Shown here piece by piece: positions 1 to 57,007 of a DNA stretch of 57,007 bases. This DNA comes from an uncultured Bacteroidales bacterium. Its GTDB lineage: Bacteria > Bacteroidota > Bacteroidia > Bacteroidales > UBA932. Under the pieces are notes generated by a model that was given only the letters and a program-made list of their open reading frames with translations, made no database searches and was not told the DNA's origin. Location: positions 1 through 57,007 of the forward strand of contig CASFSL010000037.1 in NCBI GenBank assembly GCA_949297365.1, given 5' to 3'. The position numbers and the translations under genes were made by a program. The first letter of the stretch is position 1; every line of letters starts with the position of its first letter.

Positions 1-840
1 AATTTCTACATTGCCAACGACCTGGGCCGCAACGGCTATTATGACCAGAAGCCGATAGCGGAAACTATGGGCAGGATGGCCGAGGCCATTGACATCGAAT
101 TTGTGGTTGCGGCCGGAGACGTGCATCACTTCGAGGGCGTACAGAGTGTCAGTGACCCTCTGTGGATGACCAACTACGAGCTCATCTACTCCCATCCCGA
201 CCTGATGACCCCCTGGTATGCCATCTGCGGCAACCACGAGTACCGCAGCAATACCCAGGCCTGCATCGACTACAGCCAGGTTAGCGCCCGCTGGAACATG
301 CCCTCGCGCTACTACACCTTCGTCAAGGAGGAGGACGGCGTGGAGATACGTATAGTGATGATCGACACCACCCCGCTCATAGACAAGTACCGCGAGGAGA
401 CCGACAAGTATGCCGACGCTTCCAAGTCCGACTACCGCGAGCAGCTGGCATGGCTGGACAGAACCCTGTCGGAGGCGGATGAGGACTGGGTAATCGTGGT
501 GGGCCACCATCCGATCTATGCCTACACGGACAAGGACGAGAGCGAGCGCACCGACATGCAGGAGCGCGTGAACTCCATCCTGCTCAGGCATGACAACGTG
601 GACATGTACGTGTGCGGCCACCTGCATACTTTCCAGCATATCCGCAAGGAAGGCAGTGACATCGACTACGTGGTCAACTCCTCCGGTTCTCTGAGCCGCG
701 ACGTGGAGTCTATCGAGGGCACCGTCTTCTGCAGCCCCGAGTCCGGCTGGTCCCTCGTGACCGTCTCCGCCGACTCCCTCTGCCTGCACATGCTCGACAA
801 GGACGGCAAGGTGCTCCACACCGTCACCCGTACAAAGTAG
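1..840 (+). CDS. Calcineurin-like metallophosphoesterase (5' end outside window)
   Basis: The reading frame is open from base 1, so the true start lies upstream; the first internal ATG at 67 is inside the domain. The visible part carries the metallophosphoesterase motif series: GDVHH near residue 40, GNHE near residue 77, GHHP near residue 165 and GHLH near residue 205. These supply the His/Asp/Asn ligands of the dinuclear metal centre. The order and spacing resemble tartrate-resistant (purple) acid phosphatases, which hydrolyse phosphomonoesters, often outside the cytoplasm. The N-terminus is missing, so I cannot say whether there is a signal peptide. The gene ends at a TAG, followed by a palindromic element and then convergent smpB. 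The substrate is unknown. The family call is firm; purple acid phosphatase specificity is inference. Confidence 0.85.
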   Translation, partial: NFYIANDLGRNGYYDQKPIAETMGRMAEAIDIEFVVAAGDVHHFEGVQSVSDPLWMTNYELIYSHPDLMTPWYAICGNHEYRSNTQACIDYSQVSARWNMPSRYYTFVKEEDGVEIRIVMIDTTPLIDKYREETDKYADASKSDYREQLAWLDRTLSEADEDWVIVVGHHPIYAYTDKDESERTDMQERVNSILLRHDNVDMYVCGHLHTFQHIRKEGSDIDYVVNSSGSLSRDVESIEGTVFCSPESGWSLVTVSADSLCLHMLDKDGKVLHTVTRTK

Positions 841-870
841 AGGTAAATAGCCATCTTCTGTACAGACCCG

Positions 871-967
871 TTCGGATATAAGTATACCTCCGAAAACTTT
901 GGCTCCCGAAAAGGGAGGGGACCCACCGTAGGTGGGGAGGTTTTTCGGAGGTATACTTATGTCCGGA
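871..967. repeat. 97-bp cloverleaf-like palindromic element between convergent genes
   Basis: Two 26-nt arms (871-896 and 942-967) are inverted copies with two mismatches. The 45-nt centre holds two further perfect hairpins: CTCCC-GAAAA-GGGAG at 903-917 and CCCACC-GTA-GGTGGG at 922-936. The element fills the gap between the phosphoesterase and smpB, which converge on it. It could serve as a bidirectional terminator, but a 26-bp outer stem with two inner hairpins is more elaborate than a simple terminator and resembles a REP/MITE-type dispersed element. No target-site duplication is visible. Confidence 0.75.
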
Positions 968-975
968 TGGTCGGT

Positions 976-1422
976 TTACTCGGGGGAGTAGCGGCGCAGG
1001 TCCTTTTCCTTGATGGACTGCCGCTTGTCGTACTCTTTCTTGCCCCGTGCCAGTGCGATGTCCAGCTTGGCGTAGCCGTTTTCGGAGATGAACAGGCGGC
1101 GGGTGACGATGGTCAGGCCTTTCTCCTTGACGGACCTGGCCAGCTTGCGCAGCTCTTTTTTAGTCAGCAGCAGCTTGCGGTCCCGCTTGGGATCGTGGCG
1201 GTTGAATGTGCCCCACCAGTATTCGGCAATGTGCATGTTCTTGACATAAAGCTCCCCTCCGGAGAAATAACAATAACTGTCCACAAGCGAGGCCTTGCCG
1301 GCCCTGATGGACTTGATCTCGGTGCCGGTGAGGACTATGCCCGCTGTGTAGTTCTCAAGAAACTCGTATTCGAACGAGGCCTTCTTGTTGCGGATTTCTA
1401 TCTTGCTTTTTGCCTTTGCCAT
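976..1422 (-). CDS. smpB: SsrA-binding protein SmpB
   Basis: SmpB binds tmRNA and delivers it to stalled ribosomes for trans-translation, which rescues the ribosome and tags the unfinished peptide. The 148 codons are the usual family length. Visible family blocks are the N-terminal [19 protein letters not shown] segment, GTEIKSIR, the [25 protein letters not shown] stretch, and a basic C-terminal tail ([18 protein letters not shown]) that enters the mRNA path in the ribosome. The start at 1422 is supported by a -7 promoter box ending only 6 nt upstream, which suggests a leaderless or nearly leaderless mRNA. The gene is divergent from the ATP synthase operon. The tmRNA gene itself is not in this window. 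Confidence 0.96.
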
Positions 1423-1428
1423 AAACTA

Positions 1429-1436
1429 CAAAGATA
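1429..1436 (-). promoter_or_regulatory. -7 box of smpB promoter
   Basis: On the minus strand this reads TATCTTTG, a full match to the Bacteroidota -7 consensus TAnnTTTG. It ends 6 nt before the smpB ATG, so transcription should begin at or within a few bases of the start codon. Confidence 0.7.
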
Positions 1437-1577
1437 CGAATTATATGCCATTATGCGCGAAAAATTTTCTGTAGTTCTGTTTTTGACCGGAAGAGTACCG
1501 ATAAAGACATAAAATAAATGTGATTTAAACGGCTTCTGGCACAATATTCGGAGAGTTCCACTGTGAAAAAATTTTGA

Positions 1578-3122
<1,545 letters not shown>

Positions 3123-3126
3123 TATT

Positions 3127-3371
3127 ATGGAACTGTTGATAGTCTCGCCTGTCAGAACCGTGTGTGAAACGGAGGTGACCAAGGTCTTCTTCCCAGGTGC
3201 GGCCGGAGGCTTTGAGGTCTTCCCCGGCCACGCACCTCTGCTTACATCCCTTAAGTCCGGCAATATCGTATATACGCTTCCGGACGGGAAAGAGGAGACA
3301 GTGGCCGTACGCACCGGCTGTGTCCGTCTGCTGGATGACAGGATAGAGGCATGTGTGGAGACAGTAGAGCC

Positions 3372-3375
<4 letters not shown>
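3127..3375 (+). CDS. atpC: F1Fo ATP synthase subunit epsilon, short form
   Basis: Epsilon is part of the central rotor stalk and couples gamma to the c-ring. The 82 residues cover only the N-terminal beta-sandwich (MELLIVSP, FFPGAAGGFEVFPGHAPLLTSLKSG, VRTGCVRLLDDRIEACVE). The C-terminal helical hairpin, which in about 135-residue homologues can extend and block rotation, is absent. Short epsilon subunits are common in Bacteroidota, so this is a lineage feature and not a truncation. It implies no epsilon-hairpin inhibition of ATP hydrolysis. The stop overlaps the atpB start as ATGA, indicating translational coupling. Confidence 0.93.
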
Positions 3376-4714
<1,339 letters not shown>

Positions 4715-4729
4715 TAAGGAGGACAGGCT

Positions 4730-5245
4730 ATGGGAATGTTGCAACCGGAACCGGGACTGCTCATATGGATGACCATAGCGTTCCTCATCGTCTTCGGACT
4801 GCTGGCCAGATTCGGCTTTCCGGCCATACAGAAGACTCTGGACGAGCGTAGGAAGTACATCGATTCGTCTCTGGAGGAGGCCGCGGAGGCCAGGCGCAGG
4901 CTGGAGGGGCTTCAGACAGAGATGGAAGGTGTGCGTCAGGAGGCCCAGAAGCAGAAGTCCGAGATTCTCAAGTCAGCCGCTGACGCCCGTGAGAAGATAC
5001 TCGCCGAGGCCCGTCAGCGTGCCGGAGAGGAGGGCGAGCGGATTGTGGCGGCAGCCAGGCTAAGTGCCCGGAATGAGAGCGAAGCCATCATCCGGGAGGC
5101 CAGGCATCAGGTGGCCCAGTTGGCGATAGCTGTCAGCGAGAGACTGCTGCGCGGCAGACTGGAGGACACTCAGGAGCAGACCGCTCTGGCCGAGAGACTG
5201 CTTTCCGAGATAGAGCAGAGCAAAGCTGACAACAAGGAGGTATAG
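4730..5245 (+). CDS. atpF: F1Fo ATP synthase subunit b
   Basis: Subunit b is the peripheral stalk that holds F1 against rotation. The 171-residue protein has a single N-terminal membrane helix (LLIWMTIAFLIVFGLLARFGF) followed by a long charged coiled coil with regular heptads from about residue 40 to 140. The start is supported by an AAGGAGG purine run 6-10 nt upstream, one of few Shine-Dalgarno-like sites here. It lies 15 bp after atpE and 2 bp before atpH. Confidence 0.95.
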   Translation: MGMLQPEPGLLIWMTIAFLIVFGLLARFGFPAIQKTLDERRKYIDSSLEEAAEARRRLEGLQTEMEGVRQEAQKQKSEILKSAADAREKILAEARQRAGEEGERIVAAARLSARNESEAIIREARHQVAQLAIAVSERLLRGRLEDTQEQTALAERLLSEIEQSKADNKEV

Positions 5246-5247
5246 TT

Positions 5248-5805
5248 ATGACAGGCATAGGGTTGATATCCAGACGTTATGCGAAAGCCTTGGCGGAATA
5301 TTCCGCAGGGCTGGGGGAGGAGGCTGTGGTGTATGGCCAGCTGCTTCCTCTGACGCAGCGGTATGACTATGTCCCGGCGGTACGGGAGGCCGTGCTGTCT
5401 CCCCTCGTTCCGCAGGAGGACAAGCTGGCCGTGATTTCCGCACTTTTCGATGGAGGCCCGTGCCGTTGTCTGCAGGACTTTATCCGGCTGGTACTGCGTC
5501 ATCGCCGGGAGGCGTATCTTTATTTTATCATACATTCGTATGTGGAGCTTTACCGTGAGCGTCATCACCTCAAGGAGGCAATGCTGGTTACGGCAGTACC
5601 CCTTGGTGACGGTGTGACGGAGATGGTCCGCAGCAGGATGCAGGAACGCAGCGGATGTACGGTGAATGTCACGGCGAAAGTGGATCCGTCCATCATAGGC
5701 GGATTCGTATTCCGGATGGAAGATACCCTGCTGGATGCGAGCGTGGCCTCGCAGTTGAGGCTGCTGCGCCGTCGGCTCGGCAGCAATCCGGTCAGGAAGA
5801 TTTAA
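5248..5805 (+). CDS. atpH: F1Fo ATP synthase subunit delta
   Basis: Delta caps the F1 head and joins it to subunit b. The 185 residues open with the conserved ISRRYAKALAEYS helix and end with the family C-terminal block (VDPSIIGGFVFRMEDTLLDASVASQLRLLRRRL). The gene starts 2 bp after the atpF stop and precedes atpA by 19 bp, the normal b-delta-alpha order. Sequence conservation is low in the middle, as is usual for this subunit. Confidence 0.94.
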   Translation: MTGIGLISRRYAKALAEYSAGLGEEAVVYGQLLPLTQRYDYVPAVREAVLSPLVPQEDKLAVISALFDGGPCRCLQDFIRLVLRHRREAYLYFIIHSYVELYRERHHLKEAMLVTAVPLGDGVTEMVRSRMQERSGCTVNVTAKVDPSIIGGFVFRMEDTLLDASVASQLRLLRRRLGSNPVRKI

Positions 5806-5824
5806 ATATGATTAATATAAGAAT

Positions 5825-7411
5825 ATGAGTGAGAATACAGATAAGATAAGACCGTCGGAAGTCTCCGGTGCGCTGCTGGCCGAGCTTCAGGGAATAGACC
5901 TGGAGGCCAAGTATGCAGAGGTCGGTACGGTACTTCAGGTAAGTGACGGCGTGGTGCGTATCTTCGGACTGCGCAATGCCGAGGCCAGCGAGCTGCTCGA
6001 GTTTGACGGCGGCATGAAGGCCGTGGTGATGAACCTTGAGGAGGACAATGTTGGAGCCGTGCTGCTCGGTCCCACGGATCATATCAAGGAAGGCGACATG
6101 GTCCGCAGGACAGGCCGTACCGCGTCCATAGATGTCGGAGAAGGACTTCTGGGACGAGTGATCAATCCTCTCGGTGAGCCGATAGACGGAGCCGGAGAGA
6201 TAGCCGGGGAAAGGGTGGAGATGCCGCTGGACCGCAAGGCTCCTGGAGTCATATTCCGTCAGCCGGTCAATCAGCCGCTTCAGACCGGTATCAAGGCCAT
6301 CGACGCCATGATCCCTATCGGTCGCGGACAGAGGGAACTTATCATCGGAGACCGTCAGACCGGCAAGACCGCGATAGCAGTCGATACGATTATCAACCAG
6401 AGGGCCAATTACGAGGCCGGAGATCCGGTGTACTGTATCTATGTGGCTGTGGGCCAGAAGGCCTCCACGGTAGCCAATCTCGTGGAGACGCTGCACAGAT
6501 ACGGAGCTATGGACTATACGGTAGTGGTGGCCGCCACTGCTTCGGATCCCGCTGCGGTACAGTATTTCGCCCCGTTTGCCGGAGCCGCTATCGGCGAGTA
6601 TTTCCGGGATACCGGACGGCATGCCCTGGTGGTGTACGATGACCTCTCTAAGCAGGCCGTGGCCTACCGCGAGGTCTCTCTGATACTCCGCCGTCCTTCG
6701 GGACGTGAGGCCTATCCGGGGGATATCTTCTACCTGCATTCCCGTCTGCTGGAGAGGGCGGCCAAGATCATCGCCCAGGAGGAAGTGGCCAGGGAGATGA
6801 ACGATCTTCCGGTGTCTCTGAAAGGCAAGGTGCGCGGCGGCGGCTCGCTTACGGCCCTTCCTATCATCGAGACTCAGGCAGGAGACGTATCGGCCTATAT
6901 CCCGACCAATGTGATATCTATTACGGACGGCCAGATATTCCTCGACACGGACCTGTTCAATGAGGGCAATATGCCTGCGATAGATGTCGGTATATCCGTT
7001 TCCCGTGTCGGCGGCAACGCCCAGGTCAAGGCCATGAAGAAGGTGGCCGGAACTCTTAAGATAGACCAGGCGCAGTTCCGCGAGCTGGAGTCTTTCTCCA
7101 AGTTCAGCAGCGATATGGATCCTGTGACAGCCGCCGTCCTGGACCGCGGCCGCAAGAATACCCGTCTGCTCGTGCAGCCCCAGTACAGCCCCATGCCTGT
7201 GGGCCGGCAGATAGCCGTGCTTTACTGCGGCACGCACGGCCTGCTCAGGGATGTGCCGATAGAGCATGTGGCGGACTTTGAGAGACTGCTTATAGAGACC
7301 CTGAAGCCTACCGGTGTGTTCGATACTCTGGCAGCCGAGGGACTGACTGACGAGGCCTGCCGGACAATAGAAAAAGCCGCTGCCGAGGTGGCCGCTACAT
7401 TAAAGGGATGA
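5825..7411 (+). CDS. atpA: F1Fo ATP synthase subunit alpha
   Basis: Alpha carries the non-catalytic nucleotide sites of F1. The 528-residue protein includes an N-terminal helix, the beta-barrel ([17 protein letters not shown]), the P-loop GDRQTGKT near residues 175-182, the [34 protein letters not shown] block with Walker B and the arginine finger region ([10 protein letters not shown]), and the C-terminal helical domain. It ends 4 bp before atpG. All residues expected of a functional subunit are visible. Confidence 0.98.
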
Positions 7412-7415
7412 TGTC

Positions 7416-8312
7416 ATGGCTGCACTGAAAGAGCTGAAAGGACGTATAAACTCCGTGGAGAGTACGCTGAAGATCACTTCCGCCATGAAGATGGTCTCCT
7501 CGGCTAAGCTCCACCGTGTCCAGGCCTCCATGGAGGCGCTTGCCCGGTACGAGAACCGTTTCACGGAGACGGTGGCGGCTCTGTGCAGTGACCCGGATGT
7601 GGTGACGGCATCCCCCCTGTATCTGCCGCACAAGGAACTGCGTCATGCCGTGGTCATTGCCCTGGCCTCGGACAGTTCGCTCTGCGGGGCTTTCAATGCC
7701 AATGCCGTGCGTCAGCTGATATCCGCCCTGTCGGCTCTGCAGTCAGAAGGATTTACGCGGATAACAGTCTATCCGATAGGGGAGAAGATGGTGCAGGCTG
7801 TCACACGCCCCGCATTTCAGGACCGTTTCGCACCGGTATTGAAGGTCTGTGGTGACTACAGGCACATGGCAGGAAAATATTCGTTTGACGGGATAGCTCC
7901 GTTGGCCACGCAGCTGATGGAGGACTATGTCGCGGGCCGCAATGACAGGGTCTGCATGGTCTACAATCATTTTCACTCGATGGGCCGTCAGACTCCGATG
8001 ACAGACCAGCTGCTGCCGTTCATAGAGGAGAGTGTGGACAATATCGGCCGTGAGGCGGTGCGGGATTATATCCTGGAGCCTGACTCAGACGCTCTGCTGG
8101 CCGCTCTGCTGCCCTCAGCCACCCGCATCCGTCTGTACCGCGTGCTGCTCGACAGTGTTACAGCTGAAAATGCCGCCCGCATGATAGCCATGCAGACGGC
8201 AACAGATAATGCTCAGGAGCTCATAGACGACCTATCTCTCGAATACAACAAGCGCCGTCAGCAGGCCATCACCGCTGAGCTCGCCGATATCACCTCATCA
8301 GCTGAGGCTTAG
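7416..8312 (+). CDS. atpG: F1Fo ATP synthase subunit gamma
   Basis: Gamma is the rotating central shaft. The 298 residues show the conserved N-terminal helix (LKGRINSVESTLKITSAMKMVSSAKL), the SDSSLCGAFNANAVR block, and the C-terminal helix (MIAMQTATDNAQELIDDLSLEYNKRRQQAITAEL) that pairs with the N-terminal one inside alpha3beta3. It is the last gene of the operon. Only 9 bp separate its stop from the end of the convergent lipoprotein gene, and a weak hairpin (CCTCA-TCAGC-TGAGG, 8293-8307) lies within its last codons, so termination may occur inside the neighbouring gene. Confidence 0.96.
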   Translation: MAALKELKGRINSVESTLKITSAMKMVSSAKLHRVQASMEALARYENRFTETVAALCSDPDVVTASPLYLPHKELRHAVVIALASDSSLCGAFNANAVRQLISALSALQSEGFTRITVYPIGEKMVQAVTRPAFQDRFAPVLKVCGDYRHMAGKYSFDGIAPLATQLMEDYVAGRNDRVCMVYNHFHSMGRQTPMTDQLLPFIEESVDNIGREAVRDYILEPDSDALLAALLPSATRIRLYRVLLDSVTAENAARMIAMQTATDNAQELIDDLSLEYNKRRQQAITAELADITSSAEA

Positions 8313-8321
8313 TCTCCGCAT

Positions 8322-9473
8322 TTATTCTGAATACTGGTAAGTTACTTCTCCGTTGATGTCGCAGGATACGGCATTGTTCACGATGAAGCTCTCGGAACCT
8401 TCGGCCTCCGGTGCTGTGATGAACAGAGCCAGGTGGCAGTTCTCAGCGACCCATCCTTCTTCAATGTTTATGACAAATGCGTACTCAGCCGTTTCTCCGG
8501 CCTCGATTGTGCCGAGGGAGTGTCCGGTGAAGTTGGTATTTGACAGGCGGCTGTCAGCAACGCGGATACAGTTGTCATGAGTGTTGTAGTCACCTGTCCA
8601 TGAAGCGGCGTTGTAGTTGGCCTGCTGGCCTTCAATGCCGTCCTCAAGCAGCCAGGCTCCTATGCGGAACTCTGAGGTCTCGGCGGCTTTGACAGAGGCT
8701 ATGACTACCAGTGTGTTTCCGTCCAGTTCTGCGCGGGCGGATATTCCGGCCCTGGCCGGAGCACTGTCATAAGCCGCATCTATGGTGCTCTTCAGTCCGG
8801 CCTCGTTATTGTAGTTGTTGTAGGAAAGCGACATGTCGGCGATTACCATAGGATATCCCATTACTCCCAATGCCATGTCCAGACCGCCTGAGTAAAAGGC
8901 CGGATCATTGGAATTGTATGAGTGGCAGGCTGTAAGCACTGTTCTGGAAGAATAATCCTCATCGGCCATGACGCTGCGCAGGAGCTCGATCATACCGGGG
9001 CAGTATCCGCAGCCGGTGCCGGTGAACTGTGTCAGAAGGACTCTGCGTGCAAAGGATGTATTCTCAGGCTCGGGATCTTCCGGCAGTTCCGGTACGGGGA
9101 AGCCTATCGCGGTAATCGTTACGATATCCGTGTGCGAGGTCCCGTATGCGGCCCAGAACGAATAAGTGCCTGGTTCTGTGGTCGTGAATTTCATATCCGG
9201 AAGCTCAATCTGCTTGCTGGAACCGTCATAGAAGCGGACGTTTTCCGTTACCGGCTCACCGTTGCTCAGTACGGTAAATTCCACCGCGTCCTCTCCGTTG
9301 GCATGGATGACCATTTCGGAAGCGAGCAGGACCAGCTCGGTCGAGCCTACCGGATCATTGCCATCGTCACCATTGTCATTTCCGTTGTCGTTGTTCTCAT
9401 CAGGCAATTCCGTACAGGAGAAGAACATCATGGCTCCTGCGGAGATAAAAGTCAAAAGTTTTAAAATCTTCAT
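8322..9473 (-). CDS. Omp28-like outer-membrane lipoprotein with thioredoxin-type CxxC
   Basis: The 383-residue protein has a lipoprotein signal peptide ending in MFFSC (lipobox Cys near residue 20), then an Asn/Asp/Gly-rich linker (NDNGNDNGDDGND). An Ig-like N-domain follows, then a domain beginning RRVLLTQFTGTGCGYCPGMIELL, the Omp28 family signature with a CGYC thioredoxin-like motif. A C-terminal beta domain completes it. The start is the ATG at 9473; a TTG two codons earlier is less likely. It was probably exported to the outer membrane as a lipoprotein. Its function is unknown: the CxxC suggests a thiol-redox or thiol-binding role, but this is inference. A -7 box and a strong 5' leader hairpin precede it. 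Confidence 0.82.
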   Translation of the reverse strand: MKILKLLTFISAGAMMFFSCTELPDENNDNGNDNGDDGNDPVGSTELVLLASEMVIHANGEDAVEFTVLSNGEPVTENVRFYDGSSKQIELPDMKFTTTEPGTYSFWAAYGTSHTDIVTITAIGFPVPELPEDPEPENTSFARRVLLTQFTGTGCGYCPGMIELLRSVMADEDYSSRTVLTACHSYNSNDPAFYSGGLDMALGVMGYPMVIADMSLSYNNYNNEAGLKSTIDAAYDSAPARAGISARAELDGNTLVVIASVKAAETSEFRIGAWLLEDGIEGQQANYNAASWTGDYNTHDNCIRVADSRLSNTNFTGHSLGTIEAGETAEYAFVINIEEGWVAENCHLALFITAPEAEGSESFIVNNAVSCDINGEVTYQYSE

Positions 9474-9499
9474 TTTCAATTGTATTTTGTTGTCCGTTA

Positions 9500-9553
9500 A
9501 ACCGCACCGAACGGGTGGCCCGGCTTAATAGTCAGACCACCCGTCTTGCGGTT
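9500..9553 (-). promoter_or_regulatory. Strong hairpin in 5' leader of Omp28-like gene
   Basis: Arms AACCGC (9500-9505) and GCGGTT (9548-9553) flank inner arms ACGGGTGG (9511-9518) and CCACCCGT (9537-9544), giving a two-part stem. On the minus strand it starts a few bases after the predicted transcription start and lies upstream of the ATG at 9473. No U-run follows, so a leader stability or regulatory structure seems more likely than a terminator. Confidence 0.55.
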
Positions 9554-9560
9554 AAGCAAT

Positions 9561-9568
9561 CAAAGTTA
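9561..9568 (-). promoter_or_regulatory. -7 box of Omp28-like lipoprotein promoter
   Basis: The minus strand reads TAACTTTG, matching TAnnTTTG. The predicted start near 9555 places the hairpin at 9500-9553 at the very 5' end of the transcript. No convincing -33 TTTG was seen. Confidence 0.55.
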
Positions 9569-9585
9569 ATAAAAAGTTCGTTATA

Positions 9586-12198
9586 TTATCTTGCAGTACC
9601 CTGCTGATAATTCTTAAGATTTTCCTGGAATTCCTCTGCTGAGACAATCTGGAAGTCTGTTACCTTCTTATACGCTTTGGCTGTGCGGAAAGAAGTCCTG
9701 GACATGGTCCTTACTTCAGGGGTCAGGGAAACTCCGTTGGCGGACTGAATCCTGACAGTGCTGTGACTGCCGTTGGAGGCAGGTGCATAGGCCGCACTCT
9801 CTGTCCAGCCCCTTGTAAGGGTCAGTTCGGAATTGATCCGTTTGCCTCCCAGGTAAGCCCATGTGTAGTTGAGATATATTGCGTTGGGGTACATCTCCGT
9901 ACCGTCCAGGATATAGGGATTGACTGTTATGGTATTCCTGTCGGAGGCAATGTCAACGGTAAACTCCTCGTTGCTGTCGTTCTCACCCACAGATACGTAT
10001 CCATTGTCGCTTAATGCGGCCAGGTAGTAGATGTTGTCCGTCCATGCCTGGAGAGGATACATCCTGTTGGAGTTGAAAGGAGCGGTCACGGAACCGTCTT
10101 CGGCTATCTGGAGATACCACTTCGGACCGAAGTCATAGAACAGGGAAGCGACATCGTATGAGCTGTATTCCGGGTTGCAGAAGAGCTCATAGGGAGTGAT
10201 GCTCGGGAACTGCGGTGTATCTGCATCGTCAGTGTCATATCCGAATCCCAGGCAGAGCAGGCGGTTCTGTCCGCGGACTCTGGCGTTGAAAGCCTCGGCC
10301 TCCATCTTGAACTCGTCATAGAGGGCGTCCACTTCCTCCTTTGTCATGCCGGTATAGTAGTCGTACACTTCGGAAGGCAGGGTCTCGGGGTAGTCATTGA
10401 TGCCGTCATATACGGTTACTTTGATGGACTTGGGACCTTCGCTGACATATCCTCCCTCATAGTAGTCGTAGTGTGCGACATCGGCAGTCATGGTCCATTC
10501 ACCCTCAAGGGCAGAGAACAGCTCGGACTCTACTCTCTCAGCATCTGGCATGAAGTCAGCGGTGTTGTCAGCTATGGCGGGACCGCCCTCTTCCAGTACA
10601 TTGGGCGTCTGCTCAATATTGTATGCCAGAACAGCCAGTCTGGTAGTCATACCGTCTATAGTGGAGAATCCGAGATTGAGACCTTCGGCAGTGTTGATCT
10701 GTGCCACTTGTTCGTCAGTCAGTGCATTGCCTGATGCGGTTACGTCGGCGTATGTCATATATTGAAGAGCCGCAGCCCAGTCTCTGTCATAGTTGGCGGC
10801 ATAGATAGCCGATGCTACATCTACGTTTCCGGTGTTCTTTACGTTGAACCATACCTCGAACGGATCATTGGGTCCGTTAGGATTGTCGATGGCGGTAACC
10901 GTCACTTCCGGTGCCTCCATGGTCTTTTCAGTAGTGGAGAACTCAATATGCTGGAATGACTGGCTGGTTCCCTCCTTGTTGCCCATCGCTGTAACCAGTA
11001 TATGATAATTGGTCTGTTCCTGGAGGTAGAGATACTCCGTGAGGTCAATTTCCACATTGCCCTCGAATGTCCTCATACCGAGCATGAACGATGCGTAGTA
11101 TGATGTGGTGAACCACTGGAGATAATCCTCGTTATTGCCAAGGAGTTCCAGTATCTGTGCATAACTGTACTCGTCTACAATCACCACGCAGTACTGGAAT
11201 ACGTCCGGATCGGGCGTGAATTTGATGGATCCTGTGACAGCCTGTACGTTTGAGCAGTCTACGTCAACAGTGGCGTTGAGGACCTGCGGCTCGCGGGCTC
11301 TGATCTGAGTCTTGTAAAAGTATCCGGTCCAGTACTCCTCTTCATTTACGTCTCCGGTACCGTTCAAGAGAGCATCCTGATAGGCTGTTTCGTCAAAGAG
11401 GGCCTGATACCATCCCTCGCCCCAGCCGTACATCGATTCACCCCATGCGAACTCACCTACGAGGAACATTATAGGCTCGCCGGGAACTATAGGGTCGTGG
11501 AGGACAATCTCGTCACCGTATTCATCGATATATACTTCGTTTTCGGGGCCGTAGTAGATAGTGCTGTCGTTAGTTATAAAGAACCCTCCGTTGGCTTCCA
11601 GCGTCTGTGCATCGGATGAGGCCATCCAGCCGGACTTGTTGGAGTTGTACATTACCAGGTTGCCGTAGGAGAAACGCAGTACGTTTCCGTTTTCCTTTAC
11701 GGATTCAGGTACCTTCACGTGGACAGTAAAGCTATTGTAGCCTATGTCTACCATAGTGACGTCCTCCTCGTAGTCGCCGGTGGAGAAATCCTGGGTCACG
11801 ACTTCACCGTAATATTCATCATCGACGGTCGTGGCAGCTACATAGAGGGTGTAGTTGGTGTTGGGCTCGAGGCCGGAAACGGTTATGGAGTTGTCTCCGT
11901 CAGTACACTCGGCCGTGGTTCCGTTCATGAAAAGAACGTCTTCAGTCTGCTCGGCCTCAGGCGTGCCGGCAAAAGCCGCGTAGGCGATCTCAGTGATGTC
12001 GTTGGTCTTTACAGTAAAGACCGCACTGTTGGCATCAGAGGATACGAAATTGATTTCTACTGAAGGCTCTGTTACCTCGTCATCGATGACAGGCTCTTCC
12101 TCTTGGTCCTGTTCAGGTGTTTTGCATCCGTTAAGTCCTGCGAAGGCCAACAGGAAAAGACCTGCAAGAAGGATAAGAAAATAGTTTGAGAGTTTCAT
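9586..12198 (-). CDS. Large surface lipoprotein with Fn3-like domains, function unknown
   Basis: The 870-residue product starts with a lipoprotein signal peptide (hydrophobic stretch ending LNGC, Cys near residue 25) and an acidic linker (QDQEEEPVIDDEVTEP). The first domain of about 100 residues resembles fibronectin type III (SGLEPNTNYTLYVAATT). Repeated Ig/Fn3-like segments with ITVSGL and VTVTAIDNPNGPNDPFEV blocks follow, then a long Tyr/Asp/Glu-rich region and a C-terminal module with beta-sheet character (SITPYELFCNPEYSSYDVASLFYDFGPKWYLQIAEDGSVTAPF). I do not recognise a specific family. The acidic, aromatic-rich composition and lipobox suggest an outer-membrane surface protein. It is probably transcribed from a TAATTTTG -7 box at 12249-12256. 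Confidence 0.75.
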   Translation of the reverse strand: MKLSNYFLILLAGLFLLAFAGLNGCKTPEQDQEEEPVIDDEVTEPSVEINFVSSDANSAVFTVKTNDITEIAYAAFAGTPEAEQTEDVLFMNGTTAECTDGDNSITVSGLEPNTNYTLYVAATTVDDEYYGEVVTQDFSTGDYEEDVTMVDIGYNSFTVHVKVPESVKENGNVLRFSYGNLVMYNSNKSGWMASSDAQTLEANGGFFITNDSTIYYGPENEVYIDEYGDEIVLHDPIVPGEPIMFLVGEFAWGESMYGWGEGWYQALFDETAYQDALLNGTGDVNEEEYWTGYFYKTQIRAREPQVLNATVDVDCSNVQAVTGSIKFTPDPDVFQYCVVIVDEYSYAQILELLGNNEDYLQWFTTSYYASFMLGMRTFEGNVEIDLTEYLYLQEQTNYHILVTAMGNKEGTSQSFQHIEFSTTEKTMEAPEVTVTAIDNPNGPNDPFEVWFNVKNTGNVDVASAIYAANYDRDWAAALQYMTYADVTASGNALTDEQVAQINTAEGLNLGFSTIDGMTTRLAVLAYNIEQTPNVLEEGGPAIADNTADFMPDAERVESELFSALEGEWTMTADVAHYDYYEGGYVSEGPKSIKVTVYDGINDYPETLPSEVYDYYTGMTKEEVDALYDEFKMEAEAFNARVRGQNRLLCLGFGYDTDDADTPQFPSITPYELFCNPEYSSYDVASLFYDFGPKWYLQIAEDGSVTAPFNSNRMYPLQAWTDNIYYLAALSDNGYVSVGENDSNEEFTVDIASDRNTITVNPYILDGTEMYPNAIYLNYTWAYLGGKRINSELTLTRGWTESAAYAPASNGSHSTVRIQSANGVSLTPEVRTMSRTSFRTAKAYKKVTDFQIVSAEEFQENLKNYQQGTAR

Positions 12199-12248
12199 AA
12201 TAGGTTGTATTAATTATGTGATAAGTGTCCGAATGTGTTTTCTTGGTT

Positions 12249-12256
12249 CAAAATTA
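12249..12256 (-). promoter_or_regulatory. -7 box of large lipoprotein promoter
   Basis: The minus strand reads TAATTTTG, matching TAnnTTTG, about 50 nt before the ATG at 12198. The intergenic region is AT-rich and is shared with the divergent regulator gene. Confidence 0.5.
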
Positions 12257-12349
12257 TGCAATCCTGTCCTAAAATTATTTTCTGTCCGTTTTTAAATGGT
12301 GACATTACATATATTTTACCTTTTGTAATGCTGTTTTACGAAAAATAAC

Positions 12350-12357
12350 TACCTTTG
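12350..12357 (+). promoter_or_regulatory. -7 box of TPR/AraC regulator, leaderless arrangement
   Basis: TACCTTTG matches TAnnTTTG and ends 5 nt before the ATG at 12363, so the transcript should start at or next to the initiation codon. A TTTG at 12322-12325 is 24 nt upstream, slightly farther than the usual 19-21. Confidence 0.6.
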
Positions 12358-12362
12358 AAAGT

Positions 12363-14030
12363 ATGAATAAGACGCATTTAATCATTTATATAACAGTTTT
12401 TCTGGCAATGATTCTCCCTGTGTGGTCGTGTTCGGACAGGGGAAAGCAGTCCGAGCTGCAGAAGTACTCGGATCTGTATGTCCATTATTGCAGGAAAGGC
12501 CTTTTCGACAGTCTGGCAATAGATGCCGGGAAGGTGTTTGCGGCAAGGAACGGGGGTGTTGACCGTCGGCTTGTCCTGCTGTCCGGGCTGCATTCAGCGC
12601 AGGCTGCAATTTTTCAGGACGACTATCCTGGAGCGCAGGCATATCTGGATACGCTTGCGGGTTTTGATGACTGGGATGCGTATCCGGATCTTATGGCGAT
12701 GTTCAACGGCATCAGGGCTTCGTATGAGATAAAGGCCGGTTTTGATTATCCGGCGGCATTGGCGCATCTGACAGATGCCTTCAACTGGTTCCGGGAAGAC
12801 GGGAATGCCCTCAATATGTGCAACGCTCTGTATAATATCAGTATGATTTATTTTTACAGGAGGGATACGGTAGGATTGAAATATGCAAGGCAGGCCATGT
12901 CGATAAGTTCGGACAATCTCGATGACCCTTATATGATGTGCGCGGCCGATGTGATTATGGCGATGATGCTTCTGGTTAAGGGCGATTATGAGGATGCTGA
13001 ACAGTATGCACTGGAAGCAAAGCGGATAGCCGATAAGGAAAGCTACACTTTGGTGGAGTCACGTATTTATATGGTTCTGGGTGAGGCGGCTCTTCACAGA
13101 GGGGATATTTCCATGGCCGAGGATTTACTGCAGAAGGGATTTGCGGCAGCGGAGAATACCGATCCGGATTTTTATTTCGAGCTGGCGATTCCCTATGGCA
13201 GGATGCTTATACAGTCCGGCAGGTATGCTGAGGCTGAGAATTTTCTCACGGAGACCCTGAGTATAGTTGACAGGAACAGCAATATCCGTTACAGATACAG
13301 AGTCCTGGAATTGCTCTCGGATCTTTATGAGGCGCAGGGAAACATACCGTTCGCTTATACCTATTATAAGAATGCATCGGCATCCAGGGACAGTATAATG
13401 AACATCGACAAGGAGACCTCATTCAACAACCTGCTGGACCTGTATGAGAAAGCGTCTTTGCAGAATATTATCCGCAAGCGGCAGTTTGATGTGTATGTGA
13501 CGCTTTTTGTCTGTATTCTGAGCATTCTGATATGTGCATTCTTTATATATCGGTATATAAGGCAGATCCGGCTCAACAAGGAACTGGTCCAGCGCAATCA
13601 GGAATATCTGAAAAGAAGCGAGATGCTGCGGATGTACCTCAAGCAGGAATCAACCCAGTCAGGTAATGAGTCTGCGGATGAGGTGCTTTTCGGCAAGCTG
13701 GAGAGGATTATGCGTGAGGAACATGCTTACCGATCCAACGACATATCCCTGGACAAGCTGGCCTCTATGCTCGGGACCAACAGAACCTACATATCCAGGG
13801 TGATCAACCGATATGCTGACAAGTCATTCTGGGGGTATGTCAATATGTACAGAATAGCCGAGGCCACAGAGATACTTTCAGATCTGGATAAGGATGTCCA
13901 GATAAAGAATATCTATGAGTCGCTCGGCTACAATTCGGCCGCCTCATTTTTCCGGGTGTTCCGGGAGGAGACCGGTATCTCTCCTTCCAAGTACAGGGAG
14001 GAGGTCCGTAAGATCAAGCCTAGAGCATAA
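12363..14030 (+). CDS. Membrane-anchored TPR sensor with C-terminal AraC-type HTH
   Basis: This 555-residue protein has three parts. The N-terminus is a signal or lipoprotein-like segment (IYITVFLAMILPVWSCSDRG). A TPR-rich solenoid of about 330 residues follows. A single membrane helix near residues 380-400 (YVTLFVCILSILICAFFIYRYI) is followed by a short coiled coil and a cytoplasmic AraC-type DNA-binding domain (ISLDKLASMLGTNRTYISRVIN, then SLGYNSAASFFRVFREETGISPSKYRE). The layout is that of Bacteroidota periplasmic-sensor transcription factors that link an outer signal to DNA directly. Its targets are unknown; the divergent large lipoprotein gene is the obvious candidate. The possible lipobox (WSC) is imperfect. 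Its 3' end overlaps the convergent DJ-1 gene by 11 bp. Confidence 0.88.
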   Translation: MNKTHLIIYITVFLAMILPVWSCSDRGKQSELQKYSDLYVHYCRKGLFDSLAIDAGKVFAARNGGVDRRLVLLSGLHSAQAAIFQDDYPGAQAYLDTLAGFDDWDAYPDLMAMFNGIRASYEIKAGFDYPAALAHLTDAFNWFREDGNALNMCNALYNISMIYFYRRDTVGLKYARQAMSISSDNLDDPYMMCAADVIMAMMLLVKGDYEDAEQYALEAKRIADKESYTLVESRIYMVLGEAALHRGDISMAEDLLQKGFAAAENTDPDFYFELAIPYGRMLIQSGRYAEAENFLTETLSIVDRNSNIRYRYRVLELLSDLYEAQGNIPFAYTYYKNASASRDSIMNIDKETSFNNLLDLYEKASLQNIIRKRQFDVYVTLFVCILSILICAFFIYRYIRQIRLNKELVQRNQEYLKRSEMLRMYLKQESTQSGNESADEVLFGKLERIMREEHAYRSNDISLDKLASMLGTNRTYISRVINRYADKSFWGYVNMYRIAEATEILSDLDKDVQIKNIYESLGYNSAASFFRVFREETGISPSKYREEVRKIKPRA

Positions 14031-14616
14031 GGGCTTTGGCGATAGTGGAAGCTGCTTCGGCACCGGAGATGCGCTCGAGAATCTTAAGCCCGAACGCTAT
14101 GGCGTGGCCGGGGCCGCTGGCGGTGATGATGTTGCCGTCCTCGACTACACCCTGACGCTGGTCGATGACCGTTACTCCCTTTGCCGTGAGGGCAGGCTCG
14201 AAACCCTCGTAACAGGTCATTCTGAGGCTGCCTCGGGCTTCCACCACTTTTTCCAGCGGCAGCATTGAAAGAACTAGTCCGGGCGCCGCGCAGATGGCGG
14301 CTACCGTGCCTCCTTCTGCAAAATGTCTCTGCATCCGGTTCATCAGCGGAGCACATTCGGCCAGGTTGGATGTGCCGGGCATTCCTCCGGGGAAGATCAT
14401 GATGTCCTCCTTGCGGATGTCATTCAGAGGGTATTCGTCCAGGGTCGATTCGGCATTGACACTTATACGCTGTGCACTTGTCACGGCGTGTGAACTGCCG
14501 ATGGAGATGATGTTGAGCTCGATGCCGCCTCTTATGAGGATGTCGGCGGGGGCCATGGCCTCGGTAATCTCGAAGCCTTCAGCCAGGAAGATAAATGCAC
14601 GTGGTTGAGTGTTCAT
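14020..14616 (-). CDS. DJ-1/PfpI family protein (YajL-like)
   Basis: The 198-residue protein has the DJ-1/ThiJ fold landmarks: an early Glu in FIFLAEGFEITEAMAPADILIRGG, the IMIFPGGMPGTSNL loop, and the nucleophile-elbow Cys in AAICAAPGLVL near residue 105. A conserved ITASGPGHAIAFGLKILE block sits near the C-terminus. Family members act in protein or nucleotide deglycation or oxidative stress protection; the exact role here is not determined. It lies 18 bp after the small membrane protein gene on the same strand and overlaps the convergent regulator gene by 11 bp at its 3' end. Confidence 0.9.
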   Translation of the reverse strand: MNTQPRAFIFLAEGFEITEAMAPADILIRGGIELNIISIGSSHAVTSAQRISVNAESTLDEYPLNDIRKEDIMIFPGGMPGTSNLAECAPLMNRMQRHFAEGGTVAAICAAPGLVLSMLPLEKVVEARGSLRMTCYEGFEPALTAKGVTVIDQRQGVVEDGNIITASGPGHAIAFGLKILERISGAEAASTIAKALML

Positions 14617-14634
14617 GACGTTTATTTTTAGGGG

Positions 14635-14946
14635 TTAAAGCATCGTGTAGAGGGCGGTGGAGGCACCTGCTATGCCAAGTGCGGCTGCTATGACCGCGAA
14701 CAGGAACAGTATGAGTATGACATCTATCAGCGAGATGATGAATCCGGCTATGGCCAGTCCCCTCGGTCTCCTGAACATACCGATAAATGAAAAGACGAGC
14801 CCGAGAACCCATATTATCCATCCGAAAACGGGCACCCATCCGAAAATAAAAGTGATGAGAGACAGTACGAAACCGGCTGTTCCAAGTCCGTTGGTCCGCC
14901 TTTCTATGTATACAGGTCCGCGGTAATTGTTGTCGTAAACTTCCAT
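14635..14946 (-). CDS. Small two- to three-helix membrane protein (DUF4190-like)
   Basis: The 103-residue protein has a polar N-terminus (MEVYDNNYRGPVYIERRTNGLGTAGFVLSLI) and hydrophobic segments with the repeated pattern GTAGFVLSLITFIFGWVPVFGWIIW and GLAIAGFIISLIDVILILFLF, typical of DUF4190-like small membrane proteins of unknown function. The start is placed at the ATG at 14946. An upstream TTG at 14973 would fall inside the -7 promoter box and cannot be the start. It probably shares a transcript with the downstream DJ-1 gene. Confidence 0.78.
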   Translation of the reverse strand: MEVYDNNYRGPVYIERRTNGLGTAGFVLSLITFIFGWVPVFGWIIWVLGLVFSFIGMFRRPRGLAIAGFIISLIDVILILFLFAVIAAALGIAGASTALYTML

Positions 14947-14970
14947 GGTTTTAGTTTTAATGTTACCTGA

Positions 14971-14978
14971 CAAAGATA
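14971..14978 (-). promoter_or_regulatory. -7 box of small membrane protein / DJ-1 transcript
   Basis: The minus strand reads TATCTTTG, matching TAnnTTTG, about 24 nt before the ATG at 14946. This position decides the start of the downstream gene. Confidence 0.62.
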
Positions 14979-15003
14979 ATAATAAACCGAAAGCAATGCA
15001 AGT

Positions 15004-16875
15004 TTACTTGCAATTACGGAGGTTGTCGGGTAATATGGCCATCTCGCAGCGGGCACAGTCGAAGACGGCTTTGAGCCTGCGGCCGTGGTTGACAAGATAG
15101 AGCGGTGTGGCCTTTTCCTTCGGATTGATTCTGGGGCAGCGTCCGGTCTCGTAACGGATACAGTATTTGCAGCGCATGAGTTCCACATGGGCTGACGGGT
15201 CCAGTTCAAATGCCGTATCAGGTTCAATGCCTGCTGCCCGGTAGATACTGCTGGACAGGGTATTGGCGCAGTTGAGCTGATGCTTTTGCGCTGGAGGGAC
15301 GATCCGATTATGGTCAATACTGTCAAACGGTACGGCCGGATTCATGTCCGGCAGGGCCGGAGGTGTCTCCAGTAGCCCGGCCAGTTCGCGACGCAGGGCG
15401 TTTGCCGTTGAGGAGGGCAGAAACGGCAGCGGGCTATCCGAGGGCAGTTCTGTCAGTGAAAATGAGAAAATCCCGCTTTTTTTGCTCAGGGAAGACAGCA
15501 GGCCCGTGGCGGCTTTATCCCGATTGACGGCAGGTTCCGCCTCAAAGTCCACGGAAGCCGTGGCTCCGCTTCCTGCGGCGGTGGCGGTAAGGCTGTATCG
15601 GGTGCTCTCCAGGGTTTTGAGTGTCAGCGTAACCGGAATCAGCCGGACGGGAGGATTGTTCTCCAGGGCCTTTTCAAAGGAGTGATTGAAACTGCGGTAG
15701 ACCGGGAGTCCGGGAGTTATCTCCACTTTCTGGTTGCATGTCACCGTATTGTCCCGGACTATATCGGCTTTCATCCCGAGTACTTCTCCCTTTGCCGAGA
15801 CTACGCAGAGTCCGTCTCCGTTGGCAAGCGGGGTGCTGATGTCCTTTCGCAGGCGGATCTCAAAGACGGTGGACTGATTCCCGGTACGGGGATTAAGTAT
15901 CCTGACCGTCTCGCCGACAGGCTCGCCGATACCCTTGGAGTAGTCTCCCGAGCACCACTGACCGCGCCGGCCGTCGATGAAATAATGCGTATAGCCCCGG
16001 TTGAATGTGGCCTCCGGATGCGGCGTGAATCCGCCGGTAGGGGTGCCGTAGGAACTGCGGACGTATTTTCCGCCGCTTTCCCGGACAATACGGTCGAGAG
16101 TGTCGCTGTATGTGCGTACTATATTGCTCACATATGATATGTTCTTAAGCCTGCCTTCAATCTTGAAAGATGTGGCTCCGGCTTCTGCGAGCTGCTCTAC
16201 GCGGTCCAGCAGGCAGAGGTCTTTCAGGGAGAGTATGGCTTTGTCGCGCAGGATGGTTTTTCCGCCTGCGTCTTTTACATCGTAGCGGGAGCGGCAGGCC
16301 TGGATGCAGCAGCCTCGGTTGGCGCTGCGGCCAGTCAGGTACTGGCTCAGGTAACACTGGCCGCTGTAGGACACACACAGGGCACCGTGTACGAAGCATT
16401 CTATGCCGCAGCCCGGCACGGCTTCCGCTATCTTCCGTATCTGTTCCAGGCTCAGTTCGCGGGCCAGGACCAGTCTCTTGAATCCCAGCGAGGAGAGCCA
16501 GCGGGCCTGCTCCACCGTGCGGATATTGCATTGAGTGGAGGCGTGCAGCTCTATCGGGGGGATGCTCATCCTAAGCAGGCCCAGGTCCTGGACGATGAGA
16601 GCGTCACAGCCGGCTTCCGCGGCCTGGAACACTGTCTGCCGGGCCGCATCCAGCTCGTGCTCGTAGATGAGCGTGTTGAGGGTCAGAAATACCTTTACGC
16701 CGAACTTGTGGGCATATCCGGTAAGTTCGGCGATGTCGTCGAAGCTGTTGCCCGCGGCTTCCCTGGCACCGAACGAGGGGCCGGCGATATATACGGCATC
16801 GGCACCGCAGTCTATGGCCGCGATGCCGATGTCCTTATTCTTAGCCGGAGCAAGAAGCTCTAATGCTACTGGCAT
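15004..16875 (-). CDS. Peptidase U32-family protein, probable RNA hydroxylation factor (RlhA/TrhP type)
   Basis: The 623-residue protein opens with the U32 core (LELLAPAKNKDIGIAAIDCGADAVYIAG) and contains the family block VHGALCVSYSGQCYLSQYLTGRSANRGCCIQACR near residues 165-200, whose Cys residues are thought to bind an iron-sulfur cluster. SFKIEGRLKNISYVSNIVRTYS and a long C-terminal extension follow. The last 50 residues hold a second Cys group (CKYC, GRCP, DCARC). Despite the peptidase name, characterised relatives RlhA and TrhP hydroxylate 23S rRNA and tRNA wobble uridine; which one fits here cannot be decided by eye. The length is closest to RlhA. Its start overlaps the end of the TPR protein gene by 10 bp. 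Confidence 0.88.
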   Translation of the reverse strand: MPVALELLAPAKNKDIGIAAIDCGADAVYIAGPSFGAREAAGNSFDDIAELTGYAHKFGVKVFLTLNTLIYEHELDAARQTVFQAAEAGCDALIVQDLGLLRMSIPPIELHASTQCNIRTVEQARWLSSLGFKRLVLARELSLEQIRKIAEAVPGCGIECFVHGALCVSYSGQCYLSQYLTGRSANRGCCIQACRSRYDVKDAGGKTILRDKAILSLKDLCLLDRVEQLAEAGATSFKIEGRLKNISYVSNIVRTYSDTLDRIVRESGGKYVRSSYGTPTGGFTPHPEATFNRGYTHYFIDGRRGQWCSGDYSKGIGEPVGETVRILNPRTGNQSTVFEIRLRKDISTPLANGDGLCVVSAKGEVLGMKADIVRDNTVTCNQKVEITPGLPVYRSFNHSFEKALENNPPVRLIPVTLTLKTLESTRYSLTATAAGSGATASVDFEAEPAVNRDKAATGLLSSLSKKSGIFSFSLTELPSDSPLPFLPSSTANALRRELAGLLETPPALPDMNPAVPFDSIDHNRIVPPAQKHQLNCANTLSSSIYRAAGIEPDTAFELDPSAHVELMRCKYCIRYETGRCPRINPKEKATPLYLVNHGRRLKAVFDCARCEMAILPDNLRNCK

Positions 16876-17807
16876 TTGAGTTCGTTGTCTACTTTATGCT
16901 TTGCGTACTCGGCAAACTGAGGGTTGTTCAGGATGGCCTTGTAGTTGACGCAGGCGTTGGTCTTGTCGCCTGTGGCCTCGTATGCCGTAGCGAGCTGATA
17001 TCTGATCTGGTCGATGTTCCTGGCGTTGGGAGAGGCGGCGATGAATCCCTCGAAGTTCTCGATGGCTGCGGCGTAGTTCTTCAGCTGGAGAGCCGCTGTG
17101 CCGGCGATCTGCATGGATGTGGGATTGGGCAGTATCTCATTGGCTTTCTGAGCATATTCAAGAGCACTCTCGAAGTTCTTGGCCTTGAGCTCTGTGTTGG
17201 ACATTGTGAGATAGAGAGTGGCGATCTCCTTGTCGGCCGCGCTCTTCTGTCCGAGTTCTGAAGCTTTTGTAAGGGCTGTCAGAGCGGTCTCGACATCGTC
17301 CACACGGCGGGCGGCCTGACCCAGACGGAGATATCCTATAGCGTCGTTGGGGTTGGCTTCAACTACTTTCTTGTAGCTCTCGACGGCTGCGGCATAGTCT
17401 TTCTGATTGAGGAAGAGGTTGCCCTGCTGCATATACAGCTGGGGAATCAGTGTAATGGCCTCGGCTGCGAGGTCGTTCTGTCCGTACTCCTCGGCTTTTG
17501 CAATGGCCTGGTTGAGGACGACTACTGCAGAGTCTATGTCGTTGGCGGCTGCCAGTTCCTTGCCGATGGCGTTGAGCAGGGTGGGGATGTTCCTCTGGCA
17601 GTTGTAGGCCAGCTCGTCGGCCTCAGGGCCTATGATGGCTGCCTGTCCGAGGGCTTCCTCGAAATATCCAATTGCTGTTGCTTTGTCTCCCGCGTTGAGT
17701 GCGGTCACTCCTTCATTGTACATTGATGTCGCGGACTCCATATCCTGAGCGAAGAGGGATATGGCTGAAATTGTGGCGATTGTAAGAATAGATAAAACTT
17801 TTTTCAT
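16866..17807 (-). CDS. Periplasmic tetratricopeptide-repeat protein
   Basis: A 313-residue protein with a cleavable signal peptide (MKKVLSILTIATISAISLFAQ) followed by about seven TPR units. The clearest are AIGYFEEALGQA, YAAAVESYKKVVEANPNDAIGYLRLGQAA, FESALEYAQKANEILPNP and YAAAIENFEGFIAASPNA. TPR solenoids bind other proteins, and no catalytic domain is present. It is the first gene of a two-gene unit with the U32 protein (10-bp overlap), driven by its own -7 box, and is divergent from the M16 protein gene 56 bp away. Confidence 0.87.
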   Translation of the reverse strand: MKKVLSILTIATISAISLFAQDMESATSMYNEGVTALNAGDKATAIGYFEEALGQAAIIGPEADELAYNCQRNIPTLLNAIGKELAAANDIDSAVVVLNQAIAKAEEYGQNDLAAEAITLIPQLYMQQGNLFLNQKDYAAAVESYKKVVEANPNDAIGYLRLGQAARRVDDVETALTALTKASELGQKSAADKEIATLYLTMSNTELKAKNFESALEYAQKANEILPNPTSMQIAGTAALQLKNYAAAIENFEGFIAASPNARNIDQIRYQLATAYEATGDKTNACVNYKAILNNPQFAEYAKHKVDNELKCQ

Positions 17808-17830
17808 GTGATTGGATTATATTCAGCCGA

Positions 17831-17859
17831 CAAATATAAGATATATTTTTATACATTTG
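17831..17859. promoter_or_regulatory. Back-to-back promoters of TPR gene and M16 gene
   Basis: Within a 56-bp divergent gap, the minus strand has TATATTTG (17831-17838) for the TPR gene and the plus strand has TACATTTG (17852-17859) for the M16 gene. The plus-strand box ends 4 nt before the M16 ATG, another leaderless configuration. The two promoters overlap so closely that simultaneous firing may be limited. Confidence 0.65.
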
Positions 17860-17863
17860 TTTT

Positions 17864-20626
17864 ATGAAACGTATTTTTTTATGCGTCATAATATTGATGA
17901 CCAGTGCGGTCCTGGCCTCAGCACAGCTGGTGGGCATTCTGGAGGACGATGCCAGGATAGTCCGTGGCACCATGCCGAACGGTCTGGCATATTATCTGGT
18001 GCCCAATTCCTCGGTCAAGGGGTATGCGGATTTCGCATTTGTCCAGAGGAACGGACTGGCCATGGAGGACTCCTCCTCGCTGGGCATGACTTACCTGATG
18101 GAGTGCATGGCCCTTACCGAGACGCACAATTTCCCCGACGGAGCCATTTTCTCCTTTATCGACGACATGGGGCTGAGCCGTACTGACGGCCTTGAGATAG
18201 AGGCGGAAGACTATTATACCACATACTCATTCAACAATGTGCCCATAGGGAAGAACGCCTCGGTGGTGGACTCGATGCTGCTGGCGATGTTCAATATGTC
18301 CTCCGCCCTCATCGTGGACGACCGATCGGTGGAGCGGGGAAAGCATTTCTTCCGTAATATGTTCGCCTCTTCCATGACCCTGGACCGCCGCATAGAGGAC
18401 AGCCTGGCGCGGTATTATTTCGCCGGTACGCCCCTGGCCCCTCCGGCTGCGGAGGATCTGATGGAGGCTGTCGGCGGATATACGGCGGCGGATGTGGCGG
18501 CTTTCTACAAGAACAGGTGCAGGCCTGACCGGCAGGCGATAGTCATAGCCGGGGACATAGACGCCGCTGCTGTCGAGTCCAAGATCCGGGCCCTGTTCCA
18601 GATAATATCCAGACCCGGTACCCCTCTGCCCGATTTCCCGGATTCGGTCCTGGATGCCGCCGGGGGAGGGTATTTTTATTTTCAGGACAGGGAGGCCGAC
18701 AGGGCCAGGGTGACGTTTGACTATATCGCGGACCCTCTGGACCCGTCTCTGCGCAATACGGCCATTCCGTTCATCTACAACTATGTGTCCGAAGTCGGAA
18801 TGGACATTATGAAAAAGCGTCTGATGTCCGCGCTGGAGGACGCGCCTTTCTATGCGCTGGATGTCCAGACCGGCATAGTGCCTTATCTCAACCGTATCTC
18901 CTACCGTCTTTCGGTGGAGTGCGCTCCTGAGGATTATGCGGATGCTTATGTGCTGATCCTGAACGAGGTGGAACGTGTGCTCAGATACGGAATCTCGGAA
19001 AGGGAGTTCAGAAGGAGCAGCGGGAACTTTATGGACGGGCTGGAAGAGACCTACAGCCGCCGCTCGTCCCTGGACAACAGGTATTACAGGGACCTCTGTG
19101 TCTCCAACTTTACGGACGGGTATGTGATGACGGGCATAGAGCTGTACAAGAGCTATATAGAGACGGCCGGGACTGTAGTGGACAGTTCGACGGTAGCCGC
19201 TTTCCTGTCATCTGTGTTCTCTGCGGACAGCAACCGGACCGTGGTGTGCTCTTCTCCCGAATACAGCGGGGGACTGGAATATTTCGCCGTCAGACCGGAA
19301 CCGTATAAGGAAAAATACATTCCGCGCCGTTCTGAGCCGGAGTACGCCGCCGGCAGTATTACGGACAGGACCAGGTTCGTCAATCAGTCCACCGGTGTAG
19401 TGTCCAGACGTCTGCCCAACGGAGCGACCGTGGCTTTCCGCAGACTGGGCTCGGAGCCGGGGAAGGTGCATTTTACGGCGGTGGCCAGAGGCGGGCTGTC
19501 CTTGTCCGGGGACAGTCTGGCGGTGCTGCGCAAGTATATCAATGATGTGGCCCGGATATCGGTGGTCGGAGGTATGAATATGTACGGAATGCAGCGGCTT
19601 CAGGACTCTCTGGGAGTATCGCTGGAAAGGACAGTCTCGGTGGGGGAGCGCAGGCTTTCGGGCAGTTTTCCCGTAGAGCGCATGGAGGATTTTCTGGATA
19701 TTGTGGCGATGTATTTCGAGGGAGCGGAGCCGGATTACGGGACTTTCGGCAAGTTCCGGCGGATGAAGGAAGGCTGTGAGCCGTATGCGCTCAATTCGCC
19801 CGAGAAGGTCTTTCAGGCCTTGCGTCAGAGGGATGTCCGCACCATGTCCGGAGAATTGATGGCCGAGGAGGAGGCCGGTATCGCCGGTCTGGACTATGAC
19901 GCTGCCCTGAGGTTTGTCAATGCGCTTTTCTCCAATGTGTCGGAGTTCTCGTTTATCTTCGTGGGCGACTTTGAGGAGAACGACCTGCTCAGGGCCGTAT
20001 ACGCCAGTCTTTCAGGCCTGCCCGGCAGAAGGGCCGGACTCGGCCGCAGCGAGAACAGCGGATTTTTCATAGCGTCCTACGATGCGGCGGAAGAAGTGAG
20101 GGTACCGATGAGTTTCCCGCGCCGGCTGTACAGCTGCAAGCTCACCGTGCCTTCGGAACTCACAGTGGAGGACAGGATGCTTTCGGAGGTCGCCGGCAAG
20201 GTGATAGAGAGGGAGGTCATACGGCAGCTCTCACTCAGGGGTATTCTGGCCGAGGCGGAGCGGAGGTTCTACCGTTATCCCGAGGAGGTGATGACTGTGG
20301 AGTTTCGGTTCACGACAGCCGGGCCTGTGGAAGATGTGGAGGATATGTTCGCGGATATACTGGTCTCCATGGCGGAGAAAGGCGTCAGCAAGGGTGAGGT
20401 GGCTGGAGTCAAGCGCAATATGGCCCTGAAGGACAGGCTGCGGGAGTCCCGCGACTATCGGTACTGGGAGTCTGTGCTGCGCAACCGGTTCGTCAATATG
20501 AAGGACTTTTATACAAGACGCTCCGCTGCGCTGGATGCGGTCACGGCCGATCAGGTCAATGACCTGCTCTTTACTGTGCTGGACGAGGGGAGTCTCTCCA
20601 CTCTGTCGGTAATTCCTGAAGAATGA
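17864..20626 (+). CDS. M16 (insulinase-like) family protein, predicted catalytically inactive
   Basis: The 920-residue protein has a signal peptide (MKRIFLCVIILMTSAVLASAQ) and two M16 halves, starting VRGTMPNGLAYYLVPN and VSRRLPNGATVAFRRL, so it was built as a two-repeat periplasmic M16 protein. The zinc motif HxxEH should lie in the G-x-x-H-F-L-E-H-M segment. The aligned sequence is GMTYLMECM (Y77, L78, M79, E80, C81): both His ligands are replaced and only the Glu remains. Flanking landmarks (MALTETHNFPDGAIFSFIDDMG) are intact, so the alignment is secure. It is therefore probably a pseudoprotease with a scaffolding or binding role. Its stop overlaps the next ATG (ATGA). Confidence 0.88.
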   Translation: MKRIFLCVIILMTSAVLASAQLVGILEDDARIVRGTMPNGLAYYLVPNSSVKGYADFAFVQRNGLAMEDSSSLGMTYLMECMALTETHNFPDGAIFSFIDDMGLSRTDGLEIEAEDYYTTYSFNNVPIGKNASVVDSMLLAMFNMSSALIVDDRSVERGKHFFRNMFASSMTLDRRIEDSLARYYFAGTPLAPPAAEDLMEAVGGYTAADVAAFYKNRCRPDRQAIVIAGDIDAAAVESKIRALFQIISRPGTPLPDFPDSVLDAAGGGYFYFQDREADRARVTFDYIADPLDPSLRNTAIPFIYNYVSEVGMDIMKKRLMSALEDAPFYALDVQTGIVPYLNRISYRLSVECAPEDYADAYVLILNEVERVLRYGISEREFRRSSGNFMDGLEETYSRRSSLDNRYYRDLCVSNFTDGYVMTGIELYKSYIETAGTVVDSSTVAAFLSSVFSADSNRTVVCSSPEYSGGLEYFAVRPEPYKEKYIPRRSEPEYAAGSITDRTRFVNQSTGVVSRRLPNGATVAFRRLGSEPGKVHFTAVARGGLSLSGDSLAVLRKYINDVARISVVGGMNMYGMQRLQDSLGVSLERTVSVGERRLSGSFPVERMEDFLDIVAMYFEGAEPDYGTFGKFRRMKEGCEPYALNSPEKVFQALRQRDVRTMSGELMAEEEAGIAGLDYDAALRFVNALFSNVSEFSFIFVGDFEENDLLRAVYASLSGLPGRRAGLGRSENSGFFIASYDAAEEVRVPMSFPRRLYSCKLTVPSELTVEDRMLSEVAGKVIEREVIRQLSLRGILAEAERRFYRYPEEVMTVEFRFTTAGPVEDVEDMFADILVSMAEKGVSKGEVAGVKRNMALKDRLRESRDYRYWESVLRNRFVNMKDFYTRRSAALDAVTADQVNDLLFTVLDEGSLSTLSVIPEE

Positions 20627-21234
20627 TCAAGTATATGGATACAATGGTGATAATAGACGACAAGATATTCTCTTCGGAGATTTTTACGGAATATTTTGCC
20701 TGCGACTACGCGGTCTGCGGCGGTGCGTGCTGCATTATCGGGGACAGCGGTGCTCCGATGGAGGAGGATGAGCCGGAGCGTATCGAGGCCAATTACGGCC
20801 GGTTCTCCCCGCTGATGTCGCCCGAGGGTCGGGCGGTGGTGGAGGAGAAGGGATTTTTCGAGATAGACTCGGACGGGGACATGGTCACTCCGCTGGTCCC
20901 GGGCCGGGAGGAATGTGCCTATGCGGCCTGCGATGAGGATGGCAACTGGTTCTGTACCATAGAGCGGTCCTGGTGCCGGGGCGGCTCGGACTTTGTCAAG
21001 CCCATTTCCTGCCGCCTCTACCCGATCCGTGTGTCAAGGCTATCCAACGGTATGATTGCCCTCAATCTCCACCGATGGAACATCTGCTCCTGCGCCTTCG
21101 CCAAGGGCAAGAAAGAAGGCATCCCGGTCTTCCGCTTCCTGCAGAAGCCTCTGACGGATGCCTTCGGTGAAGAGTTCTATGCAGCACTGGAGGCTGCGTA
21201 TGAGCAGTTTAGAGAGCCCAGAAGCCGACAGTAA
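20623..21234 (+). CDS. DUF3109 family Cys-rich protein
   Basis: The 203-residue protein shows the DUF3109 pattern with several conserved Cys: FACDYAVCGGACCIIGDSGAP near residues 26-45, CAYAACDEDGNWFCTIERSWCRGG near residue 98, PISCRLYPIRV near residue 130, and the C-terminal HRWNICSCAF block. The Cys arrangement suggests iron-sulfur or zinc binding, but the biochemical role of the family is not known. It is translationally coupled to the M16 gene through ATGA. Its last 26 bp overlap the convergent outer-membrane protein gene. Confidence 0.85.
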   Translation: MIKYMDTMVIIDDKIFSSEIFTEYFACDYAVCGGACCIIGDSGAPMEEDEPERIEANYGRFSPLMSPEGRAVVEEKGFFEIDSDGDMVTPLVPGREECAYAACDEDGNWFCTIERSWCRGGSDFVKPISCRLYPIRVSRLSNGMIALNLHRWNICSCAFAKGKKEGIPVFRFLQKPLTDAFGEEFYAALEAAYEQFREPRSRQ

Positions 21235-21811
21235 AGTTGAACAGGAGTTTCTGGGTCATGTCCGGGTTGTAGGGGCTGAGGTAGCGGAGGCCCAGGCCGA
21301 CGTACATGTTGTAGGCTCCGAGGTGCTTGGAGCCGAACTTCAGGTTCAGGTCGGCGTAGGCGAACCGGTAGGGGGTCTTGAGGTAGGTGGAGCCTCCGGC
21401 GGCGTTGAGTTCCAGTCTCCATCGGTTACTTTTGTTAAGTAAATCGTAGCCGATGTTGAGACCGAGTGTTCCGTTGGAACTGTAATATCCGTCGTAGTCA
21501 TTGTAGCTTTCTTTTGTCATGCCGACGACGGCCTCGACCGGAATCCTGAGGGAGAGACCGTTCCGGAAAGATACTCCCGGTGCGACGTTCCAGTCGAATG
21601 TCATGAACTTAGGGTAGTCGAGTATGTCGCTCCCCATTCTGATCTCGGTCAGGAATGAGAACCAGGCTTTCGGTCTTACGCCGGCTGTCTGCGTTGTGGT
21701 GACGGTGTCGGCCTTCGGAACCGTAGTAGTGTCGTTCTGGGCCAGGGCATTGACTGCAGTGCCGGCCGGGAGCAGCAGTGTCGCTGCGGTGAGAAGTGCT
21801 GTTCTTTTCAT
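21209..21811 (-). CDS. Small outer-membrane beta-barrel protein
   Basis: A 200-residue protein with a signal peptide (MKRTALLTAATLLLPAGTAVNALAQ), a Thr/Val-rich linker and alternating hydrophobic beta strands with aromatic ends (GLSLRIPVEAVVGMTKESYNDYDGYY, RYLSPYNPD), finishing in VGFWAL. The size and strand pattern fit an 8-stranded barrel. No specific function is recognised. It follows TrmN6 by 15 bp and is the last gene of the ABC/GntR/TonB operon. Its 3' end overlaps the convergent DUF3109 gene by 26 bp. Confidence 0.75.
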   Translation of the reverse strand: MKRTALLTAATLLLPAGTAVNALAQNDTTTVPKADTVTTTQTAGVRPKAWFSFLTEIRMGSDILDYPKFMTFDWNVAPGVSFRNGLSLRIPVEAVVGMTKESYNDYDGYYSSNGTLGLNIGYDLLNKSNRWRLELNAAGGSTYLKTPYRFAYADLNLKFGSKHLGAYNMYVGLGLRYLSPYNPDMTQKLLFNFTVGFWAL

Positions 21812-21826
21812 ACAAGTGTGTGTTGA

Positions 21827-22555
21827 TTATTGTTCATATAGGTAAAACTCCTTGGTAAGTGCTGCGTGTTCCGTGCTGCGGTGTCCGTCCGCGTCGGTAA
21901 GTACAAGTGAGTCTTCTACCGGGGCGGGAACGGGACTTTTGCCGAAAGAGGCTAGGATTCTGCGGATTCCGGAACCGGGTCTGGAATAGACTCTGGTGAG
22001 CCGGTGCAGGTGAAGTCTGCTTCTGTCCGCCAGCCGCAGGATGGATCTTTCGGACTCGGAGGGGACGATCAGACTAAAGACCCCTGAGTCGGTGAGCAGG
22101 CCGGCGGAGAGCAGCAGCAATTCGTCGTGCGGAAGGCCGCCCGTATGTCTGGCGGTGCAGCGGCGGCTGTCCGGATTGGTCAGTGTGTTGTCGTAAAACG
22201 GAGGGTTGGAGACTATCAGGCCGAAGCGTTCTGATGCAGCCTCCGGGCCGTGACAGTAGTTCTGAAGACTGGTGTGGATGGCTCTGAGCCGTCCGCTCCA
22301 GGGCGAGCCGGCGAAGTTCTCCCTTGCCTGCAAGACCGCGTCCCTGTCGCAGTCGATGCCTGTGATACGGGCCTGGGGAAATCTCTGGGCCAGCATAAGG
22401 GCTATCAGGCCGCTTCCGGTGCCGATATCCAGTATGTCCCCGGGACGGTCCTGACCGGCCCAGGCGCCCAGCAGGACTCCGTCAGTGCCCACTTTCATGG
22501 CGCACCGGTCGTGCCATACTGTGAACTGTCTGAACTTGAAAAAAGGTACTCCCAT
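21827..22555 (-). CDS. tRNA1(Val) A37 N6-methyltransferase (TrmN6-like)
   Basis: The 242-residue protein is a Rossmann-fold SAM methyltransferase. The opening MGVPFFKFRQFTVWHDRCAMKVGTDGVLLGAW is characteristic of the TrmN6/YfiC family. Motif I is DILDIGTGSGLIALMLA near residue 45, and the N6-adenine catalytic motif NPPF lies in VSNPPFYDNTL near residue 123. The start at 22555 overlaps the stop of the TonB-receptor gene. An open frame continues upstream to 23050, but that part only reads through the receptor gene out of frame. The specific target (A37 of tRNA-Val) is taken from the family. Confidence 0.88.
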   Translation of the reverse strand: MGVPFFKFRQFTVWHDRCAMKVGTDGVLLGAWAGQDRPGDILDIGTGSGLIALMLAQRFPQARITGIDCDRDAVLQARENFAGSPWSGRLRAIHTSLQNYCHGPEAASERFGLIVSNPPFYDNTLTNPDSRRCTARHTGGLPHDELLLLSAGLLTDSGVFSLIVPSESERSILRLADRSRLHLHRLTRVYSRPGSGIRRILASFGKSPVPAPVEDSLVLTDADGHRSTEHAALTKEFYLYEQ

Positions 22556-25053
22556 CACATCATTCCTCCCGTGCTTTGCTGCCCGGTGCTGATGCCCGAG
22601 GAGCCGCCTACGCGGGAAGACTCCTCGAAGCTGCCGACATTGCGTCTGCGCGTATTGGTCGCAGTACCGAAACGCCAGCTGAAGGACAGGGTGACTTTCT
22701 GTATGTTCATACGCTGGTGGATGCTGTAGGTCAGCACATCGCCGGTGTACGAGGTGATGTCGCTCCGGAACGAGCGGAGGATGTCCTGTACGTTGAGGGC
22801 GATGGTGCCCCGGCCGTCCCAGAGGTTCTTCTTGATACCTCCGAAGAGCATGTACATCGGGCGGATATTCATGTAGCCGATGGTCATGTTGCCGGAGCCG
22901 AAGCCTCCGACCTCTATCTTCCATTCCTTCGGCAGCAGGAATGTCAGGTTGCCGTAGAAGCTCTGGAGGAAGGATCCGTCGCTGTAGCCGCCGGAGGTAC
23001 TTGTGTTGCCGTTGTAGGCGGCGAAATAGTTGGCCGAGAAGTTCAGCCACTTGGTGATCGGCAGTTCAGATACGGACAGGGCCGCTCCGGCTATCTCCTG
23101 TGTGCCGAAATTCTCCCAGATGAGGCGCTGCTCACCGTTGTCGGGATTGACCTCGGGGTGCTGCATGATCAGGTTGGAGTTGTGCTGGTACATCAGGCTC
23201 AGGTTGAGATGCTGGCCGTAGCCGACGGTCAGGGACACCTGGTCGGAGAACTGCGGGTCAAGATTGGGGTCTCCCTCGGTATAGGAGTTGGCGGACATGT
23301 AGGAGCGGAACGGGTTGAGCTGGCTGTATCCGGGCCGGCTGATACGGCGGGTGTAGGAGGCTGCCAGCCGCCACTTCTGGGTGGGCATGTAGCTGACAAA
23401 TGCAGTTGGGAAGAGATTGAAGTAGCTCTTGACGCTCTGCTCTCCGGCACTGCGCCAGTCGCCCCGGGCGTAGGTGTACTCACCTCTCAGGCCTATCTTC
23501 ACCGACCATTTCGGGCCGAAGCTCTTGGCTGCGGATATGTAGGCGGCGGCTATCTGCTCGTCGTACATGAAGAGGTTGGAAAGGCTGTCGCTGTAAAGCC
23601 AGGAGTTGCCGAGAAAGTCCTCGCGGACGGAGTTGTTGTCGGTAATGGTGCGGGACCATTTGAGACCGGCCTCCAGCAGTCCCGTCTGCCAGAACACCTG
23701 CTGGTAATCGGCCTTGACCGACCATATCTGCAGCTTCTGCGAGGCGTTCTGTCGGAAAATGTTGGAGTCCAGCTGTATCATGGACTGAATACCGGGGACG
23801 GGTATGTCGCTCTGGCTGCTCCTGTTCAGTATGTCAAAGTACGAGTAGTCGGCGTTGACGGTCAGTTCCTGGGCCTTGGCCTTGTCGAAAGTGTGGGTGT
23901 AGTTGAGGTTGGCCGAGATACCGTTGAAGCAGTCGCTGTTGTCTATGTCGCTTTCCAGCCGGCCCATCAGATCGTCTCCGAGCAGGTGTTCCGTGAAATT
24001 GTCCCCGTAAGTGCCGGTGCCGCTGCTGCGGAAAGTGCCGTTGACGATTACACCCAGGATATTGCGCTCGTTGATGTACCAGTCGTTGCCGGCCCGGAAC
24101 ATCTGGTTGAGGCTGCTGTTGAGCAGGTTGGACCGGCTGGACATGGTGATGTCATAGTTCTCGCCGTAGAGGGAGCGGGAGTCCAGGGTCATGTTCATGT
24201 CATCGTAGCGGGCGCTGTAGGTCAGGAAGGTGTTGGTCTTTTTCCCACGGTAACTGAGATTGACCGAACCGTCGGCCGCCTGATTGTACCGGTCGAAATA
24301 CATTCCGCCGTAGCCCAGATTGACCGAACCGTTGAGGCCCTGGGTAAAATTCTTCTTGGTCACGATGTTGATGATGCCTCCTCCGCCGGCCGCGTCGTAT
24401 TTGGAGGACGGATGGGCCATGATCTCTATCCGGTCAATCGTGGTGCCGTCGGTGGAGTTGAGCAGGACCTCCAGCTCCTTGCCGGAGAGGTTGGACGGGC
24501 GGCCGTCAAGCCATACCGCTACGGTAGAGCCGTTGAGCTTGACGTTGCCGTCGAAGTCGATGGTCACGCCGGGAGCCTTGCGCAGCAGGTCCGTGCCGTT
24601 GCTGCCCTCGGTGGAGACTGCATCAGAGACGTTCATGACGATCTTGTCCAGCTTCTGCTCTATGACCGGACGGCGGGCGGAGACCACCACTGCGTCCAGC
24701 ATCTCAGCGTCTGGCTCGATGCTGACAGTCCCGATGTCGGAGCCGTCGGACGGATTGACACGGATGACAGCGTCATTGTATCCGATGAAGGATATTTTCA
24801 TGATGTATTCCCTTGCGGTCAGACCGTTGAAAGCGAATCTGCCCGTGGAGTCGGTGGTGGTGCCGTCCACAAACGTGCTGTCCGGCAGGATCAGTGCCAC
24901 TGTCGCAAACTCCACCGGCGCCGATGTGGCGGCGTCCGTCACTCTTCCGGTCAATGTCCCGGTGTGTTCATGCTGCTGCCCGGCCAGGGCGGCTGCCGCA
25001 GTGGCCAGAATCATGCATACTGCCGCTGTCGCTGTAAGAATATGGTGTCTCAT
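22555..25053 (-). CDS. TonB-dependent receptor-like outer membrane beta-barrel protein
   Basis: Taken from the ATG at 25053, the protein has 832 residues. It begins with a signal peptide (MRHHILTATAAVCMILATAAAALAG), then a carboxypeptidase-regulatory-like domain (LTGRVTDAATSAPVEFATVALI ... LTAREYIMKISFIGYND), a plug domain (SDAVSTEGSNGTDLLRKAPGVTIDFDGNVKLNG ... DRIEIMAHPSSKYDAAGGGGIINIVTKK) and a long barrel. The pattern matches the outer membrane beta-barrel (OMP_b-brl_3) receptors of Bacteroidota. The tail is unusually Gly/Ser-rich (VGGSSGISTGQQSTGG). Its ATG immediately follows the 10-bp repeat. It is followed by TrmN6 with stop/start overlap. The ligand is unknown. Confidence 0.88.
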   Translation of the reverse strand: MRHHILTATAAVCMILATAAAALAGQQHEHTGTLTGRVTDAATSAPVEFATVALILPDSTFVDGTTTDSTGRFAFNGLTAREYIMKISFIGYNDAVIRVNPSDGSDIGTVSIEPDAEMLDAVVVSARRPVIEQKLDKIVMNVSDAVSTEGSNGTDLLRKAPGVTIDFDGNVKLNGSTVAVWLDGRPSNLSGKELEVLLNSTDGTTIDRIEIMAHPSSKYDAAGGGGIINIVTKKNFTQGLNGSVNLGYGGMYFDRYNQAADGSVNLSYRGKKTNTFLTYSARYDDMNMTLDSRSLYGENYDITMSSRSNLLNSSLNQMFRAGNDWYINERNILGVIVNGTFRSSGTGTYGDNFTEHLLGDDLMGRLESDIDNSDCFNGISANLNYTHTFDKAKAQELTVNADYSYFDILNRSSQSDIPVPGIQSMIQLDSNIFRQNASQKLQIWSVKADYQQVFWQTGLLEAGLKWSRTITDNNSVREDFLGNSWLYSDSLSNLFMYDEQIAAAYISAAKSFGPKWSVKIGLRGEYTYARGDWRSAGEQSVKSYFNLFPTAFVSYMPTQKWRLAASYTRRISRPGYSQLNPFRSYMSANSYTEGDPNLDPQFSDQVSLTVGYGQHLNLSLMYQHNSNLIMQHPEVNPDNGEQRLIWENFGTQEIAGAALSVSELPITKWLNFSANYFAAYNGNTSTSGGYSDGSFLQSFYGNLTFLLPKEWKIEVGGFGSGNMTIGYMNIRPMYMLFGGIKKNLWDGRGTIALNVQDILRSFRSDITSYTGDVLTYSIHQRMNIQKVTLSFSWRFGTATNTRRRNVGSFEESSRVGGSSGISTGQQSTGGMM

Positions 25054-25530
25054 TGCTGTTGTCTGCTGTTGTCTGCTGTTGTCTGCTGTTGTCTGCTGTT
25101 GTCTGCTGTTGTCTGCTGTTGTCTGCTGTTGTCTGCTGTTGTCTGCTGTTGTCTGCTGTTGTCTGCTGTGCTTCCGGTAAAGGGAGACGATATCCTCAAT
25201 TGTGATGCCGAGGATGTCCATCTTGCGGAAGACCTCTTTCAGTTCCTCGGAGATGAAAGATCCGCGCTGTCTCTCCCGGATGATGCCTCTCGCCCCCGGG
25301 CTGACGAAGTACCCGATGCCGCGCTTGTTGTGGATGATGCCGTCCTGGGACAGCTCGTCGTATGAGCGGGCCACGGTGTTGGGATTGACCTCGAGGGAGA
25401 CTCCGCATTCCCTTACTGACGGTATGCGGTCACCCTCTGGCCACTGACCTGTCAGTATCCGCTCGCATATCGAGTCGGCTATCTGCAGGTATATCGGTTT
25501 GTGCTGGTCAAATTCCATAGTCGCTTGCAT
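22555..25530 (-). CDS. In-frame GntR regulator - 10-aa repeat - TonB receptor fusion frame
   Basis: As read here, one uninterrupted frame of 991 codons joins two unrelated genes. It runs from a YtrA-type GntR regulator (residues 1 to about 120), through three and a half copies of the decapeptide SRQQQTTADN, to a complete outer-membrane receptor starting at Met160 with its own signal peptide. The junction is a 10-bp tandem repeat; because 10 is not a multiple of 3, each copy gained or lost changes the frame. A cytoplasmic regulator fused ahead of an export signal is not a plausible outer-membrane protein, so the receptor is probably made from its own ATG at 25053. I treat this as a phase-variable junction; the two modules are listed separately. 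An assembly error in repeat count cannot be excluded from sequence alone. Confidence 0.6.
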   Translation of the reverse strand: MQATMEFDQHKPIYLQIADSICERILTGQWPEGDRIPSVRECGVSLEVNPNTVARSYDELSQDGIIHNKRGIGYFVSPGARGIIRERQRGSFISEELKEVFRKMDILGITIEDIVSLYRKHSRQQQTTADNSRQQQTTADNSRQQQTTADNSRQQQTTAMRHHILTATAAVCMILATAAAALAGQQHEHTGTLTGRVTDAATSAPVEFATVALILPDSTFVDGTTTDSTGRFAFNGLTAREYIMKISFIGYNDAVIRVNPSDGSDIGTVSIEPDAEMLDAVVVSARRPVIEQKLDKIVMNVSDAVSTEGSNGTDLLRKAPGVTIDFDGNVKLNGSTVAVWLDGRPSNLSGKELEVLLNSTDGTTIDRIEIMAHPSSKYDAAGGGGIINIVTKKNFTQGLNGSVNLGYGGMYFDRYNQAADGSVNLSYRGKKTNTFLTYSARYDDMNMTLDSRSLYGENYDITMSSRSNLLNSSLNQMFRAGNDWYINERNILGVIVNGTFRSSGTGTYGDNFTEHLLGDDLMGRLESDIDNSDCFNGISANLNYTHTFDKAKAQELTVNADYSYFDILNRSSQSDIPVPGIQSMIQLDSNIFRQNASQKLQIWSVKADYQQVFWQTGLLEAGLKWSRTITDNNSVREDFLGNSWLYSDSLSNLFMYDEQIAAAYISAAKSFGPKWSVKIGLRGEYTYARGDWRSAGEQSVKSYFNLFPTAFVSYMPTQKWRLAASYTRRISRPGYSQLNPFRSYMSANSYTEGDPNLDPQFSDQVSLTVGYGQHLNLSLMYQHNSNLIMQHPEVNPDNGEQRLIWENFGTQEIAGAALSVSELPITKWLNFSANYFAAYNGNTSTSGGYSDGSFLQSFYGNLTFLLPKEWKIEVGGFGSGNMTIGYMNIRPMYMLFGGIKKNLWDGRGTIALNVQDILRSFRSDITSYTGDVLTYSIHQRMNIQKVTLSFSWRFGTATNTRRRNVGSFEESSRVGGSSGISTGQQSTGGMM
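25051..25530 (-). CDS. GntR-family (YtrA-type) transcriptional regulator, C-terminus set by repeat
   Basis: The first 120 residues form a winged helix-turn-helix of the GntR family (KPIYLQIADSICERILTGQWPEGDRIPSVRECGVSLEVNPNTVARSYDELSQDGIIHNKRGIGYFV) and the short helical YtrA-type tail (SEELKEVFRKMDILGITIEDIVSLYRK). Regulators of this subfamily repress nearby ABC-transporter genes. It lies after the ATPase and permease genes. An alternative start is the ATG at 25518. The natural end is near LYRKHS, after which the repeat supplies variable sequence; in the present copy number there is no stop before the receptor. A YtrA-like operator is found at the operon promoter. Confidence 0.86.
25054..25169. 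repeat. 10-bp tandem repeat (about 11.5 copies) at gene junction
   Basis: The unit GTCTGCTGTT is repeated without mismatch ten times from 25061 to 25160, with a partial copy on each side. On the coding (minus) strand it reads AACAGCAGAC and contains no stop codon in any frame, since each frame cycles through the same decapeptide (SRQQQTTADN). Perfect identity points to recent expansion and active slippage. The span from the last regulator-specific codon to the receptor ATG is exactly 117 nt (39 codons). Confidence 0.97.
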
Positions 25531-25542
25531 TTTACTGAGACC

Positions 25543-26388
25543 TTAGTACTGGATCCTGCGGATACGGAAATAGGTGAGTACCCAGCAGGCAATTGGGAAG
25601 ATGTATGTGCTGAACACCATGGCAGCTTTGTACAGGGTTATCAGCCACTGGTAGATGCGCTCCGGGTCAATGTCGGGATTGTTCTGCAGATTGTCGAAGA
25701 AGCAGATGGCGGAAATGACGGAAATTACTACTGCTATTACCCAGATACCCAGAAGAGTAAGCAGAGTATAGCCTATCTTGTGCCGGCGGAAGAGCATATT
25801 GAGCAGGACAAATGCGCTTTGGGAGAGAGCCAGACCGACGATGGGCGGTACGGCCAATGGAATCATGGAGTCGAACATCCTGTTGGCGAAGTTGAGGGCC
25901 ATAGGGTCGGTATTTAGCTGCAGGAAGCCTGCTGTTATTGTATTCAGAAAGTCCTTGGAGGAGAACATGCAGCCCCAGATGCTGCCGGAGTAGCTGGCTT
26001 CAAACGGCATGAGGGTGAGCAGGGAGTCGAGGCTCATCAGCAGGACTGTGGAGAGCAAGGGGAAGATGACCGAGCAGATGACCAGCATACTGATGCACTT
26101 CTCGAGGGTCGATGAAGGAGAGACGGCGTAGAAGACACCTTCCATGCGGCGGTTTTCGTTCTTGTAGAGGAAGAAGGGTGCCAGGCAGCCTATGATGCTG
26201 AGGATTGTCGCGGCTGTGACTGCACGGGCTACGGTGGAGACTGGCTCACCGTCGATGAGATTAAGGGCCCAGATGGCAAGGTAGATCATGAGGATGATGC
26301 CGATGCTGGTCAGGATGATCATGTATTTTTCCTGAAGCTCCTTGTAGATGGTCAGGCCCTGCCTGCGTATGTTGAATGTTGCGTTCAT
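25543..26388 (-). CDS. ABC transporter permease-like membrane protein
   Basis: The 281-residue protein has about six membrane helices, including IILTSIGIILMIYLAIWAL, AVTAATILSIIGCLAPFFLY, LVICSVIFPLLSTVLLMSL, VPPIVGLALSQSAFVLLNML, LLTLLGIWVIAVVISVISAI and MVFSTYIFPIACWVLTYF. It has no ATPase motif. Directly following an ATPase gene and preceding a YtrA-type regulator, it is most likely the membrane half of an ABC-2-type exporter or membrane-stress system. The start is the ATG at 26388; a TTG at 26409 is seven codons upstream. The gene lies 12 bp before gntR. Confidence 0.82.
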   Translation of the reverse strand: MNATFNIRRQGLTIYKELQEKYMIILTSIGIILMIYLAIWALNLIDGEPVSTVARAVTAATILSIIGCLAPFFLYKNENRRMEGVFYAVSPSSTLEKCISMLVICSVIFPLLSTVLLMSLDSLLTLMPFEASYSGSIWGCMFSSKDFLNTITAGFLQLNTDPMALNFANRMFDSMIPLAVPPIVGLALSQSAFVLLNMLFRRHKIGYTLLTLLGIWVIAVVISVISAICFFDNLQNNPDIDPERIYQWLITLYKAAMVFSTYIFPIACWVLTYFRIRRIQY

Positions 26389-26421
26389 GGTGTGTACGTA
26401 TTTAGTCAAGTGTGAATGTGT

Positions 26422-27267
26422 CTATTTGCTGAAAAGAGTCTTGAATGTCTCCTTGTTCTTGAGGGCCGCGTTGAAAAGGGCTTCGAGGTTGACTCTCGAG
26501 TCGGCCTCATCGCGGTTGGGAAGTACCTGGTAGTATCCGTTCAGGCCGCTCTCGCTCCAGTAGGCCTCGGGGCTGAGTGTCGGGGCGGTGGTAAACAGCA
26601 GCTTTTTGCTGATATCCTCTACGGATGCGTTGAGGATCATGCCTTCGCGGTCCAGGATGACTATCGGGTCTATGAGGTTCTCCAGGTCGCGTACCTGATG
26701 GGTGGAGATGACGATGACCCGGTCTTCGGTGGCACATTCGGAAATGACGCGGCGCAGGGTGGTCTTCGAGGGAATGTCCAGGCCGTTGGAAGGCTCGTCC
26801 ATCAGCAGCACCCTGGTATTGAGGGCCAGGGCAAACGAGATCAGGGCCTTTTTCTGCTGTCCCTGCGAGAGCCGGTCGAAGCGGCTTGAGGCATCCACTT
26901 CGAAAGTCCGGCACAGCCTCTCGAACATGGCGTTGTCGTAACCCGGATAGAGCAGGGAATTGCTCTGCGCGAACCGCCTGACGGGGATGGGAGGGGCGAT
27001 GAAGATCTCGGGGATGAAGTACAGGTCCTTGAGCATTTCGGGATTGCGCGAGGATGATCTGATGCCCAGCACGGAGCAGTCTCCGCTCTTGGGCCGCAGC
27101 AGTCCGCTGATGATGCGCAGCAGCGTGGTCTTTCCCACGCCGTTCTCTCCGAGCAGGCCGTAGATCCTGCCGGCCTCGAGACTCATGGACAGGTTCTCAA
27201 ACACCAGGTGTTTTCTGTAGCTGAATCTCAGATTCTCGATTCTTACTGTCGGTTCATTCTTTTCCAT
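26422..27267 (-). CDS. ABC transporter ATP-binding protein
   Basis: The 281-residue ATPase has Walker A GENGVGKT near residue 42, the signature LSQGQQKK near residue 133, Walker B VLLMDEPSNGLD near residue 155 and the switch His in STHQ near residue 190. It resembles the short ATPases of YtrB/CcmA-type export systems that are paired with GntR regulators. It is the first gene of the operon and is preceded by a 232-nt leader that is strongly purine-rich on the transcribed strand. The substrate is unknown. Confidence 0.92.
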   Translation of the reverse strand: MEKNEPTVRIENLRFSYRKHLVFENLSMSLEAGRIYGLLGENGVGKTTLLRIISGLLRPKSGDCSVLGIRSSSRNPEMLKDLYFIPEIFIAPPIPVRRFAQSNSLLYPGYDNAMFERLCRTFEVDASSRFDRLSQGQQKKALISFALALNTRVLLMDEPSNGLDIPSKTTLRRVISECATEDRVIVISTHQVRDLENLIDPIVILDREGMILNASVEDISKKLLFTTAPTLSPEAYWSESGLNGYYQVLPNRDEADSRVNLEALFNAALKNKETFKTLFSK

Positions 27268-27284
27268 AACATTTACTTTTATGC

Positions 27285-27480
27285 TTTATCGTTTAACTTC
27301 AAATCTTTTCTTTCCGCCTTTCCCGCCTCCAGTTCCCATATGCTTCTCTTGTCCGCTTCTGCTTCGCCCTCATCCGTCGGCACTTTCTCTGTGCTGCCTT
27401 CATCCGTCCCTTGGCGTCTCCATCCCGCCTTCATCCATCCTTCAGCTCCTCTGTGCTTCCGTCCCGCCGTTTCTTTAGAT
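27285..27480 (-). other. Purine-rich repetitive 5' leader of the ABC operon
   Basis: The plus strand here is almost entirely C and T, so the minus-strand leader RNA is purine-rich. On that strand GGATGAAGGC or GGATGAGGGC occurs three times and AGCACAGAG twice, in a loose direct-repeat pattern. I see no convincing gene in either strand. Confidence 0.5.
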
Positions 27481-27504
27481 AGTGTATTAGTTATCTAGTA
27501 CACT
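27481..27504. promoter_or_regulatory. YtrA-type operator AGTGTA-N12-TACACT
   Basis: Perfect 6-bp outer arms AGTGTA and TACACT enclose 12 bp that are themselves largely symmetric. YtrA-family GntR repressors are known to bind inverted repeats with AGTGTA/TACACT half-sites. It sits at the predicted start of the ABC/GntR operon, directly after the -7 box, so binding would block initiation. The binding protein is inferred to be the GntR product of this operon. Confidence 0.72.
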
Positions 27505-27505
27505 G

Positions 27506-27536
27506 CAAAAGTAGGCAAAATTTCTGTAGATGCAAA
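27506..27536 (-). promoter_or_regulatory. Promoter of ABC/GntR/TonB operon
   Basis: The minus strand has -33 TTTG (27533-27536), 19 nt, then -7 TACTTTTG (27506-27513), an excellent match to the Bacteroidota consensus in both boxes and spacing. Predicted start is near 27500, inside the AGTGTA-N12-TACACT operator. Confidence 0.75.
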
Positions 27537-27565
27537 TTTTTATGAATAATCTTGTCTGAAATAAG

Positions 27566-27573
27566 TAATTTTG
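27566..27573 (+). promoter_or_regulatory. -7 box of glutaminase promoter
   Basis: TAATTTTG matches TAnnTTTG, 20 nt before the ATG at 27594. A possible TTG start at 27552 would precede this box, which argues for the ATG. Confidence 0.6.
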
Positions 27574-27593
27574 CAGCCCGATTTTATAGTATT

Positions 27594-28508
27594 ATGGATT
27601 ATCAAAGCGTGATAGACAGGATTCGCGACGAGGTGCGGGAACTGTGGGGACAGGGCAGGGTGGCGGATTATATTCCGGCACTGGAGAAGGTGAATCCGAG
27701 GCAGTTCGGTATGGCTGTCGCGACTCTCGACGGACAGGAGTACAGTACAGGGGACGCACAGGTGTGCTTCTCTATCCAGAGTATATCAAAAGTCTTCACT
27801 CTGGCGATGGTGACCAGACATGTGGGGGACGATATCTGGGATGCCGTGGGACGCGAGCCATCCGGCAATCCGTTCAACTCGCTGGTGCAGCTGGAGTACG
27901 AGCAGGGCAAGCCGCGCAATCCGTTCATCAATGCGGGTGCGCTGGTGGTCACTGACCGTCTTATATCGCTTTATCCTCATCCCAAGGACGCAATGCTGGA
28001 GTTTGTCCGCAGTCTGTGCGGCAATGATGATATCTATTACGATAAGGAGATAGCCCGCTCAGAGCGGCTCAACGCGGACCGCAATATGTCGCTGGCCTAT
28101 CTTATGAAGAGTTTCGGCAACATCCGCAATGATGTGGACACGCTGCTGGATGTCTACTGCCATCAGTGCGCCATATCCATGTCGTGCGTAGACCTGGCCA
28201 GGGCATTTCTCTTCCTGAGCAACAGGGGTGTGAATCCTTTCAGCGGTAAGCAGGTGCTCAGTGTCAGTCAGGCCAAGCGTCTCGGTGCCCTGATGCTCAC
28301 CTGCGGCTTCTACGACGAGTCGGGTGACTTCGCCTTCCGCGCCGGTCTCCCAGGCAAGAGCGGTGTGGGCGGCGGCATAGCGGCCTACATCCCCGGCAAC
28401 CTCGCCGTCACAGTCTGGAGCCCCGAACTCAACCGTCACGGCAACTCCCTGGCCGGCATGGCCGCCCTCGAGCATTTCACCACCGACATCGGCAATTCCA
28501 TCTTCTAG
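27594..28508 (+). CDS. glsA: Glutaminase (GlsA type)
   Basis: The enzyme hydrolyses glutamine to glutamate and ammonia. The 304-residue protein belongs to the serine-dependent beta-lactamase-fold glutaminases: the catalytic SxxK is in FSIQSISKVF near residue 68, the conserved GREPSGNPFNSL and PRNPFINAGALVV blocks follow, and the GKSGVGGGIAA motif lies near residue 262. The length is normal for the family. The start at 27594 is chosen because the promoter -7 box lies just upstream. It is divergent from the ABC operon and is followed after 42 bp by an ATP-grasp ligase gene, so locally produced glutamate could feed that enzyme; that link is inference. Confidence 0.95.
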   Translation: MDYQSVIDRIRDEVRELWGQGRVADYIPALEKVNPRQFGMAVATLDGQEYSTGDAQVCFSIQSISKVFTLAMVTRHVGDDIWDAVGREPSGNPFNSLVQLEYEQGKPRNPFINAGALVVTDRLISLYPHPKDAMLEFVRSLCGNDDIYYDKEIARSERLNADRNMSLAYLMKSFGNIRNDVDTLLDVYCHQCAISMSCVDLARAFLFLSNRGVNPFSGKQVLSVSQAKRLGALMLTCGFYDESGDFAFRAGLPGKSGVGGGIAAYIPGNLAVTVWSPELNRHGNSLAGMAALEHFTTDIGNSIF

Positions 28509-28550
28509 TTTTGTCCGGCAGTTTGTTATTGACTGGGACTGTGTTTGTAT

Positions 28551-29519
28551 ATGAATAAAAGAGGTCTGCTGATATACCCCTCGACGACTCCCCGGGGGAA
28601 CAATGCTTTCGGCTGGTTCCGGGAGGCGGCTGCCCGTTACGGGATGTCGGTCGAGGTGCTGTTCTACGATGCTCCGGCGGCTGAGGCTCCCGCGGGCGCT
28701 CCTGCCTGGAAGCCGGATTTTGTCCTGATGCGGGGGTACAATATCGCCCTGTCGCGGTGGTATGAGGCTCAGGGGGTACCGGTGCTGAATGCTCCCGATG
28801 CGATGATCCTCTGTCGGGACAAGCTCCGCTGCGGGGAGGTCCTGGCCGCTGCCGGAGTGCCGGTGCCGGGGGCATTGTCCCCTGAGAAGGCCCGGAGCGG
28901 GGACGCATTTCCATTTATCCTAAAGCTCAATTTCGGGTCGAAGGGGGAAAATGTCTTCCTCGTCCGCGATGCCCTGGAATACCGTTCCGCGCTGGAGGCA
29001 TGCCGGCGGGAGGAGGCTCTGCGTCTGGAGGCATTGTCCAGGGGGATCAGCGAGTTCGGCGAGACACCGGAGGAGGTCCGCCGCGGCTGTGTGCCTGTGC
29101 TGCAGGAGTTCGTGGCCATGAGCAGCGGACGGGACATTCGGGTATGGGTGACGGGGGATGAGGTGGCCGGTCATGTGCTGCGGTACAATCCCTCGAGCTT
29201 CAAGTCCAATTTCGCCGCCGGGGGCTCTTTCCGTCAGATTCCGCTGCCTCCCGCCGCTGCTTCTCTTGCCGTGGCCGCTGCCCGTGCCTGCGGGCTCTTC
29301 TTTGCGGGGGTGGACCTGCTGTTCGACGATGATGCCGGTGCCCTTGCCGATTGCTCTGCCGTCTCTCATTCTGAGGACCCTTCATGCGTGTCGGCATATA
29401 CCGGCGGCTTTAAGGTCTGCGAGGTCAACGGCAATGCCGGCTTCCGCACCGCCTCGGCCGACATTCCCGACGCGCTGTTCCGCAATCTCGCCCGTAAATT
29501 TTCATACAATCCCATATAG
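28551..29519 (+). CDS. RimK-like ATP-grasp ligase
   Basis: The 322-residue protein shows the ATP-grasp fold of the RimK branch: CRDKLRCGEVLAAAGVPVPG near residue 84, the glycine-rich ATP loop FILKLNFGSKGENVFLV near residue 121, LQEFVAMSSGRDIRVWVTGDEV near residue 183, and the metal-binding end KVCEVNGNAGFR. RimK relatives attach amino acids, often glutamate, to proteins or small molecules. Two insertions stand out: a charged loop (EALSRGISEFGETPEEVRRG) and a low-complexity segment (DDDAGALADCSAVSHSEDPSC) just before the catalytic EVNG. The substrate is unknown. Start at ATG 28551, two codons after a TTG. Confidence 0.84.
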   Translation: MNKRGLLIYPSTTPRGNNAFGWFREAAARYGMSVEVLFYDAPAAEAPAGAPAWKPDFVLMRGYNIALSRWYEAQGVPVLNAPDAMILCRDKLRCGEVLAAAGVPVPGALSPEKARSGDAFPFILKLNFGSKGENVFLVRDALEYRSALEACRREEALRLEALSRGISEFGETPEEVRRGCVPVLQEFVAMSSGRDIRVWVTGDEVAGHVLRYNPSSFKSNFAAGGSFRQIPLPPAAASLAVAAARACGLFFAGVDLLFDDDAGALADCSAVSHSEDPSCVSAYTGGFKVCEVNGNAGFRTASADIPDALFRNLARKFSYNPI

Positions 29520-29531
29520 TTGGCATTGTCC

Positions 29532-29693
29532 TTCGTCCATTTGCCGCAACGGCAGCATTTCCTGAGATTTGGTGCCGTTGTGGAGCGGCCTTTACCTCCG
29601 AACCGTTGCCACAGGCCCTGTGAACGGCATTTCCTCTTCGTCCATTTGCCGCAATGGCAGCATTTCCTGGGATTTGGTGCCGTTGTGGAACGG
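29532..29693. repeat. Two direct copies of a 57-bp unit, each holding a palindrome
   Basis: Units at 29532-29588 and 29637-29693 are nearly identical, with three substitutions, 105 bp apart. Each contains an inverted repeat CCGCAAYGGCA-N18-TGCCGTTGTGG (29544-29583 and 29649-29688). Some protein-like phase (VHLPQxQHFL...GAVVER) is shared, but no start or wider conservation supports a gene. Confidence 0.85.
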
Positions 29694-29737
29694 ACTCTTT
29701 GACTCCTTCCGAAGGAGTGAGTACCTGGAGCGAGAGC

Positions 29738-29772
29738 GAAGTCTTATCTGCGCTCAGTGCAGATAAGACTTC
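29738..29772. terminator. Strong bidirectional hairpin terminator
   Basis: A perfect 14-bp stem GAAGTCTTATCTGC (29738-29751) and its complement (29759-29772) enclose a 7-nt loop. It lies between the ATP-grasp gene and the convergent winged-helix gene and includes the last codons of the latter. A smaller hairpin (ACTCCTT-CCG-AAGGAGT, 29702-29718) lies just upstream. Confidence 0.75.
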
Positions 29773-30041
29773 AAGGCCTCTACGTATGCAGCGAAAGCCC
29801 GCGCCCCCGTCTCCGTAATCCTGCACACCGTCCGCGGCTTCTTCCCCGCAAATCCTTTCTCGACAGAGATGTACCCTGCCTCGGAGAGCTTGTCGATCTG
29901 CACGCTCAGATTGCCGGCAGTGGCTCCGGTGGCCTCGCGCAGGTACACGAAGTCGGCCTCTTCCATGGTCAGCAGGGTGGACATGACGGCCAGACGCAGT
30001 TCGGAGTGCAGCAGCGGGTCGAGTTTTGCAAATTCTCCCAT
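29754..30041 (-). CDS. Small winged-helix transcriptional regulator
   Basis: The 95-residue protein is a single winged helix (LHSELRLAVMSTLLTMEEADFVYLREATGATAGNLSVQIDKLSEAGYISVEKGFAGKKPRTVCRITETGARAF), resembling the MarR/ArsR-like short regulators (HTH_34 type) common in Bacteroidota. The C-terminal helix is probably for dimerisation. It is encoded 5 bp after a four- to five-helix membrane protein gene; such pairs often form an autoregulated unit, and the membrane protein is the likely target or partner. Specific DNA site and signal are unknown. Confidence 0.86.
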   Translation of the reverse strand: MGEFAKLDPLLHSELRLAVMSTLLTMEEADFVYLREATGATAGNLSVQIDKLSEAGYISVEKGFAGKKPRTVCRITETGARAFAAYVEALKSYLH

Positions 30042-30046
30042 GGCCG

Positions 30047-30646
30047 CTACTGCAGTTTACTGGTTTGACGGTTGAATATCAGGCCTGGGATGACGAGGGT
30101 CATCAGCGCTGCGACGGCCATGATCAGCGGAGTGGGTATGTTCAGGAAGTAGTCGCATGGCAGTCCTGCTATTCCGCAGATAATGCTGAGAATGAATACG
30201 GTCCAAGAACTGCAGAGGACCCCGGTGACTGCGCCGGCCATGCCCAGAAGCAGTATTATGACACCGTTTGTCGGTATGGGGATGAAGAACGCCATGATGC
30301 CGACGGCTATTGCCAGGATTCCGAATATGCCCCATACGATGCCCACGGACCTGGACACGAAATTCTCGCCCTTCCCCTTGCTCTCGATGCGTTTGAACAC
30401 CAGCTGATTCAAGAACAAACCGATGAAGGGAATCAGAAACCAGGCCAGGTTCCACAGATGATTGTTGTCCGAAAGTGTCAGCCCCAGTAGGACAATCCCG
30501 GATACGAGGATTACGGTTGTTCCCCAGATGAGCATTGCGGTGCCGCCGCGCCGCTGAAAGTCCTGCCGGCTGTTGTTGATGGCCTCAGAGATGATTTCCA
30601 ATGACTTTTCTACCGAAAGTCCGTTCTTGTCGAAGTTGTTTTCCAT
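30047..30646 (-). CDS. Polytopic membrane protein paired with regulator
   Basis: The 199-residue protein has a soluble N-terminus (ENNFDKNGLSVEKSLEIISEAINNSRQDFQRRG) and about five membrane helices. Helices include AMLIWGTTVILVSGIVLLGLT, LWNLAWFLIPFIGLFLNQL, SVGIVWGIFGILAIAVGIMAFF, GVIILLLGMAGAVTGVLC and WTVFILSIICGIAGL. No family was recognised. The start is placed at the ATG at 30646; a TTG at 30685 is less likely. It shares a transcript with the downstream winged-helix gene. Confidence 0.78.
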   Translation of the reverse strand: MENNFDKNGLSVEKSLEIISEAINNSRQDFQRRGGTAMLIWGTTVILVSGIVLLGLTLSDNNHLWNLAWFLIPFIGLFLNQLVFKRIESKGKGENFVSRSVGIVWGIFGILAIAVGIMAFFIPIPTNGVIILLLGMAGAVTGVLCSSWTVFILSIICGIAGLPCDYFLNIPTPLIMAVAALMTLVIPGLIFNRQTSKLQ

Positions 30647-30727
30647 AACTTTAAAATACTTTAAAAAATGAACTAAATTCTGCAAAAAGAAGAGTGGTGC
30701 CTGTCACCTCTCTTATGTTTCTTGATG

Positions 30728-30759
30728 CAAATATAAACTGATTTATTTTATAAACCAAA
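30728..30759 (-). promoter_or_regulatory. Promoter of membrane protein / winged-helix unit
   Basis: The minus strand has -33 TTTG (30756-30759), 20 nt, then -7 TATATTTG (30728-30735), a near-ideal Bacteroidota promoter. The leader to the ATG at 30646 is about 75 nt. Confidence 0.7.
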
Positions 30760-30808
30760 TTTTCAGCAAATATTTTGTTCGCATTTGTCCTCTTTTCGCC
30801 TCCTCCGC

Positions 30809-30852
30809 TTCCACAACGGCAGGGAAATACGGGAAACGGTGCCGTTGTGGAA
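30809..30852. repeat. Third copy of the palindromic hairpin family
   Basis: TTCCACAACGGCA (30809-30821) and TGCCGTTGTGGAA (30840-30852) are perfectly complementary with an 18-nt loop, the same arm core and loop length as the two copies at 29544-29688. It lies in the 300-bp gap before the peptidase gene. The rest of that gap holds the promoter boxes listed and no gene. Confidence 0.85.
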
Positions 30853-30907
30853 AGGGCGTTGGAAGAAGTAGTGAGTAGGGAAGTGGTGGGGTTATGTGGA
30901 AAATTGT

Positions 30908-30915
30908 TAACTTTG
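30908..30915 (+). promoter_or_regulatory. -7 box upstream of C1 peptidase gene
   Basis: TAACTTTG matches TAnnTTTG. It would give a leader of about 140 nt before the ATG at 31056. No clear -33 was found, so the call is tentative. Confidence 0.45.
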
Positions 30916-31055
30916 AATGTTCAATGCGATGTTTTCCGGCAATCATGGTCTGATAGTGTGACGTCGGAGCGTGGTGGTCAGGGAACAGCTCCGTAAAGGA
31001 GACGCATGGAATCATGGAATGAGTAACATGGATAATATATTGTAAATTAATTAAT

Positions 31056-32447
31056 ATGAAGAAACGAATCTTTACTGTATGTGCGGCGCTGTCGGTGGCG
31101 GCGGCCGCTTTTGCCCAGGGCGGCATAACGGATGAGATGATGTCCCGTATCAGGCAGGGGTATCAGGACACGCCTGAGGAGAGAGCCTTACGCAACGCCA
31201 TTTCTGCAAATGACATCAATACTCTGGCAGTACGCCAGGGTGTGGAAGCCGGCTATGATTTCTATTTTTCGGATGAAGTGCCTTCAAAGGGCATAACAGA
31301 TCAGCAGTCCAGCGGCAGATGCTGGCTGTTCTCCGGGATGAATGTGCTGAGGGCCAAAATGATAGAGGATTACAACCTGGGGCCGTTCCAATTCTCCCAG
31401 AGTTATATCTTTTTCTATGACCAGTTGGAGAAGGCCAATCTTTTCCTGCAGGGCATCATCGACACCCGCAACCTGCCCATGGATGACCGCAAGGTGGAGT
31501 GGCTTTTCCGCCACACTATCAATGACGGCGGTCAGTTCACCGGTGTGTCCGACCTTATCACCAAGTACGGCATCGTGCCGTCCAACGTGATGCCGGAGAC
31601 CTGGGCGGCCAACCACACTTCCCGGATGTCCATGTTGCTTGATCTGAAGCTCAAGGAGTTCGGTCTGGAGCTGCGGGAGATGACAGGCCCGAAAAAGGAG
31701 CTGCCGGCCATGCTGGAGGCCCGTAAGGTGGAGATGCTTGCCTTCGTGTACCGCTTCCTGGTGCTCAATCTGGGCGAGCCGCCCGCAGAGTTCACCTGGA
31801 CTATGTATGACGCTGAGGGTAAGCCGGTCAGCACTAAGACCTATACTCCGAAGTCCTTCTATGACGAGTATGTGGGCGTGGATTTGAGGAACAACTACGT
31901 GATGCTGATGAACGACCCCACCCGCGAGTTCTACAAGGTCTACGAGATAGAGTACGACCGCCATCAGTACGACGGCAAGAACTGGCTGTATATCAACCTG
32001 CCCATCGAAGAGATAGAGGCCATAGCCATCGCTTCGATAAAGGACGGCACGATGATGTATTTCTCCTGCGACGTGGGTAAGTTCCTGGACCGTCAGAACG
32101 GTGTGCTGGACGTGGATTATTACGACTATGGCTCGCTGATGGGCACCACTTTCGGTATGGACAAGCGGGAGCGGATATTGACCGGAGCCAGCGGTTCGTC
32201 CCACGCCATGACCCTGATGGCCGTGGATCTGGACGAATACGGTCAGGCTAAAAAGTGGAAGGTAGAGAACTCCTGGGGTATGACCGGCCACGAGGGACAT
32301 CTGGTCATGACCGACGAGTGGTTCGAGGAGTATATGTTCCGCCTGGTGGCCGAGAAAAAATACGTTCCCGAGAATATCCTGAAACTGCTCGACACCAAGC
32401 CGACCATGCTTCCGCCATGGGATCCCATGTTCGCTGACGAACTCTGA
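31056..32447 (+). CDS. Exported C1-family aminopeptidase (bleomycin hydrolase/PepC type)
   Basis: The 463-residue protein has a signal peptide (MKKRIFTVCAALSVAAAAFAQ) and a papain-fold PepC-type domain. The catalytic Cys is in DQQSSGRCWLFSG near residue 89, the catalytic His in GSSHAMTLMAV near residue 383, and the Asn in KVENSWGMTGHEG near residue 404. Cytosolic PepC enzymes are aminopeptidases whose C-terminal tail closes the active site; here the signal peptide points to the periplasm, a version known from Bacteroidota. It is separated from the DUF4492 gene by 5 bp, which suggests co-transcription with the cytochrome bd genes. Confidence 0.92.
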   Translation: MKKRIFTVCAALSVAAAAFAQGGITDEMMSRIRQGYQDTPEERALRNAISANDINTLAVRQGVEAGYDFYFSDEVPSKGITDQQSSGRCWLFSGMNVLRAKMIEDYNLGPFQFSQSYIFFYDQLEKANLFLQGIIDTRNLPMDDRKVEWLFRHTINDGGQFTGVSDLITKYGIVPSNVMPETWAANHTSRMSMLLDLKLKEFGLELREMTGPKKELPAMLEARKVEMLAFVYRFLVLNLGEPPAEFTWTMYDAEGKPVSTKTYTPKSFYDEYVGVDLRNNYVMLMNDPTREFYKVYEIEYDRHQYDGKNWLYINLPIEEIEAIAIASIKDGTMMYFSCDVGKFLDRQNGVLDVDYYDYGSLMGTTFGMDKRERILTGASGSSHAMTLMAVDLDEYGQAKKWKVENSWGMTGHEGHLVMTDEWFEEYMFRLVAEKKYVPENILKLLDTKPTMLPPWDPMFADEL

Positions 32448-32452
32448 GACAG

Positions 32453-32659
32453 ATGGAAAGGCTTCGCAGGATATGGCTTTTCTACTATGAGGGTTTCAGG
32501 GACATGTCATCGCTGGGAAAGACCTTGTGGATAGTGATTCTCCTGAAACTTTTCATCATGTTCGCCATACTCAGGGTATTCTTTTTCCGTCCAGCCTTGT
32601 CTGATTGTGAGACGGATGCGGAAAAGAGCCGTGTAGTGATAGAGAATCTGACACAATAA
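32453..32659 (+). CDS. DUF4492 small membrane protein, cytochrome bd partner
   Basis: The 68-residue protein has an amphipathic N-terminus (LRRIWLFYYEGFRDMSSLGKTLW) and one membrane helix (IVILLKLFIMFAILRVFFF). This matches the DUF4492 family, found directly upstream of cydA in Bacteroidota and some Campylobacterota. By position it may be a small accessory subunit of the bd oxidase, as CydX is in proteobacteria, but that is inference. It begins 5 bp after the PepC-like gene and ends 28 bp before cydA. Confidence 0.82.
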   Translation: MERLRRIWLFYYEGFRDMSSLGKTLWIVILLKLFIMFAILRVFFFRPALSDCETDAEKSRVVIENLTQ

Positions 32660-32687
32660 TAATTAACCAAACAAAGACCCCAAGTAT

Positions 32688-34253
32688 ATGACAATTTTAG
32701 CAACACTGGTCGATCTTTCGAGATGGCAGTTCGCCTTGACGGCCATGTATCACTGGCTGTTCGTGCCACTGACCTTAGGACTGGGCTTTTTGATAGCCTT
32801 TATGGAGACCCGCTATGTGATGACCGGAGACGAGTTCTGGAAACGGACCACGAAGTTCTGGATGAAGCTTTTCGCCGTCAACTTCGCAATGGGTGTGGCA
32901 ACCGGTATCATCCTCGAGTTCGAGTTCGGAACCAACTGGAGCAACTACTCGTGGTTCGTGGGCGACATCTTCGGTGCCCCGCTGGCCATCGAGGGTATCT
33001 TCGCATTTTTCATGGAGAGTACTTTCTTCGCCGTGATGTATTTCGGCTGGAACAAAGTGAGCAAGAAGGCCCACCTCGTATCTACCTGGCTCACGGCCAT
33101 CGGTACGAACCTTTCCGCCGTATGGATTCTGATAGCCAACGCATGGATGCAGTATCCCATAGGCATGGAGTTCAATCCCGACACTGCCCGCAGCGAGATG
33201 GTGGACTTCTGGGCGGTGGTATCTTCGCCCGTGGCCATCAACAAGTTCCTCCACTCTGTGACCAACGGCTACGTGCTAGCCTCGGTATTCGTAATCGCTG
33301 TATCCTCCTGGTTCCTGCTTAAAAAACGTGAGACGCTTCTGGCCCGCAAGTCCATCCGCGTGGCCTCCGTCTTCGGAATCATCTCCCTTGCCGTGCTCAT
33401 CGGCACCGGTGACGGCTCGGCCTACAATGTGGCCAAGGTGCAGCCCATGAAACTCGCTGCCATGGAAGGTCTCTACGACGGCTCGGAGAAGGCTCCGCTG
33501 GTAGCGGTCGGCATACTGAATCCTGACAAGGACATTATCGGCGAGGACGGTGCGGATGAAGACCCTTATCTGTTCGATATCTCCTTCCCCAATATGCTCT
33601 CGTTCCTGGCCACCCGTCAGGCCGACGGCTTCGTTCCGGGCATCAACGACATCATCGAGGGCGGCTACGAGTTTACCGACAGGGAGGGCAACACCTACAT
33701 CGAGCCTTCCTTTGCTGACAAGAAAGCAATGGGTACGGCAGCCGTGTCGGCTTTGGCAGGCTATCAGGCCGCCAAGGAGGCCGGCGATACTCTGGCAATG
33801 GCTCAGAACAGGGCGGTGCTGGAGCAGAATTTCGACTACTTCGGCTACCACTACATCGAGGAGCCGGAAGACCTGGTTCCCAATGTTCCGATGGTCTTCT
33901 ACGCTTTCCACCTCATGGTGGCCCTCGGCATGTTCTTCATCCTGCTCTTCGTGCTTTACATCATCTTCGAGTGGAAGAGTCTTATCGTCAGCGACAAGCA
34001 CAAGTGGCTCCTGTGGCTGGGCATCATCAGCGTACCCCTTGTCTACATCTGCTCTCAGTCGGGCTGGATCGTCGCCGAAGTCGGCCGTCAGCCCTGGACC
34101 ATACAGAACCTGCTGCCGGTGAACGCGGCAGTATCGGGAGTCGAGCCGGGCAATGTCCTTACGACTCTTATCATCTTCGCTGTCCTCTTCACCGCCATGC
34201 TCTGCGTGGAGATCAGCATCATGCTCAAACAGATTAAGAAAGGAGGAGAATAA
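32688..34253 (+). CDS. cydA: Cytochrome bd ubiquinol oxidase subunit I
   Basis: CydA carries the haems and the quinol site of the bd-type terminal oxidase. The 521-residue protein shows the N-terminal SRWQFALTAMYHWLFVPLTLGLG with the haem-ligand His near residue 22, FEFGTNWSNYSWFVGDIFGAPLAIEG, and KVQPMKLAAMEGLY marking the start of the Q-loop near residue 250. VFYAFHLMVALGMFF holds the Met ligand region, and PWTIQNLLPVNAAVSGV is near the end. The enzyme reduces O2 with high affinity, suiting a gut anaerobe exposed to trace oxygen. Followed by cydB after 2 bp. Confidence 0.97.
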   Translation: MTILATLVDLSRWQFALTAMYHWLFVPLTLGLGFLIAFMETRYVMTGDEFWKRTTKFWMKLFAVNFAMGVATGIILEFEFGTNWSNYSWFVGDIFGAPLAIEGIFAFFMESTFFAVMYFGWNKVSKKAHLVSTWLTAIGTNLSAVWILIANAWMQYPIGMEFNPDTARSEMVDFWAVVSSPVAINKFLHSVTNGYVLASVFVIAVSSWFLLKKRETLLARKSIRVASVFGIISLAVLIGTGDGSAYNVAKVQPMKLAAMEGLYDGSEKAPLVAVGILNPDKDIIGEDGADEDPYLFDISFPNMLSFLATRQADGFVPGINDIIEGGYEFTDREGNTYIEPSFADKKAMGTAAVSALAGYQAAKEAGDTLAMAQNRAVLEQNFDYFGYHYIEEPEDLVPNVPMVFYAFHLMVALGMFFILLFVLYIIFEWKSLIVSDKHKWLLWLGIISVPLVYICSQSGWIVAEVGRQPWTIQNLLPVNAAVSGVEPGNVLTTLIIFAVLFTAMLCVEISIMLKQIKKGGE

Positions 34254-34255
34254 TC

Positions 34256-35356
34256 ATGGACACACTGTATTTTCTGCAACATTACTGGTGGGCGCTGGTA
34301 GCCCTCCTCGGCGCGATTCTGGTGTTCCTGCTTTTCGTGCAGGGAGCGCAGGGCCTGCTGCTGCGCACAGCCTCCTCGGAGGATGAGAAGGACCTCGTAG
34401 TCAAATATGCGGGGCACAAATGGGAAATCACCTTCACCACTCTCGTCACCTTCGGCGGAGCGGCCTTTGCCTCCTTCCCTCTGTTCTATTCCACCAGCTT
34501 CGGCGGAGCCTACTGGCTGTGGATCTGCATCCTGCTGCTCTTCGTGATTCAGGCGTTCTCCTTCGAATACCGCAAGGCAGCCGGCAATATTTTCGGTGCC
34601 CGTACCTTCGAGATATTCTTATTCCTTAACGGAGCATTGGGGACTTTCCTCCTCGGAGTGGCCGTCGGCACCTTCTTCACCGGAGGCGCATTCACCGTGG
34701 ACAAGGTCTCCATCACCGATGCCGCCTCTCCCGCCATTTCGACCTGGGCCAATGGCTGGCACGGCCTGGATGCCCTGGCCAACCCGATGAACCTCCTTCT
34801 GGGAGTGGTGGTATTCCTCGCGGCCCGTACCCTCGGCCTGCTCTACCTGCTGACAAAGCCGGATGTGGGCGCATTTGCGGATAAATGCCGCAGGCGGCTG
34901 ATGATCACCGCCCCTGCATTCGTCCTGACCTTCGTGGCCTTCGTCCTCTGGCTCTTCCTCAGGACCGGCTATGTGGTGGATCCCGCCACAGGCGTAATCT
35001 CTCCCGAGCCCTTCAAATATCTGCACAACATCCTTCACACCTGGTGGATAGCCGTAGTCTTCCTGCTCGGCGTTGTCCTCGTGCTGGCAGGCCTCGGAAG
35101 GCATTTCCTAGGCAAGGGCATCAGGCAGAACTTCTACATCGTAGGAGCAGGCGCATTGCTCGCAGTCTGGGCCATTCTGCTCATCGCCGGCTTCAACGAC
35201 ACAGCCTATTATGTCTCGACCGTGGACATCCAGGACTCCCTGACTCTCTACAACAGCTCCTCCAGCCTGTTCACGCTCAAGGTGATGGCCTGGGTATCCA
35301 TAGCGATTCCTTTCGTGATTGCCTATATCGTCTGGATGTGGCGCAAGATGCGGTAA
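34256..35356 (+). CDS. cydB: Cytochrome bd ubiquinol oxidase subunit II
   Basis: CydB pairs with CydA in the membrane. The 366-residue protein has about eight membrane helices and the family blocks LQHYWWALVALLGAILVFLLFVQGAQ, FEIFLFLNGALGTFLLGVAVGTFFTGGAF, NPMNLLLGVVVFLAARTLGLLYL and the C-terminal SSSSLFTLKVMAWVSIAIPFVIAYIVWMW. It starts 2 bp after cydA, so the two are translationally close. A hairpin terminator follows at 35387-35417. Confidence 0.96.
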   Translation: MDTLYFLQHYWWALVALLGAILVFLLFVQGAQGLLLRTASSEDEKDLVVKYAGHKWEITFTTLVTFGGAAFASFPLFYSTSFGGAYWLWICILLLFVIQAFSFEYRKAAGNIFGARTFEIFLFLNGALGTFLLGVAVGTFFTGGAFTVDKVSITDAASPAISTWANGWHGLDALANPMNLLLGVVVFLAARTLGLLYLLTKPDVGAFADKCRRRLMITAPAFVLTFVAFVLWLFLRTGYVVDPATGVISPEPFKYLHNILHTWWIAVVFLLGVVLVLAGLGRHFLGKGIRQNFYIVGAGALLAVWAILLIAGFNDTAYYVSTVDIQDSLTLYNSSSSLFTLKVMAWVSIAIPFVIAYIVWMWRKMR

Positions 35357-35386
35357 AGACAGAAAGATAGGCATAAGGCATAATAA

Positions 35387-35417
35387 AATCCCGGTCACAT
35401 CAGATGCGGCCGGGATT
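35387..35417. terminator. Terminator between cydB and M6 protease gene
   Basis: AATCCCGG (35387-35394) pairs with CCGGGATT (35410-35417) across a 15-nt loop. On the minus strand the stem is followed by TTATTATG, a better T-run than on the plus strand, so it may serve both convergent transcripts. Confidence 0.6.
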
Positions 35418-35437
35418 CTTCTGTATATTCAGATAGA

Positions 35438-37243
35438 TTACTGAACGTTCAGTTTGGTGGAGATGGTCTCTGTCGAGCCGTCGCTGTATGTGGCGATGGC
35501 CTGAACGGTGTGCTCACCTGCTGTCAGGACAATGGTAGGATTCGTAGTGATGTCCTGCTCTTGTCCGTCAAAGTACCATACTGTCTGGACGGGAGTCATA
35601 TTGCTGACTGTGAGGGCAAATTCAAATGTGTCTCCGGCACTGTAGGTGTCGTCTCTGTCTATGGCGTTGACTCCGAAATCGATGAATTCATCGATTACTG
35701 TTCCTCCTGACAGATTGATAAGCATGAGAGTTGCATTGCTGCCATTGTCAGTGATGTTGGTTAGATTGAATCCTGTAGGATTTCCCTTCCAATCTTCAGC
35801 GGCAGGGGTACTGGTAGAGGAAAACTCTCTATTGTTACTGCTGCCAGGATAAAGTTTTTCACCATTGGTTGTGGCATATTTGTTGCCGCTGGACTCAATC
35901 AGGTCGTAGCATTCATGGTCCGCGTAGCTATTGAGTGTGTTATTCTCCCATCTGCTCAGGTATTGGGCACTGCGGTCTACATGATAGATCGCCACTCCGG
36001 TAGCACCGATATATTGGTCCCAGCCTGTGCCGTCCCTGTATTCATATACGTAGAATTCTCCGTCTGTGGCGGTAGGTGTCATATATGCCTCGTTCTCATG
36101 TACTGGCTTTAGAGTTTTAGTACCGGACTCTTCCCACTCTGTAAGATCCAGCCAGCCAAGCATAGAGCGTTCAAAGCCGCTCAGGTAGGGCGGTGTGCGT
36201 CCATTGTTGTTGTAGGAGCCTTTGTCCATTAGTGAGAGACTTCCGATGCCTGGGGCGTTTCCGTTGACCTCGTAGTCGGTGTCGTAGAAGTCGGGAAGAC
36301 CGATTACGTGTCCGAATTCGTGGCAGAATGTGCCGATGCCGGCCATAGTCTGTCCGGAACGACCGCTGTACTCGGATGTACATGCGTAGGAACCGAGCTT
36401 CTTGCCGTCTAAATCTCCGTAGCTGGGACGGAATACAGACCATTGGTGCGGCCATATGGTATTGTCTCCACCTCCCTCGGCGGCGTTGTGTCCTGCGAAG
36501 AAGAAGAAGACGTTGTCGATGATGCCGTCTCCGTCATGGTCGTACTGTGCGAAATTGACATCGGGGTCGGCAATTTGGCAGGCCTCTACGAGCATATAGT
36601 CAGCGCGGTCGTTCTCTCCTCCGTCACCGTAGTTGGACATATTGCCGCTGACCGTGATGGGACCTATGACATCGAATGTGGGGTCAAACAGATCATGTGA
36701 GTTGGTGTTGTAGAAATCGTATGCCGATCCTGTACCTCCGTTCTCGCTGTAGCCTACTTCGTTGAGCATTCGTGTAAATGCTGCATTGGCGTCTGGAACA
36801 GTGAACCTTATGTCCTGAGCCTCTATAAGCATTACCAGGAAGTGATTGCTGCCGATGGCCAAGTCAGAGTTGCCGATCTTGGCCATGACCTGCCTTTTGA
36901 TGTTGGCTGCGGCTATGGCTGCCTGAGGAGGGCGGACAGTACTGCCGGAGGTCTTGAAAGTGGACATGGAGGAAGTGGCTCTTGTTTTTGAGATACTTTT
37001 TGTACCGTCTGAATTGAAAGATGCCAGATAGTAGAATCCGTCCTGTCCTTTCTCTACGAGACGGCCGCCTGCGGTAGTCCAGTTCAGAAATTCGTCACCG
37101 TGTATCTGGATAGTCAGGGTAGTGCCGTCCGGCTGGGTGACAGTGATGGGGTAAGGGTATGCCCTAACGGCGTATGCTGCGGTCGCGGCGCAGGCCAGAA
37201 GACCGAATGCAAGCAGTATTTTTGTAAAAAAATTATTGCTCAT
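35438..37243 (-). CDS. M6-family secreted metalloprotease
   Basis: The 601-residue protein has a signal peptide (ILLAFGLLACAATAAYAV), an N-terminal region of about 130 residues with YPYPITVTQPDGTTLTIQIHGDEFLNW typical of M6 family exports, and a metzincin-like catalytic site. The zinc motif HEFGHVIGLPD is in TFCHEFGHVIGLPDFYDTD near residue 305, and a Met-turn SLSLMDKGSYNNNG follows near residue 330. The last 80 residues form a PKD/Ig-like domain. It probably degrades host or dietary protein outside the cell. It follows the BACON lipoprotein gene by 6 bp, so the two form an operon. Confidence 0.9.
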   Translation of the reverse strand: MSNNFFTKILLAFGLLACAATAAYAVRAYPYPITVTQPDGTTLTIQIHGDEFLNWTTAGGRLVEKGQDGFYYLASFNSDGTKSISKTRATSSMSTFKTSGSTVRPPQAAIAAANIKRQVMAKIGNSDLAIGSNHFLVMLIEAQDIRFTVPDANAAFTRMLNEVGYSENGGTGSAYDFYNTNSHDLFDPTFDVIGPITVSGNMSNYGDGGENDRADYMLVEACQIADPDVNFAQYDHDGDGIIDNVFFFFAGHNAAEGGGDNTIWPHQWSVFRPSYGDLDGKKLGSYACTSEYSGRSGQTMAGIGTFCHEFGHVIGLPDFYDTDYEVNGNAPGIGSLSLMDKGSYNNNGRTPPYLSGFERSMLGWLDLTEWEESGTKTLKPVHENEAYMTPTATDGEFYVYEYRDGTGWDQYIGATGVAIYHVDRSAQYLSRWENNTLNSYADHECYDLIESSGNKYATTNGEKLYPGSSNNREFSSTSTPAAEDWKGNPTGFNLTNITDNGSNATLMLINLSGGTVIDEFIDFGVNAIDRDDTYSAGDTFEFALTVSNMTPVQTVWYFDGQEQDITTNPTIVLTAGEHTVQAIATYSDGSTETISTKLNVQ

Positions 37244-37249
37244 GGGTTG

Positions 37250-37954
37250 TTATTCTTTTGAAATGATTATACCAAATCTGTTAGTAGGCTCATACATCCA
37301 GATCTTGTTTCCATCCACTTTCTCCACGTTGATGGTGTAGAAGAAATTGGTGTTAAGTTCCGTGGTGACATTCTGCTGCAGTCCGATAGACAGTGAGGAT
37401 CCTTCCTCAATATTGGAGGGAAGACTCTTTACGTTGATGAATAAAGGCGGATTGGTGGATATGAGCTTGTAGTCAGTATTGCCATTGGCATAAGTGCGGA
37501 CTGCGTGTTGATGCGAGAACTCCTGGTATATGAAGCTATCAAAAGCCTGCCCGTAAAGTCCGGGCTCAGTATACTCCATGAATTCACTGAGATACAGGTC
37601 TTCACCGGCAGCCTGGGTTACGACAAGGGTATCCCGTGTATTCAGACAGGTGAAAACAATATTGCCTGTACGCGGCGCGGCAGTGTTTGTGTACTCCTCG
37701 TAAAGGAAAGTAAGAGTACCGCTCTGGTAGGTGTCCTGGTCAGGATCTATTGATATCCAGCTGGGAGTATTCACGGTGAATTCGTGTGAGCTGGTTACGT
37801 TAACGGTGAAGCTGCTGCTGGTGGCATCTACAGACACTTCCTGTGGATCCAGCTTAATGCTGCCCAACTCCTCCGTCTCGTCCTCCTTGCAGGAGCCGAG
37901 CAGGAGTACGGATGCGGCTGCAATCATTAACAGGTAAAATGGTTTGTTGTTCAT
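37250..37954 (-). CDS. BACON-domain lipoprotein
   Basis: A 234-residue lipoprotein with lipobox LLGSC (Cys near residue 22) and a clear BACON domain (IKLDPQEVSVDATSSSFTVNVTSSHEFTVNTPSWISIDPDQ ... NIVFTCLNTRDTLVVTQAAG). BACON domains are Bacteroidota surface modules often near carbohydrate- or protein-degrading enzymes. The rest (EDLYLSEFMEYTEPGLYGQAFDSFIYQEFS onward) is unassigned. Together with the downstream M6 protease it may act as surface anchor or substrate binder. Only 34 bp separate its start from the gcvP stop, and no clear promoter is seen in that gap. Confidence 0.84.
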   Translation of the reverse strand: MNNKPFYLLMIAAASVLLLGSCKEDETEELGSIKLDPQEVSVDATSSSFTVNVTSSHEFTVNTPSWISIDPDQDTYQSGTLTFLYEEYTNTAAPRTGNIVFTCLNTRDTLVVTQAAGEDLYLSEFMEYTEPGLYGQAFDSFIYQEFSHQHAVRTYANGNTDYKLISTNPPLFINVKSLPSNIEEGSSLSIGLQQNVTTELNTNFFYTINVEKVDGNKIWMYEPTNRFGIIISKE

Positions 37955-37988
37955 CAGGTTGAAAATAATTATTAATTAGTGATTAGTG

Positions 37989-40811
37989 TTATTTTACAGT
38001 GGGAACGAGGTTGCGGTCGCCATAGCCGTTGTCCACCCTGGCACATGCGGGCCAGAACTTGTTGTCGCGGATCCACTCGAGGGGATAGGCGGCCTCCTCG
38101 CGGGGGTAGGGATGACTCCAGGAGTCGGAGCATACCTCCTCGGCGGTGTGGGGCGCCATCTTCACGACGTTGTCGGCTTTGTCAGCCTTGCCTTCCTTTA
38201 TGGCCTCGCACTCTCTCTTGATGCTGATCATGGCGTCCACGAAGCGGTCGAGCTCCTCAAGGGACTCGCTCTCGGTGGGCTCCACCATCAGAGTCTCGTG
38301 TACGGGGAAGGAGAGAGTAGGAGCATGGAAGCCGTAGTCCATCAGACGTTTGGCTATATCGGTAGCATCCACTCCGTAGTCAGCCTTGAAGTTCTGCAGG
38401 TCTACGATGCACTCGTGCGCCACACGTCCGGTGACTCCGGTGTAGTAGATGTTGAACTCCTTGGACAGGCGGGATGCGAGATAGTTGGCGTTCACTATGG
38501 CCATCTCGGTGGCCTTGCGCAGTCCGTCGGGACCGAGCATCTTGATGTAGGCGTGGGTGATGGGGGCGAGGAGAGGGCTGCCGTAAGGAGCCGAGGCTAC
38601 TGCCGTGACATCCTTGCCGCCGCACTCGGGTACCATAGGATGTCCAGGTACGAAAGGCGACAGATGTGCCGCTACGCAGATGGCGCCTACTCCGGGACCG
38701 CCGCCGCCGTGAGGCATGGCGAAGGTCTTGTGCAGGTTGAGGTGGCATACGTCGGCACCTATGAAGCCCGGGTTGGTGATGCCTACCTGGCCGTTCATAT
38801 TGGCTCCGTCCATATAGACCTGACCTCCGTTCTCGTGGATGATGCTGCATATCTCGCGGATCTTCACCTCGAATACTCCGTGGGTCGAAGGATAGGTGAT
38901 CATGATGCCGGCCAGACCGTCCTTGTTGGCCTCGGCCTTCTGGCGCAGCTCGTCCACGTTGATGTTGCCGTGCTCGTCGCAGCCGACCAGTACGATGTCA
39001 AATCCGGCCATGGCCGCACTGGCGGGGTTGGTGCCGTGGGCCGATGTCGGTATGATCATGGTGTTGCGCGAGCCCTGTCCTATAGACTCCAGATATCCGC
39101 GGATGGTCATCAGACCGGCGTATTCTCCGGCGGCACCGGAGTTGGGCTGCAGGGAGCAGCGGTCGAAGCCGGTGATCACGCAGAGGTCGTGCTCCAGCTC
39201 GGAGAGTATCTGGCTGTAGCCCTCAGTCTGCCATGAGGGTGCGAAAGGATGCACGTCGGTGAGTCCGCTCCAGCTCAGGGGCAGCATCTCGGCTGCGGCG
39301 TTGAGCTTCATGGTGCAGGAGCCCAGAGGTATCATGGAGTGGGTCAGGGAGATGTCCTTGCGCTCCAGCTTCTTGATGTAGCGCATCATCTCAGTCTCTG
39401 AATGATATTTGTTGAAGATGCTTTCGGCGAGGATGGCACTCTCCCTCTTCATAGGTACGGGATATTCAGTGCCGCGTGCGCACTCGGCCTTGACACCGAA
39501 GATTTCGGCAATCTTCATTGCCTCGGCGCAGTCGGAGAGCTCGTCGAATGATATCTGTACCGTCTTGCTGTCGGGGTAGTAGAAGTTGATGCCGGCGGCC
39601 TCGGCCTTGGCCTTGATGTCGGCGGCATTGACATCCTCTATGCGGATGGTATCGAAGAAACTTTCGTGGGTAAGCCTGTATCCGCCTTTGCGGAGCAGGT
39701 CAGCCACGGCATGGGCATAGTTGAATGCGTTCATGGCTATCCCGCGGATGCCCTCGGGACCGTGATAGGCGGCGTACATACCGGACATCACTGCCATCAG
39801 GGCTGTGGCCGTGCATATATTGGATGTGGCTCTCTCTCTCTTGATGTGCTGCTCGCGGGTCTGGAGAGCCAGGCGGAAGGCAGGTTTGCCGAGACGGTCC
39901 ACCGATATGCCGATGATACGTCCGGGGATATTTCTCTTGTACTGGTCGCGGGTGGCCATCCAGCCTGCAGTAGGACCGCCGAAGCCCATGCCGAGTCCGA
40001 ATCTCTGGGCTGTGCCGACAGCTACGTCAGCTCCCCATGCGGCAGGCTCTTTCATGACTGCCAGTGCGAGTAAATCGCAGTGAGCGGCCACGAGTATGCC
40101 GGCCTTATGAGCGGCCTCGCAGAATGCGCTGTAGTCACGCACCTCACCGTCTGCGGCGGGATACTGGAGCAGCGCTCCGTAGCACTCAGGGCTGAATCCC
40201 TTTTCCAGAACGTCCCTGTAGTCTCCGAGCTCAATCTTGATGCCGAGGCCCTTTGCCCTGGTCTCCACTACAGAGAGTACCTGGGGGAAGATGTTCCTGT
40301 CTACGAAGAAGGTGTTCTTTCCGGCCTTGACCGCGTCGCGGGAACGGAGCTCATGGATCATCCTCATGGCCTCGCCTGCGGCGGTGGCGTCATCCAGCAT
40401 TGAGCAGTTGGACATAGGGAAGCCGGTCAGGGATGATATCATGGTCTGGAAGTTGATCAGTGCTTCCAGTCGGCCTTGGGATATCTCGGCCTGATAGGGA
40501 GTGTAGGAGGTGTACCACGAGGGGTTCTCGAAAATATTGCGTGTAATGACAGGCAGTGAGGCGGTGCCGTAGAATCCCAGTCCGATCATGGATCTGAAAT
40601 CCTTGTTCTTAGCTACCGTCTTCCTGAGCCTTGCCAGATAGGCGTGCTCGGAGATGTGCCCGTCAAGTTTTAAAGGCTCCTTCAGGAGAATATCAGAGGG
40701 GATGGTCTGGCGGATGAGCTCGTCTATGGAGCTGACTCCGATGACATCCAGCATGTGCTTGATCTGATGCTTTCTTGGACCGTTGTGTCTGTCTACAAAA
40801 TTGAGTGGCAT
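37989..40811 (-). CDS. gcvP: Glycine dehydrogenase (decarboxylating), P-protein
   Basis: The P-protein decarboxylates glycine with PLP and passes the aminomethyl group to lipoyl H-protein. The 940-residue single-chain form shows the N-terminal FVDRHNGPRKHQIKHMLDVIGVSSIDELI, FYGTASLPVITRNIFENPSWYTSYTPYQAEISQGRLEALINFQTM, and the PLP-lysine segment VCHLNLHKTFAMPHGGGGPGVG near residue 700, plus GTNPASAAMAG. It is in the alpha-beta fused form. The other glycine-cleavage genes (gcvH, gcvT) are not in this window. A -7 box at 40847-40854 indicates its own promoter. Confidence 0.97.
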   Translation of the reverse strand: MPLNFVDRHNGPRKHQIKHMLDVIGVSSIDELIRQTIPSDILLKEPLKLDGHISEHAYLARLRKTVAKNKDFRSMIGLGFYGTASLPVITRNIFENPSWYTSYTPYQAEISQGRLEALINFQTMISSLTGFPMSNCSMLDDATAAGEAMRMIHELRSRDAVKAGKNTFFVDRNIFPQVLSVVETRAKGLGIKIELGDYRDVLEKGFSPECYGALLQYPAADGEVRDYSAFCEAAHKAGILVAAHCDLLALAVMKEPAAWGADVAVGTAQRFGLGMGFGGPTAGWMATRDQYKRNIPGRIIGISVDRLGKPAFRLALQTREQHIKRERATSNICTATALMAVMSGMYAAYHGPEGIRGIAMNAFNYAHAVADLLRKGGYRLTHESFFDTIRIEDVNAADIKAKAEAAGINFYYPDSKTVQISFDELSDCAEAMKIAEIFGVKAECARGTEYPVPMKRESAILAESIFNKYHSETEMMRYIKKLERKDISLTHSMIPLGSCTMKLNAAAEMLPLSWSGLTDVHPFAPSWQTEGYSQILSELEHDLCVITGFDRCSLQPNSGAAGEYAGLMTIRGYLESIGQGSRNTMIIPTSAHGTNPASAAMAGFDIVLVGCDEHGNINVDELRQKAEANKDGLAGIMITYPSTHGVFEVKIREICSIIHENGGQVYMDGANMNGQVGITNPGFIGADVCHLNLHKTFAMPHGGGGPGVGAICVAAHLSPFVPGHPMVPECGGKDVTAVASAPYGSPLLAPITHAYIKMLGPDGLRKATEMAIVNANYLASRLSKEFNIYYTGVTGRVAHECIVDLQNFKADYGVDATDIAKRLMDYGFHAPTLSFPVHETLMVEPTESESLEELDRFVDAMISIKRECEAIKEGKADKADNVVKMAPHTAEEVCSDSWSHPYPREEAAYPLEWIRDNKFWPACARVDNGYGDRNLVPTVK

Positions 40812-40846
40812 GATATATTTTACTTTTGTTGATTTCTAACGAACCC

Positions 40847-40854
40847 CAAAAGTA
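40847..40854 (-). promoter_or_regulatory. -7 box of gcvP promoter
   Basis: The minus strand reads TACTTTTG, matching TAnnTTTG, 35 nt before the ATG at 40811 and 13 bp downstream of the rodA stop. It indicates transcription separate from the mre/rod operon. Confidence 0.6.
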
Positions 40855-40867
40855 AAAATTTTTTTCA

Positions 40868-42304
40868 TTACTTCCACCTTTCCAGGTCAAATCTGATGTA
40901 AATAAACAGCAAAATTGTGAAGGTTAAAAATGAAGAACCGCCGTAACTAATTAGAGGTAAGGGGATTCCGATGACCGGCATAATGCCTGTGGTCATGCCT
41001 ATGTTGACGAAGACATGCATGAAAAGATAGGAGGCGACGCAGTATCCGTAGACCCGTATGCTCCTGTCTTTCTGTCTCTCCGCTGTCGTGACTATGCGCA
41101 TGATCATGATGAGGAAGACGGCCAGTACAGCGATGCTGCCGACGAATCCCCACTCTTCACCTATGGTACAGAAGATGAAGTCGGTGCTCTGCTCCGGTAC
41201 GAAATTGAACTTGGTCTGCGTACCCTGGAGGAAGCCTTTGCCGGTGAGGCCGCCGGAGCCGATGGCTATCCTGGACTGGTTGACGTTGTAGCCGGCTCCC
41301 ATCGGGTCCTCGGATATGCCCAGCAGATTCTCGATGCGGTCGCGGTGATGCGGTTTGAGCACGTTGTGGAATATGAAGTCCACGGAAAATATCAGTGCTA
41401 CGGATACGGCCGGGATGAGCAGGAACCTGGTCCACCCCCGGATCTTCTTTCGGATGCAGATGACGGCCATGACAGCGGCTGCGATGACCATGAGGCCCAG
41501 AATCCAGTATTCAGGAGAGGGAAGACCGAGTCTTGCAACCGACTCTATTCTGAACAGGCGGGGAATAAATGCTGCGGCCGTGATGGCTGCCGCTGATATG
41601 ACGGCGGCCCGTATCCGGTATCTGGATGCCATGACTATCGTAGCGCAGGTGATGCCTGCGGTGATGAGCAGGGATACCGACGGCGAGAATTTCAGAGTCA
41701 TCAGAAACAGCAGAATGGCCAGACCTGCGAATCCCAGAATCTTTCCAGGAAGTCCTTCCCTGTAGAGCATGAAGACCAGAGAACAGTAGACCAGGACAGT
41801 ACCCACGTCCGGTTCCAGAACTATGAGACCGACAGGAATGACTATTACGGCCGCCACTTTCAGGAAATCCTCGGTGTTGGCCAGTTTGAATCCGTAGCTT
41901 CCCATAATCCTGGAAAGACACAGGGCCGTGGCTATCTTGGAGAACTCGGAGGGCTGAATGGCGAAGCCTCCTGGCAGGGTCAGCCAGGACCGGGAGCCGT
42001 TGACCTCGTGCCCGAACAGCAGTACGGCTGCCAGCAGCAGTACGGACAGTCCGTAAAGCGGCCATGAGACAGTCCGCCAGAAACGGCTGCCGAGCACGAA
42101 TATGATGACAAAGGCGGTTACGGCGGCTATGCCTATCCACATCAGCTGGTTGCCGCTGCGGGTGGCCAGGGAGAACATACCTTCTCCACCCTCGCTGTAA
42201 GTGGAAGCGTAGATGTTGATCCATCCGAACACTGCCAGCAGTATGTAGCACAGGATCAGTATCCAGTCCAGTTTGGCGTATAATGTTCTTCCCGGGCTCA
42301 TCAT
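40868..42304 (-). CDS. rodA: Rod-shape determining peptidoglycan glycosyltransferase RodA
   Basis: RodA is a SEDS-family glycosyltransferase that polymerises glycan strands during elongation together with PBP2. The 478-residue protein has about ten membrane helices and the SEDS blocks GSRSWLTLPGGFAIQPSEFSKIA, EPDVGTVLVYCSLVFMLY, SRIAIGSGGLTGKGFLQGTQTKFNFVPEQSTDFIFCTIGEEWGF (with the catalytic Asp in TDFIF) and TTGIMPVIGIPLPLISYGGSSFL. The start overlaps the mrdA stop in an ATGATGA arrangement, with either ATG (42304 or 42301) possible. It is the last gene of the cell-shape operon. Confidence 0.96.
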   Translation of the reverse strand: MMSPGRTLYAKLDWILILCYILLAVFGWINIYASTYSEGGEGMFSLATRSGNQLMWIGIAAVTAFVIIFVLGSRFWRTVSWPLYGLSVLLLAAVLLFGHEVNGSRSWLTLPGGFAIQPSEFSKIATALCLSRIMGSYGFKLANTEDFLKVAAVIVIPVGLIVLEPDVGTVLVYCSLVFMLYREGLPGKILGFAGLAILLFLMTLKFSPSVSLLITAGITCATIVMASRYRIRAAVISAAAITAAAFIPRLFRIESVARLGLPSPEYWILGLMVIAAAVMAVICIRKKIRGWTRFLLIPAVSVALIFSVDFIFHNVLKPHHRDRIENLLGISEDPMGAGYNVNQSRIAIGSGGLTGKGFLQGTQTKFNFVPEQSTDFIFCTIGEEWGFVGSIAVLAVFLIMIMRIVTTAERQKDRSIRVYGYCVASYLFMHVFVNIGMTTGIMPVIGIPLPLISYGGSSFLTFTILLFIYIRFDLERWK

Positions 42305-44178
42305 TTGTCTTTTTTAGGAGGTACGTAATCGGGACTGGCCGGCACCTTGTGCAGCAGACTGGTGCTGAGCATCTTCTCCTCCAGCCATTTGCGGCTCCGG
42401 GATATGTCGCCGGTCAGATATTTCTCAACCATGAGAGAGGCTATGGGAGCGGCCCAGGTAGCTCCGAAGCCGGCGTTCTCAATGTACACGGCTATGGCTA
42501 TCTGAGGGTCTTCCCTCGGGGCGAAGCATACGAATACGGCATGTTCGTCCCCGTGCGGATTCTCGGCTGTGCCGGTCTTGCCGCAGATGTCCAGACTGTC
42601 CACGGCGGCGATCCTGGCGGTGGCTCCGCTTCCACTTGGCGCGTTGACGGCCTGGTACATGCCTTCCACGACATCCTCGAAATGGCAGGTGTCCACCAGG
42701 GTGTAGTGCCTTTCGCGGAATTTCCGGTCTATGGAGTCGTTGCCGTGCTGCCGTACTATGTGGGGGATGTAGTAATAGCCCCGGTTGGCGATGGTTGCCG
42801 CCAGGTTGGCCAGATGCAGCGGAGTACATCCAAGCTCGCCCTGACCTATCGACAGGGAGATGACTGAGAGGGCCTTCCAGCCGCCTTTTCCGTATATGCG
42901 GTCATAGGTCGCTGACGTGGGGACGAATCCTGCAATCTCGGAGGGGAAATCGGAACCCAGCCTGGTGCCGAAGCCGAAGCTCTGCACATAATCGTGCCAT
43001 TGGTCGAATGCTTCGGACTGGGACGAGTATTCCGGATTCTCAAGGATGCTTCTTAAAAGATAGCAGAAATAGGAGTTGCACGAGGCCATGATGGCTTCCG
43101 TGAAGTCTACTGGCGACTTGTGGTCGTGGCAGCCTACGTGTATGCCCGGGGCGGTGAAGCCCATGTGGCACGGATATTCGGTACGGGTGCTCACGACACC
43201 TTCCTGCAGTCCTATAAGGGCGTTTACGAGCTTGAACACCGAACCCGGAGGCTGGGGGGACATGACGGCCCGGTTGAACATCGGTGTGAATGGGTCGGAG
43301 GCTATCTCGCTGTAATGCTTGTTGATCTCGCCCAGGACTGAGACATCGATGCCGGGTGAGGACACCATGGACAGAATCTCTCCGGTGGACGGTTCTATGG
43401 CGATGACGGAGCCGACTTTATTGCGCATCAGCTCTTCTCCGTAGTTCTGGAGCTCTGCGTCGATGGTGGATACTACATCCTGACCTGCGGCAGCCGGCTT
43501 GTCCATCTCGCCGTCCCTGTAGGAGGACTGTATCCGGTTGCTTGCGTCGCGGAGATAGATGCTGTAGCCTTTGCGGCCTCTCAGCATGTATTCGCAGGTC
43601 TGCTCCAGTCCCGTGCGGCCTACATAGTCCCCGGATTCGTAGTCGGGGTGTTTTTCCAGGAAATCCCGGTCTACTTCAGTCACATAGCCCAGCAGATTGC
43701 CCCCGGCGTTGTACGGATACATCCTGGTGGTACGCGGTATGCCGAAGAACTCGGGGAACTTGTGCCGTACCTCTATGAACCGGCTGTACTGTTCAGGGGA
43801 GACCTGGGACAGGAAAGTGACGGCCCGGAACCCTATCCTGCTGCGGTACATTCGGTATTCCTGAAACTTGGCTCTAACGTACTCTGGCTTGATATTGAGC
43901 GCACTGCAAAGGGCCGCCGTGTCCAGTTCCTTGATATAACGGGGAGTGACCAGTATGTCGTAGCTGTTCTTGTTGCCTACCAGCACATTCCCGTTGCGGT
44001 CCAGGATAAGTCCCCGGGCCGGGTACCTGGTCTGGTAGTACAGGGCGTTGTTTCTTGCGCTGACCTTGAAGCTGTTGTCCAGCAGCTGCAGCCGGAACAG
44101 CTGACAGGCCAGGACCAGGAAGGCGATGACCAGTCCGGCTTTCAGATACAGAGTCCTGTGTCTGTCTCCTCCTTCCAT
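42301..44178 (-). CDS. mrdA: Penicillin-binding protein 2 (elongation transpeptidase)
   Basis: The 625-residue class B PBP has an N-terminal membrane anchor (LKAGLVIAFLVLACQLFRLQLL), the dimerisation domain with NKNSYDILVTPRYI, and a transpeptidase domain. The active-site Ser is in PPGSVFKLVNALIGL near residue 310, SxN is SCNSYF near residue 365, and the KTG box is CGKTGTAENPHG near residue 530. It crosslinks peptidoglycan during lateral growth with RodA, encoded next. MreD lies 5 bp upstream. Confidence 0.96.
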   Translation of the reverse strand: MEGGDRHRTLYLKAGLVIAFLVLACQLFRLQLLDNSFKVSARNNALYYQTRYPARGLILDRNGNVLVGNKNSYDILVTPRYIKELDTAALCSALNIKPEYVRAKFQEYRMYRSRIGFRAVTFLSQVSPEQYSRFIEVRHKFPEFFGIPRTTRMYPYNAGGNLLGYVTEVDRDFLEKHPDYESGDYVGRTGLEQTCEYMLRGRKGYSIYLRDASNRIQSSYRDGEMDKPAAAGQDVVSTIDAELQNYGEELMRNKVGSVIAIEPSTGEILSMVSSPGIDVSVLGEINKHYSEIASDPFTPMFNRAVMSPQPPGSVFKLVNALIGLQEGVVSTRTEYPCHMGFTAPGIHVGCHDHKSPVDFTEAIMASCNSYFCYLLRSILENPEYSSQSEAFDQWHDYVQSFGFGTRLGSDFPSEIAGFVPTSATYDRIYGKGGWKALSVISLSIGQGELGCTPLHLANLAATIANRGYYYIPHIVRQHGNDSIDRKFRERHYTLVDTCHFEDVVEGMYQAVNAPSGSGATARIAAVDSLDICGKTGTAENPHGDEHAVFVCFAPREDPQIAIAVYIENAGFGATWAAPIASLMVEKYLTGDISRSRKWLEEKMLSTSLLHKVPASPDYVPPKKDK

Positions 44179-44183
44179 CCCCG

Positions 44184-44693
44184 CTATCTCCTCCTATTGT
44201 CCCTGCTGACGGAGAACAGCAGCGTCATAAGTGCTGTATTTGCCGCCAATGATGTACACAGCCTGAGAAGGCATCTCCAGAAAGGCTTGAATCCCGCGCT
44301 GTCCAGAAATACATAGACTGAAAGGAATATCAGGCACATCAGTGCGGAGTAGACGGCAAATCTTACCAGACCGAGATCCTCCACCGTACTTTTGTCTTCC
44401 TTGGAGTCTTTCGGGACGATGAATCCCAGTATAGTCTTCCTCAGCAGGGCGGCTGCGGTAAGGGCCGCAGCGGTAAGTCCCGGTATGCCGTTGCCCAGTA
44501 TGTCCACCACGAGACCGATGATGAAGGCGGCCAGCATCGCGGGGACAGTCCCGGTCCTGACTGGAAGCATCAGCAGGGGAAAAACGAACAACGTGATGTT
44601 CAAGTATATGCTCAGATTGACATAGTTGTCCAGAGCTCCCTGAGCCAGGATGAGCAGGATACTTATGATGATATATTTCCACGTGCTCCTCAT
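44184..44693 (-). CDS. mreD: Rod-shape determining protein MreD
   Basis: The 169-residue protein has about five membrane helices (YIIISILLILAQGALDNYV, ITLFVFPLLMLPV, AMLAAFIIGLVVDIL and others) and sits between mreC and mrdA. MreD is weakly conserved, so the call rests on topology and position. The LVVDILGNGIPGLTAAALTAAALLR segment matches the family. Its ATG overlaps the mreC stop by 4 bp. Confidence 0.9.
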   Translation of the reverse strand: MRSTWKYIIISILLILAQGALDNYVNLSIYLNITLFVFPLLMLPVRTGTVPAMLAAFIIGLVVDILGNGIPGLTAAALTAAALLRKTILGFIVPKDSKEDKSTVEDLGLVRFAVYSALMCLIFLSVYVFLDSAGFKPFWRCLLRLCTSLAANTALMTLLFSVSRDNRRR

Positions 44694-45529
44694 CGCCCAC
44701 CTCCTTCATCTGTGCCGCCGGTCAGTTCCAGCAGCTGGTCTATATCCTTGCGGACGGCCACATATACGTGCCTGAGCTTGGAGAAGTTCTCGTACAGCGT
44801 GACTGTAACGTCGTAGTTTATACCGTCGCGCAGTTCTTTTCCGGAAACTGTTCCTACGGGAAGTCCTGCCGGATATATCAGCGAGTAACCGCTGGACACC
44901 ACTGTGTCTCCCTCGTCTATCTCCGTATGGACCGGAATGTCATGCAGGATGATCTCCCCGGCGTGTTCTCCGTTCCATTGCAGGACTCCGAAGGTATTTG
45001 TCTTCCTGTGTATCGCGCTGACCATATTGTCTATGTCCAGCACGGAGGATACTTTGGAGTATTTTTCTCCTGCACTGAGGACATATCCGACTATTCCACG
45101 GTCGGTTATCACTCCCATGTCTTCCCGGACACCGTCCCGCGTACCTTTATTTATTATGATGATGTTGTGCAGGCGGTCCGTGCTGTTGGACACCACTGAG
45201 GCAGGAATGTAGTCAAACAGCAGGCTGTCACCGGCCAGAAGCGAGTCCACCCCGACAGTCTGCTCCAGAGCGGTCCTGAGCCGGTCGTTCTCTATCCTCA
45301 GGGCGGCGTTCTCCTGAGCAAGCCTGTCATTGACTCTTCCCAGGGAGAAATATCCCGTGACGCTGCCCGTAGCCCCGGAGAGGGTATTGGATACGGCAGA
45401 GGCGGCTTTCATGAACTCCGACCGCTGGACAACACTGCTTCTGGAGACCATTGTAAGGGCAACGGCCTCCAGGGCAATGAATACGATGCAGTTTATGATG
45501 TAGATTATGTATGCTTTCCGATTGTCCAT
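44690..45529 (-). CDS. mreC: Rod-shape determining protein MreC
   Basis: The 279-residue protein has an N-terminal membrane helix (IIYIINCIVFIALEAVAL), a coiled coil (NDRLAQENAALRIENDRLRTALEQ) and the beta-rich periplasmic domain (ASVVSNSTDRLHNIIIINKGTRDGVREDMGVITDRGIVGYVLSAGEKYSKV). It links MreB inside the cell with PBP2 outside. It starts immediately after the mreB stop and overlaps mreD by 4 bp (ATGA). Confidence 0.95.
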   Translation of the reverse strand: MDNRKAYIIYIINCIVFIALEAVALTMVSRSSVVQRSEFMKAASAVSNTLSGATGSVTGYFSLGRVNDRLAQENAALRIENDRLRTALEQTVGVDSLLAGDSLLFDYIPASVVSNSTDRLHNIIIINKGTRDGVREDMGVITDRGIVGYVLSAGEKYSKVSSVLDIDNMVSAIHRKTNTFGVLQWNGEHAGEIILHDIPVHTEIDEGDTVVSSGYSLIYPAGLPVGTVSGKELRDGINYDVTVTLYENFSKLRHVYVAVRKDIDQLLELTGGTDEGGGR

Positions 45530-46549
45530 TTACCGCATGAGGAAAGGATATCTCGAAGAGTTTTTCAAGGCCAGGCCGGTTCCTCTTGCAACTGCCCTGA
45601 GCGGGTCCTCGGCCACGTGGAACGGAATGTTCATCTTGTCGTAGAGCCTCTTGTCCAGACCTCTGAGCAGGGCACCTCCTCCGGTGAGGAAGATGCCGCG
45701 TTCCACGATGTCCTGATACAGCTCGGGAGGAGTCTGCTCCAGAACCTGAAGCACGGCGGCCTCGATCTTCGCAAGGGATTTGTCCAGGCAGTGGGCTATC
45801 TCCTGGCTTGTGACCGCAATCTCTACGGGATGGGCGGTCATAAGGTTGGGACCTCTGACGATGAACGGATCGGGCGTGTTCTCCAGTTCCGGGATAGCCG
45901 CACCGATGCGGATCTTGATCTCCTCCGACGTGAGCTCGCCGACCTTGATGTTGTGCTGCTGGCGCATGTACTGCTGGATGTCCGAGGTGAATACGTCTCC
46001 GGCCACTCTTATCGACTGGCTGGTCACGATGCCTCCGAGTGAGATGACCGCGATCTCTGTCGTACCGCCTCCTATGTCCACCACCATGTTGCCGGTGGGG
46101 GCCTCCACGTCCAGACCGATGCCCATCGCGGCGGCCATAGGCTCGAATATCATATAGATGTCCCTGCCTCCGGCGTGCTCTGCGGAGTCACGGACGGCCC
46201 TTATCTCGACTTCGGTGCTGCCTTTGGGGATGCAGATCACCATCTTGAGGTTCGGGGTGAAGAATGAGCGCTTGTAGTTGATCATCTTGACGAAGCCCCT
46301 GATCATCTGCTCGGCCGCGTTGAAGTCCGCTATGACTCCGTCGCGCAGGGGACGTACTGTCTTGATGTTGGGATGGGTCTTCTCGTGCATCAGCCTGGCT
46401 TTCTGTCCGAAAGCGATGGGCTTGCCGGTAGTCTGGTCGAATGCGACGATGGAAGGTTCGTCCACTACTACTTTATTGTCTACGAGTATGACGGTGTTCG
46501 CCGTACCGAGATCCATTGCGAGTTCCTGTGTCAGAAAAGAAAATCCCAT
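45530..46549 (-). CDS. mreB: Rod-shape determining actin homologue MreB
   Basis: The 339-residue actin-fold ATPase shows LAMDLGTANTVILVDNKVVVDEPSIVAF, GKPIAFGQKARLMHEKTHPNI, EPMAAAMGIGLDVEAPTGNMVVDIGGGTTEIAVISLGGIV and ERGIFLTGGGALLRGLDKRL. MreB filaments guide elongation machinery along the inner face of the membrane. It lies 6 bp after purH and is followed without gap by mreC. Confidence 0.98.
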   Translation of the reverse strand: MGFSFLTQELAMDLGTANTVILVDNKVVVDEPSIVAFDQTTGKPIAFGQKARLMHEKTHPNIKTVRPLRDGVIADFNAAEQMIRGFVKMINYKRSFFTPNLKMVICIPKGSTEVEIRAVRDSAEHAGGRDIYMIFEPMAAAMGIGLDVEAPTGNMVVDIGGGTTEIAVISLGGIVTSQSIRVAGDVFTSDIQQYMRQQHNIKVGELTSEEIKIRIGAAIPELENTPDPFIVRGPNLMTAHPVEIAVTSQEIAHCLDKSLAKIEAAVLQVLEQTPPELYQDIVERGIFLTGGGALLRGLDKRLYDKMNIPFHVAEDPLRAVARGTGLALKNSSRYPFLMR

Positions 46550-46555
46550 AATCTA

Positions 46556-48082
46556 TCAGTGTTTGAAATGTCTGTGTCCTGTCATCACCATCGCCATGCC
46601 GTGCGCGTTGCAGTAGTCCACGCTGTCGTTGTCGCGGATGGAGCCGCCCGGATGGATGACGGCCTTGATACCGGCCTTGTCGGCTATCTCCACGCAGTCG
46701 GAGAAGGGGAAGAATGCGTCGGAGGCCATGACGGCTCCGTCGAGGCTGAATCCGAAGCTGCGGGCCTTCTCGATGGCCTGCCTGAGTGCATCCACTCTGG
46801 ATGTCTGGCCTATGCCGCTGGCAATCAGCTTGCAGTCCTTGGCCAGGACTATGGCGTTGGATTTGGAATGCTTTACTATGATGTTGGCGAAGAGCATGTC
46901 CTCGATCTGCTCAGGGGTAGGTGCCTCCTTGGTCACCTGTCTGAGGTCTTCGGGGCGTTCCTTGAAGGTGTCCCTATCCTGTACCAGTACGCCTGAGAGC
47001 ATCGAGCGGAACTTCACGGCTGACGGACGGGCCTGGGCAGTCCTGAGGATGATGCGGTTCTTCTTCCCCTCGAGTATCTGAAGGGCCTCGGGCTCGTAAT
47101 CGGGAGCGATGACCACCTCGAAGAATATCTTGTGCATCTCCTCGGCCGTAGCCTTGTCCACGGGGCGGTTGGCGGCGATGATGCCTCCGAATGCGGATAC
47201 GGGATCGGCTGCCAGGGCTGACTCCCATGCCTCTTTCAGGGTGGCTCCTATGGCGCAGCCGCAGGCATTGTTGTGCTTGATGACGGCGACAGCGGTCTCG
47301 TCGAAGTCGGATATGAGCTCCAGGGCGGCCTCGATGTCCAGCATGTTGTTGTAGGATATCTCCTTGCCGTGCAACTGCTCGGGCAGGGATGTCTCACTTC
47401 CGAAATACAGGGCTTTCTGATGAGGATTCTCCCCATAGCGCAGGTGAGTGGCGCGGGTCTCGCTGGCAGTGAAGGCCGGTATCTGCTCCTTCCTGTTGAA
47501 ATACTGGAAGATGTGTGTGTCGTAGTTGGAGCTCTTCAGGAACGCCTTTGCCGCGAAGGCCCGTCTGTCCTCTATGGACGAGTGTCCCTTCTTCTCCCTG
47601 AGCAGGGTGAGCAGGTCGGAGTAGGACTCCTTGCCGGCCACGATGATCACGTCGTTGTAGTTCTTGGCGGCTGCCCTGATGAGGGAGATGCCTCCTATGT
47701 CTATCTTCTCGATGATGTCCTCTTCGGAAGCGTCCTTTGCGACATATTCCTCGAAAGGATACAGATCCACTATCACAAGGTCGATGCCGGGGATGTCGTA
47801 TCTCTCCCTTTCGGCCACATCCGACGCCTCTTCCCGGCGGTACAGGATGCCGCCCATAATCTTGGGATGGAGGGTCTTCACCCTGCCTCCGAATATGGAG
47901 GGATATCCTGTGAGGTCCTCAACTGCTGTAACAGGAATGTTATGACTGCCCAGATACTGCTGCGTACCCCCTGTGGAGAGTATCTCTACGCCGAGGCTAA
48001 CCAGTTCATTTGCAATGTCTAGGATGAGGTTCTTGTCGTACACTGAGATCAGTGCTTTCTGGATCTTTCTGTCGCTGTTCAT
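46556..48082 (-). CDS. purH: Bifunctional AICAR formyltransferase / IMP cyclohydrolase PurH
   Basis: PurH performs the last two steps of IMP synthesis. The 508-residue protein has the IMP cyclohydrolase domain (KALISVYDKNLILDIANELVSLGVEILSTGG, GRVKTLHPKIMGGILYRR) and the transformylase domain (HLRYGENPHQKALYFG, AVIKHNNACGCAIG, SNAIVLAKDCKLIASGIGQTSRVDALRQA, VMASDAFFPFSD). It leads the transcript into mreB-mreC-mreD-mrdA-rodA, a pairing of purine synthesis with cell-shape genes that I recall from other Bacteroidales. A -7 box at 48131-48138 lies upstream. Confidence 0.97.
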   Translation of the reverse strand: MNSDRKIQKALISVYDKNLILDIANELVSLGVEILSTGGTQQYLGSHNIPVTAVEDLTGYPSIFGGRVKTLHPKIMGGILYRREEASDVAERERYDIPGIDLVIVDLYPFEEYVAKDASEEDIIEKIDIGGISLIRAAAKNYNDVIIVAGKESYSDLLTLLREKKGHSSIEDRRAFAAKAFLKSSNYDTHIFQYFNRKEQIPAFTASETRATHLRYGENPHQKALYFGSETSLPEQLHGKEISYNNMLDIEAALELISDFDETAVAVIKHNNACGCAIGATLKEAWESALAADPVSAFGGIIAANRPVDKATAEEMHKIFFEVVIAPDYEPEALQILEGKKNRIILRTAQARPSAVKFRSMLSGVLVQDRDTFKERPEDLRQVTKEAPTPEQIEDMLFANIIVKHSKSNAIVLAKDCKLIASGIGQTSRVDALRQAIEKARSFGFSLDGAVMASDAFFPFSDCVEIADKAGIKAVIHPGGSIRDNDSVDYCNAHGMAMVMTGHRHFKH

Positions 48083-48130
48083 ATATGCTGGATAACTTTT
48101 TAGTTACATAATCCGTGGATGAATCGGAGA

Positions 48131-48169
48131 CAAAATTAGTAATAAATAATTTATAAATTGCTACATTTG
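48131..48169. promoter_or_regulatory. Divergent promoters of purH and ispD
   Basis: The minus strand has TAATTTTG (48131-48138) for purH and the plus strand has TACATTTG (48162-48169) for ispD, both matching TAnnTTTG. The intervening sequence is AT-rich. No clear -33 boxes. Confidence 0.55.
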
Positions 48170-48192
48170 AGAAAATATTTTGAGCCTGTAAA

Positions 48193-48870
48193 ATGCGAGA
48201 AAGATACGTGATAATTCCGGCCGGAGGAATCGGCAGCAGGATGGGGGGAGATATCCCGAAACAGATGCTGGAACTGTGCGGTGTCCCGGTACTGCGCAGG
48301 ACTCTGGACCTGTTTCTGGACCTGCCGTTTGAGGTGCATGTCATCATATCCATCAACATGACCGTGAAGTCCATGTGGGTGGATTACTGCCGGAAGGAGG
48401 GACTGATGCTCAGGTATGTGCTGGTCTCCGGCGGGATGACGCGCTTTCATTCGGTGCGCAAGACCATGAAATATCTTCCGGACGGGGCTCTGGTGGCGGT
48501 ACACGATGCCGTGCGTCCCCTGCTCAGGAAGGAAGACATCATCCGGCTGTATGAGGAAGGGGAACAATATCCCGCCGTAGTGCCGGTGCTCCCGGTGACG
48601 GACACCATGCGCGCCCTGGCTCCTGACGGGAGCTCCTCCATGGTGGACAGAAGTCAGTACCGTCTGGTACAGACTCCGCAGGTGTTTCATTCGGAGGTGC
48701 TGAAAAGGGCTTATGATACGGCTTTCTCGCCGGATTTCACGGACGATGCGTCTGTGGTGGAGAAAAGCGGGGTGCCGCTGCATCTGACTGCCGGCAGCAG
48801 GTTCAACCTCAAGCTGACTACGCCTGAGGACATGACCCTGGCGGAGGCTGTTCTCAGAACCATTTTGTAA
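48193..48870 (+). CDS. ispD: 2-C-methyl-D-erythritol 4-phosphate cytidylyltransferase
   Basis: IspD joins CTP and methylerythritol phosphate in the MEP pathway to isoprenoids. The 225-residue protein has the nucleotide-binding loop PAGGIGSRMGGDIPKQML near residue 9, VSGGMTRFHSVRKTMK, VHDAVRPLL near residue 105, PVTDTMR, and the C-terminal QTPQVFHSEVLKRAY and TTPEDMTLAE blocks. All are family landmarks. Its last 17 bp overlap the convergent prmC gene. Confidence 0.95.
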   Translation: MRERYVIIPAGGIGSRMGGDIPKQMLELCGVPVLRRTLDLFLDLPFEVHVIISINMTVKSMWVDYCRKEGLMLRYVLVSGGMTRFHSVRKTMKYLPDGALVAVHDAVRPLLRKEDIIRLYEEGEQYPAVVPVLPVTDTMRALAPDGSSSMVDRSQYRLVQTPQVFHSEVLKRAYDTAFSPDFTDDASVVEKSGVPLHLTAGSRFNLKLTTPEDMTLAEAVLRTIL

Positions 48871-49738
48871 ATGTGACGAACCTCGGCTTTCCGCGGAAGT
48901 CCTCCAGTACCTCCACGTCGCTGAATCCCCGGCTTTCAAAGAGTTCCCGGGACTGCACCCCATAAGCCTCATTGATCTCGAACCAGCATTTGCCGCCCGT
49001 TTTTACTGTCCCGGCGGCCCATCCGGCCAGCGCCTTATAGAACCGCAGCGGATCGCTGTCGGGTACAAAGAGGGCTTTCTCAGGCTCGTAATCCAGGACA
49101 TTGGGGGCCATAAAGGCCTTCTCGCTCTCGCAGACGTAGGGGGGATTGGATACCAGTATGTCTATGTCGTCTATCTCCTCCGGAGGACCTTCGAGGATGT
49201 CGGCCTTGAAGAAGACCGGCGGGGTCTGCAGCGGCTGGCGGCCTGCCTCGTCCAGGAATATGCGCTGCCCTTTCGCTACGTCCAGGGCCTCTTCGTCCAC
49301 GTCGAACGCCAGGACCTGTGCCTTTGGAAAGGCTGCGGCCAGAGTCCATGCTATGCAGCCGCTGCCGGTACAGGCATCCAGTATCCTGAGCTCCTGATAG
49401 CCGGACTTGCGCCATTCGTCTATGATGAGCCGGCACATCTGCTCGGTCTCCGGACGCGGGATGAGCACGGCTTCCGAGACGTGGAATATGCGGCCGGCGA
49501 AGGTCTCCTCTCCGATGACGTACTGGACAGGACGGCCTGCCGCCAGCTCTTCCAGCGCACTCTGTATCTTTACAAGGTAAGGCTTGGGTATCACTACGTT
49601 GGGCTCGACGGAATATTCGTATTCGGACAGGCCCAGGAAGTGGGACAGAATCCGGACGGATATGGCCTTGGCCTCGCCGGGGGAGTACTGCTCCGCCAGA
49701 CTCTCGGTGGCTTTGGTGACGAATTCCTTTCGGGTCAT
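48854..49738 (-). CDS. prmC: Peptide chain release factor N5-glutamine methyltransferase PrmC
   Basis: PrmC methylates the Gln of the GGQ motif in release factors RF1/RF2. The 294-residue protein has an N-terminal helical domain, SAM motif I ILDACTGSGCIAWTLAAAFP near residue 120, and the catalytic NPPYVCESE near residue 195. The N-terminal GRPVQYVIGEETFAGRIFHVSEAVLIPRPETEQM block is diagnostic. It follows ddl by 3 bp, and its 3' end overlaps ispD by 17 bp. Confidence 0.95.
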   Translation of the reverse strand: MTRKEFVTKATESLAEQYSPGEAKAISVRILSHFLGLSEYEYSVEPNVVIPKPYLVKIQSALEELAAGRPVQYVIGEETFAGRIFHVSEAVLIPRPETEQMCRLIIDEWRKSGYQELRILDACTGSGCIAWTLAAAFPKAQVLAFDVDEEALDVAKGQRIFLDEAGRQPLQTPPVFFKADILEGPPEEIDDIDILVSNPPYVCESEKAFMAPNVLDYEPEKALFVPDSDPLRFYKALAGWAAGTVKTGGKCWFEINEAYGVQSRELFESRGFSDVEVLEDFRGKPRFVTFTKWF

Positions 49739-49741
49739 ACG

Positions 49742-50746
49742 CTACTGTCTCCCGTCTATCAGTCCTTTCAGGAAATCCTCCATGGTCATGCCTGCCTGAC
49801 GGACCATCTGGGGCACGAGGCTGGATGCCGTCATACCCGGATTGGGATTGATCTCCAGCAGATAGGGTCTGTCGTCCTCGCTCAGGATGAAATCCATTCG
49901 CACCAGGCCGGTGCATCCCAGCCGGCGGAAGATTCTCACGGCCTCGTTCTGAATGACTACGGTCTGAGCCTCGGATACAGGGGCCGGACATATCTCCCGG
50001 CTGGCTCCCATATACTTGGCGTCGTAGTCAAAGAACTCGTGCCCGGGTCCGGGCACTATCTCGATGAGCGGTAGGGCGTGGACACCGTCGGCATCGGCGT
50101 AGACTCCGCAGTCTATCTCCTTGCCTGTTATGGCTTTCTCTATGATAAGAGTGTCGCTCTCCTTGAAGGCCGCCTCAATGGCCGCCGCCAGGTCTTCCGT
50201 CCTTTTGACCTTGGTGACTCCGAAGCTGGAGCCTCCGCCCGACGGCTTGACGAATACCGGCAGACCAAGCTCCGCCGTTATCCCGGCCGCGTCGTATGTG
50301 TCGCCCCTGCGCAGCATGACATCGTCGGCCAGATAAGTCCCCGAGTCCCTGAGATAGGTCTTGCAGGCGTACTTGTCGAAAGCGATGGCCGCGCACAGGG
50401 AGCTGCAGCCTATGAACGGTATGTCCAGCAGCTCGAAGTAGGCCTGGAGCCTGCCGTTCTCGCCCGGGTCTCCGTGAATGATGATGAACACATTGTCAAA
50501 GCGGACTCTGTTCCCGTCGATGGTGCAGGAAAAGTCGTTTCTGTCCATAGTGTGGCGCACCTCGCTGCCGTCCGCCGAGGATGTGACGGCCCACCAGCCT
50601 TCCCTGCACAGCAGGACCTCGTAGACATTGTATCCCGCATTGCGCAGCCATCGGGCGACGGACTTGCCGCTCTGTTTGGATATCTCCACTTCCGAGGAAT
50701 ATCCGCCGTATACTACCGCGATATTCCGTATTTTATCCGTACTCAT
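49742..50746 (-). CDS. ddl: D-alanine--D-alanine ligase
   Basis: Ddl makes the D-Ala-D-Ala dipeptide for cell-wall precursors. The 334-residue ATP-grasp enzyme shows VVYGGYSSEVEISKQSGKSVARWL, IHGDPGENGRLQAYFELLDIPFIGCSSLCAAIAFDK, VKPSGGGSSFGVTKV near residue 165 and the metal-binding EINPNPGMTASSLVPQMVRQAGM near the end (the more usual form is EVNTLPGMT). It lies between PBP1A and prmC in a tight minus-strand cluster. Confidence 0.95.
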   Translation of the reverse strand: MSTDKIRNIAVVYGGYSSEVEISKQSGKSVARWLRNAGYNVYEVLLCREGWWAVTSSADGSEVRHTMDRNDFSCTIDGNRVRFDNVFIIIHGDPGENGRLQAYFELLDIPFIGCSSLCAAIAFDKYACKTYLRDSGTYLADDVMLRRGDTYDAAGITAELGLPVFVKPSGGGSSFGVTKVKRTEDLAAAIEAAFKESDTLIIEKAITGKEIDCGVYADADGVHALPLIEIVPGPGHEFFDYDAKYMGASREICPAPVSEAQTVVIQNEAVRIFRRLGCTGLVRMDFILSEDDRPYLLEINPNPGMTASSLVPQMVRQAGMTMEDFLKGLIDGRQ

Positions 50747-50752
50747 GGTATT

Positions 50753-53110
50753 TTACATATTGAAAAATGAGTTCATGTCATCCTCGGTCTCCGTGACGGT
50801 GTCGTTGTCGCTGCCGTCACAGTCAGTGTCGAAATGCACTCCCGGCGGGGCGATGAACCTGTCTTCCGGAGTGACTCCGAGCGTTCCGTCATTCATGACT
50901 TTCTGCATGAAGAGTCCCCAGATGGGCAGGGAGGTATTGGCACCCTGTCCCTGGGCCATGCTCTCGAAGTGTACCTGCCGGTCTTCCGCTCCCACCCATA
51001 CGCCGGCGGTCAGATGGGGCACGTAGCCTATGAACCAGCCGTCGGACTTGTCATTGGTCGTACCCGTCTTGCCCGCTATGGGCCCTTCCAGTCCGTATCT
51101 CCAGCGCAGACGGGCTCCGGAGCCCTCATTCACCACACCTTCCATAAGATTGACCATCAGGTATGCCGTCGCCTCGCTGACAGCTTCCTGCTTGCGGGGA
51201 CTGAAGGTGCCGAGCACATTGCCCTCGCTGTCCTCTATGCGTGTCACCATCATCGGGTATATGTGGACTCCGCGGCTGGGGTAGGTGTTGTACGCGCTGA
51301 CCATCTCCAGCAGGGTGATGTCGGCCGGTCCCAGGCAGAGGGACGGGTAGGGTGCCAGATAGGAGGTGATGCCGAGCTTGCGGCACATCTCCACCATGGC
51401 CGTCGGGCCGAACTGCCGCATCAGGTAGGCCGATATGTTGTTGCTGCTTCGGGTCAGACCCCACTTCAAGGTGACTTCCTTGCCGATATATTCCAGACGG
51501 TCCTCGCTTTCGGGAGTCCATGTGGTGTCGGCCAGCACGAAGGTCTGCGGTACGTTGAGCACCTTGTCACAGGGGTAGTAGCCCTCCTGCATCGCCAGTG
51601 TGTAGAGGAAAGGCTTGATGGTCGAGCCTACCTGACGCTTGCCTTGGCGGGCGTTGTCGTATTTGAAATACCGGTACTCGGGGCCTCCGATGTAGGCCTT
51701 TATGTGTCCGGTCGTGGGCTCCATCGCCACGAACGAGGCGCGGAGGATGGACTTGTAGTACCGTATGGAGTCGTCCGGGGTCATGACGGTGTCTATGTAT
51801 CCGTTTGCATTCCAGGAGAATATCCGCATCTCCACCTTCTCGTTGAAGGCCTTCTCTATCGCCTTCTCCGATGCGCCCGCACTTCTCATGTTGCGGTATC
51901 TGTCGCTCCACCTTCTCGCCTGCTCCATGACTGTTTTCCTGATATTGTACGGAATATCCTTGGCGAAGGGTCTGTGCGGATTGTCCTTGAGATCCTTGAA
52001 GAAGGCCGGCTGGAGATCCTTGCTCAGATGCTGGACCACCGCTTCTTCTGCATATCGCTGCATCCTGGAGTTGACGGTGGTGTAGATGGTGAGTCCGTCC
52101 TTGTCCAGACTGTATGGAGTGCCGTCGGGCTTGAGCGTCTTGTTGATCCAGCCGTACAGGGGGTCGTTTTCCCACAGGTCCAGATCCGCGAGATAGTCCT
52201 CCTCGAAGTAGTAGTCGTCCCTCTCCGGCTCGGACGCGCTCATGTATTTGCGCAGCATGTCCCTGAAATAGGGAGCCTTGCTGGTGTTGTGGTCCTGCTG
52301 TCTGTAGTCCAGCACTATCGGCAGGGCCATCAGGGAGTCGGCATCGGCCTGGGAGATGTAGCCGTATTTGCCCATCTGGCTGATGACGTGGTTGCGCCGC
52401 GTGACGGACTTGTCGTAGTTGAGCACCGGGTTGTAGCGGGTGGGCTTGTTGACCGCGCCCACCAGTGTCGCGCTCTCCTGCAGGTTGAGGTCTATGGGCT
52501 CCTTATTAAAGAAGGTATTGGCCGCCGCCTTGATGCCGTAGGAGTTGCTGCCGAAGAATATGGCGTTCATATACATGGCCATGATCTCGTCCTTGGTGTA
52601 GTTGCGCTCCAGCTTTACGGCGGTGATCCATTCCTTGAACTTGCTGACTACCAGTCTGAACACTGCCTCACCGGGGAATTTGCCGGTGGCCTCTTCCCTG
52701 GGGAAAAGGGTCTTGGCCAGCTGCTGTGTGATGGTGCTGCCTCCTCCTCCCGAGCCGGCGTCCCCCAGCAGTATCGACTTGACGGCCACCCTGGCCAGGC
52801 TGCGGAAGTCTATGCCGCAGTGCTGGTAGAAACGCGCGTCCTCAGTGGCCACGGCTGCCTCCACCAGGTAGGGGGACAGGTCGTCAAAGCCCACGTGGGT
52901 ACGGTTCTCGATATGATACGTGCCTATCAGTTCGCCGTCCTCGGATATGAGTTCGGTGGCCAGATAGGTCTTCGGGTTCTCCAGTTCCTCGAAGGACGGA
53001 ATCTCTGCAAAGATGCCTACGCCTGCGATGAAAAGCACCAGAATACCTATGGGAATGAATACTACACACCAGATTGCGGTTATGAGTCTGCGTTTGGTCT
53101 TTTCTTTCAT
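50753..53110 (-). CDS. Penicillin-binding protein 1A (class A, bifunctional)
   Basis: This 785-residue protein has an N-terminal membrane helix (LITAIWCVVFIPIGILVLFIAGVG), a GT51 glycosyltransferase domain (VAATEDARFYQHCGIDFRSLARVAVKSI, GGGSTITQQLAKTLFPRE, KDEIMAMYMNAIFFGSNSYGIKAAANTFF) and a transpeptidase domain. The latter has active-site Ser in GSTIKPFLYTLAMQEG near residue 500, RSSNNISAYLMRQFG, and GKTGTTNDKSDGWFIGYVP near residue 685. It polymerises and crosslinks peptidoglycan. Ddl follows after 6 bp, so wall precursor synthesis and polymerisation are co-expressed. Confidence 0.96.
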   Translation of the reverse strand: MKEKTKRRLITAIWCVVFIPIGILVLFIAGVGIFAEIPSFEELENPKTYLATELISEDGELIGTYHIENRTHVGFDDLSPYLVEAAVATEDARFYQHCGIDFRSLARVAVKSILLGDAGSGGGGSTITQQLAKTLFPREEATGKFPGEAVFRLVVSKFKEWITAVKLERNYTKDEIMAMYMNAIFFGSNSYGIKAAANTFFNKEPIDLNLQESATLVGAVNKPTRYNPVLNYDKSVTRRNHVISQMGKYGYISQADADSLMALPIVLDYRQQDHNTSKAPYFRDMLRKYMSASEPERDDYYFEEDYLADLDLWENDPLYGWINKTLKPDGTPYSLDKDGLTIYTTVNSRMQRYAEEAVVQHLSKDLQPAFFKDLKDNPHRPFAKDIPYNIRKTVMEQARRWSDRYRNMRSAGASEKAIEKAFNEKVEMRIFSWNANGYIDTVMTPDDSIRYYKSILRASFVAMEPTTGHIKAYIGGPEYRYFKYDNARQGKRQVGSTIKPFLYTLAMQEGYYPCDKVLNVPQTFVLADTTWTPESEDRLEYIGKEVTLKWGLTRSSNNISAYLMRQFGPTAMVEMCRKLGITSYLAPYPSLCLGPADITLLEMVSAYNTYPSRGVHIYPMMVTRIEDSEGNVLGTFSPRKQEAVSEATAYLMVNLMEGVVNEGSGARLRWRYGLEGPIAGKTGTTNDKSDGWFIGYVPHLTAGVWVGAEDRQVHFESMAQGQGANTSLPIWGLFMQKVMNDGTLGVTPEDRFIAPPGVHFDTDCDGSDNDTVTETEDDMNSFFNM

Positions 53111-53144
53111 TTCTGTAAAATAAACATCGCGAAGTTAGAAAAAA

Positions 53145-53177
53145 TTTGGTTTTTGTCTTACTTTATCCTTTACTTTG
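53145..53177 (+). promoter_or_regulatory. Promoter of topA
   Basis: TTTG (53145-53148), 21 nt, then TTACTTTG (53170-53177), which matches TAnnTTTG except at the second base. Leader of about 20 nt to the ATG at 53200. Confidence 0.5.
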
Positions 53178-53199
53178 CAACTTCATTCAACCGGTACAT

Positions 53200-55500
53200 A
53201 TGGAGAATTTGGTAATCGTGGAGTCTCCCGCCAAGGCGAAGACGATAGAAAAAATATTGGGAAAGGATTATACAGTGCGTTCCAGTTTCGGCCATATAAG
53301 GGATCTGGCCAAGAAGAATCTAGGTATAGACATCGAGCACGGTTTCACTCCTCAGTACGAGGTGTCGCCGGACAAGAAAAAAGTCGTGGCCGATCTGAAG
53401 TCGGCCTCCGACAAGGCTGCGGTGGTATGGCTGGCATCCGATGAGGACCGTGAGGGAGAGGCCATAGCGTGGCATCTGAAGGAGACCCTGGCTCTGGATC
53501 CGTCCCGCACCCGACGTATAGTCTTCCATGAGATTACCAAGGACGCTATTCTCAATGCCATAAAGACCCCCAGGGACGTGGACATGAATCTGGTGATGGC
53601 CCAGCAGGCCCGCAGGGTGCTGGACCGTCTGGTGGGCTTCGAGCTCTCGCCCAGTCTCTGGAAGAAGATAAAGCCGTCGCTCTCGGCCGGCCGCGTGCAG
53701 TCGGTGGCCCTCCGCCTGATAGTGGAGCGGGAGCGGGAGATCAACGCATTTGATTCCAAACCTTATTTCAGAGTCGAGGGCGTGTTTGTCCCTGAGAAGT
53801 TGAAAGGCGGCAGGAGTTCCGCCAATAAGGTCATAGGAGTGCTGGACCGCAGGTTTGACTCACAGCAGGAGGCCGAGGCTTTCCTTGAGAGCTGCCGGGG
53901 CTGCGTGTTTACCGTAGGTTCGGTGGAGAAGAAAGAGGTCTCCAAGTGTCCGGCTCCTCCGTTTACTACCTCGTCCCTCCAGCAGGAGGCCGCCCGCAAG
54001 TGCGGATTCTCGGTCAGTCAGACCATGTCCATAGCGCAGCATCTGTACGAGTCAGGACTGATTACCTACATGCGTACCGATTCCACGACTCTGTCGAAGC
54101 TCGCCATAGGTGCGGCCAAGTCCTGGATTACAGACAATCTGGGAGCGCAGTATCACAAGGCCCGCCAGTACAAGACCGGTGTAAAGGGAGCACAGGAGGC
54201 ACACGAGGCCATCCGTCCGACATATATCGCCAATACCGAGATTGAGGGTACGGCTGCCGAGAAGAAGCTCTACAGCCTTATCTGGAAGCGTACGGTGGCC
54301 TCGCAGATGGCCGATGCCCGCCTGGAGAAGACGGATATAACCGTGGTAGGAGACAGGATTAAGGAGCATTTCGACGTGACCGGCTCCACGGTGCTGTTCG
54401 ACGGTTTCCTTAAATTATATATGGAGTCGTCCGACGATGACGCTCCTTCGGGAGACGAGGAGAGAATGCTCCCTCCTCTGGCCGTCGGAGATCTCATGCT
54501 GAGGGATACGATAACCGCCATGCAGAAGTACACCGTACATCCTCCCAGGTATTCAGAGGCCTCGCTGGTCAAGAAGATGGAGGAGCTGGGCATAGGCCGT
54601 CCCTCCACGTATGCGCCGACTATATCCACTCTTCATCAGAGAGGCTACATCCTGAGGCAGGACCGCAAGGGCGAGGAGAGGACAGTGACGGTGCTTACCT
54701 TGAAGGGAGACGATATCGCGCGCTCGGGCAAGAAGGAGACGACCGGCTCGGAGAAGGGCCGTCTGTGTCCTCAGGACATAGGCGTGATGGTCACGGACTT
54801 CCTGGAAAAGGCGTTTCCGTCCATCATGGACTATGGCTTTACCGCCAGGGTGGAGACGGACTTTGATAAGGTGGCTGCCGGAAAACTGGTGTGGAACAAG
54901 ATAGTGGCGGACTTCTACAGGCCTTTCCACGAGAAGGTGGAGGAGACCATAAGCGAGAGCGCTCCTGTGAAGACCCGCAAGGTGCTCGGAACTGATCCGG
55001 CCACGGGCAAGACGGTGATAGCACGTATGGGACGTTACGGCTCGGTGGTGCAGATAGGGGAGGATGACGATCCCCAGAAGCGGATTACCGGTCTGGACAA
55101 AGGTATGCTGATAGAGTCGGTGACTCTGGAAGATGCCCTGCGCCTGTTCGTCCTGCCCCGTACTCTGGGAGAGATCGACGGCAAGGAGGTGACCTGCTCC
55201 AAGGGCAAGTTCGGTCCCTATGTCAAGTATGACGGCAAATTCGTATCTCTCAAGAAGGGCATGAACCCGTACACTATAACCCTGGAAGAGGCCCGCAAGC
55301 TGATCTCGGATCATGAGGAGCAGCAGAAGAACCGTAATATCAAGGCCTTCCCCGAAGCCGACATAGAGGTGCTCAACGGACGTTTCGGCCCTTACATCAA
55401 ACATTCGGGTGCCAACTATAAGATACCGAAAGGTACTGACCCAGGGACTCTGACTCTGGAGCAGTGCCGGGAGATAATAGAGAAATCCAAGAAAAAATAA
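53200..55500 (+). CDS. topA: DNA topoisomerase I
   Basis: TopA relaxes negative supercoils through a 5'-phosphotyrosine intermediate. The 766-residue product begins with the Toprim domain MENLVIVESPAKAKTIEKILGKDYTVRSSFGHIRDL and the acidic motif DEDREGEAIAWHL near residue 85. The catalytic Tyr is in SGLITYMRTDSTTLS near residue 290. The C-terminus lacks tetra-Cys zinc ribbons and instead has the GKFGPYVKYDGKFV and GRFGPYIKHSG repeats. The start is the ATG at 53200; an earlier in-frame TTG at 53146 overlaps the promoter -33 box. The Lrp-type gene follows after 5 bp. Confidence 0.97.
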   Translation: MENLVIVESPAKAKTIEKILGKDYTVRSSFGHIRDLAKKNLGIDIEHGFTPQYEVSPDKKKVVADLKSASDKAAVVWLASDEDREGEAIAWHLKETLALDPSRTRRIVFHEITKDAILNAIKTPRDVDMNLVMAQQARRVLDRLVGFELSPSLWKKIKPSLSAGRVQSVALRLIVEREREINAFDSKPYFRVEGVFVPEKLKGGRSSANKVIGVLDRRFDSQQEAEAFLESCRGCVFTVGSVEKKEVSKCPAPPFTTSSLQQEAARKCGFSVSQTMSIAQHLYESGLITYMRTDSTTLSKLAIGAAKSWITDNLGAQYHKARQYKTGVKGAQEAHEAIRPTYIANTEIEGTAAEKKLYSLIWKRTVASQMADARLEKTDITVVGDRIKEHFDVTGSTVLFDGFLKLYMESSDDDAPSGDEERMLPPLAVGDLMLRDTITAMQKYTVHPPRYSEASLVKKMEELGIGRPSTYAPTISTLHQRGYILRQDRKGEERTVTVLTLKGDDIARSGKKETTGSEKGRLCPQDIGVMVTDFLEKAFPSIMDYGFTARVETDFDKVAAGKLVWNKIVADFYRPFHEKVEETISESAPVKTRKVLGTDPATGKTVIARMGRYGSVVQIGEDDDPQKRITGLDKGMLIESVTLEDALRLFVLPRTLGEIDGKEVTCSKGKFGPYVKYDGKFVSLKKGMNPYTITLEEARKLISDHEEQQKNRNIKAFPEADIEVLNGRFGPYIKHSGANYKIPKGTDPGTLTLEQCREIIEKSKKK

Positions 55501-55505
55501 GAGTC

Positions 55506-55982
55506 ATGAAGTACCAGTTGGACAGAATAGACCAGAGAATCCTTTCCTTTCTGGTCAAGAACGCCAGGATGCCGTTTCTGGAGATAGCCCGTGAGTGCGG
55601 AGTCTCCGGTGCGGCCATTCATCAGCGGGTCAAGAAGATGGAGAACATGGGCATCATCACCGGCTCCCGCCTTCTGGTGAAGCCTCAGGCCCTCGGTCTC
55701 AATGTCTGCGCCTTCGTGGGTGTCTCGCTCTCGGAGACCAACAAGTACAACGAGGTGATAAAGGCCCTCAAGCAGATACCCGAGGTGGTGGAGTGCCACT
55801 TCGTCACCGGCAAGCATGCCCTGCTGATCAAGCTCTACTGCACGGACCACGATCACCTGATGCGCATCCTCGTCCACACCATTCAGAACATCCCCTACAT
55901 CCAGAGTACGGATACGATGATCTCCCTGGACCAGGCCATCGAGCGTCAGATCTGGGTCGCCGATGTCCCCGTCAAGGACTGA
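55506..55982 (+). CDS. Lrp/AsnC family transcriptional regulator
   Basis: The 158-residue protein has the N-terminal AsnC-type HTH (LDRIDQRILSFLVKNARMPFLEIARECGVSGAAIHQRVKKMENMGIITG) and the C-terminal RAM domain (GLNVCAFVGVSLSETNKYNEVIKALKQIPEVVECHFVTGKHALLIKLYC), the effector-binding and oligomerisation module. These regulators sense amino acids. The start at 55506 lies 5 bp after topA, so the gene is likely co-transcribed with it. A hairpin with a T-run follows. Confidence 0.93.
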   Translation: MKYQLDRIDQRILSFLVKNARMPFLEIARECGVSGAAIHQRVKKMENMGIITGSRLLVKPQALGLNVCAFVGVSLSETNKYNEVIKALKQIPEVVECHFVTGKHALLIKLYCTDHDHLMRILVHTIQNIPYIQSTDTMISLDQAIERQIWVADVPVKD

Positions 55983-56086
55983 CCTTCGAAGTCGTGAGGC
56001 ATCTTCATGTCAGACATGTCAGTTTCTGAACTGATGGTGCGGTGTGGTGGAGTAAATGTCTGAATATCAATGCGCTAAGATAAGGT

Positions 56087-56134
56087 GCTGCACATTTGGC
56101 CGGTTTTAAAGCTGTCAAATGTGCAGCGCGTTTT
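56087..56134 (+). terminator. Terminator downstream of topA-lrp
   Basis: GCTGCACATTTG (56087-56098) and CAAATGTGCAGC (56116-56127) form a perfect 12-bp stem with a 17-nt loop, followed by GCGTTTTG with a short T-run. It lies 105 nt after the Lrp stop and is a good candidate for the end of the topA transcript. Confidence 0.68.
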
Positions 56135-56590
56135 GTAAGTCGCTATGAATCAGGGATGATTTTCCCCTGACCGCCCCACCGCTTCCAAAAATAACCATCC
56201 CGTCTTCCAGACTGCTGTGGCCATCATCACCGTGACCGCCTATACCGGCACCACCAGAAACAGCCGATACCGGACAGCTTACGCATAAGGCAGCACATAT
56301 TCATATTTTCATTATCTTTGCGTAACGGTAATGCAATGGCGCACACAGACTTCATACACCCCTCAGGGAAGCCCTCGGCAGCCCCTGGATTTCTTAATAA
56401 ATATTTGGAAATCCGGGAAAATCGTGTAAAAACACACACACAGGGCTCGCGCGTCAAGATACTGCAAATCCTTTAATCTACAAATACTTAGCGGAAAATT
56501 TCCATCTTCCGCAAGCCTCACTGCCGCGCGGCAATGCGCAGGCGGGCATACTTCATATACACCAACCGCATCATAAGGAGTAGAGACAGC
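56135..56590. other. 456-bp stretch without a supportable gene
   Basis: No reading frame here has a good start, length and composition. Notable items are a TATCTTTG -7-like box on the plus strand at 56313-56320 without a clear -33, a short CA-repeat at 56432-56442, and an AAGGAG purine run at 56575-56580 that belongs to the next gene. A short open stretch of about 34 codons near 56170-56290 could be a gene remnant, but I cannot identify it. Confidence 0.5.
56575..56580 (+). promoter_or_regulatory. Shine-Dalgarno-like AAGGAG
   Basis: AAGGAG lies 10 nt before the ATG at 56591 and supports that start. Such sites are uncommon among genes in this window. Confidence 0.5.
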
Positions 56591-57007
56591 ATGGATTATT
56601 CTATATACAGTTACTCGCTTTGTGTCGCCTTGCCGTTGATGCTGTTCTTCGGCTTTTATTTTCTTTTTGCCAAGACGCCGGAGAAAGTCATTTTCGATAA
56701 TTACCTGCGTTCCCGGCGGATTATGGGGACAGCGATGCTGTTGCTTGCAGCCAACTATTCGGCGCATTTCTTTTTCGGTATCCGATTCGTGAATGTCAAT
56801 GCCGCCATACTGATGAATCTGTCCACCTATTTCCTGTGCTACTGGCTGTTCAGTTCGGCACTCACCACGCTGCTCGACCGTTTCTATATCACGCGGCGGC
56901 GGTTGCAGACTCACCTCGGTATGTGGCTGCTGTTCTCCGTCCTTTCCGGCGTGATATTGCTTCTGTTGCCGGGCGGGACTATGCAGAAAGTCGGATTGGC
57001 TGTCATG
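56591..57007 (+). CDS. Polytopic membrane protein, N-terminal part (cut by window end)
   Basis: The frame is open from the ATG at 56591 to the last base (139 codons, no stop). It shows at least four hydrophobic segments: SYSLCVALPLMLFFGFYFLFA, IMGTAMLLLAANYSAHFFFGI, AAILMNLSTYFLCYWLFSSAL and MWLLFSVLSGVILLLLPGG. Loops contain DNYLRSRR and LLDRFYITRRRLQ. The layout resembles the membrane sensor part of Bacteroidota regulators, in which a histidine kinase or HTH domain follows, but no such domain is visible yet. I do not assign a function. Confidence 0.72.
   Translation, partial: MDYSIYSYSLCVALPLMLFFGFYFLFAKTPEKVIFDNYLRSRRIMGTAMLLLAANYSAHFFFGIRFVNVNAAILMNLSTYFLCYWLFSSALTTLLDRFYITRRRLQTHLGMWLLFSVLSGVILLLLPGGTMQKVGLAVM

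Follow-up and report, generated by a model that had tools for sequence, protein, structure and literature searches.

In the 57,007-nucleotide stretch of an uncultured Bacteroidales genome analysed here (hereafter, the window), a perfect tandem array of a 10-bp unit links a YtrA-type GntR regulator gene, at its 3' end, to the start codon of a TonB-type receptor gene. At its present length, the array fuses the two genes into one reading frame, and its copy number differs between species. We propose, at slightly better than even confidence, that this variable array has been expanded at the ATGA junction of a probable autoregulator and a receptor of the same operon, and that it would slip through three states. 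All features described below are on the minus strand unless otherwise stated.

The tandem array and its flanking genes

The array was located by TRF at positions 25054-25169 (sense unit ACAGCAGACA; period 10, 11.6 copies, 100% match), and its unit length is not a multiple of three. The unit occurs in tandem at a single place in the 2.28-Mb assembly (51 contigs, 95% complete). Perfect arrays (period 4-24, three or more copies, 20 nt or longer, with homopolymers, di- and trinucleotides left out) were sought by a script in the window, in 15 loci from relatives and in a sample of 344,818 bases from the genome to which the window belongs. Besides the array of the window, it returned only two arrays, a 12-bp unit in 3.2 copies in the genome sample and the window's own 10-bp unit in one of the relatives (L014). 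Looser TRF settings yielded 26 rows in the genome sample, all with a longer period or less perfect than the window array. Considering its 11.6 perfect copies, its single genomic place and the rarity of perfect arrays in the sample, a chance origin of the array was rejected.

YtrA-type GntR regulators consist of a winged helix and only a short helical C-terminal part, with a total length of about 120-130 amino acids. The regulator of the window, whose conserved part comprises 121 codons (25168-25530; Pfam GntR, 6.7e-12), matches this build in its Pfam domain, its PDB relatives (3ic7, 3tqn, 3neu and 4r1h; the eight best are 113-134 amino acids long) and its AF2 model, in which block means are 87-97 for residues 11-120 and 61-66 for the tail. 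The array begins within codon 121, so that a tandem repeat of non-triplet unit length closes the coding sequence of the regulator.

The receptor gene (22555-25053; 832 codons plus stop) carries CarboxypepD_reg, plug and OMP_b-brl_3 barrel domains according to Pfam, the plug falling marginally under the cut-off, and its N-terminus appears signal-peptide-like by eye. The gene is intact, with a dN/dS of 0.22 against L011 and of 0.08-0.24 against five others (6 of the 15 relatives were compared). A long frame opposite to it on the plus strand (22576-25365) was taken as a shadow frame. On the joined frame, Pfam detected GntR at residues 14-76, followed by CarboxypepD_reg and OMP_b-brl_3; TRF and Pfam thus agree with the first-pass annotation, which had described a perfect 10-bp repeat linking a YtrA-type regulator to the ATG of a receptor.

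Recomputation of the frames showed that the present length gives a 991-aa frame running through the receptor. With one unit fewer, the regulator ends at 156 aa, and its terminal TGA (25052-25050) overlaps the receptor ATG (25053-25051) to form ATGA (25050-25053). With one unit more, the product is of 190 aa, including 28 out-of-frame codons, and the stop lies at 24970-24968. The three frames therefore specify three different C-termini (156, 190 and 991 aa), one of which is fused to the next gene. No stop can arise in any frame of the unit, because its sense strand is without T. The first-pass annotation had worked out the same three outcomes and the same stop-free repeat; its spacer of 117 nt is correct when counted from codon 120 (114 nt from codon 121), and its third-frame TGA after 28 codons stands, although it had been placed near 24966 rather than at its actual position.

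Comparison with related loci

The relatives are 15 loci from Coprenecus-type Bacteroidales with a regulator of 80% identity or more. In each of them the two genes lie side by side without being fused, fusion being found in the window only, and the regulator stop is always located between -4 and +13 nt from the receptor ATG. The junction is an ATGA overlap in nine loci and a gap of 9-13 nt in six; the present frame of the window has neither.

The unit is present in 11.6 copies in the window, 3.7 in L014 and 1.6 in L011 (the last counted by eye). This is a comparison across species, and no second genome of the window's species was found. The first-pass annotation had named, as evidence against its proposal, homologues of equal spacer length whose repeat does not vary; this is not what we observed. 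Both relatives that carry the unit are in the ATGA state, and in L014 the 3.7 copies and a flank shorter by 2 nt jointly preserve the overlap. Their shared state could be due to chance, which amounts to 1 in 3 for each. It is also the receptor-ON state of the mechanism discussed below.

In a sample of the order, 98 other regulator matches were found in 93 of 295 genomes, none with a comparable open frame (995 in the window, 271 in the next). In four of the 19 genomes of the genus, the only regulator found is more distant (46-50% identity) and has no receptor match within about 1.5 kb behind it; therefore, the gene pair is not genus-wide.

The long array is present in one genome only, from a fragmented assembly, which counts against a switch. 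The 11.6-unit count might itself derive from the assembly or from a population consensus, with the strain mostly in another frame. Short-read assembly comes close to its limit with an array of 116 nt, the window belongs to a set of 51 contigs, and long near-identical blocks among L011, L012 and L013 could partly represent chimeric assembly. However, the array is perfect and lies with unique flanks within one contig, and the same unit is present at 3.7 copies in a separate assembly, that of L014. We consider such an artefact unlikely.

Operon structure and candidate operator

An ABC transporter ATPase gene, the first gene of the operon (26422-27267; Pfam ABC_tran, 1.1e-20), and a membrane protein gene (25543-26409) precede the regulator gene both here and in 14 of the 15 relatives, the 15th locus being incomplete, and constitute an ABC transporter operon. 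The membrane protein has no Pfam or NCBIfam match and is the putative permease partner by position. Farther upstream, a pattern match at 27506-27536 (TTTG-N19-TACTTTTG) is predicted to be a Bacteroidota-type promoter, on the basis of what we take to be the TTTG-type consensus. The pattern was detected in 13 of the 14 relatives with this region; its next match on the same strand of the window lies at 30728-30759, with none other below 30728. A separate promoter for the receptor was rejected, as neither a TTTG-N17-23-TANNTTTG match on the receptor strand in 22555-27267 nor a sigma-70-like site near the junction in 24850-25600 (mean of 0.4 in shuffles) was found.

Motif comparison identified the palindrome GTGTACTAGATAACTAATACAC at 27482-27503, a candidate operator that consists of AGTGTA-N12-TACACT and bases flanking it. 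A YtrA-like candidate operator, with zero to two mismatches in the 12 arm bases, is present in all 14 relatives with this region, and the window's own genome contains one operator at up to two mismatches. Since a YtrA-like operator that is conserved and single-copy lies upstream of the operon, the operon, including the receptor gene, is probably under the control of the regulator that it encodes. A wider regulon was rejected: at up to three mismatches, there was only one further site (with three mismatches), versus three for a reversed control pattern. The ytr operon of Bacillus subtilis is not known to contain an array of this kind. Its YtrA, a member of the GntR family, negatively regulates the ABC transporter operon in which it is encoded and binds AGTGTA and TACACT arms separated by 13 bp (PMC8060467), whereas in the window both arms are perfect with 12 nt between them, and the operon continues into an outer-membrane receptor.

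Possible function of the array

In the mechanism that we propose, a slipped-strand change of one unit would pass the junction through three states within a population. In the ATGA state, the polar-tailed regulator would end on the receptor ATG, where terminating ribosomes would restart, and the receptor would be ON. In the fused state, which is that of the present assembly, translation would continue without a break and part of the regulator would be made as a fusion; because the signal peptide would become internal after about 160 residues, receptor export would drop. In the third state, the regulator would stop 28 codons beyond the frame divergence, uncoupled from the receptor. Because the regulator is a probable repressor of the operon that encodes it, acting via the upstream operator, the array would shift receptor output and possibly operon repression at once. 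If the fused state is the main one, the receptor may be dispensable in this strain.

Alternatively, the fused form might enter the inner membrane by its internal signal peptide and be cleaved there, so that the receptor would still be delivered and the autoregulator tethered or destroyed; we regard this as improbable. If true, the count modulo 3 would set heritable states of the regulator (free with a short tail, free with a long tail, or tethered), and the output of the receptor would be tuned simultaneously with the repression that the regulator exerts on its operon.

RNA folding predicted the receptor ATG to be unpaired at 0.67-0.68 for 2, 3, 4, 10, 11 and 12 units and at 0.59 for one unit. 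Access to the receptor start by copy-number-dependent folding was rejected, as there was no change beyond two units. Because ATG accessibility is nearly constant over copy number, translation of the receptor may begin on its own in all three states. This is in line with a neutral expansion, in which the regulator tail would tolerate any length, the receptor would start at its own ATG in all frames and the array would be a passenger. Also consistent with a passenger array, the tail that follows codon 121 shows no conservation among the relatives and is of low confidence in the model, and exact overlap is not required, because 6 of the 15 relatives stop 9-13 nt before the ATG. However, the two genes are unfused in all 15 loci, in none of which the regulator stop lies past the ATGA, and perfect arrays such as that of the window are rare in the genome sample. 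We hold neutral expansion to be a plausible alternative that is less probable than the three-state switch.

The array might instead act as an unstructured, T-free leader that boosts receptor initiation in a manner graded by copy number, with no frame switch. The prediction that 68-77% of the array is unpaired and the lack of U in the unit would fit such a leader, but predicted ATG accessibility does not rise beyond two units and the array sits inside a translated frame, and we find this very unlikely.

Comparison with known systems

The proposed three-state switch shares features with several described systems. The switching between separate and fused proteins by a 3' repeat, which the first-pass annotation had regarded as new, is already contained in two of them (PMC2823697, PMC5320596). 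C-terminal phase variation was predicted from sequence for Helicobacter canadensis HCAN_0660/0661, where a frame change at a repeat near the 3' end of HCAN_0660 would merge it with the next gene (PMC2823697), and was described for Neisseria gonorrhoeae NGK_1211/NGK_1212, where a repeat near the 3' end of NGK_1211 gives different C-termini in two frames and a fusion with the next gene in the third (PMC5320596). These repeats are homopolymers in genes for membrane or hypothetical proteins, whereas the window contains 11.6 copies of a 10-bp unit in a Bacteroidales genome, with a DNA-binding regulator upstream, a receptor with a signal-peptide-like start downstream and an ATGA junction. In addition, the NGK_1211 repeat varies between strains (PMC5320596), whereas variation of the window's array is seen only between species. 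Repeat indels likewise fuse neighbouring genes in Mycobacterium tuberculosis/bovis (gmhA-gmhB and Rv0192A-Rv0192), but these involve very short homopolymers and are differences between sequenced genomes (PMC1501019). TonB-dependent uptake is also switched by repeats in Neisseria HpuAB and HmbR, where the repeat lies inside the receptors' own ORFs (PMC3786947, PMC3352162) and not behind a regulator gene.

In the pil1 surface operon of Streptococcus gallolyticus, a non-triplet repeat (GCAGA) in an upstream frame similarly sets how far from the next gene ribosomes terminate, and the switch works via a transcription terminator (PMC3894217). Leader-peptide attenuation of this type, in which the frame would decide whether ribosomes cover a terminator, shares with the window the logic of a frame-shifting repeat. 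However, no terminator-like site was found in 24850-25600 around the junction (mean of 0.6 in shuffles), and we give attenuation almost no credence.

Among the matches listed in open-licence PMC text (mostly titles and starts of abstracts) for GntR/TonB, coupling and Bacteroidetes repeats, the arrangement of the window was unreported. As far as these searches show, its new aspects are the lineage, the ATGA junction and the pairing of a DNA-binding regulator with an exported receptor encoded in the same operon. Should slippage of the array occur in nature, one small DNA step would let a gut commensal alter a receptor for uptake together with the regulator of the operon that encodes it. Switching by 3' repeats, represented by the homopolymers of Helicobacter and Neisseria in the reports cited above, would then reach the Bacteroidales and include a regulatory feedback loop.

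Genes and repeat array in the window

The operon genes, encoding an ABC ATPase, a membrane protein, the YtrA-type GntR regulator and the TonB-type receptor, occupy 22555-27267 on the minus strand. The regulator gene has 121 conserved codons, and the 832-codon receptor gene contains CarboxypepD_reg and OMP_b-brl_3 domains in Pfam, together with a plug domain match slightly under the cut-off. A perfect tandem array of 11.6 copies of the sense unit ACAGCAGACA (25169-25054, minus strand) extends from within regulator codon 121 to the base preceding the receptor ATG, and it occurs at a single place in the whole 2,278,032-base assembly. Perfect arrays (period 4-24, minimum 3 copies and 20 nt) were searched for by script in 20 stretches of this assembly totalling 344,818 bases, in the window and in 15 loci from relatives. 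Besides this array, the script recovered one of 12 bp x 3.2 copies elsewhere and, in the related locus L014, an array of the ACAGCAGACA unit. Looser TRF settings gave 26 rows in the genome sample, all of longer period or less perfect. The long array was seen in one genome, of a single strain.

At the present array length, the regulator and receptor form a single 991-codon frame. Removal of one unit leaves a regulator of 156 aa, the TGA of which shares bases with the receptor ATG to form ATGA, and addition of one unit gives a 190-aa product that stops at 24970-24968, 28 codons beyond the point of frame divergence. The recomputed frames agree with the three states proposed in the first-pass annotation, which had placed the third-frame stop a few bases away; its statement that the repeat contains no stop in any frame was also correct, because the sense-strand unit lacks T.

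The junction in related genomes

Relative loci were obtained by a contig scan that retained the best 80 of 160 relatives. Among these, 15 loci from 14 assemblies (L011-L025; L023 and L024 represent one isolate) have regulators 80-99% identical to that of the window, and seven bear the name Candidatus Coprenecus. The receptor gene lies directly 3' of the regulator gene in all 15, and none of the 15 contains a regulator-receptor fusion. As read from the sequences, nine loci (L011-L015 and L022-L025) have an ATGA in which the regulator stop and the receptor ATG overlap, and in the other six (L016-L021) the stop lies 9-13 nt ahead of the ATG. The ACAGCAGACA unit is present in 1.6 copies in L011 (counted by eye) and in 3.7 copies in L014 (perfect-array script); L014 is also 2 nt shorter directly 5' of its repeat, and the two differences together leave its regulator ending in ATGA. 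Over 7,163 aligned bases, L011 and the window share 94.8% identity; in a second alignment, of 4,856 bases located mostly further along, the figure is 93.8%. L011 was treated as a distinct species. In L021, an imperfect 18-bp x 2.1 duplication at the junction (3419-3456) is perhaps another small length change.

The tandem 20-mer of the array was found in two of 199 family genomes, those of the window and L014. In the order, 99 regulator matches were detected in 93 of 295 genomes, with an open frame of 995 codons in the window and 271 in the next longest; within the genus, all 19 genomes have a match, the longest frame after the window's being 179. The gene pair was not found in every genus member, because in four of the 19 (G005, G006, G015 and G018) the best regulator match is only 46-50% identical and no receptor match lies within about 1.5 kb behind it. 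No receptor match was found downstream of the regulator in L026-L090, the loci outside the Coprenecus-type group among the best 80 of 160 relatives. In later locus sets, L114 from the same family has a receptor match about 106 nt downstream, and L128 and L132 have weak ones at 0.8-1.0 kb.

Proposed effect on translation

The closeness of the two genes in the relatives suggests that a ribosome finishing the regulator would restart on the receptor, and in the window this handover would follow the number of array units modulo 3. When the two genes are fused, ribosomes would not terminate between them and the receptor signal peptide would become internal; presumably, less of the receptor would be exported and some of the regulator would be made as a fusion. 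Alternatively, the receptor may initiate independently of regulator translation: the predicted accessibility of its start site is nearly independent of copy number, which counts against coupling. The structural model indicates that the regulator domain should fold in every state, with pLDDT block means of 87-97 at regulator residues 11-120 and 61-66 in the tail, which is modelled as a helix of low confidence. Purifying selection acts on the receptor gene, which is intact (dN/dS of 0.22 against L011 and 0.08-0.24 against five others; six of the 15 relatives compared), suggesting that the fusion arose recently, is transient or is tolerated.

At 22553-22557 in the window, the stop codon of the receptor and the start of the gene that follows it (methyltransferase small domain, PF05175) overlap as TGATG, as they do in L011, L013 and L025; in L012 the shared bases read TAATG, and an overlap is absent in the other six of the 10 relatives examined. 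Coupling may continue downstream of the receptor.

Operator and promoter

A promoter, TTTG-N19-TACTTTTG (27536-27506, minus strand), lies upstream of the ABC gene and is followed by a YtrA-like operator, AGTGTACTAGATAACTAATACACT (core at 27503-27482, minus strand). By chance, the core pattern would occur 0.01 times in the window at ≤3 mismatches. The site is the sole one in the assembly at ≤2; one 3-mismatch site occurs, below the reversed control (three hits). Within 500 bases upstream of the ABC gene, the operator is found with 0-2 mismatches in 12 arm bases in all 14 relatives having the region, and the promoter pattern in 13 of them; 13 of 64 distant loci treated identically reach ≤2 operator mismatches. 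No second TTTG-type promoter was found between the upstream promoter and the receptor. According to an excerpt of PMC8060467, Bacillus subtilis YtrA binds AGTGTA-13bp-TACACT ahead of its own operon; in the window, 12 nt separate the two arms. The conserved operator, the B. subtilis precedent and the fit of the regulator's length, PDB relatives and gene neighbourhood to the YtrA type make it likely that the regulator represses its own operon.

AGTGTA-N12-TACACT arms without a mismatch likewise precede the ABC-GntR genes of five assemblies from Saprospiraceae (L058, L061, L062, L065 and L068), and the N12 spacing may be more widespread than the window's genus. The L011 core (3171-3192) matches the reverse complement of 27482-27503 in the window base for base, with the promoter side unchanged, as if an imperfect palindrome had been flipped. 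The operator-to-ATG distance is -237 in the window, L012 and L013, -94 in L011, -73 in L014 and -38 in L025; by eye, the extra stretch in the window (27268-27480) is G-rich and quasi-repetitive. Upstream of the same operon, 105-bp tandem arrays of 3.2-3.5 copies are present at L018:1877-2915, L020:1-334 and L021:1-351, with a 118-bp unit in addition in L018.

Possible origin of the alleles and relation to known systems

In 150-base steps over the ABC and permease genes (25501-27300), L013 shares 99.3-100% identity with L011 and 98.6-100% with L012, despite these species differing elsewhere. Window positions 24900-24751 are 62% identical to L011 versus 94.7% to L014. The locus thus appears to be a mosaic between species, through recombination or, partly, chimeric assembly, so that recombination, besides slippage, may have moved array alleles.

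The first-pass annotation had considered the arrangement new. Fusion by repeat change is, however, already proposed or described in the available portions of two papers: in Helicobacter canadensis, C-terminal phase variation was proposed, and it was noted that a changed repeat could join HCAN_0660 to HCAN_0661, a choice between separate and joint translation that the authors regarded as perhaps unprecedented (PMC2823697), and Neisseria gonorrhoeae NGK_1211/NGK_1212 has the same anatomy, with a repeat length varying between strains (PMC5320596, which in the part available also cites the pglB2 fusion in N. meningitidis). Microsatellite fusions in mycobacteria are tabulated in PMC1501019, as seen in an extract. 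No earlier report of a repeat-joined regulator and receptor was found among the matches listed in the open-licence literature. Judged from its sequence, the window case is a variant of known repeat switching between separate and fused products, differing from the HCAN_0660/0661 and NGK_1211/NGK_1212 pairs, as far as the portions of those papers describe them, in its 10-bp unit, its regulator and receptor of one operon, its ATGA junction and its occurrence in Bacteroidales.
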